DNA of 64,000 nt from Alteromonas stellipolaris (GTDB taxonomy: Bacteria > Pseudomonadota > Gammaproteobacteria > Enterobacterales > Alteromonadaceae): NCBI RefSeq assembly GCF_001562115.1, contig NZ_CP013926.1:1922001-1986000 (forward strand). Direction: 5' to 3'. The notes under the pieces were generated by a model. The model ran no database searches. It worked only from the letters and a program-made list of their open reading frames with translations, and was not told where the DNA came from. Position 1 is the first letter of the stretch; each line of letters begins with the position of its first letter. The position numbers and the translations under genes were made by a program. Positions 1 to 64,000 of the stretch are shown here, piece after piece.

Positions 1-1
1 G

Positions 2-196
2 GTGTCGCTGGGCTTACCTGAAGATTTAGTGGCGGTCGCAAAGAATATTCCTGCTAACGGAGTAAAGTATCGTATATCTACCCAGTCTCAACCAGATGTG
101 TTAGCTAAACTTAATCGTTATGTGATTGAAAACCGAGACTCAATAAATGCTAGGGCTCGTGAGTACGGCATTGCTGCTGGAACAAATTGCGACTAA
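2..196 (+). CDS. C-terminal end of an unidentified protein (partial)
   Basis: An open frame enters from the left edge and stops at 194-196, giving at least 64 residues; the true start is probably upstream of the window. The visible part is hydrophilic and mixed alpha-helical in character, with no transmembrane segment and no motif I recognise. It converges on rluB across a shared terminator. I cannot assign a function. Confidence 0.45.
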   Translation: MSLGLPEDLVAVAKNIPANGVKYRISTQSQPDVLAKLNRYVIENRDSINARAREYGIAAGTNCD

Positions 197-306
197 CTGT
201 TTTAGCGGTAGGCTTTCGAAGCGTAAACTTGATATACATATCAGCGGACTTGATTGACACAGCAGAGCACTTGATTGGCACAGCAGTACCAGAAGGATAA
301 TTTTGT

Positions 307-332
307 AAAAAAACGGGCAAAGCCCGTTTTTT
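307..332. terminator. Bidirectional rho-independent terminator
   Basis: An A-rich tract, the stem CGGGC/GCCCG with an AAA loop, and a T-rich tract form a symmetrical hairpin between two convergent genes. It can end transcription of the unknown gene on the plus strand and of the rluB operon on the minus strand. Upstream, 200-300 holds only a short imperfect duplication (CTTGATTG-CACAGCAG, twice). Confidence 0.85.
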
Positions 333-356
333 CTAATCAATTTATTCAGATTGCTA

Positions 357-1262
357 TTAACGCTTAGGCGTTCTCGCTACCCGCTTTTTAACACCGCCAT
401 TTTCTTTACGTACCTTGTGCTTTTTCACAGAGCGACGCATACGGCTTAAACGTGCATGATCTAATTTGCCTTGGCGTACATCCACCATGGTTTGCGTTTC
501 TTCAGGTAATTGCACAATGTCACGTAGTGAGTTTACATCTTCTAAACCCAGCTCTACCCAAGCGCCTTGTGGCAAACGCTTTTGTAAGTCCATGGGACCG
601 TATTTAACACGGATTAATCGGCTTACCTGCACACCTTGAGATTCCCACAAGCGTCGTACTTCTCGGTTACGCCCTTCTTTAAGCGTAACGTTGAACCAAC
701 GGTTCATGCTTTCTTCTTCAGAGCCTGGAGGGGCAACTTTACCCGAGATACTTAAAAACTTAGCTTCACCGTCTTCAAGTTGAACGCCCTTTTTCAAAGT
801 ATTCAGCGTTTGATGCGTTACGTCACCAAATACACGTACAGCGTATTCGCGCTCTACTTCACACTTAGGGTGCATCAAACGGTTTGCAAGCTCACCATCG
901 TTGGTAAACAACAATAGGCCGCTTGTGTTCATATCTAAACGCCCTACCGCAATCCAACGGCCCATACGAATAGCAGGTAAACGGTCAAACACCGTGTCAC
1001 GCCCTTCAGGGTCGTGGCGGCTGCATAACTCGCCTTCAGGCTTGTTATACATTAAAACGCGGCATACAGGCTGTTCAGTTTGACGAGACAACAAGTGTCC
1101 ATCAACACGAATCTGGCCACTTTCGTCAACACGGTCGCCCAATGTTGCCAATGTACCATTCACCGAAACGCGGCCTTGTTCAATCCAACGTTCCATTTCT
1201 CGTCGCGAGCCTAGCCCTTGATTAGCTAGTACTTTTTGCAACTTTTCAGTCATTTGTATCAC
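357..1262 (-). CDS. rluB: 23S rRNA pseudouridine synthase RluB
   Basis: The product (301 aa) is a RsuA/RluB-family pseudouridine synthase; family members of this type modify U2605 of 23S rRNA. An S4 RNA-binding domain occupies roughly residues 5-65, followed by the catalytic domain with the GRLD motif, whose Asp110 is the expected nucleophile, then a basic C-terminal tail rich in Arg and Lys. Length fits the family (E. coli 291 aa). The start overlaps the end of scpB by 17 nt, so the two are probably translationally coupled; a second Met lies three codons downstream. It is the last gene of the scpA-scpB-rluB minus-strand operon. Confidence 0.93.
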
Positions 1263-1890
1263 TCTTTATTTGCTTGTTTTCGGTCGCACGGTCTGTTACC
1301 TCAGACGGTGCCTCATTTAACACCTTAAGCGACGAGGTGGACTCAGTACTTTTTGCCATTTCATCAAAGGCATCGGAATTGGGAAGCTCCGACAATGATG
1401 AAAGCGAAAAGTAATCTAAAAAAGTATGGGTGGTGGCATATAAAGCTGGCCTGCCTGGCACTTCTTTATGCCCCACTACTTTTACCCATTCTCGTTCTGT
1501 GAGTGTCTTCATTATACTACTGCTTACCGCTACGCCTCTTACTTGCTCAATTTCTCCACGAGTAATAGGTTGACGATAGGCAATAAGTGCCAAAGTTTCC
1601 AACATAGCGCGGGAATACTTTGGGGCAGTTTCCTGCCATAGTTTGCTCAACCACGGACTTAACGCATCCACAGATTGAAATCGGTAGCCACTGGCTACCT
1701 TAACTAATTGTATACCCCTAGGTTGATAATCTAAGGTTAGCTCATTAATGACTGTTTTTAAGGTTCTCTCTGCAACCGTAAAGTCACTTAGCACCGTATC
1801 TCTTAATTGCTGAATAGACACAGGGGCATCGGCAACGAAGATGGCGGCTTCAACCAGTTGTTTTAATTGAGCTGTTTTAATTTTTTTCAT
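1246..1890 (-). CDS. scpB: SMC-ScpAB complex subunit ScpB
   Basis: This 214-aa protein matches ScpB, the winged-helix partner of the kleisin ScpA in the chromosome condensation complex. Two winged-helix regions cover about residues 1-160, including the conserved stretch ending in [13 protein letters not shown] near residue 110. The C-terminal 50 residues are polar and probably disordered. It lies 2 nt downstream of scpA and overlaps rluB, a typical operon layout. Confidence 0.92.
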
Positions 1891-1892
1891 TA

Positions 1893-2705
1893 TTACTCAA
1901 CGCTGCTGCCTAATTTTACATGAATTCGGGCGTAAGGACCTGCCTGAATACAAAAAATCAGTTGTTCTTTTACCAATTCTAAAATGGCTAGGAAGCACAC
2001 CACCACACCAGCGCGACCTTCTTCCACCGTAAACAACCCCTCTAGTGGCGTAAATTCATTGGCGTTTATCAAACTAAGAATTAACGACATACGTTCACGG
2101 GTACTTAAGGCTTCGCGGGCAATAGTATGGTGTTCAAAAGCCGCCGCCCGCTTCATAGCCCCACTAAACGCGAGTACAATTTCCACTAGGCTTATCTCTG
2201 GCTCAATTCGCACTGGAGAAACACTGTCGGCCACCAGCACATGGGTATCAAATATGTCTCGTTCTAAACGAGGTTGGATATCCAAGTCTTCAGCAGCTTG
2301 TTTAACCAGTTCGTATTCTTTTAGTCGCCTAATAAGTTCAGCGCGAGGATCGTCTTCTTCGTCGCTATCGCTACTGCGTTTTGGTAGCAATAACCGTGAT
2401 TTTATCTCAGCTAAAATAGCCGCCATTAACAGATATTCTGCCGCTAGTTCTAACTTTAACGACATCATAGCATCGACATATTCCATGTATTGCTTAGTGA
2501 TTGTGGCCACCGGCAAGGTAATAATATCGAATTTTTGCTTTCGTATAAGGTACAGCAGAAGATCAAGCGGCCCTTCAAACGTTTCTAAAATAACTTCTAG
2601 TGCATCAGGCGGAATAAATAAGTCTTCAGGCTTTTCTATTAACGCCTCGCCGTGAATAAATGCGAGCGGAAGCGGCTGCTGAATGGGCGATTGCTCACTG
2701 CTCAT
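1893..2705 (-). CDS. scpA: Segregation and condensation protein A (kleisin)
   Basis: The 270-aa product is the kleisin subunit that bridges SMC heads. The family signature FEGPLDLLLYLIRKQ is at about residues 43-57, followed by the typical KLELAAEYLLMAA segment and LLLPK. The extreme N-terminal 30 residues are less conserved. It begins 9 nt after the yciO stop codon and is followed by scpB after 2 nt. Its presence implies an SMC/ScpAB condensin beside or instead of MukBEF; smc itself is not in the window. Confidence 0.92.
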   Translation of the reverse strand: MSSEQSPIQQPLPLAFIHGEALIEKPEDLFIPPDALEVILETFEGPLDLLLYLIRKQKFDIITLPVATITKQYMEYVDAMMSLKLELAAEYLLMAAILAEIKSRLLLPKRSSDSDEEDDPRAELIRRLKEYELVKQAAEDLDIQPRLERDIFDTHVLVADSVSPVRIEPEISLVEIVLAFSGAMKRAAAFEHHTIAREALSTRERMSLILSLINANEFTPLEGLFTVEEGRAGVVVCFLAILELVKEQLIFCIQAGPYARIHVKLGSSVE

Positions 2706-2714
2706 CGGTACACA

Positions 2715-3335
2715 CTATTCAAATGGGGCTGGGTCGCCCGTGCCACGGCGCAAAATGACAGGGGTATCTTCAGATAAATCAATAACGGTAGTAGGCTGCT
2801 CGCCTAAATACCCGCCATGAATAATAACCCCAACCTGCTTTTCTAAATTATCGCGAATAACGTCAGGATCTGATTCTGCCATGGTATTACCAGGCAAAAT
2901 AAGCGAGGTAGACATCAGCGGCTCGCCAAGGGTTTCAAGCAGCGCTAACGCAATGGCGTTATCAGGCACACGGATACCGATGGTCTTACGCTTCGGATTT
3001 TGCAAACGCTTGGGCACTTCACGGGTGGCTTTTAGTACAAAGGTGTATGACCCTGGCGTGTTATTTTTAATTTGTCTAAATGCGGTGTTGTCTACTTTAG
3101 CGTAAATAGATAATTCAGACATATCTCTGCACATGAGCGTGAAGTTATGATCTTTACCAATCTCTCGAATGCGGCATAGTTGCTCTAACGCTTTTTTGTC
3201 TTCCATCTGACAACCAATGGCATAGCCAGAATCGGTAGGATAAACCACTACCGCCCCTTCACGGATAAGCTCACAAGCTTGGTTCAACAAACGTTGCTGA
3301 GGGTTTTCAGGATGAATATAGAAAAACTGACTCAT
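2715..3335 (-). CDS. yciO: YciO-type YrdC/Sua5 family protein
   Basis: This 206-aa single-domain YrdC-like protein shows the nucleotide and RNA-binding fold motifs VVYPTDSGYAIGC (near residue 30) and a central IGIRVPDN. The paralogue TsaC makes threonylcarbamoyl-AMP for tRNA t6A; the role of YciO is less certain. Position next to rnm and the trp operon matches the E. coli yciO-rnm-trp arrangement, which favours YciO over TsaC. It is probably first in the scpA-scpB-rluB operon. Confidence 0.88.
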   Translation of the reverse strand: MSQFFYIHPENPQQRLLNQACELIREGAVVVYPTDSGYAIGCQMEDKKALEQLCRIREIGKDHNFTLMCRDMSELSIYAKVDNTAFRQIKNNTPGSYTFVLKATREVPKRLQNPKRKTIGIRVPDNAIALALLETLGEPLMSTSLILPGNTMAESDPDVIRDNLEKQVGVIIHGGYLGEQPTTVIDLSEDTPVILRRGTGDPAPFE

Positions 3336-3473
3336 AATAATGTCCTGTTCATGCCTATTGCTTCGCCTCTTTTCCTATTTAGCTAGTGGAGCGCTATTAA
3401 TAGAAAGCGGCTAATGGAAAGTAGCTAATGCAACGCTGGTGGCAGCTAGTTGCTAACACTTTGCTAGTTACTA

Positions 3474-4385
3474 CTAGTTACTAACACTAGGTGCAGATTG
3501 GTTCACCGCGTCAGCAAACCCCTCAACCACTGGCCAATCGTGCCATATTGGCGTTAAGTTACTGCTAATACCCAAATTCTTACCTAGCTCGGTCCATCGT
3601 GATGGAAAGTGAAAATCAGAGCCTGCCGAAGCCAATAGATCATGGCTAGCGGCGAGTTCATTCACCAGTGCTTGCTTATCTTTACTAATGCCGGGAAACG
3701 CGGTTTCAATAGCATCGCCACCCGCTTGGGCAAATAAATCAACCAATCTGCGTAACCATTTTGCGGTCATGTCGTAATGAACGGGGTGTGCTAGCACGGC
3801 TTGTCCACCCGCGCCTTGGATCCACTCAATAGCAGTTTCCACACTAGGCCAATCCGCTTTTACTGCTGCACGCTTGCCTTTGCCTAAATACTTTTTAAAG
3901 GCCGCATTCATGGTGCCAACACCATAGTTATTCACCAGCACGCGAGCAAAATGTGCACGAGTGACCTGCCCTTCGCCAGCTAATGCCATGGCACGTGGAA
4001 GTACCCCTTCAAAACCGCATTTACCTAACTTTTCAGCTATTTTTTCTGCTCGAGCTTGGCGTGTTTGTGCTTGGCCTTCTAGTTGCGCTAAAAACGTTGG
4101 GTTGGTTCTGTCAACATTTAACCCCACAACATGAATATCGAAACCATGCCAATTGGTGGAAATTTCAACACCATCGATAATTTTTAACGGACGTTTTTGT
4201 TTCGCTTGCGTGTTATGCGCCATTTCTAACCCTGCCACTGTGTCGTGGTCAGTAATGGCTAGCACGTCAACCTGCATGGTGTGTGCGCGCAATATAAGCT
4301 CCTCTGCAGTGAGGTGCCCATCGGAGAATTTGGTATGGCTGTGGAGATCTATTTTCAAAGGCTTTTCAATAATTGGTTGACACAA
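3474..4385 (-). CDS. rnm: PHP-domain 5'-3' exoribonuclease Rnm (YciV/TrpH family)
   Basis: A PHP-domain metal-dependent hydrolase of 303 aa. Metal-binding motifs are visible in order: DLHSHT (about residue 14), ITDHDT (about 40), AHPVHYD (about 198) and GSDFHFPS (about 256). In E. coli the homologue trims RNA 5' ends (5S/23S rRNA maturation, short RNAs). It stands divergent from the trp operon, as in E. coli. No ATG is available near the N-terminus: the longest frame starts with TTG at 4383-4385 and lacks a clear ribosome-binding site, so the exact start is uncertain by about ten residues. Confidence 0.85.
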   Translation of the reverse strand: MCQPIIEKPLKIDLHSHTKFSDGHLTAEELILRAHTMQVDVLAITDHDTVAGLEMAHNTQAKQKRPLKIIDGVEISTNWHGFDIHVVGLNVDRTNPTFLAQLEGQAQTRQARAEKIAEKLGKCGFEGVLPRAMALAGEGQVTRAHFARVLVNNYGVGTMNAAFKKYLGKGKRAAVKADWPSVETAIEWIQGAGGQAVLAHPVHYDMTAKWLRRLVDLFAQAGGDAIETAFPGISKDKQALVNELAASHDLLASAGSDFHFPSRWTELGKNLGISSNLTPIWHDWPVVEGFADAVNQSAPSVSN

Positions 4386-4393
4386 AGGTGAAT

Positions 4394-4422
4394 TTGTTTT
4401 CTTCTATACGCACAAGTATACA
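4394..4422 (+). promoter_or_regulatory. Probable sigma-70 promoter of the trp operon
   Basis: TTGTTT (4394-4399), a 17-bp spacer and TATACA (4417-4422) form a good promoter about 60 bp upstream of the trp leader peptide. A short inverted repeat TATAC-N6-GTATA overlaps the -10 box and could be an operator, but it does not resemble the E. coli TrpR site. The same 100-bp space must also carry the promoter of the divergent rnm gene. Confidence 0.5.
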
Positions 4423-4483
4423 GATTTACGCCTTCGATAACTATCGATGTTCGTACAAGATTGAACCAAACACGAGTTTATTC

Positions 4484-4549
4484 ATGCAATTAATGACAAT
4501 CACAACAGCAACAACTATTGCTTCTTGGTGGTGGCACTCCCTAGATTAA
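4484..4549 (+). CDS. trpL: trp operon leader peptide TrpL
   Basis: A 21-codon open frame ends with three consecutive Trp codons (TGG at 4526-4534) followed by HSLD and a TAA stop. Starts at 4484 or at the in-frame ATG 4493 are both possible; the ribosome-binding site is weak. Three adjacent Trp codons directly ahead of a rho-independent hairpin are the hallmark of transcription attenuation: a ribosome stalled for lack of charged tRNA-Trp favours the antiterminator, in which ACGGG (4549-4553) can pair with CCCGT (4591-4595). Confidence 0.92.
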   Translation: MQLMTITTATTIASWWWHSLD

Positions 4550-4584
4550 CGGGTGGTGTGCGCATTTGTGCGTGAATAAAACAC

Positions 4585-4615
4585 AAAAGGCCCGTATTTA
4601 CGGGCCTTTTTTTTT
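4585..4615 (+). terminator. trp attenuator terminator
   Basis: A hairpin with stem AGGCCCGTA/TACGGGCCT is followed by nine T residues and lies between trpL and trpE. It is an intrinsic terminator placed for attenuation. An additional small hairpin CGCA-TTTG-TGCG (4561-4572) lies between the leader stop codon and the terminator. Confidence 0.9.
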
Positions 4616-4643
4616 ATCTTTTTGCAGTCGGAGAGTGGCAAAA

Positions 4644-6266
4644 ATGAGTTTAGCGGAACTGGGCACAACCCCAGGCAAAGTGGAAACAATTGAGCAAGTT
4701 GGGCATTACATCGACGACCCTCTTGCAGCCTTCGCACATATTTGTGCCAAACGTCCTAATGCCTTGTTGTTAGAGTCGGCAGAAATTGACTCTAAAGACG
4801 ATTTACAAAGTTTATTGATGGTTCAAGCGGCCCTGCGCTTAGAATGCAATGGCAACCGTGTTGAAGTTAAGGCCCTAACGGCAAACGGCGCTTCCGTACT
4901 GCCTATTTTTAAAACGCAGTGCCCTGATGGGGTAACATGCGTTGACAGTACCGAAACTTCAGTTACCTTAATATGTGAATCAGCGGATGCGCAACTAGAC
5001 GAAGACAGTCGCTTAAAGTCTGCCAGTGTGATGGATACCTTGCGTATTATCGTGAAAAAAATCACGCCTATTCGTCAACACCCTCACGCGCTCTTTTTAG
5101 GCGGTGTTTTTGCCTATGACATGCTGGCAGGGTTTGAATCGCTCCCTCACGTAGAAGATGGCGAGAATGATTGTCCAGATTTTGTTTTTTACTTGGCAGA
5201 AACGCTTATTACGGTAGATCACCAAACTCGTGAAACCCACTTGATTGGCAGCGTTTTTAGCGGCGAAGACGTGGCTCAGCAATATTTTGGCATTTCCCAG
5301 CGTTTAGAATCATTGCACCAACAATTGCAGTCTATGCCTGAGACACCCACCTTAACCTCAGGTTCTGGTATTGATGGCGCTGTTAGTCATGAAGAGACTG
5401 CAGTAAGCGTAGATAAAAGCGATGAAGAATTCTGCAACAATGTGCTTGAGCTAAAACAGCACATTCTTGCAGGAGATATTTTCCAAGTGGTTCCATCGCG
5501 AACGTTCTCACTGCCTTGCCCATCACCGCTTCTAGCTTATGCGCACTTAAAAGAACAAAACCCCAGCCCTTATATGTTCTATATGCAAGATGAAGCCTTT
5601 ACTATTTTTGGTGCTTCACCGGAATCAGCGCTTAAATACGAAAGTGAAAGCAACCAAGTTGAAATTTATCCCATTGCTGGTACTCGCCCTCGCGGTAAAC
5701 GCCCAGATGGCAGTATCAATCACGATTTAGACAGTCGTATTGAACTTAACTTGCGTGAAGACAATAAAGAGAAATCTGAACACATCATGCTCGTCGACTT
5801 AGCTCGAAATGATGTGGCGAAAGTAAGCCGACCAGGAAGTCGCTTTGTAAAAGACTTATTGAAAGTAGACCGCTATTCTCATGTTATGCACCTTGTTTCT
5901 CGTGTTGTCGGCCAACTTCGTGATGACTTAGACGCGCTGCACGCGTATCAAGCATGTATGAACATGGGCACTTTAGTGGGTGCGCCAAAAGTAAGTGCCG
6001 CTACATTGATTCGTGAAGTAGAGCAAAAACGTCGTGGCAGTTATGGAGGCGCAGTAGGCTATATAAATGGCCAAGGTGATATGGATACCTGCATTGTTAT
6101 TCGCTCGGCATTCGTGAAAAACGGCCGCGCATTCATACAGGCAGGTGCCGGTGTAGTTTACGACTCTGTTCCACAAGCTGAAGCTGATGAAACCCGTGCA
6201 AAAGCGCAAGCTGTTATTAGCGCGGTTAGCGCAGCACTTAAAGCGGAAGCGGAGACACAAGCATGA
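4644..6266 (+). CDS. trpE: Anthranilate synthase component I
   Basis: TrpE (540 aa) converts chorismate and ammonia to anthranilate. The N-terminal LLES element, associated with Trp feedback inhibition, is present near residue 38. The catalytic half carries IAGTRPRG, EHIMLVDLARND and GAPKVSAA followed by GGAVGYI, all typical of chorismate-utilising enzymes. The start at 4644 was chosen because GGAGAG lies just upstream and the longer open frame would run through the attenuator. The stop overlaps the trpG start (ATGA). Confidence 0.97.
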   Translation: MSLAELGTTPGKVETIEQVGHYIDDPLAAFAHICAKRPNALLLESAEIDSKDDLQSLLMVQAALRLECNGNRVEVKALTANGASVLPIFKTQCPDGVTCVDSTETSVTLICESADAQLDEDSRLKSASVMDTLRIIVKKITPIRQHPHALFLGGVFAYDMLAGFESLPHVEDGENDCPDFVFYLAETLITVDHQTRETHLIGSVFSGEDVAQQYFGISQRLESLHQQLQSMPETPTLTSGSGIDGAVSHEETAVSVDKSDEEFCNNVLELKQHILAGDIFQVVPSRTFSLPCPSPLLAYAHLKEQNPSPYMFYMQDEAFTIFGASPESALKYESESNQVEIYPIAGTRPRGKRPDGSINHDLDSRIELNLREDNKEKSEHIMLVDLARNDVAKVSRPGSRFVKDLLKVDRYSHVMHLVSRVVGQLRDDLDALHAYQACMNMGTLVGAPKVSAATLIREVEQKRRGSYGGAVGYINGQGDMDTCIVIRSAFVKNGRAFIQAGAGVVYDSVPQAEADETRAKAQAVISAVSAALKAEAETQA

Positions 6267-6892
6267 GTATGTCTATGATCAACAAAACCACCTTATTCTT
6301 GCTCGATAACGTCGACTCTTTTACCTATAACTTGGTAGATGAATTACGCGCGCTAAATTTAGAAATTAACGTATATCGCAATACCGTATGCGCCGATATG
6401 TTATTTGAGAAAATGCAAGAGCAAGCCACCAAGGGCCCAGTATTGCTAATGCTATCGCCGGGCCCAGGCGCACCAAGCGAAGCGGGCTGTATGCCAGCTT
6501 TACTTGAAAAAGTTGCAGGTACCTTTCCTGTACTAGGCATTTGCTTAGGCCATCAAGCCATTGTTGAATACTATGGCGGCATTGTGGGTCGCGCCACCCA
6601 AGTTATGCATGGTAAAAGTTCTGCTATTACTCATTCAGAAAAAGACATGTTTACAGACCTGCCACAGCCATTACATGTAGCTCGTTATCATTCATTAGCC
6701 GCACAAACACTCCCTGACGCCCTTGAGCCCTGTGCGTCTTGCGTTAACGACGATGGTTCTGAAACCGTCATGGCCGTGTTTAATAAAACTGATAAAATGC
6801 TGGGCTTTCAATTTCACCCTGAGTCGATATTAACGGCCCAAGGTAGTGTGCTGCTGAAGCAAAGCATCGACTATTTAACGCAACAAGGATAA
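6263..6892 (+). CDS. trpG: Anthranilate synthase component II (glutamine amidotransferase)
   Basis: A class I glutamine amidotransferase of 209 aa that feeds ammonia to TrpE. The nucleophile elbow GICLGHQAI places the catalytic Cys at residue 94, and FQFHPES supplies the His/Glu pair. Unlike E. coli, trpG is not fused to trpD. The start overlaps trpE by 4 nt; Met codons at 6269 and 6275 are alternatives, but the GGAG site fits 6263. Confidence 0.95.
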   Translation: MSMSMINKTTLFLLDNVDSFTYNLVDELRALNLEINVYRNTVCADMLFEKMQEQATKGPVLLMLSPGPGAPSEAGCMPALLEKVAGTFPVLGICLGHQAIVEYYGGIVGRATQVMHGKSSAITHSEKDMFTDLPQPLHVARYHSLAAQTLPDALEPCASCVNDDGSETVMAVFNKTDKMLGFQFHPESILTAQGSVLLKQSIDYLTQQG

Positions 6893-6896
6893 AGCC

Positions 6897-7928
6897 ATGT
6901 TTGACGCTACCCCATTACTTGAAAAACTTATCAAACAAACGGCGCTGTCTCAAACCGAAGCTTACACGTTGTTCAACAGCATTATGCACGGTGAACAAAG
7001 CGAAGCCGTTATTGCAGCCGTGCTCACAGCACTAAAAATCAAGCATGAATCACCAGGTGAAATTGCCGGTGCGGCTAGCGCCATGGTGGCGAACGCCAAG
7101 CCATTTCCTGCCCCCACCTACCCGTTCGCCGACATCGTAGGCACAGGCGGAGATGGACATAACACCATTAATATTTCGAGCGCAGCAGGGGTTGTTGCAG
7201 CTGCGTGCGGCGTGAAAGTGGCCAAACATGGCAACAGAAGTGTATCAAGTAAATCTGGCTCCGCCGATTTGTTCAAACAATTCGGGTTAAACTTGGAAAT
7301 TACGCCAGAATTGTCGAGAAAATGCTTAGATGAAGCAAATTTCACATTTCTTTTTGCGCCGGTTTATCACGCGGGCATGCGTTTCGCAGCCCCCGTCCGA
7401 GCTGCCCTGAAGACCAGAACCTTGTTCAACATACTAGGTCCACTAGCCAACCCAGCGGGCCCAACACATGGTGTGTTCGGCGTATACTCTCCCGAACTGC
7501 TTGAACCTTACGCAAAAACCCTTATGCTTCTTGGCCAACATCGCGCCATGATTGTTCATGGCGACGGCTTAGATGAACTTGCTCTGCATGGGGAATCTAT
7601 CATTTACGATCTTGAGCACGGTGATATTCGTAAGTTAACCGTTACCGCTGAAGACTTTGGCCTTTCCTCATACCCGTTATCGGCCATTGAGGGCGGTGAG
7701 CCAGAAGAGAATAAGAAATACATTGAAGCCGCGTTAGCTGGTGAAGGCCAAGAGGCCCACCGCGCTGCCATCGCCATGAATTGCGGAGCCCTACTAAAAG
7801 TTACCGGTACCGCCGATTCATTTAAAGACGGCACCGAAATGGCTATGCAAGCGATGAAAGACGCAAAACCTTTGGCGGTATTAAACCAGGTTGCCAAAAT
7901 CAGTCAGGAGGTCAGCACTGATGCCTAA
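6897..7928 (+). CDS. trpD: Anthranilate phosphoribosyltransferase
   Basis: This 343-aa enzyme transfers phosphoribose from PRPP to anthranilate. The glycine-rich PRPP-binding motif GTGGDGHNT is near residue 82 and the KHGNRSVSSKSGSAD motif near 108, both diagnostic of TrpD. It starts 4 nt after trpG behind AAGGAT and its end overlaps trpCF by 8 nt. Confidence 0.96.
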   Translation: MFDATPLLEKLIKQTALSQTEAYTLFNSIMHGEQSEAVIAAVLTALKIKHESPGEIAGAASAMVANAKPFPAPTYPFADIVGTGGDGHNTINISSAAGVVAAACGVKVAKHGNRSVSSKSGSADLFKQFGLNLEITPELSRKCLDEANFTFLFAPVYHAGMRFAAPVRAALKTRTLFNILGPLANPAGPTHGVFGVYSPELLEPYAKTLMLLGQHRAMIVHGDGLDELALHGESIIYDLEHGDIRKLTVTAEDFGLSSYPLSAIEGGEPEENKKYIEAALAGEGQEAHRAAIAMNCGALLKVTGTADSFKDGTEMAMQAMKDAKPLAVLNQVAKISQEVSTDA

Positions 7929-9318
7929 TGTGCTAGAAAAAATTGTTGCCGATAAACGCATTGAAGTTGATGCCAGAAAGACGGCTTTGCCCCTTGAAAG
8001 CTTTAAAGCAGATTTAGTGCCTTCAAATAAAAGCTTGTTTGATGCGCTGAGTGAACCGACTGCGGGCTTTATATTTGAATGTAAAAAAGCCTCGCCTTCA
8101 AAAGGGCTTATTCGCGAACATTTCGACCTAGACGAAATTTTAGCCGCATACACACCCTATGCAGCGGGCATTTCAGTGCTTACCGACGAGAAGTATTTTC
8201 AAGGTAAATTTGAATATTTGGCCTACGTTACAGAACGTGTATCACAGCCTGTATTAAACAAAGATTTCTTTATTGATACTTATCAGGTTTATTTGGCTCG
8301 TCATTATAACGCCGATGCCGTGTTGCTAATGTTAAGCGTGTTAGACGATACGCAATATTGTGAACTTGCCACCGTGGCCAATAGCTTGTCGTTAGATATT
8401 CTGACGGAAGTAAGCAACGAAGAAGAAATGCATCGCGCCATTGCCCTTGAAGCAAACATCATTGGCATTAACAACCGTAACTTACGCGACTTATCCACCG
8501 ATTTAGCGACTACAGAACACTTGGTGCCTATGCTGGAAAAGGCCACGCACGACTTTGTTGTGATTTCAGAGTCTGGCATTTATACCCATGAAGATGTACT
8601 TCGCTTAGCCCCGCTTTGCCAAGGTTTCTTAGTAGGCAGTGCACTTATGTCGCAAGCTAATTTAAATCGCGCTGTTCGCAGCGTAATTTACGGTTCGGTA
8701 AAAGTGTGCGGGTTAACCAGTGTTGCACAAGCAAAACTTGCATTTGAAAGTGGCGCCAGTATGGGCGGGCTGATTTTTGCTGAAAAATCACCTCGCTGCG
8801 TGACCGAATCTACTGCAAAAGATATCGTAGCAACCGTTGAAGGCGATTATGTGGGTGTGTTTGTAAATCACGACATCGATGAGGTTGCCAAGTTAGCTAA
8901 ATCGCTCTCGTTAGCCGCCGTTCAATTACACGGCAATGAAGATGCAGCATATCGAGCAACGTTGAAAGACGCCCTGCCAGTAGGTTGTGAGATATGGCAA
9001 GCCGAAGGCGTTAAAGGCGCATTGCCTGAGTATTTACCTCAATTATTAGAAGACGAAAATATCGATTATGTACTGCTGGATTGCCAAGTAGGTAATGCGA
9101 AAGGCGGTACAGGGGAAAGCTTCGATTGGCGATTGTTAGACAATATTGCCAACAAGCAAAAAATCATTCTAGCCGGTGGAATTAACGCTACCAACATTGC
9201 CCAGGGCATTGAGGTAGGCTGTGCAACCATCGACATAAATTCAGGGGTAGAAAGTGCCCCAGGCGAAAAATCGGCTGAAAAGTTAGCCGAACTATTTTCA
9301 ATTTGTCGCCGCTATTAA
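7921..9318 (+). CDS. trpCF: Bifunctional indole-3-glycerol phosphate synthase / phosphoribosylanthranilate isomerase
   Basis: A two-domain fusion of 465 aa. Residues 1-255 are the TIM-barrel IGPS with FECKKASPSKGLI, GINNRNL and VISESGI; residues 258-465 are PRAI with KVCGLTS, VQLHGNE and the C-terminal GGINATNI. The fusion matches the enterobacterial TrpC(F) type. The start at 7921 is supported by AGGAGG eight bases upstream; the longer frame extends into trpD without support. Confidence 0.96.
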   Translation: MPNVLEKIVADKRIEVDARKTALPLESFKADLVPSNKSLFDALSEPTAGFIFECKKASPSKGLIREHFDLDEILAAYTPYAAGISVLTDEKYFQGKFEYLAYVTERVSQPVLNKDFFIDTYQVYLARHYNADAVLLMLSVLDDTQYCELATVANSLSLDILTEVSNEEEMHRAIALEANIIGINNRNLRDLSTDLATTEHLVPMLEKATHDFVVISESGIYTHEDVLRLAPLCQGFLVGSALMSQANLNRAVRSVIYGSVKVCGLTSVAQAKLAFESGASMGGLIFAEKSPRCVTESTAKDIVATVEGDYVGVFVNHDIDEVAKLAKSLSLAAVQLHGNEDAAYRATLKDALPVGCEIWQAEGVKGALPEYLPQLLEDENIDYVLLDCQVGNAKGGTGESFDWRLLDNIANKQKIILAGGINATNIAQGIEVGCATIDINSGVESAPGEKSAEKLAELFSICRRY

Positions 9319-9333
9319 CACTTAGGACAACGC

Positions 9334-10515
9334 ATGAATCAATTAGAGACAAAATTTGGAGAGTTCGGTGGCATGTATGTGCCTGAACTACTTATTCCTG
9401 CACTGGACCAACTAGAAAAAGCGTTTCTAGATGCGAAAGATGATCCTAGCTTCAATAAAGAGTTTTTGGGGTTATTAAAAGATTACGCAGGTCGCCCAAC
9501 AGCAATGACGCTAACCCGCAATTTGGTGAGCAACCCTAAGGTAAAATTATACCTTAAACGTGAAGACCTACTTCACGGCGGTGCCCACAAAACAAACCAA
9601 GTACTAGGTCAGGCGCTTTTAACGAAGCGTATGGGTAAAACCGAAGTTATTGCCGAAACTGGCGCTGGCCAGCACGGCGTTGCTACGGCGTTAGCATGCG
9701 CATTATTAGGCTTAAAAGCCCGTATTTATATGGGTGCAAAAGATGTTGAGCGTCAAGCGCCTAACGTTTTCCGTATGAAGCTAATGGGTGCAGAAGTTAT
9801 TCCAGTAAATGCTGGCTCTGGCACACTTAAAGATGCGGTAAACGAAGCCATGCGTGATTGGTCTGCTAATTACGATACAGCACACTACCTTTTAGGTACG
9901 GCTGCTGGCCCTCATCCATTCCCCACGATTGTACGTGAATATCACCGCATGATTGGCGAAGAAACCCGTGCACAAATTTTAGAAAAAGAAGGCCGTTTAC
10001 CAGATGCGGTTGTGGCTTGTGTAGGTGGTGGTTCAAATGCCATTGGGATGTTTGCTGATTTCATCGATGAACCTTCTGTAAGACTTGTGGGTGTTGAACC
10101 TGCAGGTAAAGGGGTGCACACCAAAGAGCACGGCGCAACTATTGTGACCGGCACCAAAGGTATATTGCACGGCGCTTATACCTTCATTATGCAAGACCAC
10201 GAAGGTCAAATTGAAGAAAGCTACTCAGTGTCTGCCGGATTAGACTACCCTGCAGTTGGCCCTCAACATGCTTATTTAGCGGAAACTGGCCGAGCTGAGT
10301 ACGTTGCAGCTACTGATGAAGAAGCCCTTAACGCATTTCAATTACTTGCACGCAAAGAAGGTATTATTCCTGCGCTTGAGTCTTCACACGCCCTTGCACA
10401 TGCATTAAACATGGCCGACGAAGCAGAGGAAGAAACCATTATTGTGGTGAATTTATCTGGCCGTGGTGATAAAGACTTGGCTCACGTAACCAAAATTTTA
10501 GGGGACAAACTGTAA
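9334..10515 (+). CDS. trpB: Tryptophan synthase beta subunit
   Basis: TrpB (393 aa) condenses indole with serine using PLP. The PLP lysine is Lys86 in GGAHKTNQ, and the phosphate-binding loop is [10 protein letters not shown] near residue 227. Length and sequence are of the standard TrpB1 type. The stop codon overlaps the trpA start by one base (TAATG), so the alpha and beta subunits are translationally coupled. Confidence 0.97.
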
Positions 10516-11324
10516 TGGAAAGATATGCAGAAATGTTTGCGCGCCTAGACGCAAAAAATGAAGGCGCATTTGTACCCTTCGTAATGATAGGCGACCCTGA
10601 TTTAGCGCAATCTGAAGCGATTATTTGCCAATTGGTAGAAAGTGGCGCTGATGCGCTAGAGCTTGGAATACCTTATTCAGATCCAATTGCTGACGGCCCT
10701 ACTATTCAAGCCGCTAGCATTCGTGCCCATAAAAGTAAGGTTTCAGTTGCTAACTGCTTTGAATTACTTGCTCGTGTACGTAGTAAATACCCACAAGTAC
10801 CTATTGGATTGTTGTTATACAGCAATCTAGTAATGGCACAGTCTATTGATGGTTTTTATAAAAAAGCCAGTGATGCAGGTGTCGATTCTATTTTGGTAGC
10901 TGATGTGCCCATCCGCGAAGCTGCACCATTTCAGAAAGCGGCAGATGCTAATGGCATTTCGCAAATTTTGATTGCACCGCCGAATGCGACCGATGAAACC
11001 ATGGAAAAAATTGGTGAATACTCGAAAGGCTATACTTACTTGTTAGGTAGAGCTGGGGTCACTGGCGCTGAGACTGCGGTTGAAATTCCTGCTGCTGAGT
11101 TGATTGCGCGACTAACGGCACACAAATGTGCCCCACCACTACTTGGTTTTGGTATTTCTACGCCAGCACAAGTAAAGTCGGCTATTGATGCTGGTGCAGC
11201 GGGCGCAATTTCCGGCTCGGCTACAGTGAACTTGATTGCGGCTAATCTAGACAACAATGACGCTATGCTAAGTGCATTGGGTGAGTTTGTGCAGTCTATG
11301 AAAGCGGCTACTGCAAAGGATTAA
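10515..11324 (+). CDS. trpA: Tryptophan synthase alpha subunit
   Basis: TrpA (269 aa) cleaves indole-3-glycerol phosphate. Catalytic Glu49 ([10 protein letters not shown]) and Asp60 (ADGPT) are both in place, and the phosphate-binding GRAGVTGAE and GFGIS motifs follow. The final biosynthetic gene of the operon. Confidence 0.97.
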
Positions 11325-11341
11325 GGATTAGGAGCCATAAT

Positions 11342-11641
11342 ATGCTTTATATGATTTGTGCTAGCGATGTAGCAAACAGCTTAGAAAATCGTTTAGCCGC
11401 ACGCCCTGCGCATCTAGCGCGTTTAAATACGTTAAAGGATGAAGGTAGATTAGTGATAGCTGGCCCCTTCCCTGCTATCGACAGCCCAGATCCTGGTCCT
11501 GCAGGGTTTACTGGCTCATTGGTAGTTGCAGAATTTGAATCGCTAGAAGCGGCGCAAGCTTGGGCTGATGCCGACCCGTATATTGAAGCAGGGGTTTACG
11601 AAAGCGTAATCATTAAGCCTTATAAAAAAGTGCTTCCTTAG
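11342..11641 (+). CDS. yciI: YciI-like protein
   Basis: A 99-aa single-domain YciI family protein (dimeric alpha-beta barrel fold). The conserved RPAHLARL near residue 22 and the ADADPY motif near residue 79 supply the His-Asp pair of the family. In E. coli yciI also lies close to trp; here it is 17 bp behind trpA and ahead of the operon terminator, so it is very likely cotranscribed. Its physiological role is not established. Confidence 0.9.
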
Positions 11642-11756
11642 CGGTTATTGAGCTGCCTATTTACAGCTTTATAACTAGTTAAGGCGTTATAGCAAGCTTT
11701 TTGAGCCCTTTGTGTCAATGTGCGTTAATCAAGCACTGAGCTTCGATTTTGCCAAT

Positions 11757-11802
11757 AAAAAAGCCTGAGAGAAATGCTAATGCATTCCTTTCAGGCTTTT
11801 TT
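11757..11802 (+). terminator. Terminator of the trp operon
   Basis: A long imperfect hairpin: AAAAAAGCCTGA pairs with TCAGGCTTTTTT, and an internal AAATGC/GCATT segment extends the stem. A T-tract follows. It lies about 115 bp after yciI. Confidence 0.85.
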
Positions 11803-11815
11803 GTGTGCGACGCTA

Positions 11816-11949
11816 AATTGGACAGACACTAAATTGGACAGACACTCAAATCCAAACCATTTTTAAATTTGGACAGTCACTCCAATTACCCGTTTGGCAA
11901 TCGGTCGGCATTTATCACTTGTCGAAACGTAAAATTGGACACACACTTA
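11816..11949. repeat. Repeat cluster 1 (GGACA-type short repeats)
   Basis: Four copies of a 14-17 bp repeat in one orientation, at 11816-11830, 11832-11850, 11866-11885 and 11933-11949. Variants are TTGGACAGACACT (twice), TTGGACAGTCACT and TTGGACACACACT. The cluster fills the 320-bp space between the trp terminator and the end of the next minus-strand gene; no gene is seen here. Confidence 0.85.
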
Positions 11950-11964
11950 TCTGAAGTGATTTAA

Positions 11965-12429
11965 TCACAAATTAACTTTGCCATGCTCACCCATTTCATC
12001 TGGTGAAATGGTTTTGCCCGTCATCAATTTAAACATACCTTTAAGAGAAGGGTCTGCTTCCCAAATCTCGGCATCCGCCAAATTAAATCGCAGCATAAGT
12101 AGATTAGGATCGTCCTTACCCTTCTCGTACCACGCCTCAACGCCATTAGACCAATATTTATCGATAATGTCTTGGCGAGTTTCCTGAACTAAAGTTCCTC
12201 GAATGCATGCAAATACATCATGCCCTTTCGAGGAAAACTGTACCATTGCTTGGCCGCCTTCAGCGATACGATTATCTTTGGTGGTATAAAACCAAAATTC
12301 GCTATTAGCATGCTTATCGAGCTGGGCACGCATTGGCTCTGAGTGCATATTTTTACCAGTAAGACTTACCATTACGTTTGGGCTACTAGACATAGCTTCC
12401 CACATTGCTGTTTTAATATCGTGCGACAT
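11965..12429 (-). CDS. Pyridoxamine 5'-phosphate oxidase-fold general stress protein
   Basis: A 154-aa protein of the split-barrel flavin-binding superfamily (general stress protein 26-like). Recognisable are the N-terminal MWEAMSSSPNVMVSLTG, the strand FWFYTTKDNR and the WYEKGKDDPNLLMLRF region near the C-terminus. Such proteins bind FMN or FAD; substrate unknown. The start at 12429 was preferred over the longer frame because GGAGGG lies directly upstream of this ATG. It is monocistronic between two repeat clusters. Confidence 0.82.
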   Translation of the reverse strand: MSHDIKTAMWEAMSSSPNVMVSLTGKNMHSEPMRAQLDKHANSEFWFYTTKDNRIAEGGQAMVQFSSKGHDVFACIRGTLVQETRQDIIDKYWSNGVEAWYEKGKDDPNLLMLRFNLADAEIWEADPSLKGMFKLMTGKTISPDEMGEHGKVNL

Positions 12430-12636
12430 ATTCCCTCCGTTGCATACAATGTAAATAAACTTATCTAACTGCAATTCACACTACGTGCCAGAATAAACAT
12501 TAATCGCTACAGACGAGGCCATGAAGGGGATACATAAACAAGGCGCTCTGTAAAAACGTAAAGCGGTTCATGCTAGTACCTATAACCTATTCACTCTTAC
12601 AGTAAGTTTTTCACACCAACTAAGTTCGAGAACTAA

Positions 12637-12779
12637 CATTGGACACACACTTTAACTAGGAAAAAGGTTGGACAGTCACTCAAGCGTGAGTGGCTTCTGT
12701 CACCTATAAACTTGAAACTTGAGTGTGTGTCCAATCCAGTAGCTAGTTGAATTTCTTCTAGACTTAAGTGACTGTCCCA
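12637..12779. repeat. Repeat cluster 2 (GGACA-type short repeats, both orientations)
   Basis: Copies at 12637-12655 and 12666-12684 read TTGGACA..CACT; copies at 12718-12735 and 12765-12779 are inverted (AGTG..TGTCC). A decayed copy lies near 12687-12702. The opposed copies at 12666 and 12718 could form a hairpin. It lies in the 500-bp gene-free stretch 12430-12930; 12475-12636 of that stretch shows nothing I can identify. Confidence 0.82.
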
Positions 12780-12866
12780 CATTCATTCTTGCACTTCAGA
12801 TTTGATACTAAGGCTTTATGTACACGCTCTATTTGGCAAGGTAGACTTATACATACATTCAGTAAT

Positions 12867-12889
12867 GGTTCAGCTCCGGTCTATATACT
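12867..12889 (+). promoter_or_regulatory. Possible PhoP box and -10 element
   Basis: GGTTCA-N5-GGTCTA (12867-12883) resembles the direct hexamer repeat bound by PhoP-type regulators, with one mismatch per half from (G/T)GTTTA. TATACT follows immediately. It lies 40-60 bp upstream of the PepSY gene that heads a PhoP/PhoQ-like operon, so autoregulation is a reasonable inference. The distance to the -10 is shorter than in classical PhoP promoters. Confidence 0.3.
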
Positions 12890-12930
12890 AGATTCCTATC
12901 GGGCTTTACCTGCTTTTTTGGTGAGAATAT

Positions 12931-13206
12931 ATGGTGAATACACTTCGCGCGGTGGCTTTAGTGCTAACCCTGTTTATATGCAGTGGTGGTAATGCCTTTG
13001 CACAGCAGGAAAAAAGTGGCGAATTAAGCAAGAGCCAAGCTGTGGAACGTGCCCGTCAGGCCGAAGCTGGACGTGTACTTCGTGTAAGCCAAACTAACCA
13101 GAAATACCGCGTTAAGGTTTTAAAGGAGTCGGGCCGCGTAGTCTCTGTTGACGTAGACAAGCGCTCTGGAAAAGTGAAGACATCTAAGAATAATTCAAAG
13201 GATTAA
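12931..13206 (+). CDS. Small secreted PepSY-domain protein
   Basis: A 91-aa protein with a signal peptide (hydrophobic residues 4-24, probable cleavage after AFA) and a short PepSY-like domain (ELSKSQAVERARQAEAGRVL and VVSVDVDKRSGKV). It lies 1 bp ahead of the response regulator and is in the same operon. PepSY proteins often accompany PhoPQ-type systems in gammaproteobacteria; the mature protein would be periplasmic and may modulate the sensor, which is inference. Confidence 0.82.
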   Translation: MVNTLRAVALVLTLFICSGGNAFAQQEKSGELSKSQAVERARQAEAGRVLRVSQTNQKYRVKVLKESGRVVSVDVDKRSGKVKTSKNNSKD

Positions 13207-13207
13207 C

Positions 13208-13882
13208 ATGCGGATACTCATTGCTGAAGACGACAGCCGCCTACTAACCCAGCTTGACAGCCTACTACAGCAACATGGATACAGTGTAGATTTGGCCGAT
13301 AACGGCGAGCATGCGCTTTATCAACTCAATGAATATGCTTACGATTTAGCTATCATCGATATCGGCTTACCTAAAATGGACGGCTTTGAAGTTATCCGAA
13401 AAGCAAGGCAGGAGGACATACGCTGCCCCGTGCTTATCTTAACCGCTCGTGATCGCTGGCAAGAAAAAGTCGAAGGGTTAGACGCAGGAGCTGATGATTA
13501 CCTTACTAAGCCATTTCACAATGAAGAGTTATTGGCACGGGTTAAAGCACTAATTCGCCGCGCCTCTGGCCAAGCAAACCCTGTCATACAGTTCGGCCCT
13601 ATTTCGCTGGACACAGTCGCAGAAGAAATTACTGTAAATGATACCCCTCTGGAATTAACTGCGTACGAATACAAAGTCATGGAATACTTAATGCTGAACC
13701 CGCAGAAAGTGGTCTCGAAAACAGAGTTAACTGAGCATATTTACGATCAAGATTTTGATCTCGATAGTAACGTTATTGAAGTTTTTGTTGGCCGATTGCG
13801 TAAAAAGCTAGATCCTGAAAGTAGCTTCAAGCCCATTGAAACCCTTCGCGGGCGTGGATATAGGATTAACCGCAATCTATGA
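13208..13882 (+). CDS. OmpR-family response regulator, PhoP-like
   Basis: A 224-aa two-domain regulator. The receiver (1-120) has the acidic pair EDD at 7-9, phospho-Asp in IIDIGLPKMDG at 51 and Lys in LTKPFH at about 101; a winged-helix trans_reg_C domain (125-220) ends in LRGRGYRIN. The stretch LTARDRWQEKVEGLDAGADDY is close to PhoP. It is flanked by the PepSY gene and a PhoQ-like kinase with short spacers (1 and 10 bp). Confidence 0.93.
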   Translation: MRILIAEDDSRLLTQLDSLLQQHGYSVDLADNGEHALYQLNEYAYDLAIIDIGLPKMDGFEVIRKARQEDIRCPVLILTARDRWQEKVEGLDAGADDYLTKPFHNEELLARVKALIRRASGQANPVIQFGPISLDTVAEEITVNDTPLELTAYEYKVMEYLMLNPQKVVSKTELTEHIYDQDFDLDSNVIEVFVGRLRKKLDPESSFKPIETLRGRGYRINRNL

Positions 13883-13892
13883 AGCATAACCG

Positions 13893-15218
13893 ATGAAACA
13901 ATTGTCGCTGAGAATACGGAGCATTCTATTAGCGATGGGCGTACTTGCCCTATTTGCACCGCTGACTGTGGTTATTTTAGATGACGCTTATACCACTAGT
14001 TTAACCCAAGCCAAGATGAGTGAACTTCGACTCATGAACCTAGGGTTGCTCTCGGCTTTTGAGCTAGACGGCGATATTCCCTTCATGCCTGAGATTTTAT
14101 ACGAAGAGCAGCTTAACTTACCAGGCTCTGGTTACTTAGGTGTGATTGTTTTTCGAGGGCACGTTGTGTGGCAGTCGGCTTCAGCATTAGATTACACATT
14201 GCCTGCCCCAAATCTTAACGTCAATGTAGGTAACGAGCTCTTCGTTGAATCTTACACGGCCAATTTTGACGGCAACACAGATTATTTCGCCTACGCGTTT
14301 ACCGCCGAATTTGCCTCAGAAAGCAACTTCGAGCCAGTCCGTTTTTACATTTTCAATAATAAGCACCTGTTTGATGGAGAACGGGAAACCTTTATATCGG
14401 TGGTGTGGCGTTGGCTACTTATCTTGTCCGGCGGCTTGCTTGTACTGATAATAGTGGGGATAAGCCTTGTGCTTATGCCAGTAAGAAAACTTATTAGCGA
14501 AATTTCACTTACCTCTACCGGTCAGAAACAACAGCTTGATGCGCACTACCCTGTCGAATTTAATCCGTTAAAACAGTCAATTAATGAGCTGATTGAATCT
14601 GAATCTCAGCAGCGAGCTCGTTATAAAAACAGCTTGGACGACCTTGCTCATAGTTTAAAAACACCACTGGCTGTGGCTTTAGGGGTTAAAAAGCTTCCAG
14701 AGCAAGCCGTTGAATCTTTAAATCAAATTGACCAGATCATTCAACGCCAATTAAAACGTGCTAGTGCTGGTAAAACTGGGTGGCAAGCGGCTATTCCTTT
14801 GTTACCTATCATACAAAAAGTGGCTAACGCCATGGATAAAGTTTATCAGCATAAGCAATTGTCGATAACGATTGAAGCCACTAACAAGGTCGCCATAAAA
14901 GCAGACGAAACAGATATAATGGAAATGGTTGGAAATTTGTTAGATAACGCTTGTAAGGCTGCGAACTCAACCGTATTGGTTACGCTAATTAACGAAGGAA
15001 ACTGGGCGGTGTTGACCATTGATGATGATGGTCCCGGCATCCCTTCGGATAAGAAACAAGCACTGTTAGAGCGTGGTACTCGATTAGATACTTACGCAGA
15101 TGGACAAGGAATTGGCATGGCCTTGGTAAGCGATCTTATTGCCATCTACCAAGGTAAACTGCTTATCGAGCGCGCCCCTATTGGCGGCGCTCGCTTTATT
15201 GTGAAGTTCCCGGTTTAA
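13893..15218 (+). CDS. Sensor histidine kinase, PhoQ-like
   Basis: A 441-aa membrane kinase: TM1 at about 9-29, a periplasmic domain of about 140 residues containing acidic patches, TM2 at about 173-193, then HAMP, DHp and HATPase. The H-box DLAHSLKTPLAV closely matches PhoQ, with the phosphorylated His near residue 252. N-box DNACKAAN and G-boxes DDGPGIP and GQGIGMAL are intact. Together with the preceding gene it forms a complete two-component system that probably senses divalent cations or envelope stress. Its last codons overlap the convergent transporter gene. Confidence 0.92.
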   Translation: MKQLSLRIRSILLAMGVLALFAPLTVVILDDAYTTSLTQAKMSELRLMNLGLLSAFELDGDIPFMPEILYEEQLNLPGSGYLGVIVFRGHVVWQSASALDYTLPAPNLNVNVGNELFVESYTANFDGNTDYFAYAFTAEFASESNFEPVRFYIFNNKHLFDGERETFISVVWRWLLILSGGLLVLIIVGISLVLMPVRKLISEISLTSTGQKQQLDAHYPVEFNPLKQSINELIESESQQRARYKNSLDDLAHSLKTPLAVALGVKKLPEQAVESLNQIDQIIQRQLKRASAGKTGWQAAIPLLPIIQKVANAMDKVYQHKQLSITIEATNKVAIKADETDIMEMVGNLLDNACKAANSTVLVTLINEGNWAVLTIDDDGPGIPSDKKQALLERGTRLDTYADGQGIGMALVSDLIAIYQGKLLIERAPIGGARFIVKFPV

Positions 15219-16258
15219 GCTTTTTCTTTTTTATCGCCCGCACTAGACAATAACACCGCAAGCCATTGGCTTTCCTCTCGAGACTCCAGTGCTATTTTTA
15301 CCACCATAGTCAGTGGCACCGAAAGCAGCATACCTACTGTACCCAATAACCAGCCCCAGAAAATTAATGATAAAAACACCACCAAGGTAGATAGCCCCAT
15401 CCCTTTGCCCATCAGCCTTGGCTCTACCATATTACCCATAATGGTATTCACTAACAAAAAGCCCAATGCCGCCATGCCTGCTGATGCCAAACCATATTGA
15501 ACAAAAGCAATAAGTACAGCTGGAAGTGCAGCGATTATTGAGCCTATATTAGGGATGAAATTCAGCATAAATGCCAATACAGCCCATAGTAGAAAATGAT
15601 CGATTCCCATCACATAAAGCCACGTACCGATAATTAACCCAGTCCCTAAACTTACCACCGTTTTAATAGCCAAATAGCTATTTACTGAACGAATGAATCG
15701 GTCGATGTGCTTCAATTTCATGTCAGGGTCTGACAATGCAATGTGCAGACGTTTTGGAATGCTATCTGCCTCAAACAACATAAAAATAACCGTTAACAAT
15801 ATAAGGAATAAGTTCGACAATACACCGCCCATACCGCTAATAAAATTGGTCGCTACTGACATCGCGGTGGCGGGATCTAAGTGTGTGGCAATTAGCTCTT
15901 GGTTAACGTTAATATTGTATTGCGCGAGTTTTTCTATAATCCACGAAAACTCGGTATCAAGCTTAGCCCGGTATTCTGGAAGATTTTCTCTAAATTCCGT
16001 CATAGACTGTCCTACAAGGCCAGCAAGAAGAAATCCAAAGACTAGTATTAATAGTATTACTAAGGTGATAGAAAGCCATTTAGGCACGCCAAAACGTCCG
16101 GTCCAATGAATGATTGGGCTACACGCAATAGCGATAAATATTGATAAGAAAAAGGGTACCATAATTGTACTAGCGGACTTTATCCCCGCCATCACAACAA
16201 CTAAACATGCGAGAACAATAAGTACTTTCGCTATGGGTGAGCGCAATTCCATGGACAT
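15215..16258 (-). CDS. AI-2E family transporter (PerM/TqsA-like)
   Basis: A 347-aa polytopic membrane protein with about eight predicted transmembrane segments and a soluble loop around residues 85-150, matching the AI-2E exporter/UPF0118 family. The C-terminal motif LMGKGMGLSTLVVFLSLIFW is typical. Members export varied substrates, including autoinducer-2 or Na+; the substrate here cannot be read. It converges on the kinase gene with a 4-nt overlap of stop codons. Confidence 0.88.
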   Translation of the reverse strand: MSMELRSPIAKVLIVLACLVVVMAGIKSASTIMVPFFLSIFIAIACSPIIHWTGRFGVPKWLSITLVILLILVFGFLLAGLVGQSMTEFRENLPEYRAKLDTEFSWIIEKLAQYNINVNQELIATHLDPATAMSVATNFISGMGGVLSNLFLILLTVIFMLFEADSIPKRLHIALSDPDMKLKHIDRFIRSVNSYLAIKTVVSLGTGLIIGTWLYVMGIDHFLLWAVLAFMLNFIPNIGSIIAALPAVLIAFVQYGLASAGMAALGFLLVNTIMGNMVEPRLMGKGMGLSTLVVFLSLIFWGWLLGTVGMLLSVPLTMVVKIALESREESQWLAVLLSSAGDKKEKA

Positions 16259-16333
16259 TTGTGTGCTTCATTCCTAATAAAAAACTCAAACACTTTACAG
16301 TGACTTATACATAACTACAAATACGAGAATACA

Positions 16334-16702
16334 ATGACCTTCAACTTAGCCACAATTAAAATTAAAAACCTGAGATTGAGAACTTATATTGGTATTAATG
16401 AAGATGAAATCATCAATAAACAAGACGTTATCGTCAATGTAAAAATTGATTACGATGCCCAAAGAGCGACAGACAGCGACAATATGGAAGACGCGTTGAA
16501 CTATAAAGTAATTACCAAGGCCATTATAAAGCTGGTAGAGGATAACCGATTTTCATTGCTCGAAAAACTCACTGCCGACGTATTAAGTTTAGCTGCTGAA
16601 CATTCATCAGTACGTTACGCCGAAGTAGAGGTTGATAAGCCTCATGCACTGCGATTTTCTGATTCGGTGTCGCTAACGCTTTCGTGTAATAAAACCGGTT
16701 GA
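16334..16702 (+). CDS. folX: Dihydroneopterin triphosphate 2'-epimerase FolX
   Basis: A 122-aa member of the FolB/FolX family. The core [25 protein letters not shown] and [14 protein letters not shown] is closer to FolX than to FolB. It interconverts dihydroneopterin and dihydromonapterin triphosphates. It is followed by yfcH as in E. coli, which supports FolX. Confidence 0.92.
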
Positions 16703-16770
16703 GCGTGGTTCAGGACCTTTAATAAGCACTTATATAAGCATTTTTGCTAACTCTCTTATAGGCATATTGT

Positions 16771-17664
16771 ATGAAAATTTTAATGACAGGCGGCACTGGT
16801 CTCATCGGTAGCGCGTTTATTGAAAAATATATAAACGAGCATCAGTTTACTGTCATAACCAGAGCACCCGAAAAAGCTAAGCGACAATTGGGAGACGATG
16901 TGGCTTTTGTTTCAGGGGTGAGTGACATTGATGATATTGGAATTTTTGATGCCATCATCAATTTAGCTGGCGAACCCATTGCCGACAAACGTTGGACAGA
17001 CACTCAAAAGCAAAGAATCTGCGATAGCCGGTGGGATATTACCTCTAAAATTGTGGCAAAAATTAATAGTGCGGGCACTCCACCACCAGTATTTATCTCT
17101 GGTTCGGCCATCGGTTTTTACGGCAGTAAAGGCAGTGTTGATGTAACCGAACAAACGCCCCCCCACGAAGAGTTCACCCACGACCTTTGTGCTAAATGGG
17201 AGGCTATTGCTACCTCAGTAGCTCGCAACGAAACGCGTGTATGTACGCTTAGAACCGGTGTAGTGTTAGCTAAAAATGGCGGGGCATTGGATAAAATGGC
17301 ACTGCCCTTCAAACTAGGCTTAGGTGGTAAAATAGGCAGTGGCGATCAGTATTTATCATGGATCCACATTGATGACATGGTATCGGCTATTGCATACCTG
17401 CTTGAGCATGATAGTTGCCATGGACCGTTTAATCTTACAGCTCCATCACCATCTACGAATGAAGATTTCTCGCAGACATTAGCGGCAACGCTTTCACGAC
17501 CGTGTTTGTTTACCGTACCGAGCTTCGTGATGAAGATAGCTATGGGTGAATCTTCTGACATGATATTAAAAGGCCAAAAAGTGCTACCTGAAAAGCTCGT
17601 TACCTCAGGCTACACATTTACTTACCCCACTTTACAAGGTGCGCTAGAAGCAATTTATAAGTAG
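16771..17664 (+). CDS. yfcH: TIGR01777-type NAD-dependent epimerase YfcH
   Basis: A 297-aa SDR-superfamily protein with N-terminal GGTGLIGSAFI, conserved NLAGEPIADKRWTDTQK, SGSAIGFYG and a C-terminal DUF1731-type segment (VLPEKLVTSGYTFTYP). Cofactor and substrate are unknown. Codons for RWTDTQK contain a 17-bp sequence identical to the intergenic repeat of cluster 1; because the amino acids are conserved in the family, this is most likely coincidence. Confidence 0.9.
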   Translation: MKILMTGGTGLIGSAFIEKYINEHQFTVITRAPEKAKRQLGDDVAFVSGVSDIDDIGIFDAIINLAGEPIADKRWTDTQKQRICDSRWDITSKIVAKINSAGTPPPVFISGSAIGFYGSKGSVDVTEQTPPHEEFTHDLCAKWEAIATSVARNETRVCTLRTGVVLAKNGGALDKMALPFKLGLGGKIGSGDQYLSWIHIDDMVSAIAYLLEHDSCHGPFNLTAPSPSTNEDFSQTLAATLSRPCLFTVPSFVMKIAMGESSDMILKGQKVLPEKLVTSGYTFTYPTLQGALEAIYK

Positions 17665-17684
17665 TGAAGCTTACTCCCACTGAG

Positions 17685-17914
17685 TAGGACACACACTCGA
17701 GCTAATAGCGAACAGCTAAGAACAGCTAGGACAGACACTTATAATGAACTTGAATTTATCCAATTTGAATTAAAACAGGATTGAACACAAACTTGAATTC
17801 AAGTGAAATTAGAAATTGGACACACACTCGAATTTAGGTGTGTGTCCAACATTTTGTAGGTTGGCTTGCAAAACCATTTCAAGCGAGATAGAACACTCAC
17901 TTGAGTGACTGTCC
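17685..17914. repeat. Repeat cluster 3 with perfect inverted pair
   Basis: At least six copies of the GGACA-type repeat: 17685-17700, 17727-17741, a decayed one near 17781-17797, and an inverted pair at 17816-17849 whose arms TTGGACACACAC and GTGTGTGTCCAA are exactly complementary around a 10-nt loop; a second opposed pair is at about 17890-17914. It fills the 304-bp gene-free space between yfcH and the convergent ybbP gene and could also act as a bidirectional stem-loop. Confidence 0.85.
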
Positions 17915-17968
17915 GATTCACTTACATTTTAAAACGGCCTTTCCTAACTCTCGTTAGCTAAACAGCCG

Positions 17969-20491
17969 CTAAACCATCTTTCTCAGCAGTGCTGATGTAT
18001 TTAACGTAAGCAAACGCCAGCATCCAATTGCCCCTAACGCGCCTACCACAATCGCACCAACAATCGGCGCAATAACCCAGTACTCAAAGTGTAGACTTGC
18101 GGTCATTTGGAACACATTGGTTTGCAGCATATACAAGCTAAGCTCATTGGCGAGCGCTGCCATGAAACCTGCAACCACACCGATGATTAGAAACTCAAAC
18201 ACCACGCTTTTGCGAATTAAACTGCCTTTTGCCCCAAGCGTTCTTAAAATTGCCAACTCTTGTCGTCTTTCATCCATGCTGGCTTGAACTTGGGCAATTA
18301 ACACTAAACTGCCTGCCACAAGTACCAAGACTAAGATAAATTCAATGGCCACCGACACTTGATTAACAATATCTCTTAGCTGGTTAATTCGCGCATCAAC
18401 GTCAAACATAGTGATAGACGCAAATGGCTTTAACAACGTGGTTAGTTGTGATTTCTGTGCTTCGGGTAAATAGAAGCTGGTAATGTAAGTGGGATTGAAC
18501 GACGCCATAGCCTCAGGTTGAATAACAAAGAAAAAGTTAGGCTGCATAGTTTGCCAGTTCACTTTTCTAAAACTTGTTACCTTGGTTATAACAATTTCAC
18601 TTCCCACATTGAACGTCAGCATATCGCCTAATTCAATGCCAAGTCGCTCCCCTACATCGGTTTCGACTGAAACGGCGAATACGTCCTCTTCTAATGCATC
18701 AGTGTTATCCCCATGCCATGTACCACTGATAATTTCATTCTCTTTTTGTAACGAATTACTCCACGTTAAATTCGCTTCACGTCCAAGTCCTTGTCTCCCT
18801 TCAGTATTCGAATCGTCCTCTTTAGACACTTCAGTATTTACACTGTCATCATTCACTGCAACGAAGCGCCCTCGTATTACAGGGTAAAACTCTTCGATGG
18901 TGATTCCGTTTGATTTGAAGTGTGTGTCCAATTCTGTTTTTTGATCACCAGTTATATTAATCAAAAAGTAATTAGGTGTGCCTTCAGGTAATTGAGAACG
19001 CCACTGCGACACCATATCGTTGCGCATAACCAATACCACAAGTAACAACATAATAGTGACTGAGAAACTAATCAGCTGAACACTATTTTCCATTGAACGG
19101 CGCTTAATTCGCGCCCATGCAAGCTGCCAAGGGCCCATTTTACCTGAGCCGAATTTGCGTCCCGCTGCAATCAGCAAAAAGGTTGCGCCTAGCAAACCTG
19201 CAACTAAAACCACACCAGAGCCAAACAAAATAAGACTTATCATCAAATCTTGGCTATAAATCCACATCAGTAGAAAAATAGCGCCACCCGATGCCACGTA
19301 TTGGATAGTTCTAGAACGCAAATTGGTACTTAAATCACGGCGAAGCACCCGCAGAGGAGGAATTGAAAACAACTGCATCAATGGGTAAAGCGAGAACAAC
19401 AATGAGCATGTAGCCCCTGTGAAAACTGCAATTAGTACTGGCCGCCAGTGCCAAATAGTTAACGCCACATCAACTTGTTCAGCAACTAACCACACCACAA
19501 TTTGCTGACCAATGAAACCCATTATTAATCCAATAATAATGCCTAGCCCAGTGATAAATAGAATTTGAAGAAGATAGATTCGGCGAATGACCTGCTTTGT
19601 CGCTCCGAGTGTTTTCATGATAGCCACGGGGTCGAAATGGCGTTGGCTATAGCGCTGAGCTGCCACCGCAATGGAAACCGCAGCAAGCACTATGGCAAGT
19701 AAACTCGCTAATAAAAAATAGCGCTCAGCACTGGCTACCGAACGGCCAATGGCTGATTCGTCATCTTCAACTGTACGCCAGTTATGTAAATCATCGTTCA
19801 AACTAGGAGTTAGCCAGTCGTAAAAAGTGCTAATAGCACTACTTTCACCTTCGAAATAGCCCACGTAACGTGCCCGGCTACCTGGCCCGGTTATGGCCGT
19901 TGCATCCAAATCGGACAGTCTAATAAGGGCGATGGGGTCTGTGTTAAAAACACTGAACCCTGCATCAGGAATATCAACCAACACTTTGGTTACCGTGAAT
20001 TCAGCATCACCAATTTCAATGCTGTCTCCTAAGCTTAGCTTCAGCGTTTGAAACAACAAAGACTGCAGCCACACTTCGCCTGGCTTGGGCAAATCTCTTG
20101 CCGCTTCTTTCTGTCCAAAAGGCACATCAGTAGTATTAACCGTGCCCTTTAGTGGATAATTTTCATTAACAGCCCGAAGGTCTACCAGAGACATTTCGTC
20201 ACGGTGAAACACCATCGACCGAGTAGTCACCTGCTTTGCCGTGTTAAGCCCTCCATCACGAGCATGCTGTAACCAAGCCTCATCAATGGGGGTATCAGAG
20301 CGTAACTGTGCATCAGCTGCTATAAATGCCGCTGAGCGCTCTTTTAAGGCACCTTGCAACCGCTCACTAAATAACGACAATGATAATACCGCTCCTACCG
20401 ACAACACAATTGCCAATAGAATGATGGTTAACTCTCCGCGCTTCGCCTCATGACGAAACAATCGCCATGCCAAGGTCGATGTCGTACTCAT
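17969..20491 (-). CDS. ybbP: FtsX-like ABC transporter permease YbbP
   Basis: A long (840 aa) MacB/FtsX-superfamily permease: TM1 near 20-40, a large periplasmic domain, a central block of transmembrane segments (about 255-480) and a C-terminal block (about 715-830), giving the duplicated FtsX fold. It pairs with the ATPase YbbA, 15 bp upstream. In E. coli the homologous pair is divergent from tesA, as here. Substrate unknown; possibly lipid or lipoprotein-related export. Near residue 520 the codons for ELDTHFK contain the 14-bp core of the intergenic repeat family. Confidence 0.88.
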   Translation of the reverse strand: MSTTSTLAWRLFRHEAKRGELTIILLAIVLSVGAVLSLSLFSERLQGALKERSAAFIAADAQLRSDTPIDEAWLQHARDGGLNTAKQVTTRSMVFHRDEMSLVDLRAVNENYPLKGTVNTTDVPFGQKEAARDLPKPGEVWLQSLLFQTLKLSLGDSIEIGDAEFTVTKVLVDIPDAGFSVFNTDPIALIRLSDLDATAITGPGSRARYVGYFEGESSAISTFYDWLTPSLNDDLHNWRTVEDDESAIGRSVASAERYFLLASLLAIVLAAVSIAVAAQRYSQRHFDPVAIMKTLGATKQVIRRIYLLQILFITGLGIIIGLIMGFIGQQIVVWLVAEQVDVALTIWHWRPVLIAVFTGATCSLLFSLYPLMQLFSIPPLRVLRRDLSTNLRSRTIQYVASGGAIFLLMWIYSQDLMISLILFGSGVVLVAGLLGATFLLIAAGRKFGSGKMGPWQLAWARIKRRSMENSVQLISFSVTIMLLLVVLVMRNDMVSQWRSQLPEGTPNYFLINITGDQKTELDTHFKSNGITIEEFYPVIRGRFVAVNDDSVNTEVSKEDDSNTEGRQGLGREANLTWSNSLQKENEIISGTWHGDNTDALEEDVFAVSVETDVGERLGIELGDMLTFNVGSEIVITKVTSFRKVNWQTMQPNFFFVIQPEAMASFNPTYITSFYLPEAQKSQLTTLLKPFASITMFDVDARINQLRDIVNQVSVAIEFILVLVLVAGSLVLIAQVQASMDERRQELAILRTLGAKGSLIRKSVVFEFLIIGVVAGFMAALANELSLYMLQTNVFQMTASLHFEYWVIAPIVGAIVVGALGAIGCWRLLTLNTSALLRKMV

Positions 20492-20506
20492 TTATAGGGC
20501 CTCCAT

Positions 20507-21205
20507 TTATACGGCCTCTGTACGCTTTATCGCCGATAAGACAGTAGACTCAGTCAATTCGCCCGCTTGCATGGTTAACTGCCTATCACACTTATCGGCA
20601 AGCTTGTTGTCGTGGGTAACCAGCACTAATGTTGTGCCCTTCTCTCGGTTCAGCGCAAAAAGAAGGTCTTCTACTTTATGGCTGTTTGTTGCATCCAAGT
20701 TTCCAGTCGGCTCATCAGCAAATAGAATTTTAGGAGAAGTGATAAAAGCCCGCGCAATAGCAACACGTTGCTGTTCACCACCTGAAAGTTGATTTGGGTA
20801 ATGACTCGCGCGATGACCAATGCCTACTTGCTCAAGGATCTTAGTTGCCATCTGCTTAGGATTGTCTAAGCCTGCGATTTCAGCCGGCAGCATTACATTT
20901 TCAATGGCCGTTAAACTTTGCACTAACATAAAGCTCTGAAAAATAAAGCCTACTTTTTGACCCCGCAACACAGCGCGAGCCTCTTCATCCATAGTATGTA
21001 ATGGTTCGCCATCTAGATGAATTTCTCCTTGGGAGACCTCATCTAAGCCGGCCAATAGTCCTAATAGAGTAGATTTTCCTGAACCTGACGCACCGATAAT
21101 GGCAACGGACTCACCAGACTTGACTTCAAAAGATATAGGATGAAGGATCTCAAGCGTACCTTCGCTCGTAGTTACAGACTTAGTTACTTTGGATGTTTTA
21201 ATCAT
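20507..21205 (-). CDS. ybbA: ABC transporter ATP-binding protein YbbA
   Basis: A 232-aa LolD/MacB-type ATPase. Walker A is GASGSGKST (about 38), the signature LSGGEQQR (about 140) and Walker B ILFADEPTG (about 160). It is the partner of YbbP. Its start codon lies only 17 bp from the divergent tesA start, so the promoters of both genes must extend into the opposite coding sequences. Confidence 0.92.
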   Translation of the reverse strand: MIKTSKVTKSVTTSEGTLEILHPISFEVKSGESVAIIGASGSGKSTLLGLLAGLDEVSQGEIHLDGEPLHTMDEEARAVLRGQKVGFIFQSFMLVQSLTAIENVMLPAEIAGLDNPKQMATKILEQVGIGHRASHYPNQLSGGEQQRVAIARAFITSPKILFADEPTGNLDATNSHKVEDLLFALNREKGTTLVLVTHDNKLADKCDRQLTMQAGELTESTVLSAIKRTEAV

Positions 21206-21222
21206 ATAGGGGTCATCAATTC

Positions 21223-21879
21223 GTGATTTATCGTTTTCGCAGCGCCGTTTTGTTCACACTGCTTTTATTTATACCGTTATCTGCATTATCAGATCAGACC
21301 GATACAACCGTCCCTAATAATTCAGCTAAATTATTGATTCTAGGTGACAGCCTATCTGCTGCATACGGGTTAGATCAACAAGAAGGTTGGGTGAGTTTGT
21401 TACAAAAACGCTGGCGTGACGAGAATATATCGATCGACATTGTAAATGCTGCGGTAAGCGGTGAGACCACAGATGGCGGTTTAGCTAGGCTTCCAAGGTT
21501 AATTGAACAACATACACCAAGTCACATTTTAGTAGAACTTGGTGGTAACGATGGCCTTCAAGGGCACAGCATCAGTAAGATTAGGGACAATTTGAGCGCA
21601 ATTGTTAGGATAGCAAAATCAGACAATACCGTTGTTTTTGTGCAAGACATGCAAATACCCACTAATTACGGCAAGCGCTATACACAAATGTTTAGCGACA
21701 CTTTTGAGACTGTCTCAGAGCAACATGAAGTTACAAAAATTCCTTTTTTTCTTGAGGACATAGCACTTCAGAAAGACTTAATGCAACGTGATGGTATTCA
21801 TCCGAACGCTGAAGCACAACCAATGATTGTAGATTTTATGTTCGAAAAATTGACACCTTTAATCATAAACAAGCGTTAA
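21223..21879 (+). CDS. tesA: Periplasmic thioesterase/lysophospholipase TesA
   Basis: An SGNH-hydrolase of 218 aa with a signal peptide (residues 1-23, LSALS-DQ). The four blocks are present: GDSLSAAYG (Ser43), GETTDGG, GGNDGL and DGIHPN (Asp/His). The family acts as acyl-CoA thioesterase, lysophospholipase and arylesterase. The start is GTG, required to keep the signal peptide. It is divergent from ybbA. Confidence 0.93.
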   Translation: MIYRFRSAVLFTLLLFIPLSALSDQTDTTVPNNSAKLLILGDSLSAAYGLDQQEGWVSLLQKRWRDENISIDIVNAAVSGETTDGGLARLPRLIEQHTPSHILVELGGNDGLQGHSISKIRDNLSAIVRIAKSDNTVVFVQDMQIPTNYGKRYTQMFSDTFETVSEQHEVTKIPFFLEDIALQKDLMQRDGIHPNAEAQPMIVDFMFEKLTPLIINKR

Positions 21880-21946
21880 CCTGTGCTATGCTTTTAACCT
21901 TATATGTTAAACGCTAAACAAATAACAGCTTAATTTGGAGATTGTT

Positions 21947-22132
21947 ATGGACGTTTCATCATCAACGTCAACACCAGTATCGAATGTACTTCAGTCGCCA
22001 CAACAAGAACCTCAGCGACAGGTTCAACAACGTGCTAGCCAGCAAACTGAAGTAAGTGCGCCCCAGCAAACGCAAGAAGCGGCACCTGCCACAGACAGTC
22101 GAGTTGGCTCACGTATAGATACCTACGTTTAG
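21947..22132 (+). CDS. Small Gln/Ser/Thr-rich hypothetical protein
   Basis: A 61-residue low-complexity protein, rich in Gln, Ser, Thr and Ala, ending in GSRIDTYV. The ATG at 21947 was preferred to 21935 because GGAG lies seven bases upstream of it. No fold or function can be assigned; composition suggests disorder. Confidence 0.55.
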   Translation: MDVSSSTSTPVSNVLQSPQQEPQRQVQQRASQQTEVSAPQQTQEAAPATDSRVGSRIDTYV

Positions 22133-22212
22133 TCATAAAACCCGCCCTAAGCACAGTAGTTTATTAACGCATTTCCAGCATAATTATTTCCGAATCACTC
22201 GGAGATATGGAA

Positions 22213-23193
22213 ATGCCGCTACCTCGATACAAGCAAGTCAATTTAGATGTCACACCTTATTATCATTGCACATCACGTTGTGTGCGACAGTCCTTCCTCT
22301 GTGGCGTTGATGCCAGCACAGGCAAAAACTACAACCACCGCAGACAGTGGATTGTAGACAGGTTACATAAGCTCACGAAAACCTTTGCCATTGACCTTTG
22401 TGCTTATGCCGTAATGCACAATCACACTCATATTGTGGTTCATATCGCAAAGGCGAGAGCTGAACATTGGAGCATGGATGAAGTGTTACTTCGCTGGAAA
22501 AATTTTTACCGTTGCCCTTCAGTAGTCCAACGTTATCTTGATGAAGAGACCAGAAGTTCATTATCTGAAGTAGAGCTTCAAAAAGCTGAAGAATTAAGTG
22601 AGATTTACCGTCATCGCTTGTATAGCGTAAGTTGGTTCATGCGGCTATTAAATGAGTTTATTGCTCGAAAAGCGAATAAAGAAGATGAGTGTTCAGGCTA
22701 CTTTTGGGAGCGCCGATTCAAAAGCCAAGCGATATTGTCTGAAAATGCGCTTGCAGCAACCATGGCCTATACCGATTTAAATCCCATCCGGGCCGATATA
22801 GCCAAAACTCCAGAGCAGTCCCACTTCACCAGCATTCAGTACAGAATTAATGCTTTGAAAGTAAACAAAGTGCCTGCTCGGCTTATGCCATTTAATGATC
22901 AAGTTCCAGTTAATGAAAGCAGCCTGCCCTTCAATTTAACCGATTACTTAGTACTGGTTGATGAAACCGGTCGCGTTATGCGCTCAGATAAGAAAGGTGC
23001 TATTCCCAAAAAAATTAAGCCTATCTTAGACAGGCTTAAGGTTTCTGGTAAATCTTGGATTACCCTTTCAACCAAACTAGAAAGGAAATTCGCAGGCCCT
23101 ATCGGCTCTGCAGAGCGAATTTGCGTGTATGCCTCTGCATGCGAATATGGCAGAAAGCCAAACATTGCAAATGCCAGAAGATACCTTCAATAG
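22213..23193 (+). CDS. REP-associated tyrosine transposase (RAYT, Y1 HUH family)
   Basis: A 326-aa Y1-type transposase. The N-terminal PYYHCTSRCVRQSFLCG is characteristic of the longer RAYT subgroup; the HUH motif is NHTHIVVH (His71-Thr72-His73) and the likely catalytic Tyr lies in MAYTDLNPIRA. HUH enzymes nick single-stranded DNA and RAYTs are linked to dispersal of extragenic palindromes. The start at 22213 fits the CGGAG site better than 22207. It is a lone gene without IS200-type partner or obvious terminal ends. Four clusters of short repeats lie within 11 kb, but none directly touches it. Confidence 0.88.
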   Translation: MPLPRYKQVNLDVTPYYHCTSRCVRQSFLCGVDASTGKNYNHRRQWIVDRLHKLTKTFAIDLCAYAVMHNHTHIVVHIAKARAEHWSMDEVLLRWKNFYRCPSVVQRYLDEETRSSLSEVELQKAEELSEIYRHRLYSVSWFMRLLNEFIARKANKEDECSGYFWERRFKSQAILSENALAATMAYTDLNPIRADIAKTPEQSHFTSIQYRINALKVNKVPARLMPFNDQVPVNESSLPFNLTDYLVLVDETGRVMRSDKKGAIPKKIKPILDRLKVSGKSWITLSTKLERKFAGPIGSAERICVYASACEYGRKPNIANARRYLQ

Positions 23194-23256
23194 GCTTTCA
23201 ACGTTAAATTCATAACGCGAAATCAACAAGAAACGAAGCTAATATACTTTAATAGC

Positions 23257-24195
23257 CTAGTGAGAAGCTTGTCTGGCTAACACATCCACAATTTCTTGTG
23301 ATTTTGATAAGCGCCGGATGTCGTTAAACAACAATTCTGCTTCAGGATATTGCCTTTTTAAATAGCCACACCACTGCTTTATACGATTAGGGTAGTACTT
23401 ACCCTTATCACCGTAAATTTCATAGCCTGAATAGCGAATAAGCAATGCGGCCACATCTTCCCATGCCATAGGTGGTTCGTCATTTCGAATACACCTTGCT
23501 AAGTTTGGCATGGCAAGCGCTCCCCTACCCACCATTAAGTTAGTGCAAGCTGATTGCTCTTGGCAACGCTGGGCTTCTTCTGCATTCCAAATTTCGCCAT
23601 TTGCCACTAGTGGAATATTAGTGCTTTGCTTTATTTTAGCAATCCATTCCCAGTAGGCTGGCGGCTTATAACCTTCCGTTTTTGTTCTAGCGTGTACGAC
23701 TAGTTCAGACGCGCCCGCTTCCGTGATGGCGATAGCATTTTCTACAGCAAGCGATTTATCTTCAAAGCCCAAGCGGATTTTTGCTGATACAGGTTGTGAG
23801 GCGGGTACCGCATCGCGAACGGCTTTTACGATGTCGTATAAAGCCTGGGTTTCTTTTAAAAGGACCGCACCGCCTTTGCTTTTATTAACAGTTTTTGCAG
23901 GGCAGCCAAAATTTAAATCTACCCCTGGCGATCCCAAATCAACCGCAGTATAAGCATTTTCTGCCAACCACTCTGGGTGCTGCCCTAATAGTTGGACACG
24001 CACTGGTACGCCATTAGGAGTTTTGCCGCCATTATGTAGCTCGGGGCATAGCTTGTAGAAGGTTTTATTGGGAAGTTTTTGATCCACTACTCTTACGAAT
24101 TCAGTTACACACTGATCGAACCCACCTACATGGGTAAGCATATCTCGCATTAAATGGTCGACAACACCTTCCATAGGTGCCAGCATGATTTTCAT
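23257..24195 (-). CDS. dusC: tRNA-dihydrouridine(16) synthase DusC
   Basis: A 312-aa flavin-dependent tRNA-dihydrouridine synthase. The catalytic Cys98 lies in NFGCPAKTVNKSKGGA; FMN-binding segments include VVHARTKTEGY and VANGEIW. The MLAPMEGV start and length indicate the DusC subgroup, which reduces U16. It lies downstream of the MetJ-boxed small operon, separated by the repeat array 24324-24487. Confidence 0.92.
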   Translation of the reverse strand: MKIMLAPMEGVVDHLMRDMLTHVGGFDQCVTEFVRVVDQKLPNKTFYKLCPELHNGGKTPNGVPVRVQLLGQHPEWLAENAYTAVDLGSPGVDLNFGCPAKTVNKSKGGAVLLKETQALYDIVKAVRDAVPASQPVSAKIRLGFEDKSLAVENAIAITEAGASELVVHARTKTEGYKPPAYWEWIAKIKQSTNIPLVANGEIWNAEEAQRCQEQSACTNLMVGRGALAMPNLARCIRNDEPPMAWEDVAALLIRYSGYEIYGDKGKYYPNRIKQWCGYLKRQYPEAELLFNDIRRLSKSQEIVDVLARQASH

Positions 24196-24323
24196 AACTA
24201 AATTTCGCTAAAACTGAGTGGTTAAAATGGGCGCGAGAGTGTAGCAAAGTGCGGGTTATATGACCATGCTATTTAAGTTTCGAGAGGAAATTGTGTAATT
24301 AGAGCGGCTGTCCTAGCCTTTGT

Positions 24324-24487
24324 TTGAGTGACTGTCCGAAATCTAACTTGAGTGACTGTCCGAAACCTAACTTGGTTTGAGTGACTGTCCGAAATCTAAC
24401 TTGAGTGACTGTCCGAAACCTAACTTGGAGTGACTGTCCACCCCTTACTTGAGTGTGTGTCCAACCCTAACTTGAGTGTGTGTCCAA
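24324..24487 (-). repeat. Repeat cluster 4: seven head-to-tail copies
   Basis: Seven copies of the AGTG..TGTCC repeat run in the same orientation at 24324, 24348, 24377, 24401, 24425, 24449 and 24472. The first four are AGTGACTGTCCGAA copies arranged as two tandem 53-bp units; the last two are GAGTGTGTGTCCAA. The final copy overlaps the 3' end of the DUF1289 gene. The rest of the gap to dusC (24196-24323) shows no feature. Confidence 0.88.
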
Positions 24488-24640
24488 CTTTTGGGTTTGT
24501 AAGCGGATGAGGACATTTTGTTTTTGCTGTGTGCTATAGCTCGACCAACTAGTGATTTCTTTAATGGTGCGCTTACAACCGGTGCATACATCATCGGCGT
24601 CTAGCTTACAGTTGGCAATACAAGGTGACACTATACTCAC
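24467..24640 (-). CDS. DUF1289 small cysteine-cluster protein
   Basis: A short gene of 57 codons. The frame begins with GTG at 24640 and contains SPCIANCKLDADDVCTGCKR: four Cys (7, 11, 19, 22) in the CX3C-X7-CX2C pattern of the DUF1289 family (predicted metal or Fe-S binding, YdhL-like), then the usual EITSWSSYSTQQKQNVLIRL. Its start shares one base with the stop of the preceding gene (TAGTG), so translation is coupled. The last six codons (LDTHSS) and the stop lie inside the intergenic repeat family, replacing the natural C-terminus. Function unknown. Confidence 0.82.
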   Translation of the reverse strand: MSIVSPCIANCKLDADDVCTGCKRTIKEITSWSSYSTQQKQNVLIRLQTQKLDTHSS

Positions 24641-24870
24641 TAATACTTGGCCCTAAGAGTTTGATTTTCTGATGCAGTATTTTTAGCAATAAGAGAGGCA
24701 TGTAGCATAGCATCAATCACTTTTTGCGTAGGCTCTTTGGCAGTCCACATACAGACATGCACACCGAACTTCGCATTCAAGAACGCGTCGAACTGGGTTT
24801 TATCTTCATAATCACCCTTCACCAATTGTTGTTTATAGCCATCATAAATTAATGCAGAAAATGTAAACAC
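24640..24870 (-). CDS. Unidentified 76-aa protein downstream of met boxes
   Basis: I do not recognise this protein. It is soluble, with FTFSALIYDGYKQQLVKGDY at the N-terminus, KFGVHVCMWT mid-way and a helical C-terminal half. The start is taken as GTG at 24870 because AGGAGG lies five bases upstream; the longer frame from ATG 24921 would start inside the operator and promoter. A MetJ-type operator covers the predicted promoter, and the DUF1289 gene follows with overlapping stop and start codons. This suggests repression when S-adenosylmethionine is high and a role linked to methionine or sulfur metabolism (inference). Confidence 0.72.
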   Translation of the reverse strand: MFTFSALIYDGYKQQLVKGDYEDKTQFDAFLNAKFGVHVCMWTAKEPTQKVIDAMLHASLIAKNTASENQTLRAKY

Positions 24871-24873
24871 GTA

Positions 24874-24894
24874 AGCCTCCTCATCGAGAAGGCT
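24874..24894 (-). promoter_or_regulatory. Hairpin enclosing the ribosome-binding site
   Basis: AGCCTTCTC-GAT-GAGGAGGCT can form a 9-bp stem (one G-U pair) that buries the AGGAGG of the 76-aa gene. The predicted transcription start (about 24890) lies within the 5' arm, so the full stem exists only if transcription begins a few bases upstream. Confidence 0.35.
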
Positions 24895-24896
24895 CA

Positions 24897-24925
24897 AATA
24901 TACACCTAGACGTCTAAACATTCAA
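24897..24925 (-). promoter_or_regulatory. Promoter of the 76-aa gene / DUF1289 operon
   Basis: On the minus strand TTGAAT (24925-24920), a 17-bp spacer and TATATT (24902-24897) form a near-consensus sigma-70 promoter, fully overlapped by the met boxes. Confidence 0.6.
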
Positions 24926-24939
24926 ACATCTAAACGTCT
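24900..24939 (-). promoter_or_regulatory. MetJ operator: five tandem met boxes
   Basis: Five contiguous 8-bp units match the met box AGACGTCT with 7, 6, 4, 8 and 5 of 8 positions (order on the minus strand, from 24939 to 24900). Tandem phased 8-mers with one or two strong boxes are the known form of MetJ operators. The first box overlaps the stop codon of the M14 gene; the array covers the -35 and spacer of the promoter of the next gene. Confidence 0.75.
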
Positions 24940-25840
24940 ATTTTATATATTCCAATGCTGCGGTGATCACAGCCACTTGGGCAGCATTACAATTTTCAGC
25001 CGTGGCATTAGCGCTATCAGGATAAACTTCTGTTGTGGTTACAAACTCTGCGTCTGTCATGCCACCACAAAGATACAATGCTTTTTTGTCGTAACAAATT
25101 ACACCTTCAGACAATAAGTCAGCACCTATAATTTTGCCGCTATCATCAGCAAGCGCAATATGAGTTACCTGCTTAACTGCATCGATAATAGCTTCCTGAA
25201 ATGGTTTTTGTGGATTAGTGGTATTCGCCACTAAATAAAACCCATCAGGAATATTCCAATTATCGTGAGTCGTTGCATCTCGTGCTGCTAATGCAGGCCT
25301 AAACTCACTGTTATCGGTATCGGTGGTTTCATGTAAATCGACATGCAATGTAAATGGTAAGTTCAACGATTCAACGAATGCCATTAGCTGCGCTGATTCC
25401 GGCGCTGGAGAATTAGGATAAAATGAACGATTAGGATCTAACGCATACTGATCCCAACGGTTAATCGTCTCATAACCCCAAGGGCTAACACATGGAACAA
25501 CAATGATGGTGAAGTCTTCTGCATACTCACTTAGCTTGGTATTGATAAACTGAAGCGCGCCCTGCACCCCACTGGTTTCATACCCATGTACACCGCCGGT
25601 AACTAGCACCGCTGGCTTGGCTGCGTCGATATTTTTAGGGATTACGGCATACAACGGGTATCGAGACTCATCGTAAGGCAACGCGCCATACTGCTTTAAT
25701 TCAAACCCTTCAGGAATGCTGCCTAACTGTTTTAGTACTTCATCGCTGTATGAACGCTTTATAGTTTGGCGCTGTTTCCACTCTTCTTTCTCTTCTTCAC
25801 CCCAAGGTTGTCCTGGCGTGCCGATAGGATAATTTTGCAT
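24938..25840 (-). CDS. M14-family zinc deacylase/carboxypeptidase-like protein
   Basis: A 300-aa member of the M14 (succinylglutamate desuccinylase/carboxypeptidase) superfamily. The zinc ligands are GGVHGYETSG (His and Glu) and HVDLHETTDTD (His), and a C-terminal TTEVYPD carries the likely catalytic Glu. No signal peptide, so a cytosolic amide or peptide hydrolase is expected; substrate unknown. The start at 25840 is supported by GAGG seven bases upstream, against a longer frame starting at 25861. Confidence 0.82.
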   Translation of the reverse strand: MQNYPIGTPGQPWGEEEKEEWKQRQTIKRSYSDEVLKQLGSIPEGFELKQYGALPYDESRYPLYAVIPKNIDAAKPAVLVTGGVHGYETSGVQGALQFINTKLSEYAEDFTIIVVPCVSPWGYETINRWDQYALDPNRSFYPNSPAPESAQLMAFVESLNLPFTLHVDLHETTDTDNSEFRPALAARDATTHDNWNIPDGFYLVANTTNPQKPFQEAIIDAVKQVTHIALADDSGKIIGADLLSEGVICYDKKALYLCGGMTDAEFVTTTEVYPDSANATAENCNAAQVAVITAALEYIK

Positions 25841-25935
25841 AAATAACCTCTTTGTTAACACGGCTATATTATCAAGACGGTATTGGTTTGTATGTGGAAT
25901 ATCGATAAGAGCGGGAGGAATTAAGGTGTAGAAAC

Positions 25936-25960
25936 GAAAAAGCCAACCCGAAGGTTGGCT
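25936..25960 (-). terminator. Terminator of the tRNA-Ala-Glu operon
   Basis: On the minus strand AGCCAACC-TTCG-GGTTGGCT followed by TTTTC is a compact intrinsic terminator with a stable UUCG-type loop, directly downstream of the intact tRNA-Glu gene. Confidence 0.88.
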
Positions 25961-25968
25961 TAACGATA

Positions 25969-26044
25969 TGGCGTCCCCAAGGGGATTCGAACCCCTGTTA
26001 CCGCCGTGAAAGGGCGGTGTCCTAGGCCTCTAGACGATGGGGAC
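25969..26044 (-). tRNA. tRNA-Glu (anticodon UUC), intact
   Basis: A 76-nt gene with complete cloverleaf: acceptor GTCCCCA/TGGGGAC, anticodon loop CTTTCAC (anticodon TTC), T-arm GTTCGAATC and encoded GCCA end. It is last in the Ala-Glu transcript and the only one of three Glu-like copies with a pairing acceptor stem. Confidence 0.96.
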
Positions 26045-26270
26045 AAAAAATTTTCTTTCAAAAGCTATGCTTTTGAGATTTTTTGTAAGGTGAAGCGAGC
26101 TCTGCGAGCTGAGCGACATTATCCTTACAATCAATCAATTTCTGTAAGGAGAGGTGAGCTCTGCGAACCGAACGACCTTATAACCTTACAAAAACAAATT
26201 TTTGTCGCTGATAGCAACTTTTCAATTACTACCGGCCTAATTCACAGTTACGGACTGTGACACCGGAAAA

Positions 26271-26339
26271 TGGCGTCCCCAAGGGGATTCGAACCCCTGT
26301 TACCGCCGTGAAAGGGCGGTGTCCTAGGCCTCTAGACGA
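26271..26339 (-). pseudogene. tRNA-Glu pseudogene, 5' acceptor strand missing (copy 2)
   Basis: The 69 nt are identical to positions 8-76 of the intact tRNA-Glu, including anticodon, T-arm and CCA. The first seven nucleotides (GTCCCCA) are replaced by GCTCACC from the spacer, which cannot pair properly with TGGGGAC. It is therefore unlikely to be processed by RNase P or charged, although automated tools may call it a tRNA. Confidence 0.85.
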
Positions 26340-26583
26340 GGTGAGCTCTGCGAACCGAACGACCTTGCCTTACAGAAGTACTAAACTTTTGTCACTGGTA
26401 ATTTCAAAGATTACCGGCCTAACTTAACTCAAAAGCTACGCTTTTGAGATTTTTTGTAAGGTGAAGCGAGCTCTGCGAGCTGAGCGACATTAATAACCTT
26501 ACAAAAACAAATTTTTGTCGCTGATAGTAACTTTTCAATTACTACCGGCCTATTTCACAGTTACGGACTGTGACACCGGAAAA

Positions 26584-26652
26584 TGGCGTCCCCAAGGGGA
26601 TTCGAACCCCTGTTACCGCCGTGAAAGGGCGGTGTCCTAGGCCTCTAGACGA
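26584..26652 (-). pseudogene. tRNA-Glu pseudogene, 5' acceptor strand missing (copy 3)
   Basis: Same 69-nt fragment and same junction as the copy at 26271, which shows that the truncation came first and the unit was then duplicated in tandem. It lies immediately downstream of tRNA-Ala in the transcript. Confidence 0.85.
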
Positions 26653-26879
26653 GGTGAGCTCTGCGAACCGAACGACCTTGCCTTACAGAAGTACTAAACT
26701 TTTGTCACTGGTAATTTCAAAGATTACCGGCCTAACTTAACTCAAAAGCTATGCTTTTGAGATTTTTTGTAAGGTGAAGCGAGCTCTGCGAGCTGAGCGA
26801 CATTATCCTTACAAAAAATAAATTTTGCCCGAAGGTTAAACCTTCAGCCTAAACTACAATATAAACTTGTAGTTAGATT

Positions 26880-26955
26880 TGGTGGAGCCAGGCGGGATCG
26901 AACCGCCGACCTCCTGCATGCCATGCAGGCGCTCTCCCAGCTGAGCTATGGCCCC
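26880..26955 (-). tRNA. tRNA-Ala (anticodon GGC)
   Basis: A 76-nt cloverleaf: acceptor GGGGCCA/TGGCTCC, D-arm AGCTCAGCTGGGAGAGC, anticodon loop ATGGCAT (GGC) and encoded ACCA. First gene of the operon that continues into the tRNA-Glu copies. Confidence 0.96.
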
Positions 26956-27003
26956 GTTGTGTCATAGTCACTATTGTGTGACTGTTCCGTGACAGCGGGG
27001 CGC

Positions 27004-27032
27004 ATTCTAGGCATCCACCCCATTTATGTCAA
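27004..27032 (-). promoter_or_regulatory. Strong promoter of the tRNA-Ala-Glu operon
   Basis: Minus-strand TTGACA (27032-27027), 17-bp spacer and TAGAAT (27009-27004), followed by a GC-rich discriminator GCGCCCC typical of stringently controlled stable-RNA promoters. It lies in the short gap after gltX, so the tRNAs do not depend on gltX transcription. Confidence 0.85.
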
Positions 27033-27040
27033 CGGTTTTT

Positions 27041-28450
27041 TTATGAATTTTCTCTGTTTGCTATAAAAGTAAGCGCTTTGTCGATTCTCTCGCCAACTTT
27101 CTCTTTTGAAAGCAAATTAAGGGTTACATCTAAAGACGGAGAATTACCACTTCCGGTGGTAGCAACACGCAGTGGCATCCCTACTTTACCCATTCCCACT
27201 TCTAACTCTTCAGCTGTTGTATTGATTGCAGCCTGAATATTTTCCGGCTCCCACGCCTCAATAGCCATCAACTTCTCTTTTACCAGCTCTAGCGGCCCAC
27301 GCGCTACTGGGCGTAAATGCTTTTTAGCAGCATTGGCATCAAAGTCTTCATAATCTTGATAGAAGTAAGTAGAGATTTCAGCGAGCTCTTTTAACGTTTT
27401 TACTCTGTCAGCTTGAATAGCAATAACAGATTCAAGGGCAGGCCCAGTTGTTAAGTCTACTTCTAACCCATCAAAGTGCCATTTTAAGTGTCCAGCAACT
27501 TCACTGGCTGGCAAACTTTTGATGTAGTGCTGGTTCAACCAAATCAATTTTTCAGTATTAAATGCAGAAGCTGACTGACCAATCGCGTCTAAACTGAATA
27601 ACTCAATCATTTCATCAAGGGTAAAAATCTCTTGGTCACCATGTGACCACCCTAGCCTTACTAAATAATTCAATACCGCTTGAGGCAAGAAACCATCATC
27701 ACGATATTGCATAACACTAACTGCACCATGACGTTTCGATAACTTTTTACCGTCATCACCTAAAATCATAGATACATGAGCATATTCTGGTACAGGCGCG
27801 CCTAACGCTTGTAGAATGTTAATTTGACGGGGCGTATTATTAATATGGTCTTCACCACGAACAACATGGGTGATGCCCATATCCCAATCGTCTACTACAA
27901 CGCAAAAGTTGTAAGTTGGTGTACCGTCGGTGCGCTGAATGATTAAGTCATCCAACTCACTGTTGTTAATTTCGATTTTACCGCGCACGTGATCGGTAAT
28001 AACAACCGTGCCCTCTAATGGGGTTTTAAAACGAATGACAAAAGGTTCGCCTTCTGGGTGATCGGTACGATCTCGCCATGTGCCAGGGTAACGAGGTTTT
28101 TCGCCACGTTCTTTCTGGGCTTCACGAATAGCATCCAACTCTTCAGCGCTCATAAAGCACTTATATGCTTTACCTTCATCTAATAGTTGTTGGATTAGGT
28201 CTTTATATCTGTCGAAACGATCGGTTTGATAGATAGGGCCAGTGTCCCAAGTCAAACCTAGCCACTGCATGCCATCTAAAATGGCTTGCTTAGCTTCTTC
28301 AGTGGAACGTTCAATATCTGTATCTTCAATCCGAAGTACAAATTCGCCGCCATTATTTTTGGCAAGTAGCCAAGAATATAAAGCGGTGCGTGCGCCACCT
28401 ACGTGAAGGTAGCCAGTAGGGCTTGGTGCAAATCGTGTTACAACCGACAT
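27041..28450 (-). CDS. gltX: Glutamyl-tRNA synthetase
   Basis: A class I synthetase of 469 aa that charges tRNA-Glu. The HIGH-type motif is [13 protein letters not shown] (residues 9-21) and the KMSKS equivalent KLSKRHG is near residue 238. The C-terminal helical anticodon-binding domain is complete. The gene lies directly upstream of a tRNA-Glu cluster. Confidence 0.97.
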
Positions 28451-28699
28451 GATAAAAACTCTCTATCTTTATTAGATTGTGAAATTGCGCGCATTCTACC
28501 AGTCTCCGCTTCACGACAAAAGCAGCACGATGCATTTGCTTAGCATATTAGATACCAATAGAAATTTACATTTATGCTTTACTGACGTCGTGTTTATTAG
28601 CATGGCCTCATTTAAAGCTTACAATTCCATCAATTTAGATAAAAAGCGGCCAAAATGTTCACTTTTCAGGCATACAGTCATTTTTCTTTCATTTTATTA

Positions 28700-28727
28700 T
28701 TGACAGTATGAGAACCGACTCTATAAT
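28700..28727 (+). promoter_or_regulatory. Consensus promoter of the tRNA-Val operon
   Basis: A perfect TTGACA (28700-28705) and perfect TATAAT (28722-28727) are separated by 16 bp and followed by a GC-rich discriminator (ACCGCCCC). This is a stable-RNA promoter. The remainder of the 314-bp gap between gltX and the first tRNA-Val (28451-28699) shows nothing else recognisable. Confidence 0.9.
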
Positions 28728-28764
28728 ACCGCCCCACTTGCTTAGGCAAGATAATAAACAAGAC

Positions 28765-28840
28765 GGACGCTTAGCTCAGTTGGGAGAGCATCGCCCTTAC
28801 AAGGCGAGGGTCACTGGTTCAAGCCCAGTAGCGTCCACCA
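28765..28840 (+). tRNA. tRNA-Val (anticodon UAC), copy 1
   Basis: A complete 76-nt cloverleaf: acceptor GGACGCT/AGCGTCC, anticodon loop CTTACAA (TAC), T-arm ACTGG-TTCAAGC-CCAGT and encoded ACCA. Confidence 0.97.
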
Positions 28841-28864
28841 CTCTTGTGAGTGTTTAGACAATGT

Positions 28865-28908
28865 CACTGGTTCAATAACTTCGTTACGAGCCACAGCAGC
28901 GTCCACCA
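28865..28908 (+). repeat. tRNA-Val 3'-end-like 44-nt element (between copies 1 and 2)
   Basis: It begins CACTGGTTCAA and ends AGCGTCCACCA like the tRNA-Val T-arm and tail, but the T-loop is replaced by an 18-nt hairpin insert around AACTTCGTTACGAG. It is the most diverged member of the element family arrayed after copy 3. Confidence 0.8.
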
Positions 28909-28933
28909 CTCTTGTTTATTAGAAAAAGTATTC

Positions 28934-29009
28934 GGACGCTTAGCTCAGTTGGGAGAGCATCGCCCTTACAAGGCGAGGGTCACTGGTTCAAGCCCAGTAG
29001 CGTCCACCA
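28934..29009 (+). tRNA. tRNA-Val (anticodon UAC), copy 2
   Basis: Identical in sequence to copy 1, with an intact cloverleaf and encoded CCA. Confidence 0.97.
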
Positions 29010-29034
29010 CTTTTTTGAAAAACTTCGATATGCC

Positions 29035-29110
29035 GGACGCTTAGCTCAGTTGGGAGAGCATCGCCCTTACAAGGCGAGGGTCACTGGTTCAAGCCCAGTA
29101 GCGTCCACCA
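29035..29110 (+). tRNA. tRNA-Val (anticodon UAC), copy 3
   Basis: Identical to copies 1 and 2. Only 25 bp separate it from copy 2; downstream begins the array of tRNA-tail elements. Confidence 0.97.
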
Positions 29111-29151
29111 CTTCCTTTTTTTAAAATTCATTATAAACACGACACGACAAC

Positions 29152-29530
29152 CACTGGTTCAACAACTTCGTTGCGAGCCTCAGTAGCGTCCACCACTTCC
29201 TTTTTTAAAATTCATTATAAACACGACACGGCAATCACTGGTTCAACAACTTCGTTGCGAGCCTCAGTAGCGTCCACCACTTCCTTTTTTTTAAAATTTT
29301 TTATAAACACGACACGACAATCCCTGGTTCAACAACTTCGTTGCGAGCCTCAGTAGCGTCCACCACTTCCTTTTTTTAAAATTCATTATAAACACGACAC
29401 GGCAATCACTGGTTCAACAGCTTGGTTCAACAACTTCGTTGCGAGCCTCAGTAGCGTCCACCACTTCCTTTTTTTAAAATTCATTATAAACACGACACGG
29501 CAATCACTGGTTCAACAGCTTCGTTATCAT
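29152..29530 (+). repeat. Array of five tRNA-Val tail elements
   Basis: Elements at 29152-29195, 29236-29279, 29322-29365, 29407-29463 (with a 13-nt internal duplication) and a truncated one at 29505-29530. Period is 84-98 bp. Each has the T-arm start ACTGGTTCAA, hairpin CAAC-TTC-GTTG, then CAGTAGCGTCCACCA, followed by a T-tract and an AT-rich spacer ending GACACG(A/G)CAA. The rest of the gap to the next gene (29531-29734) has no identifiable feature. It resembles in concept the tyrT-associated rtT repeats of E. coli. Confidence 0.88.
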
Positions 29531-29734
29531 CAGCAGCTGCATTAACCATCTTTCATACCTCAGAATAAACACTTGAAAGAAAACTAACTTAACGCTCATG
29601 CCCTCTACCTGTTTTTCATGCCATGCATCGCAATCTTAAATACCCTATCAAACAATGGTGATAGGTTAATTATTCAACTAAACTCCTATTAGGTTGTTTA
29701 CACGAGTAAGCATTGACGCACATACGAGGTTGTA

Positions 29735-31360
29735 ATGAACCTACAGTTGGCTAGACAAACCCGCTTATTAATTGCGGAAGATCAGGCTTTGGCAAAAAGT
29801 CATATGAAATATGCTTTGGAGCAACTCGGCTTCCAACATATCGATTATGTAGACCGTGCTGCGTACGCCCTTACCTCGCTGCGCACCCGGCAGTACGATG
29901 TCATTGTTTGTGCTTATGACTTAAGGCAAGAACAAGGAGGCTATAATTTATTCGAGCAGCTGAAAACCGAAAAGATTATTCCTCTTACTACCGGCTTTAT
30001 TTTTACCAGTGCCGATACTGCTATTGATGTTGTTCATGCAATAATCGAGTTGCAACCAGACGAATTCTTAGCAAAACCATTTTCCGTCAACGAACTAGAT
30101 AAACGACTGAGTAAAGTCGTCACCCGTAAAAAGGTGTTTCACGATGTCTATCGTTACATGGATGACCAGAATCCCGAGCAAGCACTTAAAGAATTAGAGT
30201 TTATTTTAGTTGAACCTAAGAATGCTGAACACTTCCCGTTAGCCCTTAAAACTAAGGGTGACTTATTGTTATTGAATAGACAGTTTGAAAACGCGAAGCT
30301 TTTTTACCAATCAATCATCAACATTCAAAACTTTACGTGGGCAAAGCTCGGCCTCGTTCAATGCTACATTCACTTAGATGAATTTGATGATGCAGAACGA
30401 GACCTTATTCAGCTGGCACTGCAACCTGAAAGTATGCTGAGCGCTTATGACTTATTGGCAGAGCTTCAAATTAAGTTAGAAGCCTATGATGAAGCACTGG
30501 AATGTGTAAATGTTGCTAGCGATATTTCACCTCGAAATGTGATGCGCCATATTACTGCGGTACAACTTGCTAGGTTAACCCACGATTATGAGGGGCAATT
30601 TAATAGCGCTAAAAAAGTAGTTCGTTTCGGCAAGAATTCGGTGCACGACACACCTGAAATGTACTTATCTGTCGCAAGAGCGGGTATCGACTTTGCGATG
30701 ACGGCAGAAACCTCGCAAACAAACAAAATCATCAAGCAATCCAATGAATATCTGCGCCAATTAAAAAGCGCCTACCCAAAAGTGAATCTTGACCATCAGC
30801 TTCAAGTTATTAGTGCTCGTATTCACTATCTAAAAGATGAAAACGATAAAGCAAAAGATCTGCTTGATGCTTTAGATATTGATAATCTTGAAGAACAGTC
30901 TGTCGAAACTTTATTAGACTCGGCAAAGGCCTTCCACGACTTGGGGTTAAGAGGAAGCGCGCTTAAATTACTCGATAAAGCGACATTAAGGCAAAAAGAG
31001 CTTGATGCGCCAAACAGCTTACTTAGCCGTTATATAAACCAAGAAGTTGTTGAGAAAACAGCAATATCAATTAGTCCTAAAAACCTTAATGACGTGGCTG
31101 TGGTGCAGTATAAGCGTGGCGAACTAGCGAAATCTTACCAAACGTTTGAGCAAGCATTCAGGGTTATGCCTCACAATGCTGCCATTGCGTTAAACCTACT
31201 GCAAGCGTCAGCAATGCGACGCTCTCGCGAAGGAAAAGCGGAAGCTAGTATGAACTCGGTTATGAAGAAGTGCCGCTTTACGCTGGAAAGTGCTTCTTTA
31301 TCTGAAGAGCAAAGCCAGCGCTATGAAACGGTTAAAGGGCTGTTAGATCAGGTGGTGTAA
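29735..31360 (+). CDS. TPR protein with degenerate response-regulator receiver
   Basis: A 541-aa protein: receiver-like domain at 8-130 and about eight TPR-like helical repeats from 150 to the end. The receiver keeps the acidic pair (AEDQ, residues 14-17) and the Lys of LAKPFS, but the phosphorylatable position is Ala60 in VCAYDL, where active receivers have Asp. It is therefore probably phosphorylation-independent or uses Asp62. Related receiver-TPR proteins occur widely in Vibrio and Shewanella. It has no kinase partner nearby. Confidence 0.82.
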   Translation: MNLQLARQTRLLIAEDQALAKSHMKYALEQLGFQHIDYVDRAAYALTSLRTRQYDVIVCAYDLRQEQGGYNLFEQLKTEKIIPLTTGFIFTSADTAIDVVHAIIELQPDEFLAKPFSVNELDKRLSKVVTRKKVFHDVYRYMDDQNPEQALKELEFILVEPKNAEHFPLALKTKGDLLLLNRQFENAKLFYQSIINIQNFTWAKLGLVQCYIHLDEFDDAERDLIQLALQPESMLSAYDLLAELQIKLEAYDEALECVNVASDISPRNVMRHITAVQLARLTHDYEGQFNSAKKVVRFGKNSVHDTPEMYLSVARAGIDFAMTAETSQTNKIIKQSNEYLRQLKSAYPKVNLDHQLQVISARIHYLKDENDKAKDLLDALDIDNLEEQSVETLLDSAKAFHDLGLRGSALKLLDKATLRQKELDAPNSLLSRYINQEVVEKTAISISPKNLNDVAVVQYKRGELAKSYQTFEQAFRVMPHNAAIALNLLQASAMRRSREGKAEASMNSVMKKCRFTLESASLSEEQSQRYETVKGLLDQVV

Positions 31361-31875
31361 ACCACTACCTTTTCTTGATAAAGGTTGTCTTTATATTCAA
31401 TTTCGTGGCTATAGGACATGCCTATTTTTTCCATCACTTTGATGGAATTTAAATTCTCCTGTTTTGCCATGGCACAAAATTTGTCGATGCCAATTTGATA
31501 CAAAGCATCTTTCACTTGCATCGCTGCCTCTGTGGCATACCCCTTCCCCCAGCTGGCTTGTTTAAAACGCCAACCAAGTTCAATATTATCAATCTCAGGA
31601 TCTTTAGTGAAAAAGCCAAAAGGGCGAACCAAAATCCAGCCGATATCCTCTTCACTTTCTTTTTCTTGTACTCGCCATAAGCCCCAACCTAGTGCTGGGT
31701 TTGAATACGCTTGAAAGCGTGGTACGAAGGTGTTGGTAACATCTTCACGTGATGTTTTTTGACCATCACTGATAAATCGCATTACCTCTTCGTCTTGATC
31801 AAGCTCCCAAAGGAACTCTGTATCAGAGTCGGTGATATAATGGAAAGACAGGCGCGCGCTATCTTCAATAAACAT
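31348..31875 (-). CDS. GNAT-family N-acetyltransferase (RimJ/RimL-like)
   Basis: A 175-aa Acetyltransf_3-type protein. The acetyl-CoA loop is QASWGKGYATEA near residue 108 and the C-terminal motif NLNSIKVMEKIGM near 144. Acceptor unknown; possibly a ribosomal protein or small molecule. Good ribosome-binding site AGGGA before the ATG. Its 3' end overlaps the convergent TPR gene by 13 nt. Confidence 0.87.
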   Translation of the reverse strand: MFIEDSARLSFHYITDSDTEFLWELDQDEEVMRFISDGQKTSREDVTNTFVPRFQAYSNPALGWGLWRVQEKESEEDIGWILVRPFGFFTKDPEIDNIELGWRFKQASWGKGYATEAAMQVKDALYQIGIDKFCAMAKQENLNSIKVMEKIGMSYSHEIEYKDNLYQEKVVVYTT

Positions 31876-31955
31876 AGATTTCCCTTTCTAATCGCTATTA
31901 TTACGAGCAACTTTATACTGCTGCTTTCGTATTTTTTAGCGCAACGAACGTAAGT

Positions 31956-32924
31956 TTAGCCGCCTAACATAGCTAAGTGCTTCGTTGCCCCAGTATTACC
32001 TTCATGCAAAAAGTGCGTAGCATGCTTTTCACCTAAGCACTCAACTAAGAACTGTTGCAGCCCTACTACATCTTGCTCAGCCAATAGGTGTCGCATATCA
32101 ATACCGTGCTCACTAAATAGGCACAAATGTAATTTACCATTGGCGGCTACGCGAAGTCGATTACAACTTTTACAAAAATCTTTGCTGTACGGCATGATGA
32201 GGCCAATTTTACCCGCATAGTCAGGATGAAAAAATTCCTGCGCTGGTCCAGCGTCTTTGCGCCTAACCATGGGTTGCCATCCGGCATCAATAAGTGTTTG
32301 CTTTAGCGGCGTTCCACCTTGATGCTGTGCTTTAAAGAAACTAGTAGTATCGCCGGTTTCCATCAATTCAATAAACCGCAATGTGACTGGCATGGTTTTA
32401 AGCCACTCAAGGAATCGATTTAACCTCGCATCAGAAAAATCGTTTAGCAGCACCGAATTCACTTTTACATCAAGTCCGGCCTCAACCGCAGCATCCAACC
32501 CGGCTAAGACTTGCTTTAATTTATCTTGCCCAGTAATTGCTGCAAACTGCCTTGGATCTAAGCTATCTATGCTGACATTCACTTGGTGTAAACCTGCCTG
32601 CTTCCACGATGCAGCATGTTCAGCCATACGACCACCATGAGTGGTCATGGCCACTCGCTTAATTCCGGGAGTATTTGCCGTTGCACTTAAAATATCGAGG
32701 AAGTCGCGGCGAAGTGTTGGCTCGCCGCCAGTAAGACGAACTTTGGATGTACCCAATCCTGAAAACGCGCTCAACAGCGTATTGATTTCGCCTAAGGAAA
32801 GAAAATGCTCACTAGAAGGACCTTGATAACCGTCAGGCAAACAATACTGACAGCGAAAATTACACGCCTCCGTTACCGATAAACGCAAATAATGGAATTG
32901 TCGTCCAAAGCTATCTTCTAACAA
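31956..32924 (-). CDS. moaA: GTP 3',8-cyclase MoaA (molybdenum cofactor)
   Basis: A radical SAM enzyme of 323 aa that makes the first intermediate of molybdopterin synthesis. The N-terminal cluster motif CNFRCQYC (Cys21, 25, 28), the C-terminal cluster CKSCNRLRV...LC and the terminal Gly-Gly are all present. The start is assigned to TTG at 32924 because AAGGGAG lies five bases upstream and the length then matches E. coli MoaA; the longer frame also starts with TTG but lacks such a site. Other moa genes are not in the window. Confidence 0.92.
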   Translation of the reverse strand: MLEDSFGRQFHYLRLSVTEACNFRCQYCLPDGYQGPSSEHFLSLGEINTLLSAFSGLGTSKVRLTGGEPTLRRDFLDILSATANTPGIKRVAMTTHGGRMAEHAASWKQAGLHQVNVSIDSLDPRQFAAITGQDKLKQVLAGLDAAVEAGLDVKVNSVLLNDFSDARLNRFLEWLKTMPVTLRFIELMETGDTTSFFKAQHQGGTPLKQTLIDAGWQPMVRRKDAGPAQEFFHPDYAGKIGLIMPYSKDFCKSCNRLRVAANGKLHLCLFSEHGIDMRHLLAEQDVVGLQQFLVECLGEKHATHFLHEGNTGATKHLAMLGG

Positions 32925-33223
32925 ATTTTCTCCCTTAATGGGTACGTAAAACAAATAGTGTGATTAAATAGACTATGATGTCTTTGCGCCAGTTTACGCG
33001 GCCGCAAATAAGAATGAAATGCTTGATAACGCATAAATTAGAACGTTTTATCGTACCGTTACCCTATTTATCTTAAATAAATATAACGGTTCACCGTAAA
33101 CGATTTAGTTTAAGGTTCGTTAATCTACCATAATTCATCTTAGTAAAGGAGTTTTCACTCCTACCTTCCGCTAGCGTCATCGCGTTGCAACGTCCCAACC
33201 ATGCAGTGAGAACATAAGTACAC

Positions 33224-35017
33224 ATGCGAAAAAATCGATTTCCGTTAAACGAAAATGAGCCTATTAAATGGCAGGTGCTCAAACAGTTATGGCCATACCT
33301 TCTAGAATTTAAAGGTCGGGTGGCATTAGCGTTAATGTGCTTAGTTGCAGCAAAACTTGCCAGCATTGGCCTACCATATGTACTTAAATACACGGTAGAT
33401 AGTTTAAACGGTGATGTACAAGCGTTGGCCATTGCGGTACCTATCAGCTTAATTATTGCGTACGGTGCACTTAGGCTCACTAATGTTTTACTTGGCGAAG
33501 TACGCGACACCTTATTCGGACGTGTTACTGAACGCGCCATGCGCAGGCTGGGTTTAAAGGTATTTAATCACCTACACAATCTAGATTTGGGCTTTCATTT
33601 AAACCGAAGAACAGGCGGCTTATCTAGAGATATTGAACGTGGCACAAACGGCGTAAGTTTCTTAATGCGGTTTATGGTGTTCAATATTGTGCCTACCCTC
33701 TTAGAGATTGGCTTAGTCGTGATATTGCTATTGATTCAGTTTGGCTGGTCTTTTGCAATGATCATTGTGGTCAGTGTCATCAGCTATGTCTTGTTCTCGA
33801 TGAAAGCAACCGATTGGCGCACCAGATTTGTACAACAAATGAATGAAGCCGACTCCACGACTAATTCACGTGCGGTAGACAGCTTACTTAACTTTGAAAC
33901 CGTAAAATACTTCAATAATGAGCGCTTCGAAGCAAGCCGATACGATACAGACTTAGCTGGCTGGGAAAAAGCGAGACGTAAAAATCGGTTATCCCTTTTT
34001 GCCTTAAATGGCGGCCAGGCCAGTATTATTGCGCTGGCGATGACAGCCATGATGGCGAATGCAGCTTATGGTGTAATGGAAGGCGAGATGACCATTGGTG
34101 ACTTCGTGCTAATTAACGCCTTCACTATGCAAATATTTATGCCCCTCAACTTCTTGGGTTTTGTGTATCGGGAAATACGTGGCTCGCTAGCGAACATTCA
34201 AAACCTATTTTCCCTACTGGCGCAAAAGCCAGCGATTGAAGATAAACCCAATGCAGCTCATCTCTCAGCAAACCAAGCGAGTATACGTTTTAGTAACGTG
34301 CAATTTCACTATCAGCAAGCACGGCCTATTTTAAAAGGTATTAGCTTCGACGTGCCATCAGGCGCCAAAGTTGCTGTAGTTGGCGAAAGTGGTGCTGGTA
34401 AATCTACTATCATGAAGTTGCTGTTTCGTTTTTACGAACCCAGCGAGGGTGGTATTTTCATAAACGGGCAGGATATTCGCGACCTTAGCCAGCATAGTTT
34501 ACGAAGCCATATTGGTATTGTTCCGCAAGATACGGTGTTATTTAATACATCCTTGGTTGAAAATATTCGTTACGGGAATCCAGATGCTAGCGATGATGAG
34601 GTTAATCATGCGATTAAACTGGCACATTTAACCCAGTTTGTTGAAAGCTTGCCGGATGGACTAGACACTACAGTAGGCGAACGTGGGCTGAAACTCTCAG
34701 GCGGTGAAAAACAGCGTGTTGCCATCGCTCGGGCGCTATTAAAAGGTGCGCCAATTATGATATTTGACGAGGCGACATCTTCGTTAGACAGTCAATCAGA
34801 GCAAGCGATATTGGGTGCCCTTCGAGACGCCGCAAAGGGACATACTAGCTTGGTCATTGCCCATAGGCTGTCTACTATTGTGGATGCCGACTCCATCTTA
34901 GTGTTAAGCAAGGGCATGATTGCCGAACATGGCACCCATGAAACGCTTCTAGCACAACAAGGTATTTATAATCGACTGTGGGCGACTCAGCAACGAGAAT
35001 CAAACGATGAAGCATGA
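33224..35017 (+). CDS. ATM1-type ABC transporter (permease-ATPase half-transporter)
   Basis: A 597-aa fusion: six transmembrane helices in about 25-320, then the ATPase with Walker A GESGAGKST (about 388), signature LSGGEKQR (about 493) and Walker B IMIFDEATSSLD. Sequence resembles bacterial relatives of mitochondrial Atm1/HMT1, which export glutathione-metal or sulfur compounds; substrate here is unproven. Divergent from moaA; the 300-bp space between them holds a small hairpin AGGAG-TTTTCA-CTCCT but no riboswitch I can recognise. Confidence 0.87.
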   Translation: MRKNRFPLNENEPIKWQVLKQLWPYLLEFKGRVALALMCLVAAKLASIGLPYVLKYTVDSLNGDVQALAIAVPISLIIAYGALRLTNVLLGEVRDTLFGRVTERAMRRLGLKVFNHLHNLDLGFHLNRRTGGLSRDIERGTNGVSFLMRFMVFNIVPTLLEIGLVVILLLIQFGWSFAMIIVVSVISYVLFSMKATDWRTRFVQQMNEADSTTNSRAVDSLLNFETVKYFNNERFEASRYDTDLAGWEKARRKNRLSLFALNGGQASIIALAMTAMMANAAYGVMEGEMTIGDFVLINAFTMQIFMPLNFLGFVYREIRGSLANIQNLFSLLAQKPAIEDKPNAAHLSANQASIRFSNVQFHYQQARPILKGISFDVPSGAKVAVVGESGAGKSTIMKLLFRFYEPSEGGIFINGQDIRDLSQHSLRSHIGIVPQDTVLFNTSLVENIRYGNPDASDDEVNHAIKLAHLTQFVESLPDGLDTTVGERGLKLSGGEKQRVAIARALLKGAPIMIFDEATSSLDSQSEQAILGALRDAAKGHTSLVIAHRLSTIVDADSILVLSKGMIAEHGTHETLLAQQGIYNRLWATQQRESNDEA

Positions 35018-35081
35018 AACCAAACCCACGCATTTGCAGTCTCGCTACAACGTAAACGAAATTAAAGAATAGTTGAGTAAT

Positions 35082-35297
35082 ATGGATCCAGAAGCAATAA
35101 AAAGTGCAATCAACCAAACCATGCCATTTGGTAAGTATGCGGGACGTCGGTTATTCCACCTGCCAGAGCCCTATTTAGTATGGTTTAACACACAAGGCTT
35201 TCCCGAAGGAAAGCTGGGGCAGCAACTCGCGCTCATGTACGAAATTAAACTTAACGGGCTCGAGTCAGTAGTAGAACCCCTGCTGCATGACGACTAG
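35082..35297 (+). CDS. DUF3820 family small protein
   Basis: A 71-aa protein with the DUF3820 core MPFGKYAGRRLFHLPEPYLVWF, which is also seen in exonuclease-associated domains. Role unknown. The ATG at 35082 is used; a TTG three codons earlier is an alternative. It lies 64 bp after the ABC transporter and 2 bp before the next gene, so the three may be cotranscribed. Confidence 0.8.
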   Translation: MDPEAIKSAINQTMPFGKYAGRRLFHLPEPYLVWFNTQGFPEGKLGQQLALMYEIKLNGLESVVEPLLHDD

Positions 35298-35299
35298 CC

Positions 35300-35623
35300 A
35301 TGTTCGCTCGTCCCCGCAAGCAAAAGCGTGAGGCTATCGATCAGCGTATATTGCGTCTGCACACAGGCATTGCTAAAAAAATAATAGCACAACCTTCACT
35401 CATTAATGACGTTCAAGCAACGTTAGAGGCTCGTTATGAAAGTGGAATGATGCGTTACGGCAGCTATATATTATGGCAAGGGATTGTAGAAACGCTTCAT
35501 ACTCCTGAGGTATTCACAGCACTGTTACTCGCCGAAGATGTACGCACGGCAAGCCTTAGACGGGAAACCATATTTACGGGTATTTTAACCGAAGCTGAGC
35601 GAGCAGAAATTCTGGAAGACTAA
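35300..35623 (+). CDS. Conserved-looking hypothetical protein
   Basis: A 107-aa basic, mostly helical protein without membrane segments or recognisable motif. Translation is probably coupled to the DUF3820 gene (2-bp spacing, no separate ribosome-binding site). It ends just before a strong terminator, so it is the last gene of its operon. Function unknown. Confidence 0.62.
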   Translation: MFARPRKQKREAIDQRILRLHTGIAKKIIAQPSLINDVQATLEARYESGMMRYGSYILWQGIVETLHTPEVFTALLLAEDVRTASLRRETIFTGILTEAERAEILED

Positions 35624-35641
35624 GTAAACATACGAAACATT

Positions 35642-35678
35642 AAAAAAGGGTAAATCGATAGTCGATTTACCCTTTTTA
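35642..35678. terminator. Bidirectional terminator
   Basis: AAAAAGGGTAAATCGA and TCGATTTACCCTTTTT form a 14-plus-bp stem with A and T tracts on the two sides, between convergent genes. Confidence 0.92.
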
Positions 35679-35721
35679 GTATGAAGCCTTAGCACAATAT
35701 CGATAAAGTTTAATTCAACGA

Positions 35722-37065
35722 CTAGGCGTTACGTAAATGGTCTGCTACTAAGAACGCCATTTCAAGTACTTGGTCTGCATTTAAACGCGGATCGCACTGG
35801 GTTTTATACGCCTGCGCTAAATCTTCATCACTAATTTCGTACGCACCACCCGTACACTCAGTCACGTGTTGGCCTGTCATTTCAAGGTGAATACCACCTG
35901 CATGAGTGCCTTCATCGTTGTGAGCTTGGAAAAACTGTTTAATTTCACGCAAAATAGCATCAAAATTACGGGTTTTGTAACCACTAGATGCTGAGAAGGT
36001 GTTGCCGTGCATGGGGTCAGAACTCCATACTACGTGTCTGCCTTCTGCTTTAACGCGGCGTAATAAACGAGGCAAATTGTCAGCCAAGTTATCAGCCCCC
36101 ATACGTGTAATAAGGGTTAATCTACCAGGGTCGTTATTTGGGTTAAGGGCATCAATCAAACGAATAAGTTCGTCTTCTTCCATGCTAGGCCCAACTTTCA
36201 CACCAATAGGGTTATGAATGCCGCGGAAGAACTCAATATGAGCATGATCAAGCTGACGGGTACGCTCACCAATCCAAATCATGTGCGCTGAGCAATCGTA
36301 AGGCTTACCCGTTAGCGTATCAATTCGAGTTAGGGCTTGTTCGTAGTTCAGCAATAATGCTTCATGCGAGGTAAACAATGAGGTTTCATGCAATGTGGGG
36401 CTAGATTGGGAATTAATACCAATCACATCCATGAATGACAAGGTATCTTGAATACGCACAGCCATATCGTGGTAGCGTTCTTTAAGCGGGTTGTTTTCAA
36501 CAAACGCCATATTCCAACGGTTTACTTCGTGAAGGTCGGCCAAGCCACCTTGGGAAAAAGCGCGAAGTAAATTAAGGGTAGATGCACTGCGGTGATACGC
36601 TTCAATTAAACGGTTAGGATCAGGGCGTCGAGCAGCTTCGTTAAACTCGAAACTATTGATGATATCGCCGCGGTAGCTTGGCAATGTAACGCCATTGCGG
36701 GTTTCAAAGTTCGATGAACGAGGCTTAGCATACTGGCCAGCCATGCGAGCCACTTTGGTTACTGGGCATCGACCTGCGAAGGTTAAAACAATCGCCATCT
36801 GAAGCAATACTTTAAAGGTATCGCGAATTTTTGGCGCATTAAATTCGTCAAACGATTCGGCGCAGTCACCGCCTTGAAGCAGAAAGCCTTTACCTAAACT
36901 AACCTCACCAAGTTGACGGCGAAGATCACGGGCTTCAGCGGCAAAAACCAGCGGTGGATATGTACTTAGCGTGTGCTCTACTTGTTTAAGTTGTGCCGCA
37001 TCATCGTACTCTGGTTGTTGAAGGATAGGTTTTTGCCTCCAACTGTCTACTTGCCAATTACTCAA
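35722..37065 (-). CDS. Class II 3-deoxy-7-phosphoheptulonate (DAHP) synthase
   Basis: A 447-aa type II DAHP synthase, first enzyme of the shikimate pathway. Diagnostic stretches include [11 protein letters not shown] (about 62), [11 protein letters not shown] (about 106), [12 protein letters not shown] and [10 protein letters not shown] with [12 protein letters not shown] near the C-terminus, covering metal- and PEP-binding residues. It is plant/actinobacterial in type rather than the E. coli AroFGH type. It supplies chorismate for the trp pathway encoded 25 kb away. Confidence 0.94.
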
Positions 37066-37164
37066 GGGGTTCTCCTGATTTAAATGTTTTTACGTTTAGG
37101 CAAACGTTAATCTCGTTGTGTAAGCGCTTATCTGCATGCGCGCTACGATTTATTGCGCGCTACT

Positions 37165-37938
37165 TTACCACATTTGATTTAATACAATAGGTGCGCAAAC
37201 TTGAATATCTAGAAAGTCGTCGCGCTTATTTACTGCAAAATGACAATCGAAGGTCTGTTCTAGGTTTTTGACCGACAATACCGACTCAGTCAAACCGAAA
37301 CTTACGTTAGTACCCAATTTCATTAGCAGTACTTTATAACTATAGTTTGCGCTTAATGAAATGTCATGACTGCTTAGCACTAAGGTATTCCCTTTATTGC
37401 ATAAGGTTTCAAACAGCGCCATTAACGCATACTGATGTCGAATATCTACCCCTTGCAAGGGTTCATCTAACAACAAAAGCGCTTCGCCTCGCTTAATGGC
37501 AGGCCAAACTTGCAGCAACGCACGGCAAATTTCAACGCGCTGACGTTCTCCGCCTGAAAGTCGGTTTAAAGGCGTTTGCAAAAAGCCCGTTACTTCCAAT
37601 GTGGCTTCTAACAAGCTGGGAAGTTCAAACGTGGGTTCACTTGTAAAAAACGAAAGGTATTCTTTTACCGATACCGCAAAAACAGCTTCACTTTGCTGTG
37701 CCAATAAAGTTCTAAATGTTGCTAATGCACCTAAAGGCCATTGTTGAAGAGACTGTTCTAACAGCGAAGCTTCTCCGTGTTCTGTTTCCAACACCCCAGC
37801 CATTATCGACAACAGGGTAGACTTTCCAGCGCCGTTAGGGCCAAGAATATGAACGCAATCGCCTTTATTGATATCAAGGGTGATATTCGCTAAACGCTTA
37901 TTCACACTAATATCCCGCAAAGTTATAACCGGGCTCAT
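37165..37938 (-). CDS. btuD: Vitamin B12/iron-siderophore ABC transporter ATPase (BtuD-like)
   Basis: A 257-aa ATPase of the FecCD/BtuCD class. Walker A LGPNGAGKST, signature LSGGERQR and Walker B LLLLDEPLQG are intact. The start at 37938 overlaps the btuC stop (ATGA), which was preferred to a longer in-frame start. Cobalamin specificity is inferred from similarity to BtuD; a siderophore substrate remains possible because no btuF or riboswitch is nearby. Confidence 0.82.
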   Translation of the reverse strand: MSPVITLRDISVNKRLANITLDINKGDCVHILGPNGAGKSTLLSIMAGVLETEHGEASLLEQSLQQWPLGALATFRTLLAQQSEAVFAVSVKEYLSFFTSEPTFELPSLLEATLEVTGFLQTPLNRLSGGERQRVEICRALLQVWPAIKRGEALLLLDEPLQGVDIRHQYALMALFETLCNKGNTLVLSSHDISLSANYSYKVLLMKLGTNVSFGLTESVLSVKNLEQTFDCHFAVNKRDDFLDIQVCAPIVLNQMW

Positions 37939-38933
37939 CGAAGCTGACCTTTTAATAATGCCCAAATGAGCAAAGGGCCTCCTAAGGTGGCAGTGATCAT
38001 AGACACAGGTAGGGTAATCGCACGGGTAAGTTCAGACATCAGCACCACAATAAGCAATAAACTGGCGCCACATAGCGCGCTTGCTGGTAACAGCAACCTA
38101 TTATCATGACCCAGAATAAGCCGAAGGATGTGAGGCACCAACAACCCAACAAAGGCAATAGCTCCCGCAATAGACACTGCCGCTCCTACCCCCACGGCGG
38201 TAGCAATAAGGCTACGCTCGGTAAGTTGTTGCACATGCACACCACTGCTTAACGCCGCTAAATCACCGGCATACAACCTATTAAACTTGGCAGATTGGCC
38301 CATTTGATACCACAAACTACCAATAATAAGTGGGCCGCTTACCCACAAAATAGGCCAAGTGGTTTGATACACGCTTCCCATCAGCCAAAACGTTAAATTA
38401 CGTAGTGATTGAGCATCACTAAACATGTACAACCAAGCGATAACAGCCCCACTCAAAGTAGAGATGGCAATACCCGATAGAATAACAGCAACCGCTGAGC
38501 CCAGCAGCTTTCGAGCTAGGCGATAGATAATAAACGTGGTTATTAACGCACCAATAAAGCAGCCCAAAGGAAGTATGTAATGAAGATAAGGCTGTGCCCA
38601 CAAAGGTGTAAGCAATAACAGGGTTGCAGCCACTAAACTGGCGCCGCTGGTGATACCTATTATACCTGGGTCTGCCAACGGATTACGCAGTACTATTTGA
38701 AGCGTGGCGCCACTTACGGCCAATACACTACCTACTAAAATGGCGGTAATAATCAGCGGAATTTGAAGCTGTAATGTGATGTGTTGCTTTAATGCAGTGG
38801 GTGAATCGGTTAGCCATACTGTGGCTAAGACACCAACAATGAGCAGAAAGGTAATACTGCAAAGTAGGAAGATGGCCGCGCTTCCTTTTCCCGCACCGTC
38901 CTTGACCGCCGAGCCCCTTGAAACCGTGTGCAT
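37935..38933 (-). CDS. btuC: Vitamin B12/iron-siderophore ABC transporter permease (BtuC-like)
   Basis: A 332-aa FecCD-family permease with about ten transmembrane segments and the characteristic LRNPLADPGIIGITSGASL and GAIAFVGLLVPHILR motifs. It is coupled to btuD by a 4-nt overlap and begins 3 bp after the tyrosine phosphatase gene, forming a three-gene operon. Confidence 0.85.
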   Translation of the reverse strand: MHTVSRGSAVKDGAGKGSAAIFLLCSITFLLIVGVLATVWLTDSPTALKQHITLQLQIPLIITAILVGSVLAVSGATLQIVLRNPLADPGIIGITSGASLVAATLLLLTPLWAQPYLHYILPLGCFIGALITTFIIYRLARKLLGSAVAVILSGIAISTLSGAVIAWLYMFSDAQSLRNLTFWLMGSVYQTTWPILWVSGPLIIGSLWYQMGQSAKFNRLYAGDLAALSSGVHVQQLTERSLIATAVGVGAAVSIAGAIAFVGLLVPHILRLILGHDNRLLLPASALCGASLLLIVVLMSELTRAITLPVSMITATLGGPLLIWALLKGQLR

Positions 38934-38936
38934 AGC

Positions 38937-39404
38937 TTAGCTCTGTTGAATATGTGCAATCAGCCCATCAGAGGCCTCTTCTATTAAGTCTAACACTAAT
39001 TCAAAACCCCGTTTTCCGCCATAATATGGGTCTGGAACTTCTTTATCTTCACTGTTAGCGAAGTCTAGAAACAAGTGGATTTTTTCGTGGTGTTCCGGCG
39101 CGGACATTTCACGTAGATTGTCTAAATTGCTGTTATCCATTGCCAGAATATAGTCGTACTTTTCGAAATCTTTGTCATCGACTCTTCGGCACTTTAAGCC
39201 TTTAAAGCTATAACCTCGCTCTACGCCAACCGCTTGCGAACGTTTATCTGGTTGTTTACCAATGTGATATCCATGGGTTCCGGCAGAGTCTATGTCTAGT
39301 TTTAACCCTGCATCAGCCGCTTTGCGAATAAACACAGCTTCGGCCGTAGGTGAACGGCAAATGTTACCCAAGCACACGAATAACACCGATGTGTTCTGAC
39401 CCAT
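38937..39404 (-). CDS. Low-molecular-weight protein-tyrosine phosphatase
   Basis: A 155-aa LMW-PTP. The P-loop is VCLGNICRS (CX5R, Cys11 to Arg17) and the general acid Asp lies in DPYYGG near residue 123. It is first in the operon with btuC and btuD; the functional link is unclear. Divergent from pepE with 94 bp between the starts. Confidence 0.93.
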   Translation of the reverse strand: MGQNTSVLFVCLGNICRSPTAEAVFIRKAADAGLKLDIDSAGTHGYHIGKQPDKRSQAVGVERGYSFKGLKCRRVDDKDFEKYDYILAMDNSNLDNLREMSAPEHHEKIHLFLDFANSEDKEVPDPYYGGKRGFELVLDLIEEASDGLIAHIQQS

Positions 39405-39498
39405 ATAAAAATTCCTTTAAAACCAATAACGGCACTAAGCTAAACTTTATGTTAACTTTTACGTAAATAACGCCGTTTAAAAAAATTGTGGAGCAGTA

Positions 39499-40221
39499 AT
39501 GACCGCACATGTATTAATGTTAAGTAGTTCTCGTCAGGGCGACGAAGCGTACCTTGAACATGCGAGAAGCCTTATTCTTGCACACTTAGGTAGCATTCGC
39601 GACCTAATATTTATTCCTTACGCAGCAGTGACACAAAGCTACGACAACTATGTGTCTGCAGTCGCTTCAGCCTTGCCAGAATGTAATGTGACAGGGCTTC
39701 ATACTTTTGATAACCCTATACAGGCTATCAATAATGCAAAGGTAAACAATCAAGCTATAGTAGTAGGCGGCGGAAATACCTTCCATCTGATGCATACAAT
39801 ATACCAACAAAATTTGTTAGCACCACTTCAACACGCTATTGCTGAAAGCACACCCTATATTGGCTGGAGTGCAGGCTCTAACATTTGCGGGCAAAGCATT
39901 CGAACAACCAATGATATGCCAATTGTTGAGCCGAAAAGCTTTAATGCGCTGAATGTAGTGCCTTTTCAGTTGAATCCGCACTACAGCGATTATCATCCGC
40001 CTGGTCACAATGGCGAAACGCGAGACCAACGGCTAGCGGAGTTTACAGTGTTAAATCCCGGCACACCTGTTGTGGCCATTCGTGAAGGAACCGCCCTTTC
40101 TTTGTCTCAGCAGAAGTTAACGCTAGTGGGTGAAAAAGGCGGGTTTATCTTTTTAGGTGATGAAAAGCGCTCAATCGCGCCTAATGATGATTTAACAGAG
40201 CTTCTGAATAGCAGTTTGTAG
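39499..40221 (+). CDS. pepE: Alpha-aspartyl dipeptidase PepE
   Basis: A 240-aa peptidase S51 enzyme that cleaves Asp-X dipeptides. The nucleophile is Ser124 in GWSAGSN; GGGNTFHL near 90 and NPHYSDYHPPGHNGETRDQR near 160 (His) are family signatures. Its last 30 nt overlap the convergent bioD gene. Confidence 0.93.
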   Translation: MTAHVLMLSSSRQGDEAYLEHARSLILAHLGSIRDLIFIPYAAVTQSYDNYVSAVASALPECNVTGLHTFDNPIQAINNAKVNNQAIVVGGGNTFHLMHTIYQQNLLAPLQHAIAESTPYIGWSAGSNICGQSIRTTNDMPIVEPKSFNALNVVPFQLNPHYSDYHPPGHNGETRDQRLAEFTVLNPGTPVVAIREGTALSLSQQKLTLVGEKGGFIFLGDEKRSIAPNDDLTELLNSSL

Positions 40222-40863
40222 CGCTTCTGAACTTGGCGCGCTTGAAAAAGGCACTTCCAGCAATAACGGTGCTGGCATGGCATTTTTAAGCGTAGCCAAA
40301 TTGTCATCGTATCGAGACATACTACCGGTGATATCGTTAGCTACCCAACCTACAATATTTAGCCCGTCGTTTTGAATAGCTTGCGCGGTGAGCAGTGCAT
40401 GGTTTAAGCAGCCTAGCTTCATACCCACTACTAAAATAACATCCATTTTTAGCTCGCTCACTACATCTGACAGAAACAGCGTATCGGTTAACGGTAATCG
40501 CCAGCCTCCTGCTCCTTCCATTAATAGAAGATCTGGTGTTTCTTGTTGCAGGCGAACCAGCCCTTCAATCACTGCATTACTCGTTAATTCAACCCCCGCC
40601 TCTTTTGCGGCTATGTGCGGTGCAATGGGTGGTAAAAAAGCAATAGGATTGATGGTACTGATAGGAAGCTTAATGCTGCTTGCTTGTTGAATTTCTGATG
40701 CATCTTCGTTTATCCAGTCGCTGCCCACTTTTTCGCAGCCTGCCGAAATAGGTTTGTAACCCAAACTTGCTTTTTCAAAGCTTTCAGCGGCTTTTAGTAG
40801 GTGACAGGTAACGTAGGTTTTACCTACTTCGGTATCGGTTCCGGTAATGAAATACTGCTTCAT
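40192..40863 (-). CDS. bioD: Dethiobiotin synthetase
   Basis: A 223-aa ATP-dependent carboxylase closing the ureido ring of dethiobiotin. The P-loop is GTDTEVGKT at residues 7-15, and LLMEGAGGWRLPL near 105 is typical. The start at 40863 overlaps the bioC stop (ATGA). Last gene of bioBFCD; it overlaps pepE tail-to-tail by 30 nt. Confidence 0.94.
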   Translation of the reverse strand: MKQYFITGTDTEVGKTYVTCHLLKAAESFEKASLGYKPISAGCEKVGSDWINEDASEIQQASSIKLPISTINPIAFLPPIAPHIAAKEAGVELTSNAVIEGLVRLQQETPDLLLMEGAGGWRLPLTDTLFLSDVVSELKMDVILVVGMKLGCLNHALLTAQAIQNDGLNIVGWVANDITGSMSRYDDNLATLKNAMPAPLLLEVPFSSAPSSEALQTAIQKLC

Positions 40864-41735
40864 GGTTTCTCTAATCTGAAATGACACACTTTGTAAGTAA
40901 GCGGTAGCACGCCATCGACAGCGCTAATATTTTTGTAGGCTAACGATAACTTTTTGATATCACTACGTGACAGCGATTGCTGCTTAGCTCCTGTAGCTCC
41001 TGCCCCTACGTTTTTGATTGAACGAAGCAAGGAAAGTACATCTTGGTGCTCATCAACATAATCTTTATTGATAAGGCGGCTAACCCGCAGCCCTGCCCCA
41101 AGGAACGATTTAAGCCACAACTGTGCTTCGGGCAAACTTGTTATCGCAGCAGGTAATTGAGCAATACTTCTCGCTTTATGAAGTTCAGCAAAAGAACCAC
41201 TAACCATTATGGCAATTTCTGCCATACCTGAAGGCTTAAGTACGCGGTAAATTTCGCTGGCTACTGTTTGTGGGCTGTTACACCACTGCAATGCCATGGA
41301 AGAAAAAACAGAACTGAAGCTACTACTTTCGAACGGTAACGACTGTGCTGAACCTTGTTTAAAATCAACATCAGGGAAGCGAGCTTGTGCTCTATGCACC
41401 ATACCTGGTGCAATATCTAATCCCATAACGTTTGCGCCACGTTGCTGTAACGTGTGGCTATGAGTTCCCGTAGCACAGCCAATATCAAGTAGTTCGCCGT
41501 GCAAGGCGTTAGGTAAATTGTTTAACCCTGCCTGTGCAATTTCGCGCTGAATATGTGCTTCGTTATCGTACTTATTTGCGGCTTTTGAAAATTGCTTCGC
41601 AACAACCGCTTCGCTTATTCCGCTTTCTGATTGAAGGGCTAATTGAAGATTGGAATGGTCATCTAAATGGACTGCAAAAGCGCCTTGGTGGGAAAGCTGC
41701 TTAGGCACTTGTTTAGCGAAAAATTGCGGACTCAT
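40860..41735 (-). CDS. bioC: Malonyl-ACP O-methyltransferase BioC
   Basis: A class I SAM methyltransferase (291 aa) that starts pimeloyl synthesis by methylating malonyl-ACP. The SAM motif LDIGCATGTHS is near residue 83, with SMALQWCNSP further on as in other BioC proteins. The first 43 residues are an extension relative to E. coli BioC (251 aa); no better internal start is visible, and the start is coupled to bioF by a 4-nt overlap. bioH is not in the window. Confidence 0.9.
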   Translation of the reverse strand: MSPQFFAKQVPKQLSHQGAFAVHLDDHSNLQLALQSESGISEAVVAKQFSKAANKYDNEAHIQREIAQAGLNNLPNALHGELLDIGCATGTHSHTLQQRGANVMGLDIAPGMVHRAQARFPDVDFKQGSAQSLPFESSSFSSVFSSMALQWCNSPQTVASEIYRVLKPSGMAEIAIMVSGSFAELHKARSIAQLPAAITSLPEAQLWLKSFLGAGLRVSRLINKDYVDEHQDVLSLLRSIKNVGAGATGAKQQSLSRSDIKKLSLAYKNISAVDGVLPLTYKVCHFRLEKP

Positions 41736-43000
41736 GCTATCGACTCCATCGCAAGGGCAATAGCATCAACAAGTACATCTATGTCTTGCTGGGTATGGGT
41801 AGCGCTTAGGGTAATACGCAATCGGTCCTCCCCTTTCGGTACTGTAGGGTAGCGAATAGCAGGTATCCATATGCCACGCGCTTTAAGGGCATCACTTAAC
41901 GCTAACGCGCGTTTAGGGCTGCCTACAATAATGGGCTGTATTGCGCTATTTGAATTCGCAAGTTGTAAATCGCCATTTCGATCATCCCCAATTTGGGCAC
42001 TAAAGCGCTCGCGAAAATACGCAACATTGTAATTCAACGCGTCTGTCCGACTGCTATCTGCAGCAATGTGCGTCAGTGAATACAACGTGGCTACTGCTTG
42101 GGCTGGCGGCATGGCCGTGGAGTACACGTAATGCTTGGCAAAATTTACTAGGTAATCAATTAGCGCTTGGCTTCCAGCAATAAAAGCGCCCGCGGTTCCT
42201 ACAGCTTTGCCGAAGGTGCCCATCACTATGGGTACATCTGTTTGAGATAGCGCTTGCGCTTCAATACTGCCCAACCCGTTTTCACCTAATACCCCCATGC
42301 CGTGTGCATCGTCTACCATCAGCCATACATTGTGTTGCTTCGCTATATCTGCCATATCACGAAGGGGTGCGGTGTCGCCGTCCATACTGAATACACCTTC
42401 AGTGACGACCAACTTGTCACTGTTACTGGTGGTATCAACCTTTTCTAATAAATTGGAAAGGTGAGCTAAATCGTTGTGCCTAAAGCGACGCAGCTTGGCT
42501 TTGGTTGCCATAGCTCCTTCAAGGAAGGAGGCATGCATAAGCCGGTCTGCAAAAATTTCACCGGAATGTTTAAAGCTGGCCGCGGCACTTGGGGTTTGAT
42601 TACTAGCACTTTGATTATTAGCGCCTTGATTATGAGCATCACTAAATAGCGCCATGCATAATGCTTGGTTAGCCGCGAACCCCGAATTAAACAACAATGC
42701 GGCTTCTCGGTTTAGACCGTCGGCAATGTAAGCCTCTAGCGCTAAATGCGCTTGGGTATGACCGGTGACCAAGGGCGAGGCGCCGCTGCCACCACCAAAT
42801 TGTGCCAAGCCTTCTACCCAGCTTTGCAATACGCCTTCATGGTGACGCATACCAAGGTAATCATTACTGGCAAAATTTAAATAGTGCTCACCATCAATGC
42901 AGATGATGTTGTCTTTTTCGTACTGCTGGCATACCCGCTTACGCAAGTATCCTTGTTGAGCCCGCTCGGCTAAGCGGGCTTCAAGCCAATCGAAGGACAT
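41732..43000 (-). CDS. bioF: 8-amino-7-oxononanoate synthase
   Basis: A PLP-dependent alpha-oxoamine synthase of 422 aa. The PLP lysine lies in GTFGKAVGTAGAF, and substrate motifs NDYLGM and GGSGASPLVTGH are conserved. Compared with usual length (about 385) there is a polar insertion of about 25 residues near position 120-145, rich in Asn, Gln and Ser, just after LFNSGFAANQAL. It overlaps bioB by one base and bioC by four. Confidence 0.93.
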   Translation of the reverse strand: MSFDWLEARLAERAQQGYLRKRVCQQYEKDNIICIDGEHYLNFASNDYLGMRHHEGVLQSWVEGLAQFGGGSGASPLVTGHTQAHLALEAYIADGLNREAALLFNSGFAANQALCMALFSDAHNQGANNQSASNQTPSAAASFKHSGEIFADRLMHASFLEGAMATKAKLRRFRHNDLAHLSNLLEKVDTTSNSDKLVVTEGVFSMDGDTAPLRDMADIAKQHNVWLMVDDAHGMGVLGENGLGSIEAQALSQTDVPIVMGTFGKAVGTAGAFIAGSQALIDYLVNFAKHYVYSTAMPPAQAVATLYSLTHIAADSSRTDALNYNVAYFRERFSAQIGDDRNGDLQLANSNSAIQPIIVGSPKRALALSDALKARGIWIPAIRYPTVPKGEDRLRITLSATHTQQDIDVLVDAIALAMESIA

Positions 43001-44115
43001 TATGCCTCCGCAGGCTGTTTCTGTTTACGCGGTGCGCTAGCATCGTAAAATAAATCGCTAGCATCAGAACCTTGTTCTTGTTGCTGCGCAATTTCTTCTT
43101 CTAATACTTGCTGATGCGCTTCATCAGAAAAATCGCGAGTACGTTCTGTGTTTATGCCTAACTTTTTAAACAGTATCACGTCTTCGTGGGTATCAGGGTT
43201 AGACGTAGTAAGCAGTTTACAACCGTAGAAAATTGAGTTCGCACCGGCCATAAAGCATAGTGCTTGCATCTGTTCATTCATGGCTTCGCGGCCTGCCGAT
43301 AAACGCACGTGAGATTTAGGCATCATGATACGGGCTACCGCAATAGTGCGAATAAACTCGAAGTAATCTAAATCTTCTAAACTGGCTAGAGGCGTACCTT
43401 TTACTTTAACTAGCATATTAATAGGTACACTTTGCGGCTGCTCAGGCAAGTTTGCTAATTGGATTAGCAAGCTGGCTCTGTCGCCTGCGGTTTCGCCCAT
43501 ACCTACAATACCGCCAGAACACACATTCATGCCCGCTGCACGCACATTTTCAAGGGTATTTAGTCTGTCTTGATAGGTACGAGTGGTAATAATATCGCCA
43601 TAGTATTCAGGCGAGGTATCAAGGTTATGGTTGTAATAATCTAGACCAGCCTGCTTGAGGGCTACCGCTTGATCGCGGGTTAACATACCAAGGGTCATGC
43701 AGGTTTCAAGGCCAAGTTGTTTAACCTCTTCCACCATTTTTACAATATAAGGCATGTCTCTGTCACGTGGGTTACGCCATGCGGCCCCCATACAAAAACG
43801 GGTAGAGCCCACTTGCTTGGCTTCTTTGGCACGCTCAATCACTTTTTCGATTTCAAGCAAACGCTCTTTTTCTAAGCCCGTGTCGTAACGCGCACTTTGT
43901 GGACAGTATTTACAGTCTTCCGGGCATGCACCGGTTTTAATCGACAACAAGGTGCTTACTTGTACTTCGTTTGGATTGAAGTGTTGTCTGTGAACCACTT
44001 GCGCTTGAAACAGCAAGTCGTTAAATGGCAAGGCATAAAGCGCCTCTACTTCGGCTTGTGACCAATCGTGACGAATTGTATTATTTTGCGCGTCAGGCGC
44101 GAAAGCCAGAGTCAT
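43000..44115 (-). CDS. bioB: Biotin synthase
   Basis: A radical SAM enzyme of 371 aa that inserts sulfur into dethiobiotin. The 4Fe-4S motif is CPEDCKYC (Cys64, 68, 71); the 2Fe-2S cysteines and Arg follow in the usual places ([22 protein letters not shown]). A polar Gln/Asp-rich C-terminal tail of about 30 residues extends beyond E. coli BioB. First gene of the minus-strand operon, divergent from bioA. Confidence 0.96.
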
Positions 44116-44213
44116 TGACTGTCCTTTACTAATTAAGAATGCTGGCTTAGTCTATGCTCCAAACACGAGTTGTCAACTCTGACCATTTCAAAAGCTTTAC
44201 TAACGGTTGAATT
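44116..44213. promoter_or_regulatory. Divergent bioB/bioA control region
   Basis: Only 98 bp separate the two start codons. A perfect inverted repeat GAGTTG-T-CAACTC lies at 44167-44179; its TTGTCAAC part resembles a BirA half-site (TTGTAAACC in E. coli), and GGTTGAATT at 44205-44213 resembles the opposite half but at a non-standard distance. A BirA operator is expected here, but I cannot fit a canonical one. Confidence 0.35.
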
Positions 44214-45491
44214 TTGAACAATATAGATTTTGATAAAAAACACATTTGGCACCCCTACACCTCAGCAACGAACCCACTACCTTGCTATGAAGTGGTTGGC
44301 GCTAAAGGGGTTGAGCTTACCCTATCAACCGGCGAGGTATTGGTTGATGGCATGTCAAGCTGGTGGGCGGCTATTCATGGTTACAATCACCCTGTATTAA
44401 ACCAAGCGGCGCACAGCCAAATTGACGCTTTTTCTCACGTTATGTTTGGCGGTATTACCCACCAGCCAGCTGTAGATTTATGCCGTACACTATTACAAAT
44501 GGTACCTGACGGTATTGAACGGGTGTTTTTAGCCGACTCTGGTTCGGTTTCAGTAGAAGTGGCGATTAAGATGGCCATTCAGTATTGGGCTTGCCAAGGC
44601 CGCCCCGAAAAATCGCGCATTGTAGCGCCTCGCAATGGCTATCATGGCGATACTTTTGCGGCTATGTCGGTTTGTGACCCAGTAAACGGTATGCACAGCT
44701 TGTTTGAAAGCGTACTTAGCAAACAACTTTTTGCCCCTGCTCCGCAAACCCGTTTCGGCCAGACGTTCAGTGAAGACGACATTTTACCTTTAGCCGAACT
44801 GTTCGAAAAACATCACCAAGAAATGGCGGCGCTTATACTAGAGCCCGTTGTTCAAGGTGCGGGTGGTATGCGCATTTATCACCCTGAATATTTAAAACGC
44901 TGCCGCCAACTTTGCGATAACTACGATGTACTGCTAATTTGCGACGAAATTGCGACTGGATTTGGACGAACGGGCAAGCTATTCGCCTGTGAGCATGCGG
45001 GCATTTCACCTGATATCATGTGTTTAGGTAAAGCCATTACCGGCGGATATATGACCTTAGCGGCCACCTTATGTACTGAAGACGTGGCGTTAGGTGTCTG
45101 CCAAGGCTCGCCCGGTGTATTCATGCACGGCCCAACGTATATGGGTAACCCACTAGCTTGTGCTGTGGCTAATGCCAGTTTGTCATTAATAAACGAAAAT
45201 CACTGGCAGCAACAAATCCCTGCCATTGAGAAACAATTACACGCTGAGCTGTCAAAATGTGCCAGTTTACCGACTGTAGCCGACGTTAGAGTGCTAGGTG
45301 CAATAGGTGTGGTTGAAACTTTACACCCTGTGAACGTGGCCGATATTCAGCGTCATTTTGTTAAACAAGGCGTGTGGATAAGGCCTTTTGGTAAGCTGGT
45401 ATATATTATGCCTCCGTACATTATTAGCCCAGACCAGCTGAGCAAACTCACCCACGCTATTTATACCTATCTTAGCCAGGCTTTAAGGTAA
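44214..45491 (+). CDS. bioA: Adenosylmethionine-8-amino-7-oxononanoate aminotransferase
   Basis: A class III PLP aminotransferase of 425 aa that forms DAPA using SAM as amino donor. [12 protein letters not shown] at the N-terminus and [16 protein letters not shown] are BioA signatures; the PLP Lys is in [15 protein letters not shown]. The frame has no ATG: a stop codon lies two codons upstream of TTG (44214), so TTG or the preceding ATT must be used, without a strong ribosome-binding site. Initiation is probably weak. Confidence 0.94.
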
Positions 45492-45620
45492 GGAAACAAG
45501 GTATAAGGGCAAGGCGAAAAACGAGATATAAATGTAGGGTAAAAAGATATGTTTTGACTGGTCTAACGTAATTTCTACGCCGCTTAATCGCTGAAAAATA
45601 ACTCTAGGTCAGTCACTTAT

Positions 45621-46142
45621 ATGTTTATACGCATTTTTGATAAAGTCGTTTTCGCAACCCTATTTGTTGCAGCACTACAGGTTCCTATTTTAGCCGACCA
45701 CTATCGTCAATATTTGAGCGGCTATTACGATGCCACCCGCGAGGAAGTATCTGCCATGTCGGCGTTAGCAACGCAACACGGCTATGCATCAGTGGGCGCA
45801 ATGTTAACGGCGTTAAAGCAAAACAGCGAAGCTGTGGTAAGGGCAGATGCAGAACGTAAATCAACGCTTTTCACCAAGCTTAGCCATATAGAACAAGGGA
45901 TCAAAACCCTTGAGCACGGCCATTATTATGAAAAAGCTTGGTATATGGTTACTCCATCAAATGCGCCTACGCTGCAGAAGGTATTAGACAATTTCAGCCC
46001 TTCGGTGCCACTTACCCCATCATCAATTATTTTCAGCTTTATTACTGCTTTACTGATTAATTTATTATTGTGGAGCCCTTATCTTTGCTATTGCCAAGTT
46101 AGGCACTTGAAGCACAAGCCTCAGCACGCTAGCTATCGCTAA
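45621..46142 (+). CDS. DUF2937 family membrane protein
   Basis: A 173-aa protein with an N-terminal hydrophobic segment (7-25), a central soluble helical region of about 100 residues, and a C-terminal transmembrane segment (about 133-155). It matches the DUF2937 family by the ADHYRQYLSGYYDATREEV stretch. Function unknown. Confidence 0.75.
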   Translation: MFIRIFDKVVFATLFVAALQVPILADHYRQYLSGYYDATREEVSAMSALATQHGYASVGAMLTALKQNSEAVVRADAERKSTLFTKLSHIEQGIKTLEHGHYYEKAWYMVTPSNAPTLQKVLDNFSPSVPLTPSSIIFSFITALLINLLLWSPYLCYCQVRHLKHKPQHASYR

Positions 46143-46326
46143 TGTGCTTGGCTTATAGCTTATCCTCTTCCCAGCCCAAAATGCGCTTTGAATAACTTCT
46201 ATGCAAATTTGGCACTTTCCATGCAGTAACCTTAATACGAGTTTTCTTTATTTAGCGTAAAAATATCGCGCCAATTACAAAAAAACGTAAATATTATAGT
46301 TAGTTAAATAGTAAGGAAGAATAATC

Positions 46327-46608
46327 ATGCCTACTGACGCACAATTACTTATTGGGAAAGTGTTGCAAATAAAAGACAAAATTAGTGCAAAACGTCATTG
46401 CATTCCAACTGAGCTTCAGACCGAGTGGGACGCACTTGACAAGAAAACAGCCTGCTTCGAAAGCACAGCCATTTTTAAATCTGCGGTAAAGGGCCAACAT
46501 ACCAGTAAGCACCTCGCCTACTCTGGTTCAATTAAAGAACTATCAGGTTTAGTTAGCCGCTTGAACGCGTTGAATGAAGAAGTAACGATTGCACAGGTAA
46601 GGCACTAA
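46327..46608 (+). CDS. Small hypothetical protein
   Basis: A 93-aa soluble, largely helical protein behind a clear ribosome-binding site (AGGAAG). No family recognised. It is alone between DUF2937 and the convergent GNAT-C39 gene; the gap 46609-46819 shows no clear terminator. Confidence 0.6.
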   Translation: MPTDAQLLIGKVLQIKDKISAKRHCIPTELQTEWDALDKKTACFESTAIFKSAVKGQHTSKHLAYSGSIKELSGLVSRLNALNEEVTIAQVRH

Positions 46609-46819
46609 TAAAGGCGCTTCGTTTTCCTAACTCAAGGCTTTTAAACTTAGGCTTTTTAAGTCGACCTTAAGTTTGCGTTCCTTGGCTTTATGAAACAACC
46701 GCGCCTTTTATTGTTAGTACAATTTTGGCTACTCAGTTACTCCTGTATAGTTACAGAAGCTTTAGAAATAAGTTTTCAAGCAGCCGTTTTTAATCAGCAG
46801 CTCTTTAGCGAGCAGTTCT

Positions 46820-48052
46820 CTAGATAGCAGCTTTTGTAGACAGCAGCACCAGTGTGCGGACTTTACGTGTACCGTAACTGGCTAAACGAACAAAGTCGTC
46901 TCGTGCCACCGGAATGTGTTGAAATTCAACACGCTGACTCTCGTTTTGACTATCGCCATCGTCAGCATCCGGATCGTGCAAATAAAAACATTGCTCATCG
47001 TAACTGGTAATAGCCACCCAATGTGGTGCTTTTTTCTTATCAAATGCATAAGTGCTTATTAGGCACACCACCGCTTTGCCAGCATCTAGCGCTTGCTCAA
47101 TGGTATCTACTCGCCACTCTTCGGTAGTAATAGCCATTTTACTTTTTTGCGCCTGATGCAAAAAGTCTGCTTCTACTTGCCCAACAATATGTTTTTTATG
47201 TTCACTTCTTACGCCATCTACAAATAACGGCAAAGGCTGGTTTATTAACACCTCTGCGGTAAACCCCTCTATTTGCGCCGCCAACGCCAACCCAATAGGG
47301 TGGCAGCCACCATGGCCTGACGTCATAAATATTGTGGTCGCTGTACGCCAAATCGCCAATTCTTTTTGCTGGTTCATTTCGCATTTTTTTTGCAATGAAC
47401 ACATGGCCATCATTAATGCCGATGGCCCGCAGGTAAATTCAGTCGTTTGCTGATACCAAGGGTATATAGCATGAGACATGGCTTTCGATGACACCAATAC
47501 CTTCTGCATACGTAACGCGTTTGAATGGTCGTCGTAATAATCAACGTACATACCAAACTGTTTAAAACCTAGCCGTTGGTAAAGTGAAATAGCGCCCTTA
47601 TTGTCCGCAGACACTTCTAGGCGCATAAAGCGCTTTCCCTTGGCTAACGCCTGCTCCCCTAATATTGTTATTAACTTTTCAGCTATTCCCAAACCACGGG
47701 CTTCTGGTAACACCGCAATTGAATACAGCCGGGTGAGTTGCGTGCCTCTACGAAGTAACAATAATCCATAACCCGCTAGGATAATTCCTTGTGCGGTGTG
47801 GTGCTCGGCAATATAAAATTCAGCATGTTTAGCCGTAACGTAAAATCGAAAGCGACGAACATTCAGCTTATCGCTTTTAAAACACGTGTTTTCGATGTGC
47901 TGTATTTGTTTCACATCCTCTAACGTGGCTTTTCTCAACTGAATGGTTTTAGCTGTATTCATTTCAGCCTCACGATCACTTTTATGTTCAGGCGACAGCT
48001 TATTGTATTCAGACGGCATGCCACTGTATTCAGACGCAAGTGCACTCTTCAT
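46820..48052 (-). CDS. GNAT acetyltransferase fused to C39-like cysteine peptidase
   Basis: A 410-aa two-domain protein. Residues 36-185 are a GNAT domain with VLPEARGLGIAEKLI (acetyl-CoA loop) and NKGAISLYQRLGF. Residues 195-405 are a papain-like C39-type peptidase: QQTTEFTCGPSALMM (Gln201/202, Cys208), APHWVAIT (His344) and LHDPD (Asp360). No ABC transporter or signal peptide, so it acts in the cytosol. It follows the ATP-grasp ligase gene by 2 bp. An in-frame ATG at codon 31 with GAGG upstream is an alternative start. A peptide-tailoring role is inference. Confidence 0.82.
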   Translation of the reverse strand: MKSALASEYSGMPSEYNKLSPEHKSDREAEMNTAKTIQLRKATLEDVKQIQHIENTCFKSDKLNVRRFRFYVTAKHAEFYIAEHHTAQGIILAGYGLLLLRRGTQLTRLYSIAVLPEARGLGIAEKLITILGEQALAKGKRFMRLEVSADNKGAISLYQRLGFKQFGMYVDYYDDHSNALRMQKVLVSSKAMSHAIYPWYQQTTEFTCGPSALMMAMCSLQKKCEMNQQKELAIWRTATTIFMTSGHGGCHPIGLALAAQIEGFTAEVLINQPLPLFVDGVRSEHKKHIVGQVEADFLHQAQKSKMAITTEEWRVDTIEQALDAGKAVVCLISTYAFDKKKAPHWVAITSYDEQCFYLHDPDADDGDSQNESQRVEFQHIPVARDDFVRLASYGTRKVRTLVLLSTKAAI

Positions 48053-48054
48053 GC

Positions 48055-49554
48055 TTATCGCCCTCGTCGCTCTAGTCTGTCAGCAAACTCCTGCATAATT
48101 AACTCATACAAGGCTTTACCTAAATATTTGTCTTCAACCCCAGCATCTATACTTGGGTTGTCGTTAACTTCAATCACGTATACCTGATTGCCAGAATGCT
48201 TGATGTCTACGCCGTATAAGCCATCACCCACTACTTTTGCTGCTTTAATTGCTGCCTGTAGCACTGGCTTTGGTACTTCAAAGGTTGGCATTGTTGTAAA
48301 GCCACCGGATGAAAAACGCTCACCTTGATGGTGATATATTTGCCAATGGTTACGCGCCATAAAATACTGACAGGCATAAATCGGCTTACCGCCTAACATA
48401 CCAATACGCCAATCAAACTCGGTAAAGATGTATTCTTGAACCAGCACTAAGGCTGATTCAGCCAACATTTCAACCAAGCGTGCTTTTAACACATCACGGT
48501 TTTCTGCTTTGTGCACACCACGAGAAAACGAGCTTTCCGGTAACTTCAGTACCAAAGGTAAGCCAAACTCCTCTATAAGCTTATCGCAGGTTTCATCATC
48601 AGAATTCGACACAAACATAGCTTTCGGTGCCGGTACTTTTTGATACGTAAAAGCATCTTGTAAAAACACTTTGTTGCAACAGCGCAATATAGACTGGGTA
48701 TCATCCATCACTATCACCCCTTCTCGCTCAGCCGCTCTGGCTAAACGATAGGTGTGATGGTCTATTGCCGTAGTTTCACGAATAAATAACGCGTCATAGT
48801 GTCCCAAATCTTCAGGCGATAAACGTGAAACCACATTGGCTCTAAATCCCACCTTTTCAGCCGCTTTTACAAAGTGGCGAATCGCTTTTTCGTCGCTAGG
48901 TGGCGTCGACTCATCAGGATTAACTAAAATAGCCATATCCCAACGAGTGCGTTTACTTGCTTTAGAGGCACGCCATTGTTTCGTGGTGTAGCTTTCTAAC
49001 TGAGCAATACACAACTGCTGTTGTTTGCTATCTAGCGCAGTAAAAGGCTTAGCCGCAATATCAGCAAAGCCAACTACGTTGTGTTTGCCACTTACTTTTT
49101 TACTGATCTTCTTGTTCGCATGGGAATCAGTCGCTGTCAGGGTAAGTAGTAAAATCGGACATGGATACTTTTCAAACGCTTGACGGGCAACTCGCTTAAA
49201 ACGCTGATCTTTAACTTCACCAAAAAGTACCAATAAAGGCGAAGCAGGAATATCAACTTCATCAACGGGTAACGACAACGCAAAAGGTAGTCTATCTACA
49301 CTACGTGCTTCTGCTAGTCGAAGGTCGTTAATGGTATTTACGCCGGGTAATACCAAATGATTACGCGCCTGCGCCAACAATGAACAGTAATACCCTTGGC
49401 TTAAATAGCGGGTAGTGTCACACAGGTTTATTACCCGTATTTTCGGTTCATTAAGTTTCGGAAACTCCGCCAAGTAATCTTGAAAGGTAAGTACCGTTAA
49501 CGCTGTTTCGCTAAATGGCGTAACATCGTCAGCCACAATCAACGTATTGTGCAT
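48055..49554 (-). CDS. RimK-like ATP-grasp ligase with RLAN-type N-terminal domain
   Basis: A 499-aa protein. The N-terminal about 200 residues fit the RimK-like ATP-grasp N-terminal (RLAN) domain, residues 205-290 a preATP-grasp segment, and 290-490 the ATP-grasp fold with LVLKLPESSFSRGV (nucleotide-binding Lys), VQEYIFTEFDWRIG and VIEVNDNPSID (Mg ligands). RimK relatives add glutamate or other amino acids to peptides or small molecules. It lies 2 bp upstream of the GNAT-C39 fusion, so the two form a predicted biosynthetic or modification pair. Confidence 0.82.
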   Translation of the reverse strand: MHNTLIVADDVTPFSETALTVLTFQDYLAEFPKLNEPKIRVINLCDTTRYLSQGYYCSLLAQARNHLVLPGVNTINDLRLAEARSVDRLPFALSLPVDEVDIPASPLLVLFGEVKDQRFKRVARQAFEKYPCPILLLTLTATDSHANKKISKKVSGKHNVVGFADIAAKPFTALDSKQQQLCIAQLESYTTKQWRASKASKRTRWDMAILVNPDESTPPSDEKAIRHFVKAAEKVGFRANVVSRLSPEDLGHYDALFIRETTAIDHHTYRLARAAEREGVIVMDDTQSILRCCNKVFLQDAFTYQKVPAPKAMFVSNSDDETCDKLIEEFGLPLVLKLPESSFSRGVHKAENRDVLKARLVEMLAESALVLVQEYIFTEFDWRIGMLGGKPIYACQYFMARNHWQIYHHQGERFSSGGFTTMPTFEVPKPVLQAAIKAAKVVGDGLYGVDIKHSGNQVYVIEVNDNPSIDAGVEDKYLGKALYELIMQEFADRLERRGR

Positions 49555-49892
49555 GTAATTCGCTTCTAAATAATATTAAGTAAGTTACAATTCGAGAAGT
49601 GCGGCATTAAGAATAATGCTCACCACTACTCAAGTAAGAATGGCGCTAAGTTTACGCCGAAAGTGAAAATTGCAAAGTGAATTGAGCACGGCTTTTTTTC
49701 ATCGTTAAGACAACGAAAACTAATCTATCTCGCAGGGTTATTTATGGCGAAGCGCAGTCGCTCGCTAAAAGCGCTAGACGGTGATTGAAGCTCAGCTAAA
49801 ACAAGGAAACAGCCTAAGAATACTGTTGTTTTTACTTAACTTTTTATAATTTATACTGCGAGTAGATTTCAGAGAAACAAGTAGGAGATTGT
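49555..49892. other. Intergenic region between the ligase pair and the antiporter
   Basis: The space holds the divergent promoters of both neighbours. A 14-codon open frame (49744-49788) overlaps a GCG-rich imperfect hairpin and is not convincing as a gene. An AT-rich stretch near 49836-49858 includes TATAAT and may hold the antiporter promoter. Nothing else is recognisable. Confidence 0.4.
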
Positions 49893-50861
49893 ATGTTATT
49901 AGCCAGTTTAGCCATTCTTATTGGGCTGCCGGTTTTGCTATGGAGTGCAGGGAAATTTGTGGGTGGCGCGGCATCCGTTGCCAATCACTTTGGCGTGTCC
50001 CCGCTTCTTATTGGTATGCTGATTATTGGTTTTGGAACATCAGCCCCTGAAATCATTGTCTCTATCTTCGCTGCCATTCAAGGTAATTCAGGTATTGCTT
50101 TAGGTAATGCCTACGGCTCGAACATTGCTAACATACTGCTTATTTTAGGATTAACCGCACTTATCAGCCCTATAGCGGTTAAATCGAACATTATTAAAAA
50201 GGAAATTCCTGTATTACTGGGTATTACCTTTTTCGCTTCTTGGCAGGTGCTAGACCAATCGGTATCAAAGGATGATGCTTTCTCATTACTTGGCCTGTTT
50301 GTACTGCTTATTTCATGGAGTATTTGGCATGGGATGCAAGGCAGTAAAGACAAACTAGCCGATGAATACAGTGAGGAAATAAATGCATCTGAAGGTACAA
50401 TCAAAACCCATATAGTATGGCTTCTTACGGGCCTACTCTTGCTAGTAGCCAGCTCTCGTATGTTAGTGTGGGGTGCTGTTGAAGTAGCCACCTTCTTTGG
50501 CGTTAGCGATACTATTATTGGCTTAACGGTTATTGCAATTGGTACGTCGTTGCCTGAACTTGCTTCATCGCTTATCGCAGTGAAAAAAGGTGAGCACGAT
50601 TTGGCCTTGGGAAATGTTATTGGCTCGAATATGTTCAACACCCTCGCCGTGGTAGGTATTGCAGGTACTATTCAGCCTATGTCGGTAAGTGCTGACTTCT
50701 TATATCGCGATGTTGTCGTAATGTTGGCAGCTACAATAGCACTGTTTGTATTTTGCATTGGCTACAAGCGTCAAGGGCGCTTAAACCGAGTAGAAGGAGG
50801 GGCATTTGTGGCAGCTTACGCCATTTACACTTATTGGCTCATTAGCATCGCCTTTATGTAG
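49893..50861 (+). CDS. Calcium/sodium antiporter (YrbG-like)
   Basis: A 322-aa CaCA-superfamily exchanger with ten or so transmembrane helices and the two inverted alpha repeats: GFGTSAPEII...GNAYGSNIANI (about 48-88) and AIGTSLPELASS...GNVIGSNMFN (about 210-250). The Glu residues in each repeat bind the cation. Good ribosome-binding site AGGAG. It overlaps the convergent small membrane gene by 8 nt. Confidence 0.92.
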   Translation: MLLASLAILIGLPVLLWSAGKFVGGAASVANHFGVSPLLIGMLIIGFGTSAPEIIVSIFAAIQGNSGIALGNAYGSNIANILLILGLTALISPIAVKSNIIKKEIPVLLGITFFASWQVLDQSVSKDDAFSLLGLFVLLISWSIWHGMQGSKDKLADEYSEEINASEGTIKTHIVWLLTGLLLLVASSRMLVWGAVEVATFFGVSDTIIGLTVIAIGTSLPELASSLIAVKKGEHDLALGNVIGSNMFNTLAVVGIAGTIQPMSVSADFLYRDVVVMLAATIALFVFCIGYKRQGRLNRVEGGAFVAAYAIYTYWLISIAFM

Positions 50862-51249
50862 CGGCTCCCATGGTAGTGGCCAGCGTAATAAGGCTAATAA
50901 CAGCTATGCTGGCCAATACGAATAAATTAAAACCAAACTGATCGCCCTGCCGCCTGCTGCGGCGGGCGCGCATTACAATACTAACCAAACTTACCAACAA
51001 ACATACTTGCAGCATGATTTGCATGGCTTTTACATATTCAGCCGACCACCCTGTGTCGCCTTCAATGCCCCAGTATTCTTGAACACCGCTGATAAAGTCG
51101 GGGCGAGCAAAATGAAATAGAACCAAGGTTACTACTAGTGCCAACCAACCTATTACATTGAGAGCCAGCATCACGCGAAAGAAATTTGTTTCGGTTCTAG
51201 GCCTTGAACGTCGCTCTTCAACACCGTACGGATTATATTTATTTCCCAT
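50854..51249 (-). CDS. Small hypothetical membrane protein
   Basis: A 131-aa protein with an Arg-rich N-terminus and three predicted transmembrane helices (about 28-46, 75-92, 108-125). No family recognised. Confidence 0.7.
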   Translation of the reverse strand: MGNKYNPYGVEERRSRPRTETNFFRVMLALNVIGWLALVVTLVLFHFARPDFISGVQEYWGIEGDTGWSAEYVKAMQIMLQVCLLVSLVSIVMRARRSRRQGDQFGFNLFVLASIAVISLITLATTMGAAT

Positions 51250-51542
51250 TTGTCACTCTGTTCTCTGGCATCCCGCTTTAGGTTGAGTATACTAGCGTGC
51301 TATTGGATTATGCGTGATTAGCGGTATTTATTTTTAGTCTTTTTGTAAACGCCATTCTCGCGTTTTTGAAATGACTAGGTGCTATCTCGCTTTTTCAGGA
51401 TGAAAATTCTAAAACATGCTGAATTATCGGCAGAAAATCCAAAAGATTGACGTAAAAACCATTATTAGTGCAAATGCACATTGTTGTTGCTTGTGGAACA
51501 ATGACACAAAACAGCATAAATCAGTGAGACGGAGAAATTAAC

Positions 51543-52940
51543 ATGACGCATGCGCCCGTTGTCGACGTACTTAAAGGTAAGTACGCAGTTGGCGAATCGG
51601 TAACCGTTAAAGGTTGGGTAAGAACACGCCGCGACTCTAAGGCTGGGTTATCTTTTATAGCACTACACGATGGTAGTTGCTTTGACCCTATTCAAGTGGT
51701 AGCACTGAGTTCTCTGTCAAATTACGCTGACGTACAGCGTTTAACAGCAAGCTGCTCACTATCGGTAACTGGTGTAGTAAAAGCCTCTCAGGGCCAAGGC
51801 CAATCGGTAGAAATTGAAGCAACTGAGGTTGAGGTATTAGGCTGGGTAGAAAATCCAGATACTTACCCAATGTCAGCGAAGCGACACAGTATCGAGTACT
51901 TAAGAGAATACGCTCACCTGCGCCCTCGTACTAATGTAATTGGTGCGGTAACGCGTGTGCGTAACTGTCTATCACAAGCCATTCATCGCTTCTTCCATGA
52001 GCGCGGCCATTTTTGGGTATCTACCCCAATTTTAACGGCAAGTGACACAGAAGGCGCTGGTGAAATGTTCCGCGTATCTACATTAGATATGATGAACCTG
52101 CCATTAGACGACAAAGGTAACGTTGATTACTCAGAAGATTTCTTCGGTAAAGAAACCTACCTTACCGTTTCGGGTCAGTTAAACGTTGAAACCTATTGTA
52201 CAGCCATGTCTAAGGTTTATACCTTTGGGCCTACTTTCCGCGCAGAAAACTCAAACACCTCTCGCCACTTGGCTGAGTTCTGGATGATTGAGCCGGAAGT
52301 TGCCTTTGCTGATTTGAGCGATATTGCTCAGTTAGCTGAAGACATGCTGAAATATGTGTGTAAAGCCGTGCTTGATGAACTGCCAGATGACATGAACTTC
52401 TTTGCTCAACGTATTAAAAAAGATGCTGTTGAACGCTTAGAAAAGTTAGTGAGTTCTGACTTTGTTCGCATGGACTACACAGACGCAATCGACATTTTAC
52501 AAAACTGCGGCAAAACCTTTGAATTTCCTGTTGAGTGGGGAATTGATTTGTCTTCAGAGCATGAGCGCTATTTAGCCGAAGAACACGTTGGTGCACCTAT
52601 CATTATGCAAAACTATCCTAAGGATATTAAAGCATTCTATATGCGTATTAACGACGACGGCAAAACCGTTGCCGCTATGGACGTACTTGCACCAGGTATT
52701 GGTGAGATTATTGGTGGTTCGCAGCGTGAAGAACGCCTTGATGTTTTTGACGCCCGTTTGGAAGAAATGGAATTGTCGAAAGAAGACTATGCATGGTATC
52801 GCGACCTTCGCCGTTATGGCACCGTACCGCACTCTGGCTTCGGACTAGGTTTCGAGCGCTTAGTCGCTTATGTTACTGGTATGCAAAACGTGCGTGATGT
52901 TATTCCATTCCCACGCACACCAGGTAACGCTAGCTTCTAA
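51543..52940 (+). CDS. asnS: Asparaginyl-tRNA synthetase
   Basis: A class IIb synthetase of 465 aa: N-terminal OB-fold anticodon-binding domain (about 1-110) and the catalytic core with motif 2 ([21 protein letters not shown]) and motif 3 ([15 protein letters not shown]). GGAG lies 8 bp before the ATG. Monocistronic with its own terminator. Confidence 0.97.
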
Positions 52941-52963
52941 ATTGCGGTTAATCTTGTGTATGT

Positions 52964-52992
52964 AAAGCCAGCACCTTGTGCTGGCTTTTTTG
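52964..52992 (+). terminator. Terminator of asnS
   Basis: AAAGCCAGCAC-CTT-GTGCTGGCTTTTTT is a textbook intrinsic terminator 25 bp after the stop codon. Confidence 0.95.
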
Positions 52993-53040
52993 TTACCTTC
53001 ATTTAGCGTTTCTTACTGCGCATTGTTTCAAGCTAATCTA

Positions 53041-54183
53041 TTATGGCGTAACGTCATTACCAATGGCCGCTGAGCGGCATGGTATTACGGTATAGGTGTA
53101 GCCAATATCATCGTTTTTCAAAGGACGAATTGTTAAAATTTCATAATCGTTCAATTCCACTACCCGCGTACCTTCGGGGTTAGCACAGCGAGAAAATTCA
53201 TCAGCTTCATAATTAAAGATAAACTCAGCGAGCAACTGCTTTTGCATAAGTCGAAACGCTGCTCCTTGGGCTGAAAGGTCAAAGCCAACCACTCGCTCTT
53301 CTTCGGTTGTGGTTTCAGAAGCGTTTCCCGATAGGGATTCTGGTAAAGTGTTTAAATCGGCTTCAAGCGCAGTAGCAGGTTTAAATTCATCTTCTAACTC
53401 CGCCTTTATCTGTGCTTTTATACTGTTAGCAGCCTCTGCCAACGTTACTGGCTTTGTTGGGTTACCGATTTGAGCAGCAATCACCCCCTTATCCTTTACT
53501 TTTGAACTAGTTGATACGAGCTTTGAAGGGGTATCTGAGAAAAAACTAACAATACCAGACTCCATCGACACCTCTACCACTTTAACCAATACCAATAGCA
53601 TCCATCCATAACGAATCAAAGCGGTGGTAAACACGAATCTATATTCTGGCGCATGCCACAATCCATGAACGCCAAAAGGCTTGAGCAAAAGTAGTACGAG
53701 CAAATACAGTGGCATGAGTAATTGGACTAGAACCAGAGCTAACAGAGTGGTTATAAAAAACCAACTTGGAAGCATCAGGATAATGGCAAAATTATGACTG
53801 TAGGGCAGAGACGCGGCACTTACACCCGAAACACTATTCACTAACCCACTTGCCGAAGCCAATGCAAAATTAGCAATTACGGCATAAATAAACAGGATAA
53901 AGGCTCTACCTGGTAAGCTATTCCAGACCAGCATGAACCTAGGCCAGAATTCGTAAAGTATGGCAATAGTGACCAATACACCTATTACGACTTTATAAAA
54001 GCTACCTTGAAGGCCGAAGAACAGTGCGCTAAAAAACACCAAGGTTGCGGCAGCATAACAACGCTGTGCTAAATTTAGGCTTTGCCAAAACCTGACTACC
54101 CCTGATGTTCGTCTCAGCAATCTTCGACTAACTATACGCTTGAACACCCCTAGGCGGCGCTGGATTTGAATTATTATGCTCAT
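53041..54183 (-). CDS. Hypothetical polytopic membrane protein
   Basis: A 380-aa protein with a basic N-terminus, five to six hydrophobic segments between residues 45 and 215, and a C-terminal soluble domain of about 165 residues that is acidic and contains a pair of late Cys. I do not recognise the family. It is divergent from pqiA with 200 bp between them; a role in the envelope is only suggested by topology. Confidence 0.65.
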   Translation of the reverse strand: MSIIIQIQRRLGVFKRIVSRRLLRRTSGVVRFWQSLNLAQRCYAAATLVFFSALFFGLQGSFYKVVIGVLVTIAILYEFWPRFMLVWNSLPGRAFILFIYAVIANFALASASGLVNSVSGVSAASLPYSHNFAIILMLPSWFFITTLLALVLVQLLMPLYLLVLLLLKPFGVHGLWHAPEYRFVFTTALIRYGWMLLVLVKVVEVSMESGIVSFFSDTPSKLVSTSSKVKDKGVIAAQIGNPTKPVTLAEAANSIKAQIKAELEDEFKPATALEADLNTLPESLSGNASETTTEEERVVGFDLSAQGAAFRLMQKQLLAEFIFNYEADEFSRCANPEGTRVVELNDYEILTIRPLKNDDIGYTYTVIPCRSAAIGNDVTP

Positions 54184-54278
54184 GTAATGTCTTATATTGT
54201 GATTATTTTTAGTTGTACTTATCAGCGAAGCTTCCCGCTAACCGTGGAATACGCTATTCTGTTAACAATTACATTTCA

Positions 54279-54291
54279 ACGGTTTAACCGT
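54279..54291. promoter_or_regulatory. Palindrome upstream of pqiABC
   Basis: ACGGTT-T-AACCGT is a perfect 13-bp inverted repeat about 100 bp before the pqiA start, in a region with promoter-like AT-rich sequence. It may be an operator, but no regulator can be named. Confidence 0.25.
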
Positions 54292-54385
54292 CGTTTTTAT
54301 AGTTTGGGTTTACAATCCGGCGCTAAAGCTTGGTTCTACAGTTCAATGTTTCCATTTAGAATAAGGCGTTTGTTTTTTTACTCCT

Positions 54386-55528
54386 ATGGCTGAAGGTACT
54401 AGGTTAACCCTCGTTTGCGAACAATGCCATCATCGCGTTGTTTTGCCAGAGTTAAATCATCGGGAACGAGCAATATGTCCTCGATGTCATCATACCTTGC
54501 TCACATTCAAGAGAAATGCGAGCGAGCGGCTTTTGGCATTTTCAATAAGTGCGTTTGTTTTTCTAGCCCTATCCCTACCTTTTAACTTTTTGACTTTTAA
54601 ATCAAGTGGTCAGAAGCACAGTATCGATCTTCCCGGTGGTCTTTCCGTGTTAATGGAAAACGACTATTTATCCTTGGCTATTATTACCGGCTTAGCGACA
54701 TTAATTTTACCCGGCATGGTGCTTTTAGGTTTTATTACCCTTGGGTTAGCACATTTAAACAATGCGAGAACGCCGTTTATTAAGCGGATGTTTTATTGGG
54801 TGAGAGCCCTGCTACCGTGGAGTATGGCCGAAATATTCTTAGTGGGAACATTAGTAAGCTTAATAAAAGTCACCGAACTAGCCGATGTGGCTATTGGTAT
54901 GTCTTTTTATGCGTTTATTGGCTTTACCGCATTTATGGCCCTATCAATGTCGAACTTCGACAGTACAGGGTTTGCATTGTGGCTACACGAAGGCGAGTTA
55001 CCACCGCCAAAACCTTTAGAAGAAAAACAAGCCAGTAGCAGTATACAACGCACTTGGGCGCTGCTGCTTACCGCAACTATTTTGTATATCCCCGCGAACG
55101 TATTGCCCATTATGCGAACTGAGTTTTTTGGTCAAGAAACCCCAAATACCATTATTGGTGGCGTGATTACTCTGTGGGAGGGGGGCTCATACCCCATCGC
55201 CATTATTATTTTAGTGGCAAGCGTAGTAGTGCCAGTAGCCAAAATTATCATTCTTTGTTGGTTGAATTTAAGTGTTCAACTTGGCAGAACGGGCTCTACA
55301 CAATTACGCATTCGCTATTACCGCATAACAGAAGCTATTGGTCGTTGGTCAATGATTGACGTTTTTGTGGTCGCGGTATTAGTTGCACTAATTCAGATGG
55401 GTAATACACTTTCTATTTTTCCTGGCCCCGCAGCGCTTGCGTTTTGTGCGGTGGTCTTCACTACGATGATAGCCGCTATGACATTTGATTCACGGCTTAT
55501 TTGGCAGCACTGGAAACAACTACCATGA
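54386..55528 (+). CDS. pqiA: PqiA family intermembrane transport protein
   Basis: A 380-aa inner-membrane protein with an N-terminal zinc ribbon (CEQCHH...CPRCHH, residues 10-38) and two bundles of about four transmembrane helices. The second half, starting after the linker near residue 215, has no second zinc ribbon. PqiA works with the MCE protein PqiB and lipoprotein PqiC in envelope lipid transport. Its stop overlaps pqiB by 4 nt. Confidence 0.9.
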   Translation: MAEGTRLTLVCEQCHHRVVLPELNHRERAICPRCHHTLLTFKRNASERLLAFSISAFVFLALSLPFNFLTFKSSGQKHSIDLPGGLSVLMENDYLSLAIITGLATLILPGMVLLGFITLGLAHLNNARTPFIKRMFYWVRALLPWSMAEIFLVGTLVSLIKVTELADVAIGMSFYAFIGFTAFMALSMSNFDSTGFALWLHEGELPPPKPLEEKQASSSIQRTWALLLTATILYIPANVLPIMRTEFFGQETPNTIIGGVITLWEGGSYPIAIIILVASVVVPVAKIIILCWLNLSVQLGRTGSTQLRIRYYRITEAIGRWSMIDVFVVAVLVALIQMGNTLSIFPGPAALAFCAVVFTTMIAAMTFDSRLIWQHWKQLP

Positions 55529-57159
55529 CAGAAGAGGCAAAAATCACGTCTACAAAATCAATCTCTCGCATATGGATTATTCCCATATTGGTGGTAGTGG
55601 TTGGTGGCTGGATGGTTTATCAGCAATGGAAAAATCAGGGGCCTCTCATTACCATTGAGTTACAATCTGCTACCGGTATTGAAGTTAACAAAACCCCTAT
55701 CAAAGTGCGGGATTTGGATGTGGGCCAAGTAAAAAAAATCACGCTTAAGCCCGACTTAGATGGTGTATTAGTGACTGCGCGTATAGATGCTAATGCCTCA
55801 CATCTCCTTACCGATAAAAGTGATTTTTGGGTGGTCGCCCCGCGGATCAGTTTTTCAGAAGTATCAGGCCTAAACACCTTACTTTCTGGCAGCTATATCG
55901 CCATGGCAGCGAATGACAGTGGCAAAGAACAGCTTAATTTTATCGCCCTAGAGCGCCCTCCGGTAACACCAGCCGGCACGCCGGGGTTGCACGTAATCTT
56001 GCAAAGCGATGATGAGTTTGCTTATAAACCGGGTGATCCCATCATTTATAAGGGCTTCAAAGTGGGTGAGTTTGAAGATGCGGTGTTTAATATTGAAGAG
56101 CGTGTGGTCTACTACGATGCATTTATTGAAGCGCCGTATCATAAACTTATTACCGAGAACACCCGATTTTGGGATGTGAGCGGCGTTAAGCTTAAGCTTG
56201 AATCTAGCGGTGTAAAAATGGAAACCGGCAGTTTAGAAACCCTATTAGCCAACGGTATTACCTTCGGTGTTCCTGAAGGTGTTCAGATTGGTGAACGTGT
56301 TGTTGAAAATGCCTCTTTTACTATTTACGGCGATGTTACTACTGCGTCAAATGCCCGCTACAAACTTGCCGCTGAATATGTGCTTTTAGTTGATGAAAGT
56401 GTACGTGGACTTACCGTAGGCGCCCCCGTTGAATATCGAGGAATAGAGATTGGTAACGTGATGGCTATTAACTCGTTTCCCGCCGTAGAAGGCAATATCC
56501 TTGAACGGGACTACCCCATCCCCGTCATTATTAACATCTACCCAGGAAAAGTTAGACAACCAGATACGGAAGAAGGTCTCAATGCCATCAAGCAAACCAT
56601 GCGCAATTGGCTTCGAAAAGATTTAAGGGCTACCCTTCGAATGGGTAATGTACTCACAGGCGGCCTTTTTGTAGACTTACAACACGTTTCAAAGCCCGAT
56701 GATAGTAACGAAATAGCGATGCTGAACGGTTACGAAGTTATTCCAACCGTGTCTAACGAGTTTACGCAGATTACCCAAAAAGCAGATGCTATTTTAGACA
56801 AGATTAATCAATTGCCATTGGGTGATATGGTATCGAATGTGCTGTTGGCCGTAGAAGACATGAAACTGGCGGCTCAATCCGTTGAAACGGCAAGTGATGA
56901 CTTTGATGTGCTGATTGCAAATGTAGATACGGAGCTACTCAATACTAACTTAAATCAAGTATTGCTAAGCTTAGACAGCTTGTTAAAAAATTACAGTGAA
57001 GGCGGCTTGAGCCAATCTGAAATTAAAGAAACGGTAGATACGATGCAAGATACTATGCGCAATCTTCAGCCTTTGTTATTAAAGCTGAATCAGTCACCGA
57101 ATAGTTTAATTTTTACTGATAGCAATAGCTCCGGTATTGAACCAAAAGCAAAAAATTAG
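55525..57159 (+). CDS. pqiB: MCE-domain protein PqiB
   Basis: A 544-aa protein with one N-terminal transmembrane helix (about 17-35), three MCE (MlaD) domains (about 40-130, 155-225, 285-390) and a C-terminal helical region, matching PqiB (546 aa in E. coli), which forms a hexameric needle across the periplasm. The start at 55525 overlaps the pqiA stop; the longer frame is not supported. Confidence 0.93.
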   Translation: MTEEAKITSTKSISRIWIIPILVVVVGGWMVYQQWKNQGPLITIELQSATGIEVNKTPIKVRDLDVGQVKKITLKPDLDGVLVTARIDANASHLLTDKSDFWVVAPRISFSEVSGLNTLLSGSYIAMAANDSGKEQLNFIALERPPVTPAGTPGLHVILQSDDEFAYKPGDPIIYKGFKVGEFEDAVFNIEERVVYYDAFIEAPYHKLITENTRFWDVSGVKLKLESSGVKMETGSLETLLANGITFGVPEGVQIGERVVENASFTIYGDVTTASNARYKLAAEYVLLVDESVRGLTVGAPVEYRGIEIGNVMAINSFPAVEGNILERDYPIPVIINIYPGKVRQPDTEEGLNAIKQTMRNWLRKDLRATLRMGNVLTGGLFVDLQHVSKPDDSNEIAMLNGYEVIPTVSNEFTQITQKADAILDKINQLPLGDMVSNVLLAVEDMKLAAQSVETASDDFDVLIANVDTELLNTNLNQVLLSLDSLLKNYSEGGLSQSEIKETVDTMQDTMRNLQPLLLKLNQSPNSLIFTDSNSSGIEPKAKN

Positions 57160-57272
57160 CGAATTAGAAACTTTACCAACCAAACACGAAAATACGCAAA
57201 AGCATTGTGGGTTTCATCAACAAAGGTGTACGCACGAGGGTAAGCTTCTGAGCAAGTAGTAAAAGGATAACA

Positions 57273-57893
57273 ATGAAAATTTTTATTAATTATTGGAACG
57301 CACTTGTTTGCAGCATGAGTAAAGCAAGGCTAGGGTTCGCTTTGCTTGCTGGCGCTTCGTTAATAGGCTGCGCATCATCTGGCAGCGCGTTGCAATATTA
57401 CTTGCTTCATTCAACAACATCGCCTTCTGCGACTCAGTATGCATCTGCCCCACATCGTTTATTAATAAACAAAATTGTCCTACCCGATTATTTAAAACAA
57501 CGAGGCCTTGTTTATCAGACAAGCTCTACGAGTTTACATATCGCGACAGAGCACCTCTGGGCTGAGCCCCTTGATGAAGGTATCACAAAGTCATTGAAAG
57601 CAGCCTTGCGAACACAAAACGTGAAGCTAGTTATCCATAATGTAAACACCAAAGAAGTAAATGACTATTTAACCCTTCAGATAGATGACTTTATTGCTAC
57701 ATGGCAAGGCGATATCATTCTGCGCGGGCAATACATTATAAAGCATATCAATGACTCACAGTCTGCTAACGATTTTGAGTATATACTTCCTCTCTCAACC
57801 GATGGTTTCCCAGCCAGTATTGAAGTTATGCGAGAAGCTATTAATGCCCTAGCAACAGATATAGCTAACAATATTAGTTCGGTACAAAAGTAA
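57273..57893 (+). CDS. pqiC: PqiC-like outer-membrane lipoprotein (ABC-type transport auxiliary)
   Basis: A 206-aa protein with a lipobox LIGC and a PqiC/DUF330-like domain starting YYLLHS and including LPDYLKQRGLVYQTS. The start at 57273 has AGGA six bases upstream and gives a long n-region; Met15 is an alternative. It completes the pqiABC set and lies 5 bp ahead of the diguanylate cyclase gene. Confidence 0.87.
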   Translation: MKIFINYWNALVCSMSKARLGFALLAGASLIGCASSGSALQYYLLHSTTSPSATQYASAPHRLLINKIVLPDYLKQRGLVYQTSSTSLHIATEHLWAEPLDEGITKSLKAALRTQNVKLVIHNVNTKEVNDYLTLQIDDFIATWQGDIILRGQYIIKHINDSQSANDFEYILPLSTDGFPASIEVMREAINALATDIANNISSVQK

Positions 57894-57898
57894 CACTT

Positions 57899-59008
57899 AT
57901 GCTTAACCCGATAAGAAAGTTTATAGAATTCGGAACACATAACTCGTTATCTGATGACGTAAATCGTCGGATCAGAGTAGTAAATATGTTTTCAGCTGTA
58001 GGTATGGGGTTAACTTTTTTCTTGGGATTAAGAGCGTTATTTGCACAAGATACTCTGCTCGCTTGTGTGTTGTTGTCGGCCAGTATTCTTTTTGCTATTT
58101 CACATAAAATACAATCTATGATAGGCGCCAAGCAAGGCAGTATTATTTCTGCCATGGTAATTATTGTATGCCTGATGTCTCTGATGCTCATACTTGTTAT
58201 CACTGGCGGCAATGCGGGTACTGGACCCCTATGGATTTTTACAGTGCCTCCAGTGACCATGTTTTTTACTGGCTTTCGCCGTGGACTCTTTGCTCTGACG
58301 GGGTTTATCACTTTAGTTATTGTTATATTATTTACCCCTGATAACGCGTTGCTAGCTACTGAATACTCTTACGAGTTTAAGACCCGACTCATTTATTCAT
58401 TTATCACTATCTCTTTTCTGTCTGCTTTTTACGAATACAGCCGCCAACGCAGTTATTCTACCGCATTATATTTGAGCGAACAGTTCGAACGACAAGCCCG
58501 TTATGACCCCCTAACAACCATTCTAAATCGACGAGGCGGGCAACAGCAGCTCGAACAAGAAATCAGTAGAATGCAGCGAAACAAGAAGCCTTTCTCTATC
58601 GCGCTCGCTGATATTGATAGATTTAAATCGATTAATGACACCTTTGGGCATGACGCCGGTGATGAGGTATTAAAACAAGTTGCGGAAGTTTTTAGCCGTC
58701 GACTACGAACACAGGATGGGCTCTCACGATGGGGCGGTGAAGAATTTTTATTTATTTTTCCAGAAACCAATGAGAAGGATGCTCAATTAGTTACCGAACA
58801 AATAAGAGAAAATCTGAGTGCGAAAGCAATTTCAGTGGATGGGAAATCTCATCGCGTCACATCAAGTTTTGGAGTGTGCGAAGTAACGTCGTTAATATCT
58901 CTTACAACAGCATTAAATTTAGCCGATCAAGCCTTATATCGAGCAAAACGTGACGGCAGAAATAAAGTATGTGCCGCATCTGAGCTAACCAGTAAAAGCA
59001 ATCTATAA
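57899..59008 (+). CDS. Membrane-anchored diguanylate cyclase (GGDEF)
   Basis: A 369-aa protein with about six transmembrane helices (30-180) and a GGDEF domain (205-360). The active site is GGEEF, and an intact inhibitory site RTQD precedes it by five residues, so active c-di-GMP synthesis with product inhibition is expected. It sits 5 bp after pqiC, in the pqi operon. The N-terminal sensor region belongs to no family I can name. Confidence 0.9.
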   Translation: MLNPIRKFIEFGTHNSLSDDVNRRIRVVNMFSAVGMGLTFFLGLRALFAQDTLLACVLLSASILFAISHKIQSMIGAKQGSIISAMVIIVCLMSLMLILVITGGNAGTGPLWIFTVPPVTMFFTGFRRGLFALTGFITLVIVILFTPDNALLATEYSYEFKTRLIYSFITISFLSAFYEYSRQRSYSTALYLSEQFERQARYDPLTTILNRRGGQQQLEQEISRMQRNKKPFSIALADIDRFKSINDTFGHDAGDEVLKQVAEVFSRRLRTQDGLSRWGGEEFLFIFPETNEKDAQLVTEQIRENLSAKAISVDGKSHRVTSSFGVCEVTSLISLTTALNLADQALYRAKRDGRNKVCAASELTSKSNL

Positions 59009-59176
59009 TATACATCGACGCTTGGCGATGCTTCTCATATACACTGTTAATTTCTGATAATACTTGTTCTTGGGCTTTCACTTTGTTGGCTCACGTTTAG
59101 TTACAATTGATGAATAAATTAGAAACAGTTTGGCGTTACACTACCCTCAGCTAATTTTTTCAACGAAGACTCGTTT

Positions 59177-60331
59177 ATGAAATGGATGAAATTCATACTT
59201 CCTGTTGCTATTCTGGCAATAAGTTATTTTATAATGAAAGGCATTGAGGCATCGGCTTCAGATTCAGCTATAACAGAAGCGGTAGACACTCGCCCCACCG
59301 TCACTATCGAGCAGATAGATGTTGAAAGTTCTGTCATCACATTATCTTCTTACGGTGAAGTGCAACCTCTAGAAAGTACCAATCTTGCTGCACAGGTGTC
59401 TGGCGAAGTTGAGTCTTGGAATCCAAAATTTGTGAGTGGCGGTTTAATCCGTCGAGGTGAATTGTTGTTCTCGATAGAAAAAGATGCCTACGAGGCCGCG
59501 TTATTACTCGCGCAAGCTAACCTTTCCAGTGCTCAAGCTCAATTAATACAAGAACAAGCACAAGCAGATGTAGCGGCACAAGAAGCCAAGACTATGCCCG
59601 ATGCGAGGATCACCGACTTGTACCTTAGAAAACCACAGGTCATGAGCGCACAAGCATCAGTTAAATCAGCAGAAGCTCAACTCAAAATTGCTAAGCGCGA
59701 TTTAGATAACTGCGAAGTGACTGCACCTTATGATGCCCTAATTATTTCTAGAGATATCAGTACTGGTGATTACGTTACCCAAGGGATGACCGCAGCGGTT
59801 ATCTATAATATTGAACAGGCAGAAATCACCTTCCCTATCGCTGGCTTCGACCGTGCATTCTTAGATGAAAACACCTTAGGTACCAAAGCGATACTTACCC
59901 TAGATGATTTAAGCAAAACACAGGTTACCGCCACTATCCATCGCGACACTGGGGTTATCGATAGTGCCACCCGTATGACACATTTTGTTGCAAGAATTGA
60001 AGACCCCTACGCCTTAAATCAAAATAAACCTATTGTTAAATTCGGTACATACACCACGATTAGCTTTAAGGGTAAAAGGTTAGAGGATGTATACCGTATT
60101 CCTCAGGAATTGGTTACCAACCGTACGCTTTGGACAATTGATGAGAAAAGTAAGTTGGTCTCGCAAAAAATTGAGGTTATTCGTGAAGATGGTAGCGACT
60201 TTCTTATTCAAGGTGATTTCAATCCTAAAAAAGTGGTGATGTCATTACCTGAGTACCCGCAAAATGGCATGGAAGTAAAGGTCATCGATAATAGCGCTGA
60301 TTTTGTGGCGAACAGCACCACCGCTAAATAG
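59177..60331 (+). CDS. RND efflux periplasmic adaptor (membrane fusion protein)
   Basis: A 384-aa HlyD/AcrA-type adaptor: N-terminal hydrophobic anchor (3-22), lipoyl halves (VSGEVESWN and CEVTAPYDALI), a coiled-coil hairpin at about 110-175 and beta-barrel and membrane-proximal domains. It precedes the RND pump by 11 bp. No outer-membrane factor gene follows, so a shared TolC is likely. Confidence 0.9.
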   Translation: MKWMKFILPVAILAISYFIMKGIEASASDSAITEAVDTRPTVTIEQIDVESSVITLSSYGEVQPLESTNLAAQVSGEVESWNPKFVSGGLIRRGELLFSIEKDAYEAALLLAQANLSSAQAQLIQEQAQADVAAQEAKTMPDARITDLYLRKPQVMSAQASVKSAEAQLKIAKRDLDNCEVTAPYDALIISRDISTGDYVTQGMTAAVIYNIEQAEITFPIAGFDRAFLDENTLGTKAILTLDDLSKTQVTATIHRDTGVIDSATRMTHFVARIEDPYALNQNKPIVKFGTYTTISFKGKRLEDVYRIPQELVTNRTLWTIDEKSKLVSQKIEVIREDGSDFLIQGDFNPKKVVMSLPEYPQNGMEVKVIDNSADFVANSTTAK

Positions 60332-60342
60332 GAGCGCCGCCA

Positions 60343-63300
60343 ATGAATAAAACGAATTCAGAAACCGGCATCATCGCGTGGTTTGCCAATAATGCAGTGG
60401 CCGCTAACCTTTTAATGATATTTATCATTTTGATGGGTTTGGCCAGTTACTTTACTATTCAGCGCCAAATGTTCCCTAACATCGAAATAAACTATATTAC
60501 GGTGTCGGCACAATATCCTGGTGCTTCTCCTCAAGAAATAGAAGAAAGTATTCTTATTAAAGTAGAGGAATCGTTAAAAGACGTCACCGAAATTAAAAAA
60601 ACGGTAGCCCGTGCTTTTCGTGATTCAGGAACAGTAACTCTAGAAATTGATACCGATGAAAAACTGACGGATGTTCTTGATAAAGTAAAGTTAAGAGTTG
60701 ACAGTATCGCCACCTTCCCTGCAGGCATGGAACCGGTAAATATCTCTCAAATTGAGTTCCAACAAGACGTTATTGAAATGCCTTTAGTGGGCGACTTACC
60801 CCTTCCCGAACTTAAAGTTATTGCCAAAGATATTGAAGACGAGTTACTTCAACTAGGTAATGTTTCCTTAGTAGAAATATCGACACCTGACGATGAAATA
60901 GCAATAGAAATAAAACCGGAAATGCTGCGTAAATACAGCCTTGGCATTGCCGATGTTAGCCAAGCGATAAGTAACTATTCAACGAATCTATCAGCTGGGC
61001 AGCTGCGTACTAACGCCGGAATCATTTCTGTTCGAGTAGAAAACCAGTATTACAGCGGGGCTGAGTTTGCTCAAATCCCGGTGAAAATAGGCACAGCGGG
61101 TGCCAAAGTCACTTTAGGTGACATTGCGACAATAAAAGATGGCTTCACCGAGGGTGAACGCTATTTTAAATATAACGGTAAAAACGCCATTTATATGTCG
61201 GTAAGTGCAACTAAATCTCAAAATACAATTCCTGTTGCTAACACCGTAAAAGCCTATATTGAGCAACGAAATAAAACTCTTCCAGATGGGGTGAGCTTAG
61301 AAATACTGGTCGATATGACCTACTACTTAAATGCTCGCTTAGACATGATGCTAAAAAACCTGTTTCAAGGCTCAATTCTAGTCGCCTTGATGCTAACCCT
61401 CTTTTTACGCTTTAAACTAGCGTTATGGGTAATGGTAGGCTTACCCGTGTGCTTCTTAGGCGCCGTAATGCTGATGCCTATTTTTGGCATTAGCATTAAT
61501 ATTCTTTCGCTGTTTGCCTTCATAATGGTGCTAGGTATTGTAGTCGATGATGCCATCGTTATAGGGGAAAGTGCCTATACCGAAATAGAAAGTAAAGGTG
61601 GAGGTATCGACAACGTAGTACGTGGTGCCAAGCGTGTTGCAACGCCAGCTACATTTGGTGTTTTGACGACCATTGCCGTATTCGCGCCCTTTACCTTAAG
61701 TAGTGGCCCTGAAGGTGCTTTCTTTTATAATATCGCTATTGTGGTTATATTCTGTTTAGCATTCAGCTTAGTTGAATCAAAGTTGATATTGCCTGCGCAT
61801 ATTGCCCATACCCATTTTACACCCATCAAAAAAGGCAGCTGGCGGGATAAATTTAACACGCGATTCTACGGCTTTGTAAACGGCCCTTATAAGCGCACGG
61901 TGGAACGCGCATTGAAGTGGCGCTGGGCGGTATTTTTTCTTTTCTTTGGTATTTTGATGATTAGCATTGGGCTAATCAACGCAAACTATGTGCGTATGGT
62001 ACCTAATCCAAAAGTTCCTCATGACTTTCCTAGCGTTCGCATTGAAATGAATGAAAACGTGTCGGATGCAACCACCATAAACGCGTTAAAGACAATAGAA
62101 CAAACTATTTTAGATGTTGAAGAGCAGGTTATTGACGAGTTTGGCACAGGCATGATCCGAGACAGGCTCGCCTTCAACGATGAACGTACCCAAGGGCAAA
62201 TTCTGACTCCTTTAGTGCACGAAGACGAACGCCCTATTGATACTTTCGAATTAGCAAGGCGCTGGCGTGAAGCCATACCTGAAATTCCCGGCATGAAGTC
62301 ATTTACTGTGATTGATGATGTTAATGGTGGTGGCGAAGATGGCGAGTTTGGCTATCTTTTATTTGGCTCAGATATCAATACATTGAACGCTGCAGGGTTA
62401 AAGTTTATTGAAATGCTGCAACAACAAGATGGCCTATTCGATGTTAGTTCAACCATAGATCCAGCCAGCAAAGAAGTGCAATTAGTAATGTTGCCCGTAG
62501 CCTATGATTTAGGTTTAACCCTTTCTGACATTGCCTCTCAAGTAGGAGCCAGCTTCTATGGCGGCGAAGCCCAACGGGTTATTCGTAATGGCGAAGAAGT
62601 GAAGGTAATGGTGCGCTACCCTGAATTTACCCGGGAACGGTTTGCTGATTTGAAATATACCGTTATCAAAACACCCCAAGGCCGTGATGTATTGCTTGGC
62701 GACGTAGTCTTGCTGGATGAAAAACCAGGCATTAGCTACATTCGCCGTGAAGGTGGTTATCGCAGCGTTTACGTATGGGGCAATATTGATGAAGAGGCGG
62801 TAGAGCCAAACGAAGTAGTAGAAGAAATTCGCGAGAAACTACTTCCGCAACTTCAAGAAGAATTCCCATCGGTGATGACTGAATTAGGCGGCGATATTGA
62901 AGAACAGCAAGCGCAGCAAAGTGAGCAATTATTGTTTTTCTTTGCCGCAATGATTATGGTTTACATCCTTTTGGCCGTGCCGCTTAAAAGTTATGGTCAA
63001 CCACTTATCATTATGTCGGTCATTCCCTTTAGCTTCACGGGTGCTATTTGGGGTCATTTCTTGCTCGATCTAGATTTAAGCATGATGTCCACCTTTGGCC
63101 TAATAGCCGCAGCGGGTGTGGTGATAAATGATTCATTGGTAATGACGGATTTTGTCAATCAACGCCGAGCCCAAGGTTACAGCGTAAAAGAAGCAGTAAC
63201 AGAAGCAGGAAGCGCTCGCTTTAGGGCTATTACACTGACCTCGATTACAACCTTTGCGGGTGTACTGCCCATTATGTTTGAAAGTAGCCTACAGGCTGCA

Positions 63301-63498
63301 TTCGTGGTGCCTATGGCGGCCGCTCTTGGTTTTGCCGTGCTGTACGCCACCTTGGTCACGCTTATATTAGTGCCTTGCTTGTACTTAATCTTGCTAGACT
63401 TAGCGGTACCGTTTTCGTGGATAAAAAGTCGAATTTTCAGACGGAAACCGTCTTTAGATATTAATGTTAATACTGAAATGGAAATGGAAAATAGATAG
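60343..63498 (+). CDS. RND-family efflux transporter permease
   Basis: A 1051-aa AcrB-superfamily pump with twelve transmembrane segments and two large periplasmic loops. The proton-relay acids are in GIVVDDAIVIGE (TM4). The divergent type with short C-terminus matches general HAE1/hydrophobe efflux subfamilies found in Alteromonadales; substrate unknown. Partner of the adaptor upstream. Confidence 0.93.
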   Translation: MNKTNSETGIIAWFANNAVAANLLMIFIILMGLASYFTIQRQMFPNIEINYITVSAQYPGASPQEIEESILIKVEESLKDVTEIKKTVARAFRDSGTVTLEIDTDEKLTDVLDKVKLRVDSIATFPAGMEPVNISQIEFQQDVIEMPLVGDLPLPELKVIAKDIEDELLQLGNVSLVEISTPDDEIAIEIKPEMLRKYSLGIADVSQAISNYSTNLSAGQLRTNAGIISVRVENQYYSGAEFAQIPVKIGTAGAKVTLGDIATIKDGFTEGERYFKYNGKNAIYMSVSATKSQNTIPVANTVKAYIEQRNKTLPDGVSLEILVDMTYYLNARLDMMLKNLFQGSILVALMLTLFLRFKLALWVMVGLPVCFLGAVMLMPIFGISINILSLFAFIMVLGIVVDDAIVIGESAYTEIESKGGGIDNVVRGAKRVATPATFGVLTTIAVFAPFTLSSGPEGAFFYNIAIVVIFCLAFSLVESKLILPAHIAHTHFTPIKKGSWRDKFNTRFYGFVNGPYKRTVERALKWRWAVFFLFFGILMISIGLINANYVRMVPNPKVPHDFPSVRIEMNENVSDATTINALKTIEQTILDVEEQVIDEFGTGMIRDRLAFNDERTQGQILTPLVHEDERPIDTFELARRWREAIPEIPGMKSFTVIDDVNGGGEDGEFGYLLFGSDINTLNAAGLKFIEMLQQQDGLFDVSSTIDPASKEVQLVMLPVAYDLGLTLSDIASQVGASFYGGEAQRVIRNGEEVKVMVRYPEFTRERFADLKYTVIKTPQGRDVLLGDVVLLDEKPGISYIRREGGYRSVYVWGNIDEEAVEPNEVVEEIREKLLPQLQEEFPSVMTELGGDIEEQQAQQSEQLLFFFAAMIMVYILLAVPLKSYGQPLIIMSVIPFSFTGAIWGHFLLDLDLSMMSTFGLIAAAGVVINDSLVMTDFVNQRRAQGYSVKEAVTEAGSARFRAITLTSITTFAGVLPIMFESSLQAAFVVPMAAALGFAVLYATLVTLILVPCLYLILLDLAVPFSWIKSRIFRRKPSLDINVNTEMEMENR

Positions 63499-63528
63499 TG
63501 CTGCCGCTAACTTTGTAGTACGTGGACT

Positions 63529-63554
63529 GCGCGGTTGATACCTATCAACCGCGC
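63529..63554. terminator. Hairpin after the RND operon (possible terminator)
   Basis: GCGCGGTTGATA and TATCAACCGCGC are perfectly complementary, but no T-tract follows on either strand, so rho-independent termination is uncertain. Downstream to 63822 there is no supported gene; 63678-63707 has a second stem (GGGGTTG-AATAG-CAACCCC) followed after eight bases by seven T residues, and a third (GCGCCA-TGTGGCGC) near 63774. A short minus-strand frame across this region is not convincing. Confidence 0.55.
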
Positions 63555-63822
63555 TCGTTAAAGTCGTCAATTCGTCACATGGTAAAAGATTATGGCAGGA
63601 ATAGTTCAGGAAATTAACGTTCTATTGTAGGACAAGGTCTCTACTTCGGCGCGTGACATCCATACTCTTGCCACAAATAAACCGAAATTCGGGGGTTGAA
63701 TAGCAACCCCGTAAATATTTTTTTGGCTGGCCAATTTTGGCTATAGGCGGTTCCCCAAAAGTGACATAGACCCAGCGCCATGTGGCGCTATATACCACAG
63801 GCATTAAGCCTTCACTGCAGAT

Positions 63823-64000
63823 TTAGCTTTCGCTGGCCTGAGACTCGCCTTTGCGAACCACAAAAATATAACTCATCAGTATCGCTAATACTAAGGCCGG
63901 TATTGCATTGGCGACAGCATCATAAACAACATGAAAATAAATAGCGCCAAGCATAATAATAAACAAACCGATACACGCATAAATGCTGGTTCGGCGTAAC
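63823..64000 (-). CDS. C-terminal part of a membrane protein (partial)
   Basis: A minus-strand frame runs off the right edge and stops at 63825-63823; 58 residues are visible. It shows two transmembrane helices (IYACIGLFIIMLGAIYFHVV and ALVLAILMSYIFVV) and a short polar tail ending in SQASES. The family cannot be determined from this fragment. Confidence 0.6.
   Translation of the reverse strand, partial: LRRTSIYACIGLFIIMLGAIYFHVVYDAVANAIPALVLAILMSYIFVVRKGESQASES

Follow-up and report, generated by a model that had tools for sequence, protein, structure and literature searches.

A predicted MetJ-controlled small-protein operon of Alteromonas with a candidate fold-back hairpin in its leader

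Introduction

Why should a row of methionine-repressor boxes stand in front of a gene that encodes a 76-aa protein without known family? Such an arrangement is present in the window analysed here, a 64,000-nucleotide stretch of the Alteromonas stellipolaris genome, and a sequence-only reading of the window had proposed MetJ control of a two-gene operon of unknown function. In passages of two articles, most of the MetJ targets described are enzymes, transporters or regulators that serve methionine metabolism (PMC4239095, PMC3228920), with metA, metK, metF, thrA-type and serA genes among those listed in the part consulted of Leyn et al. 2014 (PMC4239095). The small gene is not named in the passages and sections consulted of these two articles, and nothing on the gene or on its type of leader was among the results listed by literature searches. 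Like the known regulon, the locus has AGACGTCT-like boxes in tandem across a promoter, and metJ is present in its genome; it differs in that the target is an uncharacterised small protein, neither enzyme nor transporter.

Computed here were the operator and the way it accompanies the gene, the purifying selection on the protein, a hairpin kept by compensating change and the synteny of the locus. The leader hairpin and the co-directional M14 gene upstream are new beyond the sequence-only reading. Taken together, the locus is probably a MetJ-regulated small-protein operon with a fold-back lock against read-through transcription, and this is the interpretation that is favoured below.

Operator and promoter

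The predicted MetJ operator (24900..24939, minus strand) is made of five contiguous 8-bp boxes and is supported by box matches, window scans and conservation among orthologues. From 24939 to 24900 on the minus strand, with the matches per box counted by eye, the boxes are AGACGTTT (7/8), AGATGTTT (6/8), GAATGTTT (4/8), AGACGTCT (8/8) and AGGTGTAT (5/8), which gives 30/40 consensus matches over the array. One perfect box, one box with 7/8 matches and their contiguity had been claimed before and were read back from the sequence. The same holds for the promoter under the boxes, TTGAAT-N17-TATATT, whose coordinates are unchanged: the −35 hexamer TTGAAT, read from the sequence (24920..24925, minus strand), overlaps boxes 2 and 3, and the −10 hexamer TATATT (24897..24902, minus strand) follows after a 17-bp spacer, a TATNNT hexamer being found after the last box in 54/54 leaders. 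The GTG of the 76-aa gene lies 29 nt downstream. The departures of the boxes from the consensus would fit the promoter hexamers. Box 1 overlaps the stop codon of the upstream M14-peptidase-like gene, which is on the same strand.

The two-box consensus, with three or fewer mismatches allowed, was matched twice in the 64-kb window, both times within the array, and none of 100 dinucleotide shuffles gave at least two such matches. The best four-box score of the window, 25/32, is at the operator; the next values are 23, the window position of which was not separately located, and then 19. A metJ gene, without which the sequence-only reading would have fallen, is present in this genome (PF01340, 2.7e-56) and in 58 of the 59 Alteromonas genomes studied, the exception being G050 (180 contigs), which has the small gene. 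Over the whole genome, 18 two-box sites per strand were found vs 7 for the reversed control. Eleven distinct sites had their flanks inspected; six adjoin methionine-linked genes, namely metJ/metF, metA, metK, serA and the genes for an O-acetylhomoserine sulfhydrylase and an aspartokinase/homoserine dehydrogenase (metJ identified by profile, the rest by NCBIfam), and the other five are inside open frames.

Of 59 whole Alteromonas genomes searched with the protein, 54 gave a match to the small gene. All 54 loci were fetched, and the leader counts given below rest on them. The other five genomes were searched with a profile, which revealed a divergent copy in G044, the one match accepted there (the others had E values of 0.02 or worse), so that the gene is present in 55/59. 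The best four-box score upstream of the small gene is 22-26/32 in 54/54 loci (median 25), against a flank maximum of 19/32 over 146,592 positions of the same loci, and the operator of G044 scores 25/32. The sequence-only reading had suggested that boxes be sought upstream of orthologues, and all 55 Alteromonas homologues carry the operator. With metJ present and the boxes accompanying the gene in 55/55 Alteromonas homologues and in 5/5 homologues of a second genus (discussed below), the comparison of sequences points to a real operator, and MetJ control of the small gene is well supported.

Leader hairpin

The gene upstream of the operator encodes an M14-peptidase or AstE-AspA-like protein (24938..25861, minus strand; open reading frame and profile). 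It is upstream and co-directional in 54/54 loci, where it ends 4-67 nt before the −35 hexamer. Downstream of the promoter, the leader of the small gene forms a hairpin with an 11-bp stem (24872..24896, minus strand; 5' arm 24896-24886, 3' arm 24882-24872), as judged by folding, swaps between lineages and a metA control. In this strain, the 5' arm begins 1 nt after the −10 hexamer, and the Shine-Dalgarno sequence AGGAGG (24876..24881, minus strand), located by sequence and fold, is wholly in the 3' arm.

This layout recurs in the genus. The 54 leaders, taken from the −10 hexamer to the start codon, have stems of 7-11 pairs, and pairing begins 1-3 nt past the −10 in 53 of them and at 6 in one. 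The Shine-Dalgarno sequence is fully inside the 3' arm in 48/54 leaders, partly inside in four, unpaired in one (L052) and not recognised in one (L070, without a clear Shine-Dalgarno sequence). Among 20 diverse leaders, defined as differing by more than 30% edit distance, the native fold energy beats shuffles of the 5' part in each (p 0.002-0.046); the combined Fisher value of 3e-26 overstates the case, as the lineages are related. Folds were weaker for leaders shortened by 3 nt, with z < −1 in 31/46.

It was further observed that the two arms have changed together. Exchange of the first 6 nt between lineages weakened the fold in 357/378 swaps (mean 5.6 kcal/mol), and shorter exchanges did so in 320/370 (3 nt) and 336/376 (4 nt) cases. 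In the control, swaps among 14 of the 21 metA leaders gave a weaker fold in 90/180. The sequence of the stem and the bases of the start region vary between lineages, and the pairing is kept. The swaps, along with the metA control, thus indicate that the pairing is maintained by compensating change and that this is specific to the small gene. A hairpin as a general trait of MetJ promoters was rejected, because only 3/14 metA leaders reached p <= 0.05 (Fisher p 0.02) in addition to the swap result. The metA leader of this genome (L003) has a strong hairpin of its own directly behind its −10 (p 0.002), which is not conserved in the 14 diverse metA leaders. Known RNA families were also considered and set aside, the one match being far below the gathering score.

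Proposed mechanism

Transcription from sigma70 promoters typically begins about 7 nt after the −10 hexamer, and starts at nt 1-4 are unusual. Judged by its position relative to the −10, the stem suggests a native start inside the 5' arm. For the 20 diverse leaders, the mean fold energy is −13.7 kcal/mol when RNA begins at nt 1 and −3.5 kcal/mol when it begins at nt 7. The fold model for the 54 leaders gives an unpaired probability of the Shine-Dalgarno region of 0.13 in read-through RNA and of 0.42 from nt 7. The exceptions are L066, in which the value goes from 0.33 to 0.32 with the shorter start, and L051, which keeps a strong inner stem (−8.9 kcal/mol).

In the model that we infer for MetJ binding, the start site, the action of the lock and the role of the protein, MetJ-SAM would occupy the five boxes and cover the sigma70-type promoter as long as methionine/SAM is plentiful. 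Once SAM falls, RNA polymerase would begin some 7 nt beyond TATATT, and both the 76-aa protein and a second copy of a DUF1289 protein would be made; induction at low SAM is what MetJ control would be expected to bring about. Transcripts of the M14-like gene, which is directly ahead on the same strand, may run on into the small gene. Such read-through RNA would carry the whole inverted repeat, fold, and bury the Shine-Dalgarno sequence, and the hairpin may also end the upstream M14 mRNA. The RNA from the MetJ promoter would begin inside the 5' arm, making the full stem impossible and allowing translation. The hairpin would in this manner be a fold-back lock by which the small gene is shielded from transcription coming from upstream, its control being left to MetJ. 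The covarying pairs include nt 1-6 after the −10, which are outside the standard transcript and are contained in the upstream RNA, and it is this fact that leads to the fold-back reading. If the start were at nt 1-4 instead, the hairpin would repress the small gene's own transcript.

A precedent is known from IS10/Tn10, where fold-back inhibits the translation of transposase on read-through RNA. The logic proposed here is alike: RNA from outside, with the full inverted repeat, hides the ribosome-binding site, and the element's own RNA starts inside the repeat. An inverted repeat that holds the Shine-Dalgarno sequence in its 3' arm and is kept by compensation marks a lock of the IS10 type, and the leader has such a repeat. 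It differs from IS10/Tn10 in being a chromosomal, MetJ-repressed locus of housekeeping type, with a 7-11 bp stem and without a transposon, and its action as a lock is here a matter of likeness. The leader offers a clean and cheap test case for whether chromosomal genes are insulated from their neighbours by fold-back hairpins.

The same hairpin could instead be mainly a terminator or 3'-end stabiliser of the M14 gene, with the Shine-Dalgarno sequence of the small gene merely falling within it. A GC-rich stem-loop after M14 is indeed seen in three genomes that do not have the small gene (L135, L136 and L137, in G006, G028 and G053), and in 24/54 leaders, 5 or more of the 8 nt that follow the stem are T. 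Against this, a stem with a run of at least 4 T within 8 nt is seen in just 2/54, for which reason a plain T-run terminator was rejected; the Shine-Dalgarno sequence is wholly in the 3' arm in 48/54; and the stem stays close behind the −10 in 53/54 although the distance from the M14 stop to the −35 varies from 4 to 67 nt. As the main role of the hairpin, termination or 3'-end stabilisation is therefore considered unlikely. Terminator and lock may go together in one hairpin, and the leader hairpin may have grown out of a 3'-end hairpin of M14.

Somewhat less likely still is a translational switch by which the hairpin acts on the small gene's own mRNA, either as an RNA thermometer or through a choice of start site. 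The latter is known from pyrC, where the stem is retained or lost according to slight changes in the start. As in E. coli pyrC/pyrD, the 5' arm of the hairpin is at the presumed start site and the 3' arm contains the Shine-Dalgarno sequence. When the start is shifted from nt 1 to nt 7, the Shine-Dalgarno region opens steadily from 0.16 to 0.42 in the fold model of the 54 leaders, and the covarying outer pairs reach nt 1, which is easiest to understand if some RNA contains them. The bases of the stem and of the start region are, however, unconserved between lineages, unlike those of a nucleotide-sensing start site, and transcription from nt 1-4 is uncommon. The locus also departs from pyrC/pyrD in that the regulator is MetJ and nucleotide sensing is not indicated. 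The fold-back lock on read-through RNA thus stays the preferred reading of the hairpin.

DUF1289 and the gene neighbourhood

The small gene stops in TAG, the G of which is the first base of the GTG of a DUF1289 gene (24467..24640, minus strand). This overlap of stop and start had been described before and is seen in the sequence. The 57-aa product contains a C-x3-C-x7-C-x2-C cluster and matches PF06945 (E 8.3e-20, 70.8 bits vs a cut-off of 27). It is the second DUF1289 copy of this genome, the other being at a separate locus in a 113-aa open frame. The earlier statement that these two are the only genes downstream on the strand is wrong, as a co-directional dihydrouridine synthase gene (dusC-like; 23257..24195, minus strand; open reading frame and profile), used here as a flanking synteny marker, follows 271 bp past DUF1289. 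Likewise, the two-gene operon stands for this strain and fails as a general rule: DUF1289 follows the small gene in 43 of the 54 fetched loci and in G044, that is, in 44/55.

It could be asked whether DUF1289 is the real target of MetJ, with the small frame acting as a leader or coupling peptide. That stop and start codons overlap in this strain would suit such an arrangement, and so would the fact that every genome with an operonic DUF1289 has another, separately located copy. A census of the 59 genomes found two copies in 44 and one in 15, the latter being the 11 with an operon lacking DUF1289 and the four without the small gene. An operonic DUF1289 without the small gene is found in no genome, yet the small gene and its operator occur without DUF1289 in 11/55 loci. 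Its absence from these loci makes the small protein the constant target. The small protein is, moreover, under purifying selection, and no DUF1289 motif is found within about 1.5 kb of the homologues in the second genus. DUF1289 as the true target is, therefore, quite improbable.

As for what DUF1289 proteins do, a passage of one report (PMC8228696) states that overexpression of the E. coli member YdhL leads to strong H2O2 resistance and names it as a candidate for HOCl as well. The operonic copy described here clearly belongs to the family and differs in being short (57 aa) and linked to MetJ.

The gap between DUF1289 and the dus gene contains imperfect repeats in tandem, each about 25 bp long (GAGTGACTGTCCGAAACCTAACTT-like; 24310-24490), which extend into the 3' end of DUF1289, and GAGTGTGTGTCC-like motifs also adjoin the locus L040. 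Near these repeats, a 328-aa open reading frame (22207-23193) has a sub-threshold match to Y1_Tnp, an IS200-like transposase. The two together make a possible REP-type system.

Loss of the operator with the gene, and a second genus

The small gene is absent from G006, G028 and G053 (99-100% complete) and from G036 (87% complete), and metJ is present in all four. In the first three, M14 is present, and the 435 nt after it have neither the small gene nor met boxes (best score 14-16/32). The comparison of joint loss covers these three; in G036, M14 was not matched.

The named database matches of the small protein are from Alteromonas. An alignment search over the order (394 genomes) gave 13 matches: seven in the same genus, three in the second genus and three judged to be noise (L089-L091). 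A family search of 395 genomes gave 42 matches at E <= 0.01, which were 30 in the same genus, five in the second genus, one in G574 and six judged to be noise. G574, which has another genus label, contains an Alteromonas-type small gene with operator on one contig (locus L117) and is outside all the counts; the contig may be a stray one or the result of transfer.

The second genus, probably Glaciecola going by two database matches so named, has a homologue in 5/13 genomes. These proteins have a longer N-terminus and are encoded at a different locus (L118-L122); neither M14 nor dus nor a DUF1289 motif lies within about 1.5 kb. A 14/16 box pair is present in 5/5 of them, 107-176 nt upstream as counted from the boxes to the conserved core, and the flank maximum is 10/16 in 13,887 positions. 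The hairpin layout of Alteromonas was not found in the leaders of the second genus as far as these were inspected. As both the locus and the leader are different, the boxes cannot be put down to common descent of the neighbouring DNA. That the boxes arose by chance or are inherited sequence without function, for which it can be said that just two of the five reach at least 7/8, is hardly credible in view of their conservation, their loss along with the small gene and their presence in a second genus, where both locus and leader differ; chance boxes were rejected on the shuffles (0/100) and the flank maximum of 19/32.

The small protein and its possible role

The 76-aa gene (24640..24870, minus strand; GTG start at 24870) is defined by its open reading frame, its homologues and dN/dS. 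The dN/dS values are 0.06-0.30 in the 13 pairs, out of 17, for which they could be computed, and such low values mean purifying selection on the small protein. Its fold is a generic one, with a beta-beta-alpha-beta core and a C-terminal helix. Structure searches likewise returned a generic small fold in tied rows that include p56, Gp2, YkzG (RNA polymerase epsilon) and the ribosomal proteins L18a/LX. A sequence search of the PDB gave no match, and no match from the fold and family searches assigns a function to the protein. A phage minor tail protein (Phage_min_tail, PF05939) was considered and rejected at 18.4 bits vs a cut-off of 39; against 38 members of the small-protein family, this profile matches two at E <= 0.01 (best 0.0012).

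MetE (PF08267) is absent from 52/59 genomes, including this one, and a passage of Augustus and Spicer 2011 (PMC3228920) states its absence for A. macleodii. Without MetE, methionine would depend on B12, and a shortage of methionine would often mean a shortage of B12. Our guess is that the small protein is probably a protein-binding effector of methionine/SAM shortage. The Fe-S or SAM-related upkeep that the sequence-only reading had put forward as a role found no support in the results. A wider and tentative proposal, more doubtful than this, is that it serves the whole genus as an effector of methionine/SAM (often B12) shortage that tunes a cellular machine by binding to it, and that it is potent enough, if mis-expressed, to be doubly guarded, by MetJ and by the hairpin. 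Alteromonas is a common heterotroph of the sea, and an orphan small protein under MetJ control in almost all of its genomes would point to a missing part of the response to methionine/SAM/B12 shortage.

An exploratory comparison relates the downstream gene to MetE: the operonic DUF1289 is lacking in 5/7 MetE-bearing genomes vs 6/48 among the remaining genomes that have the small gene (Fisher p 0.002, with kinship ignored).
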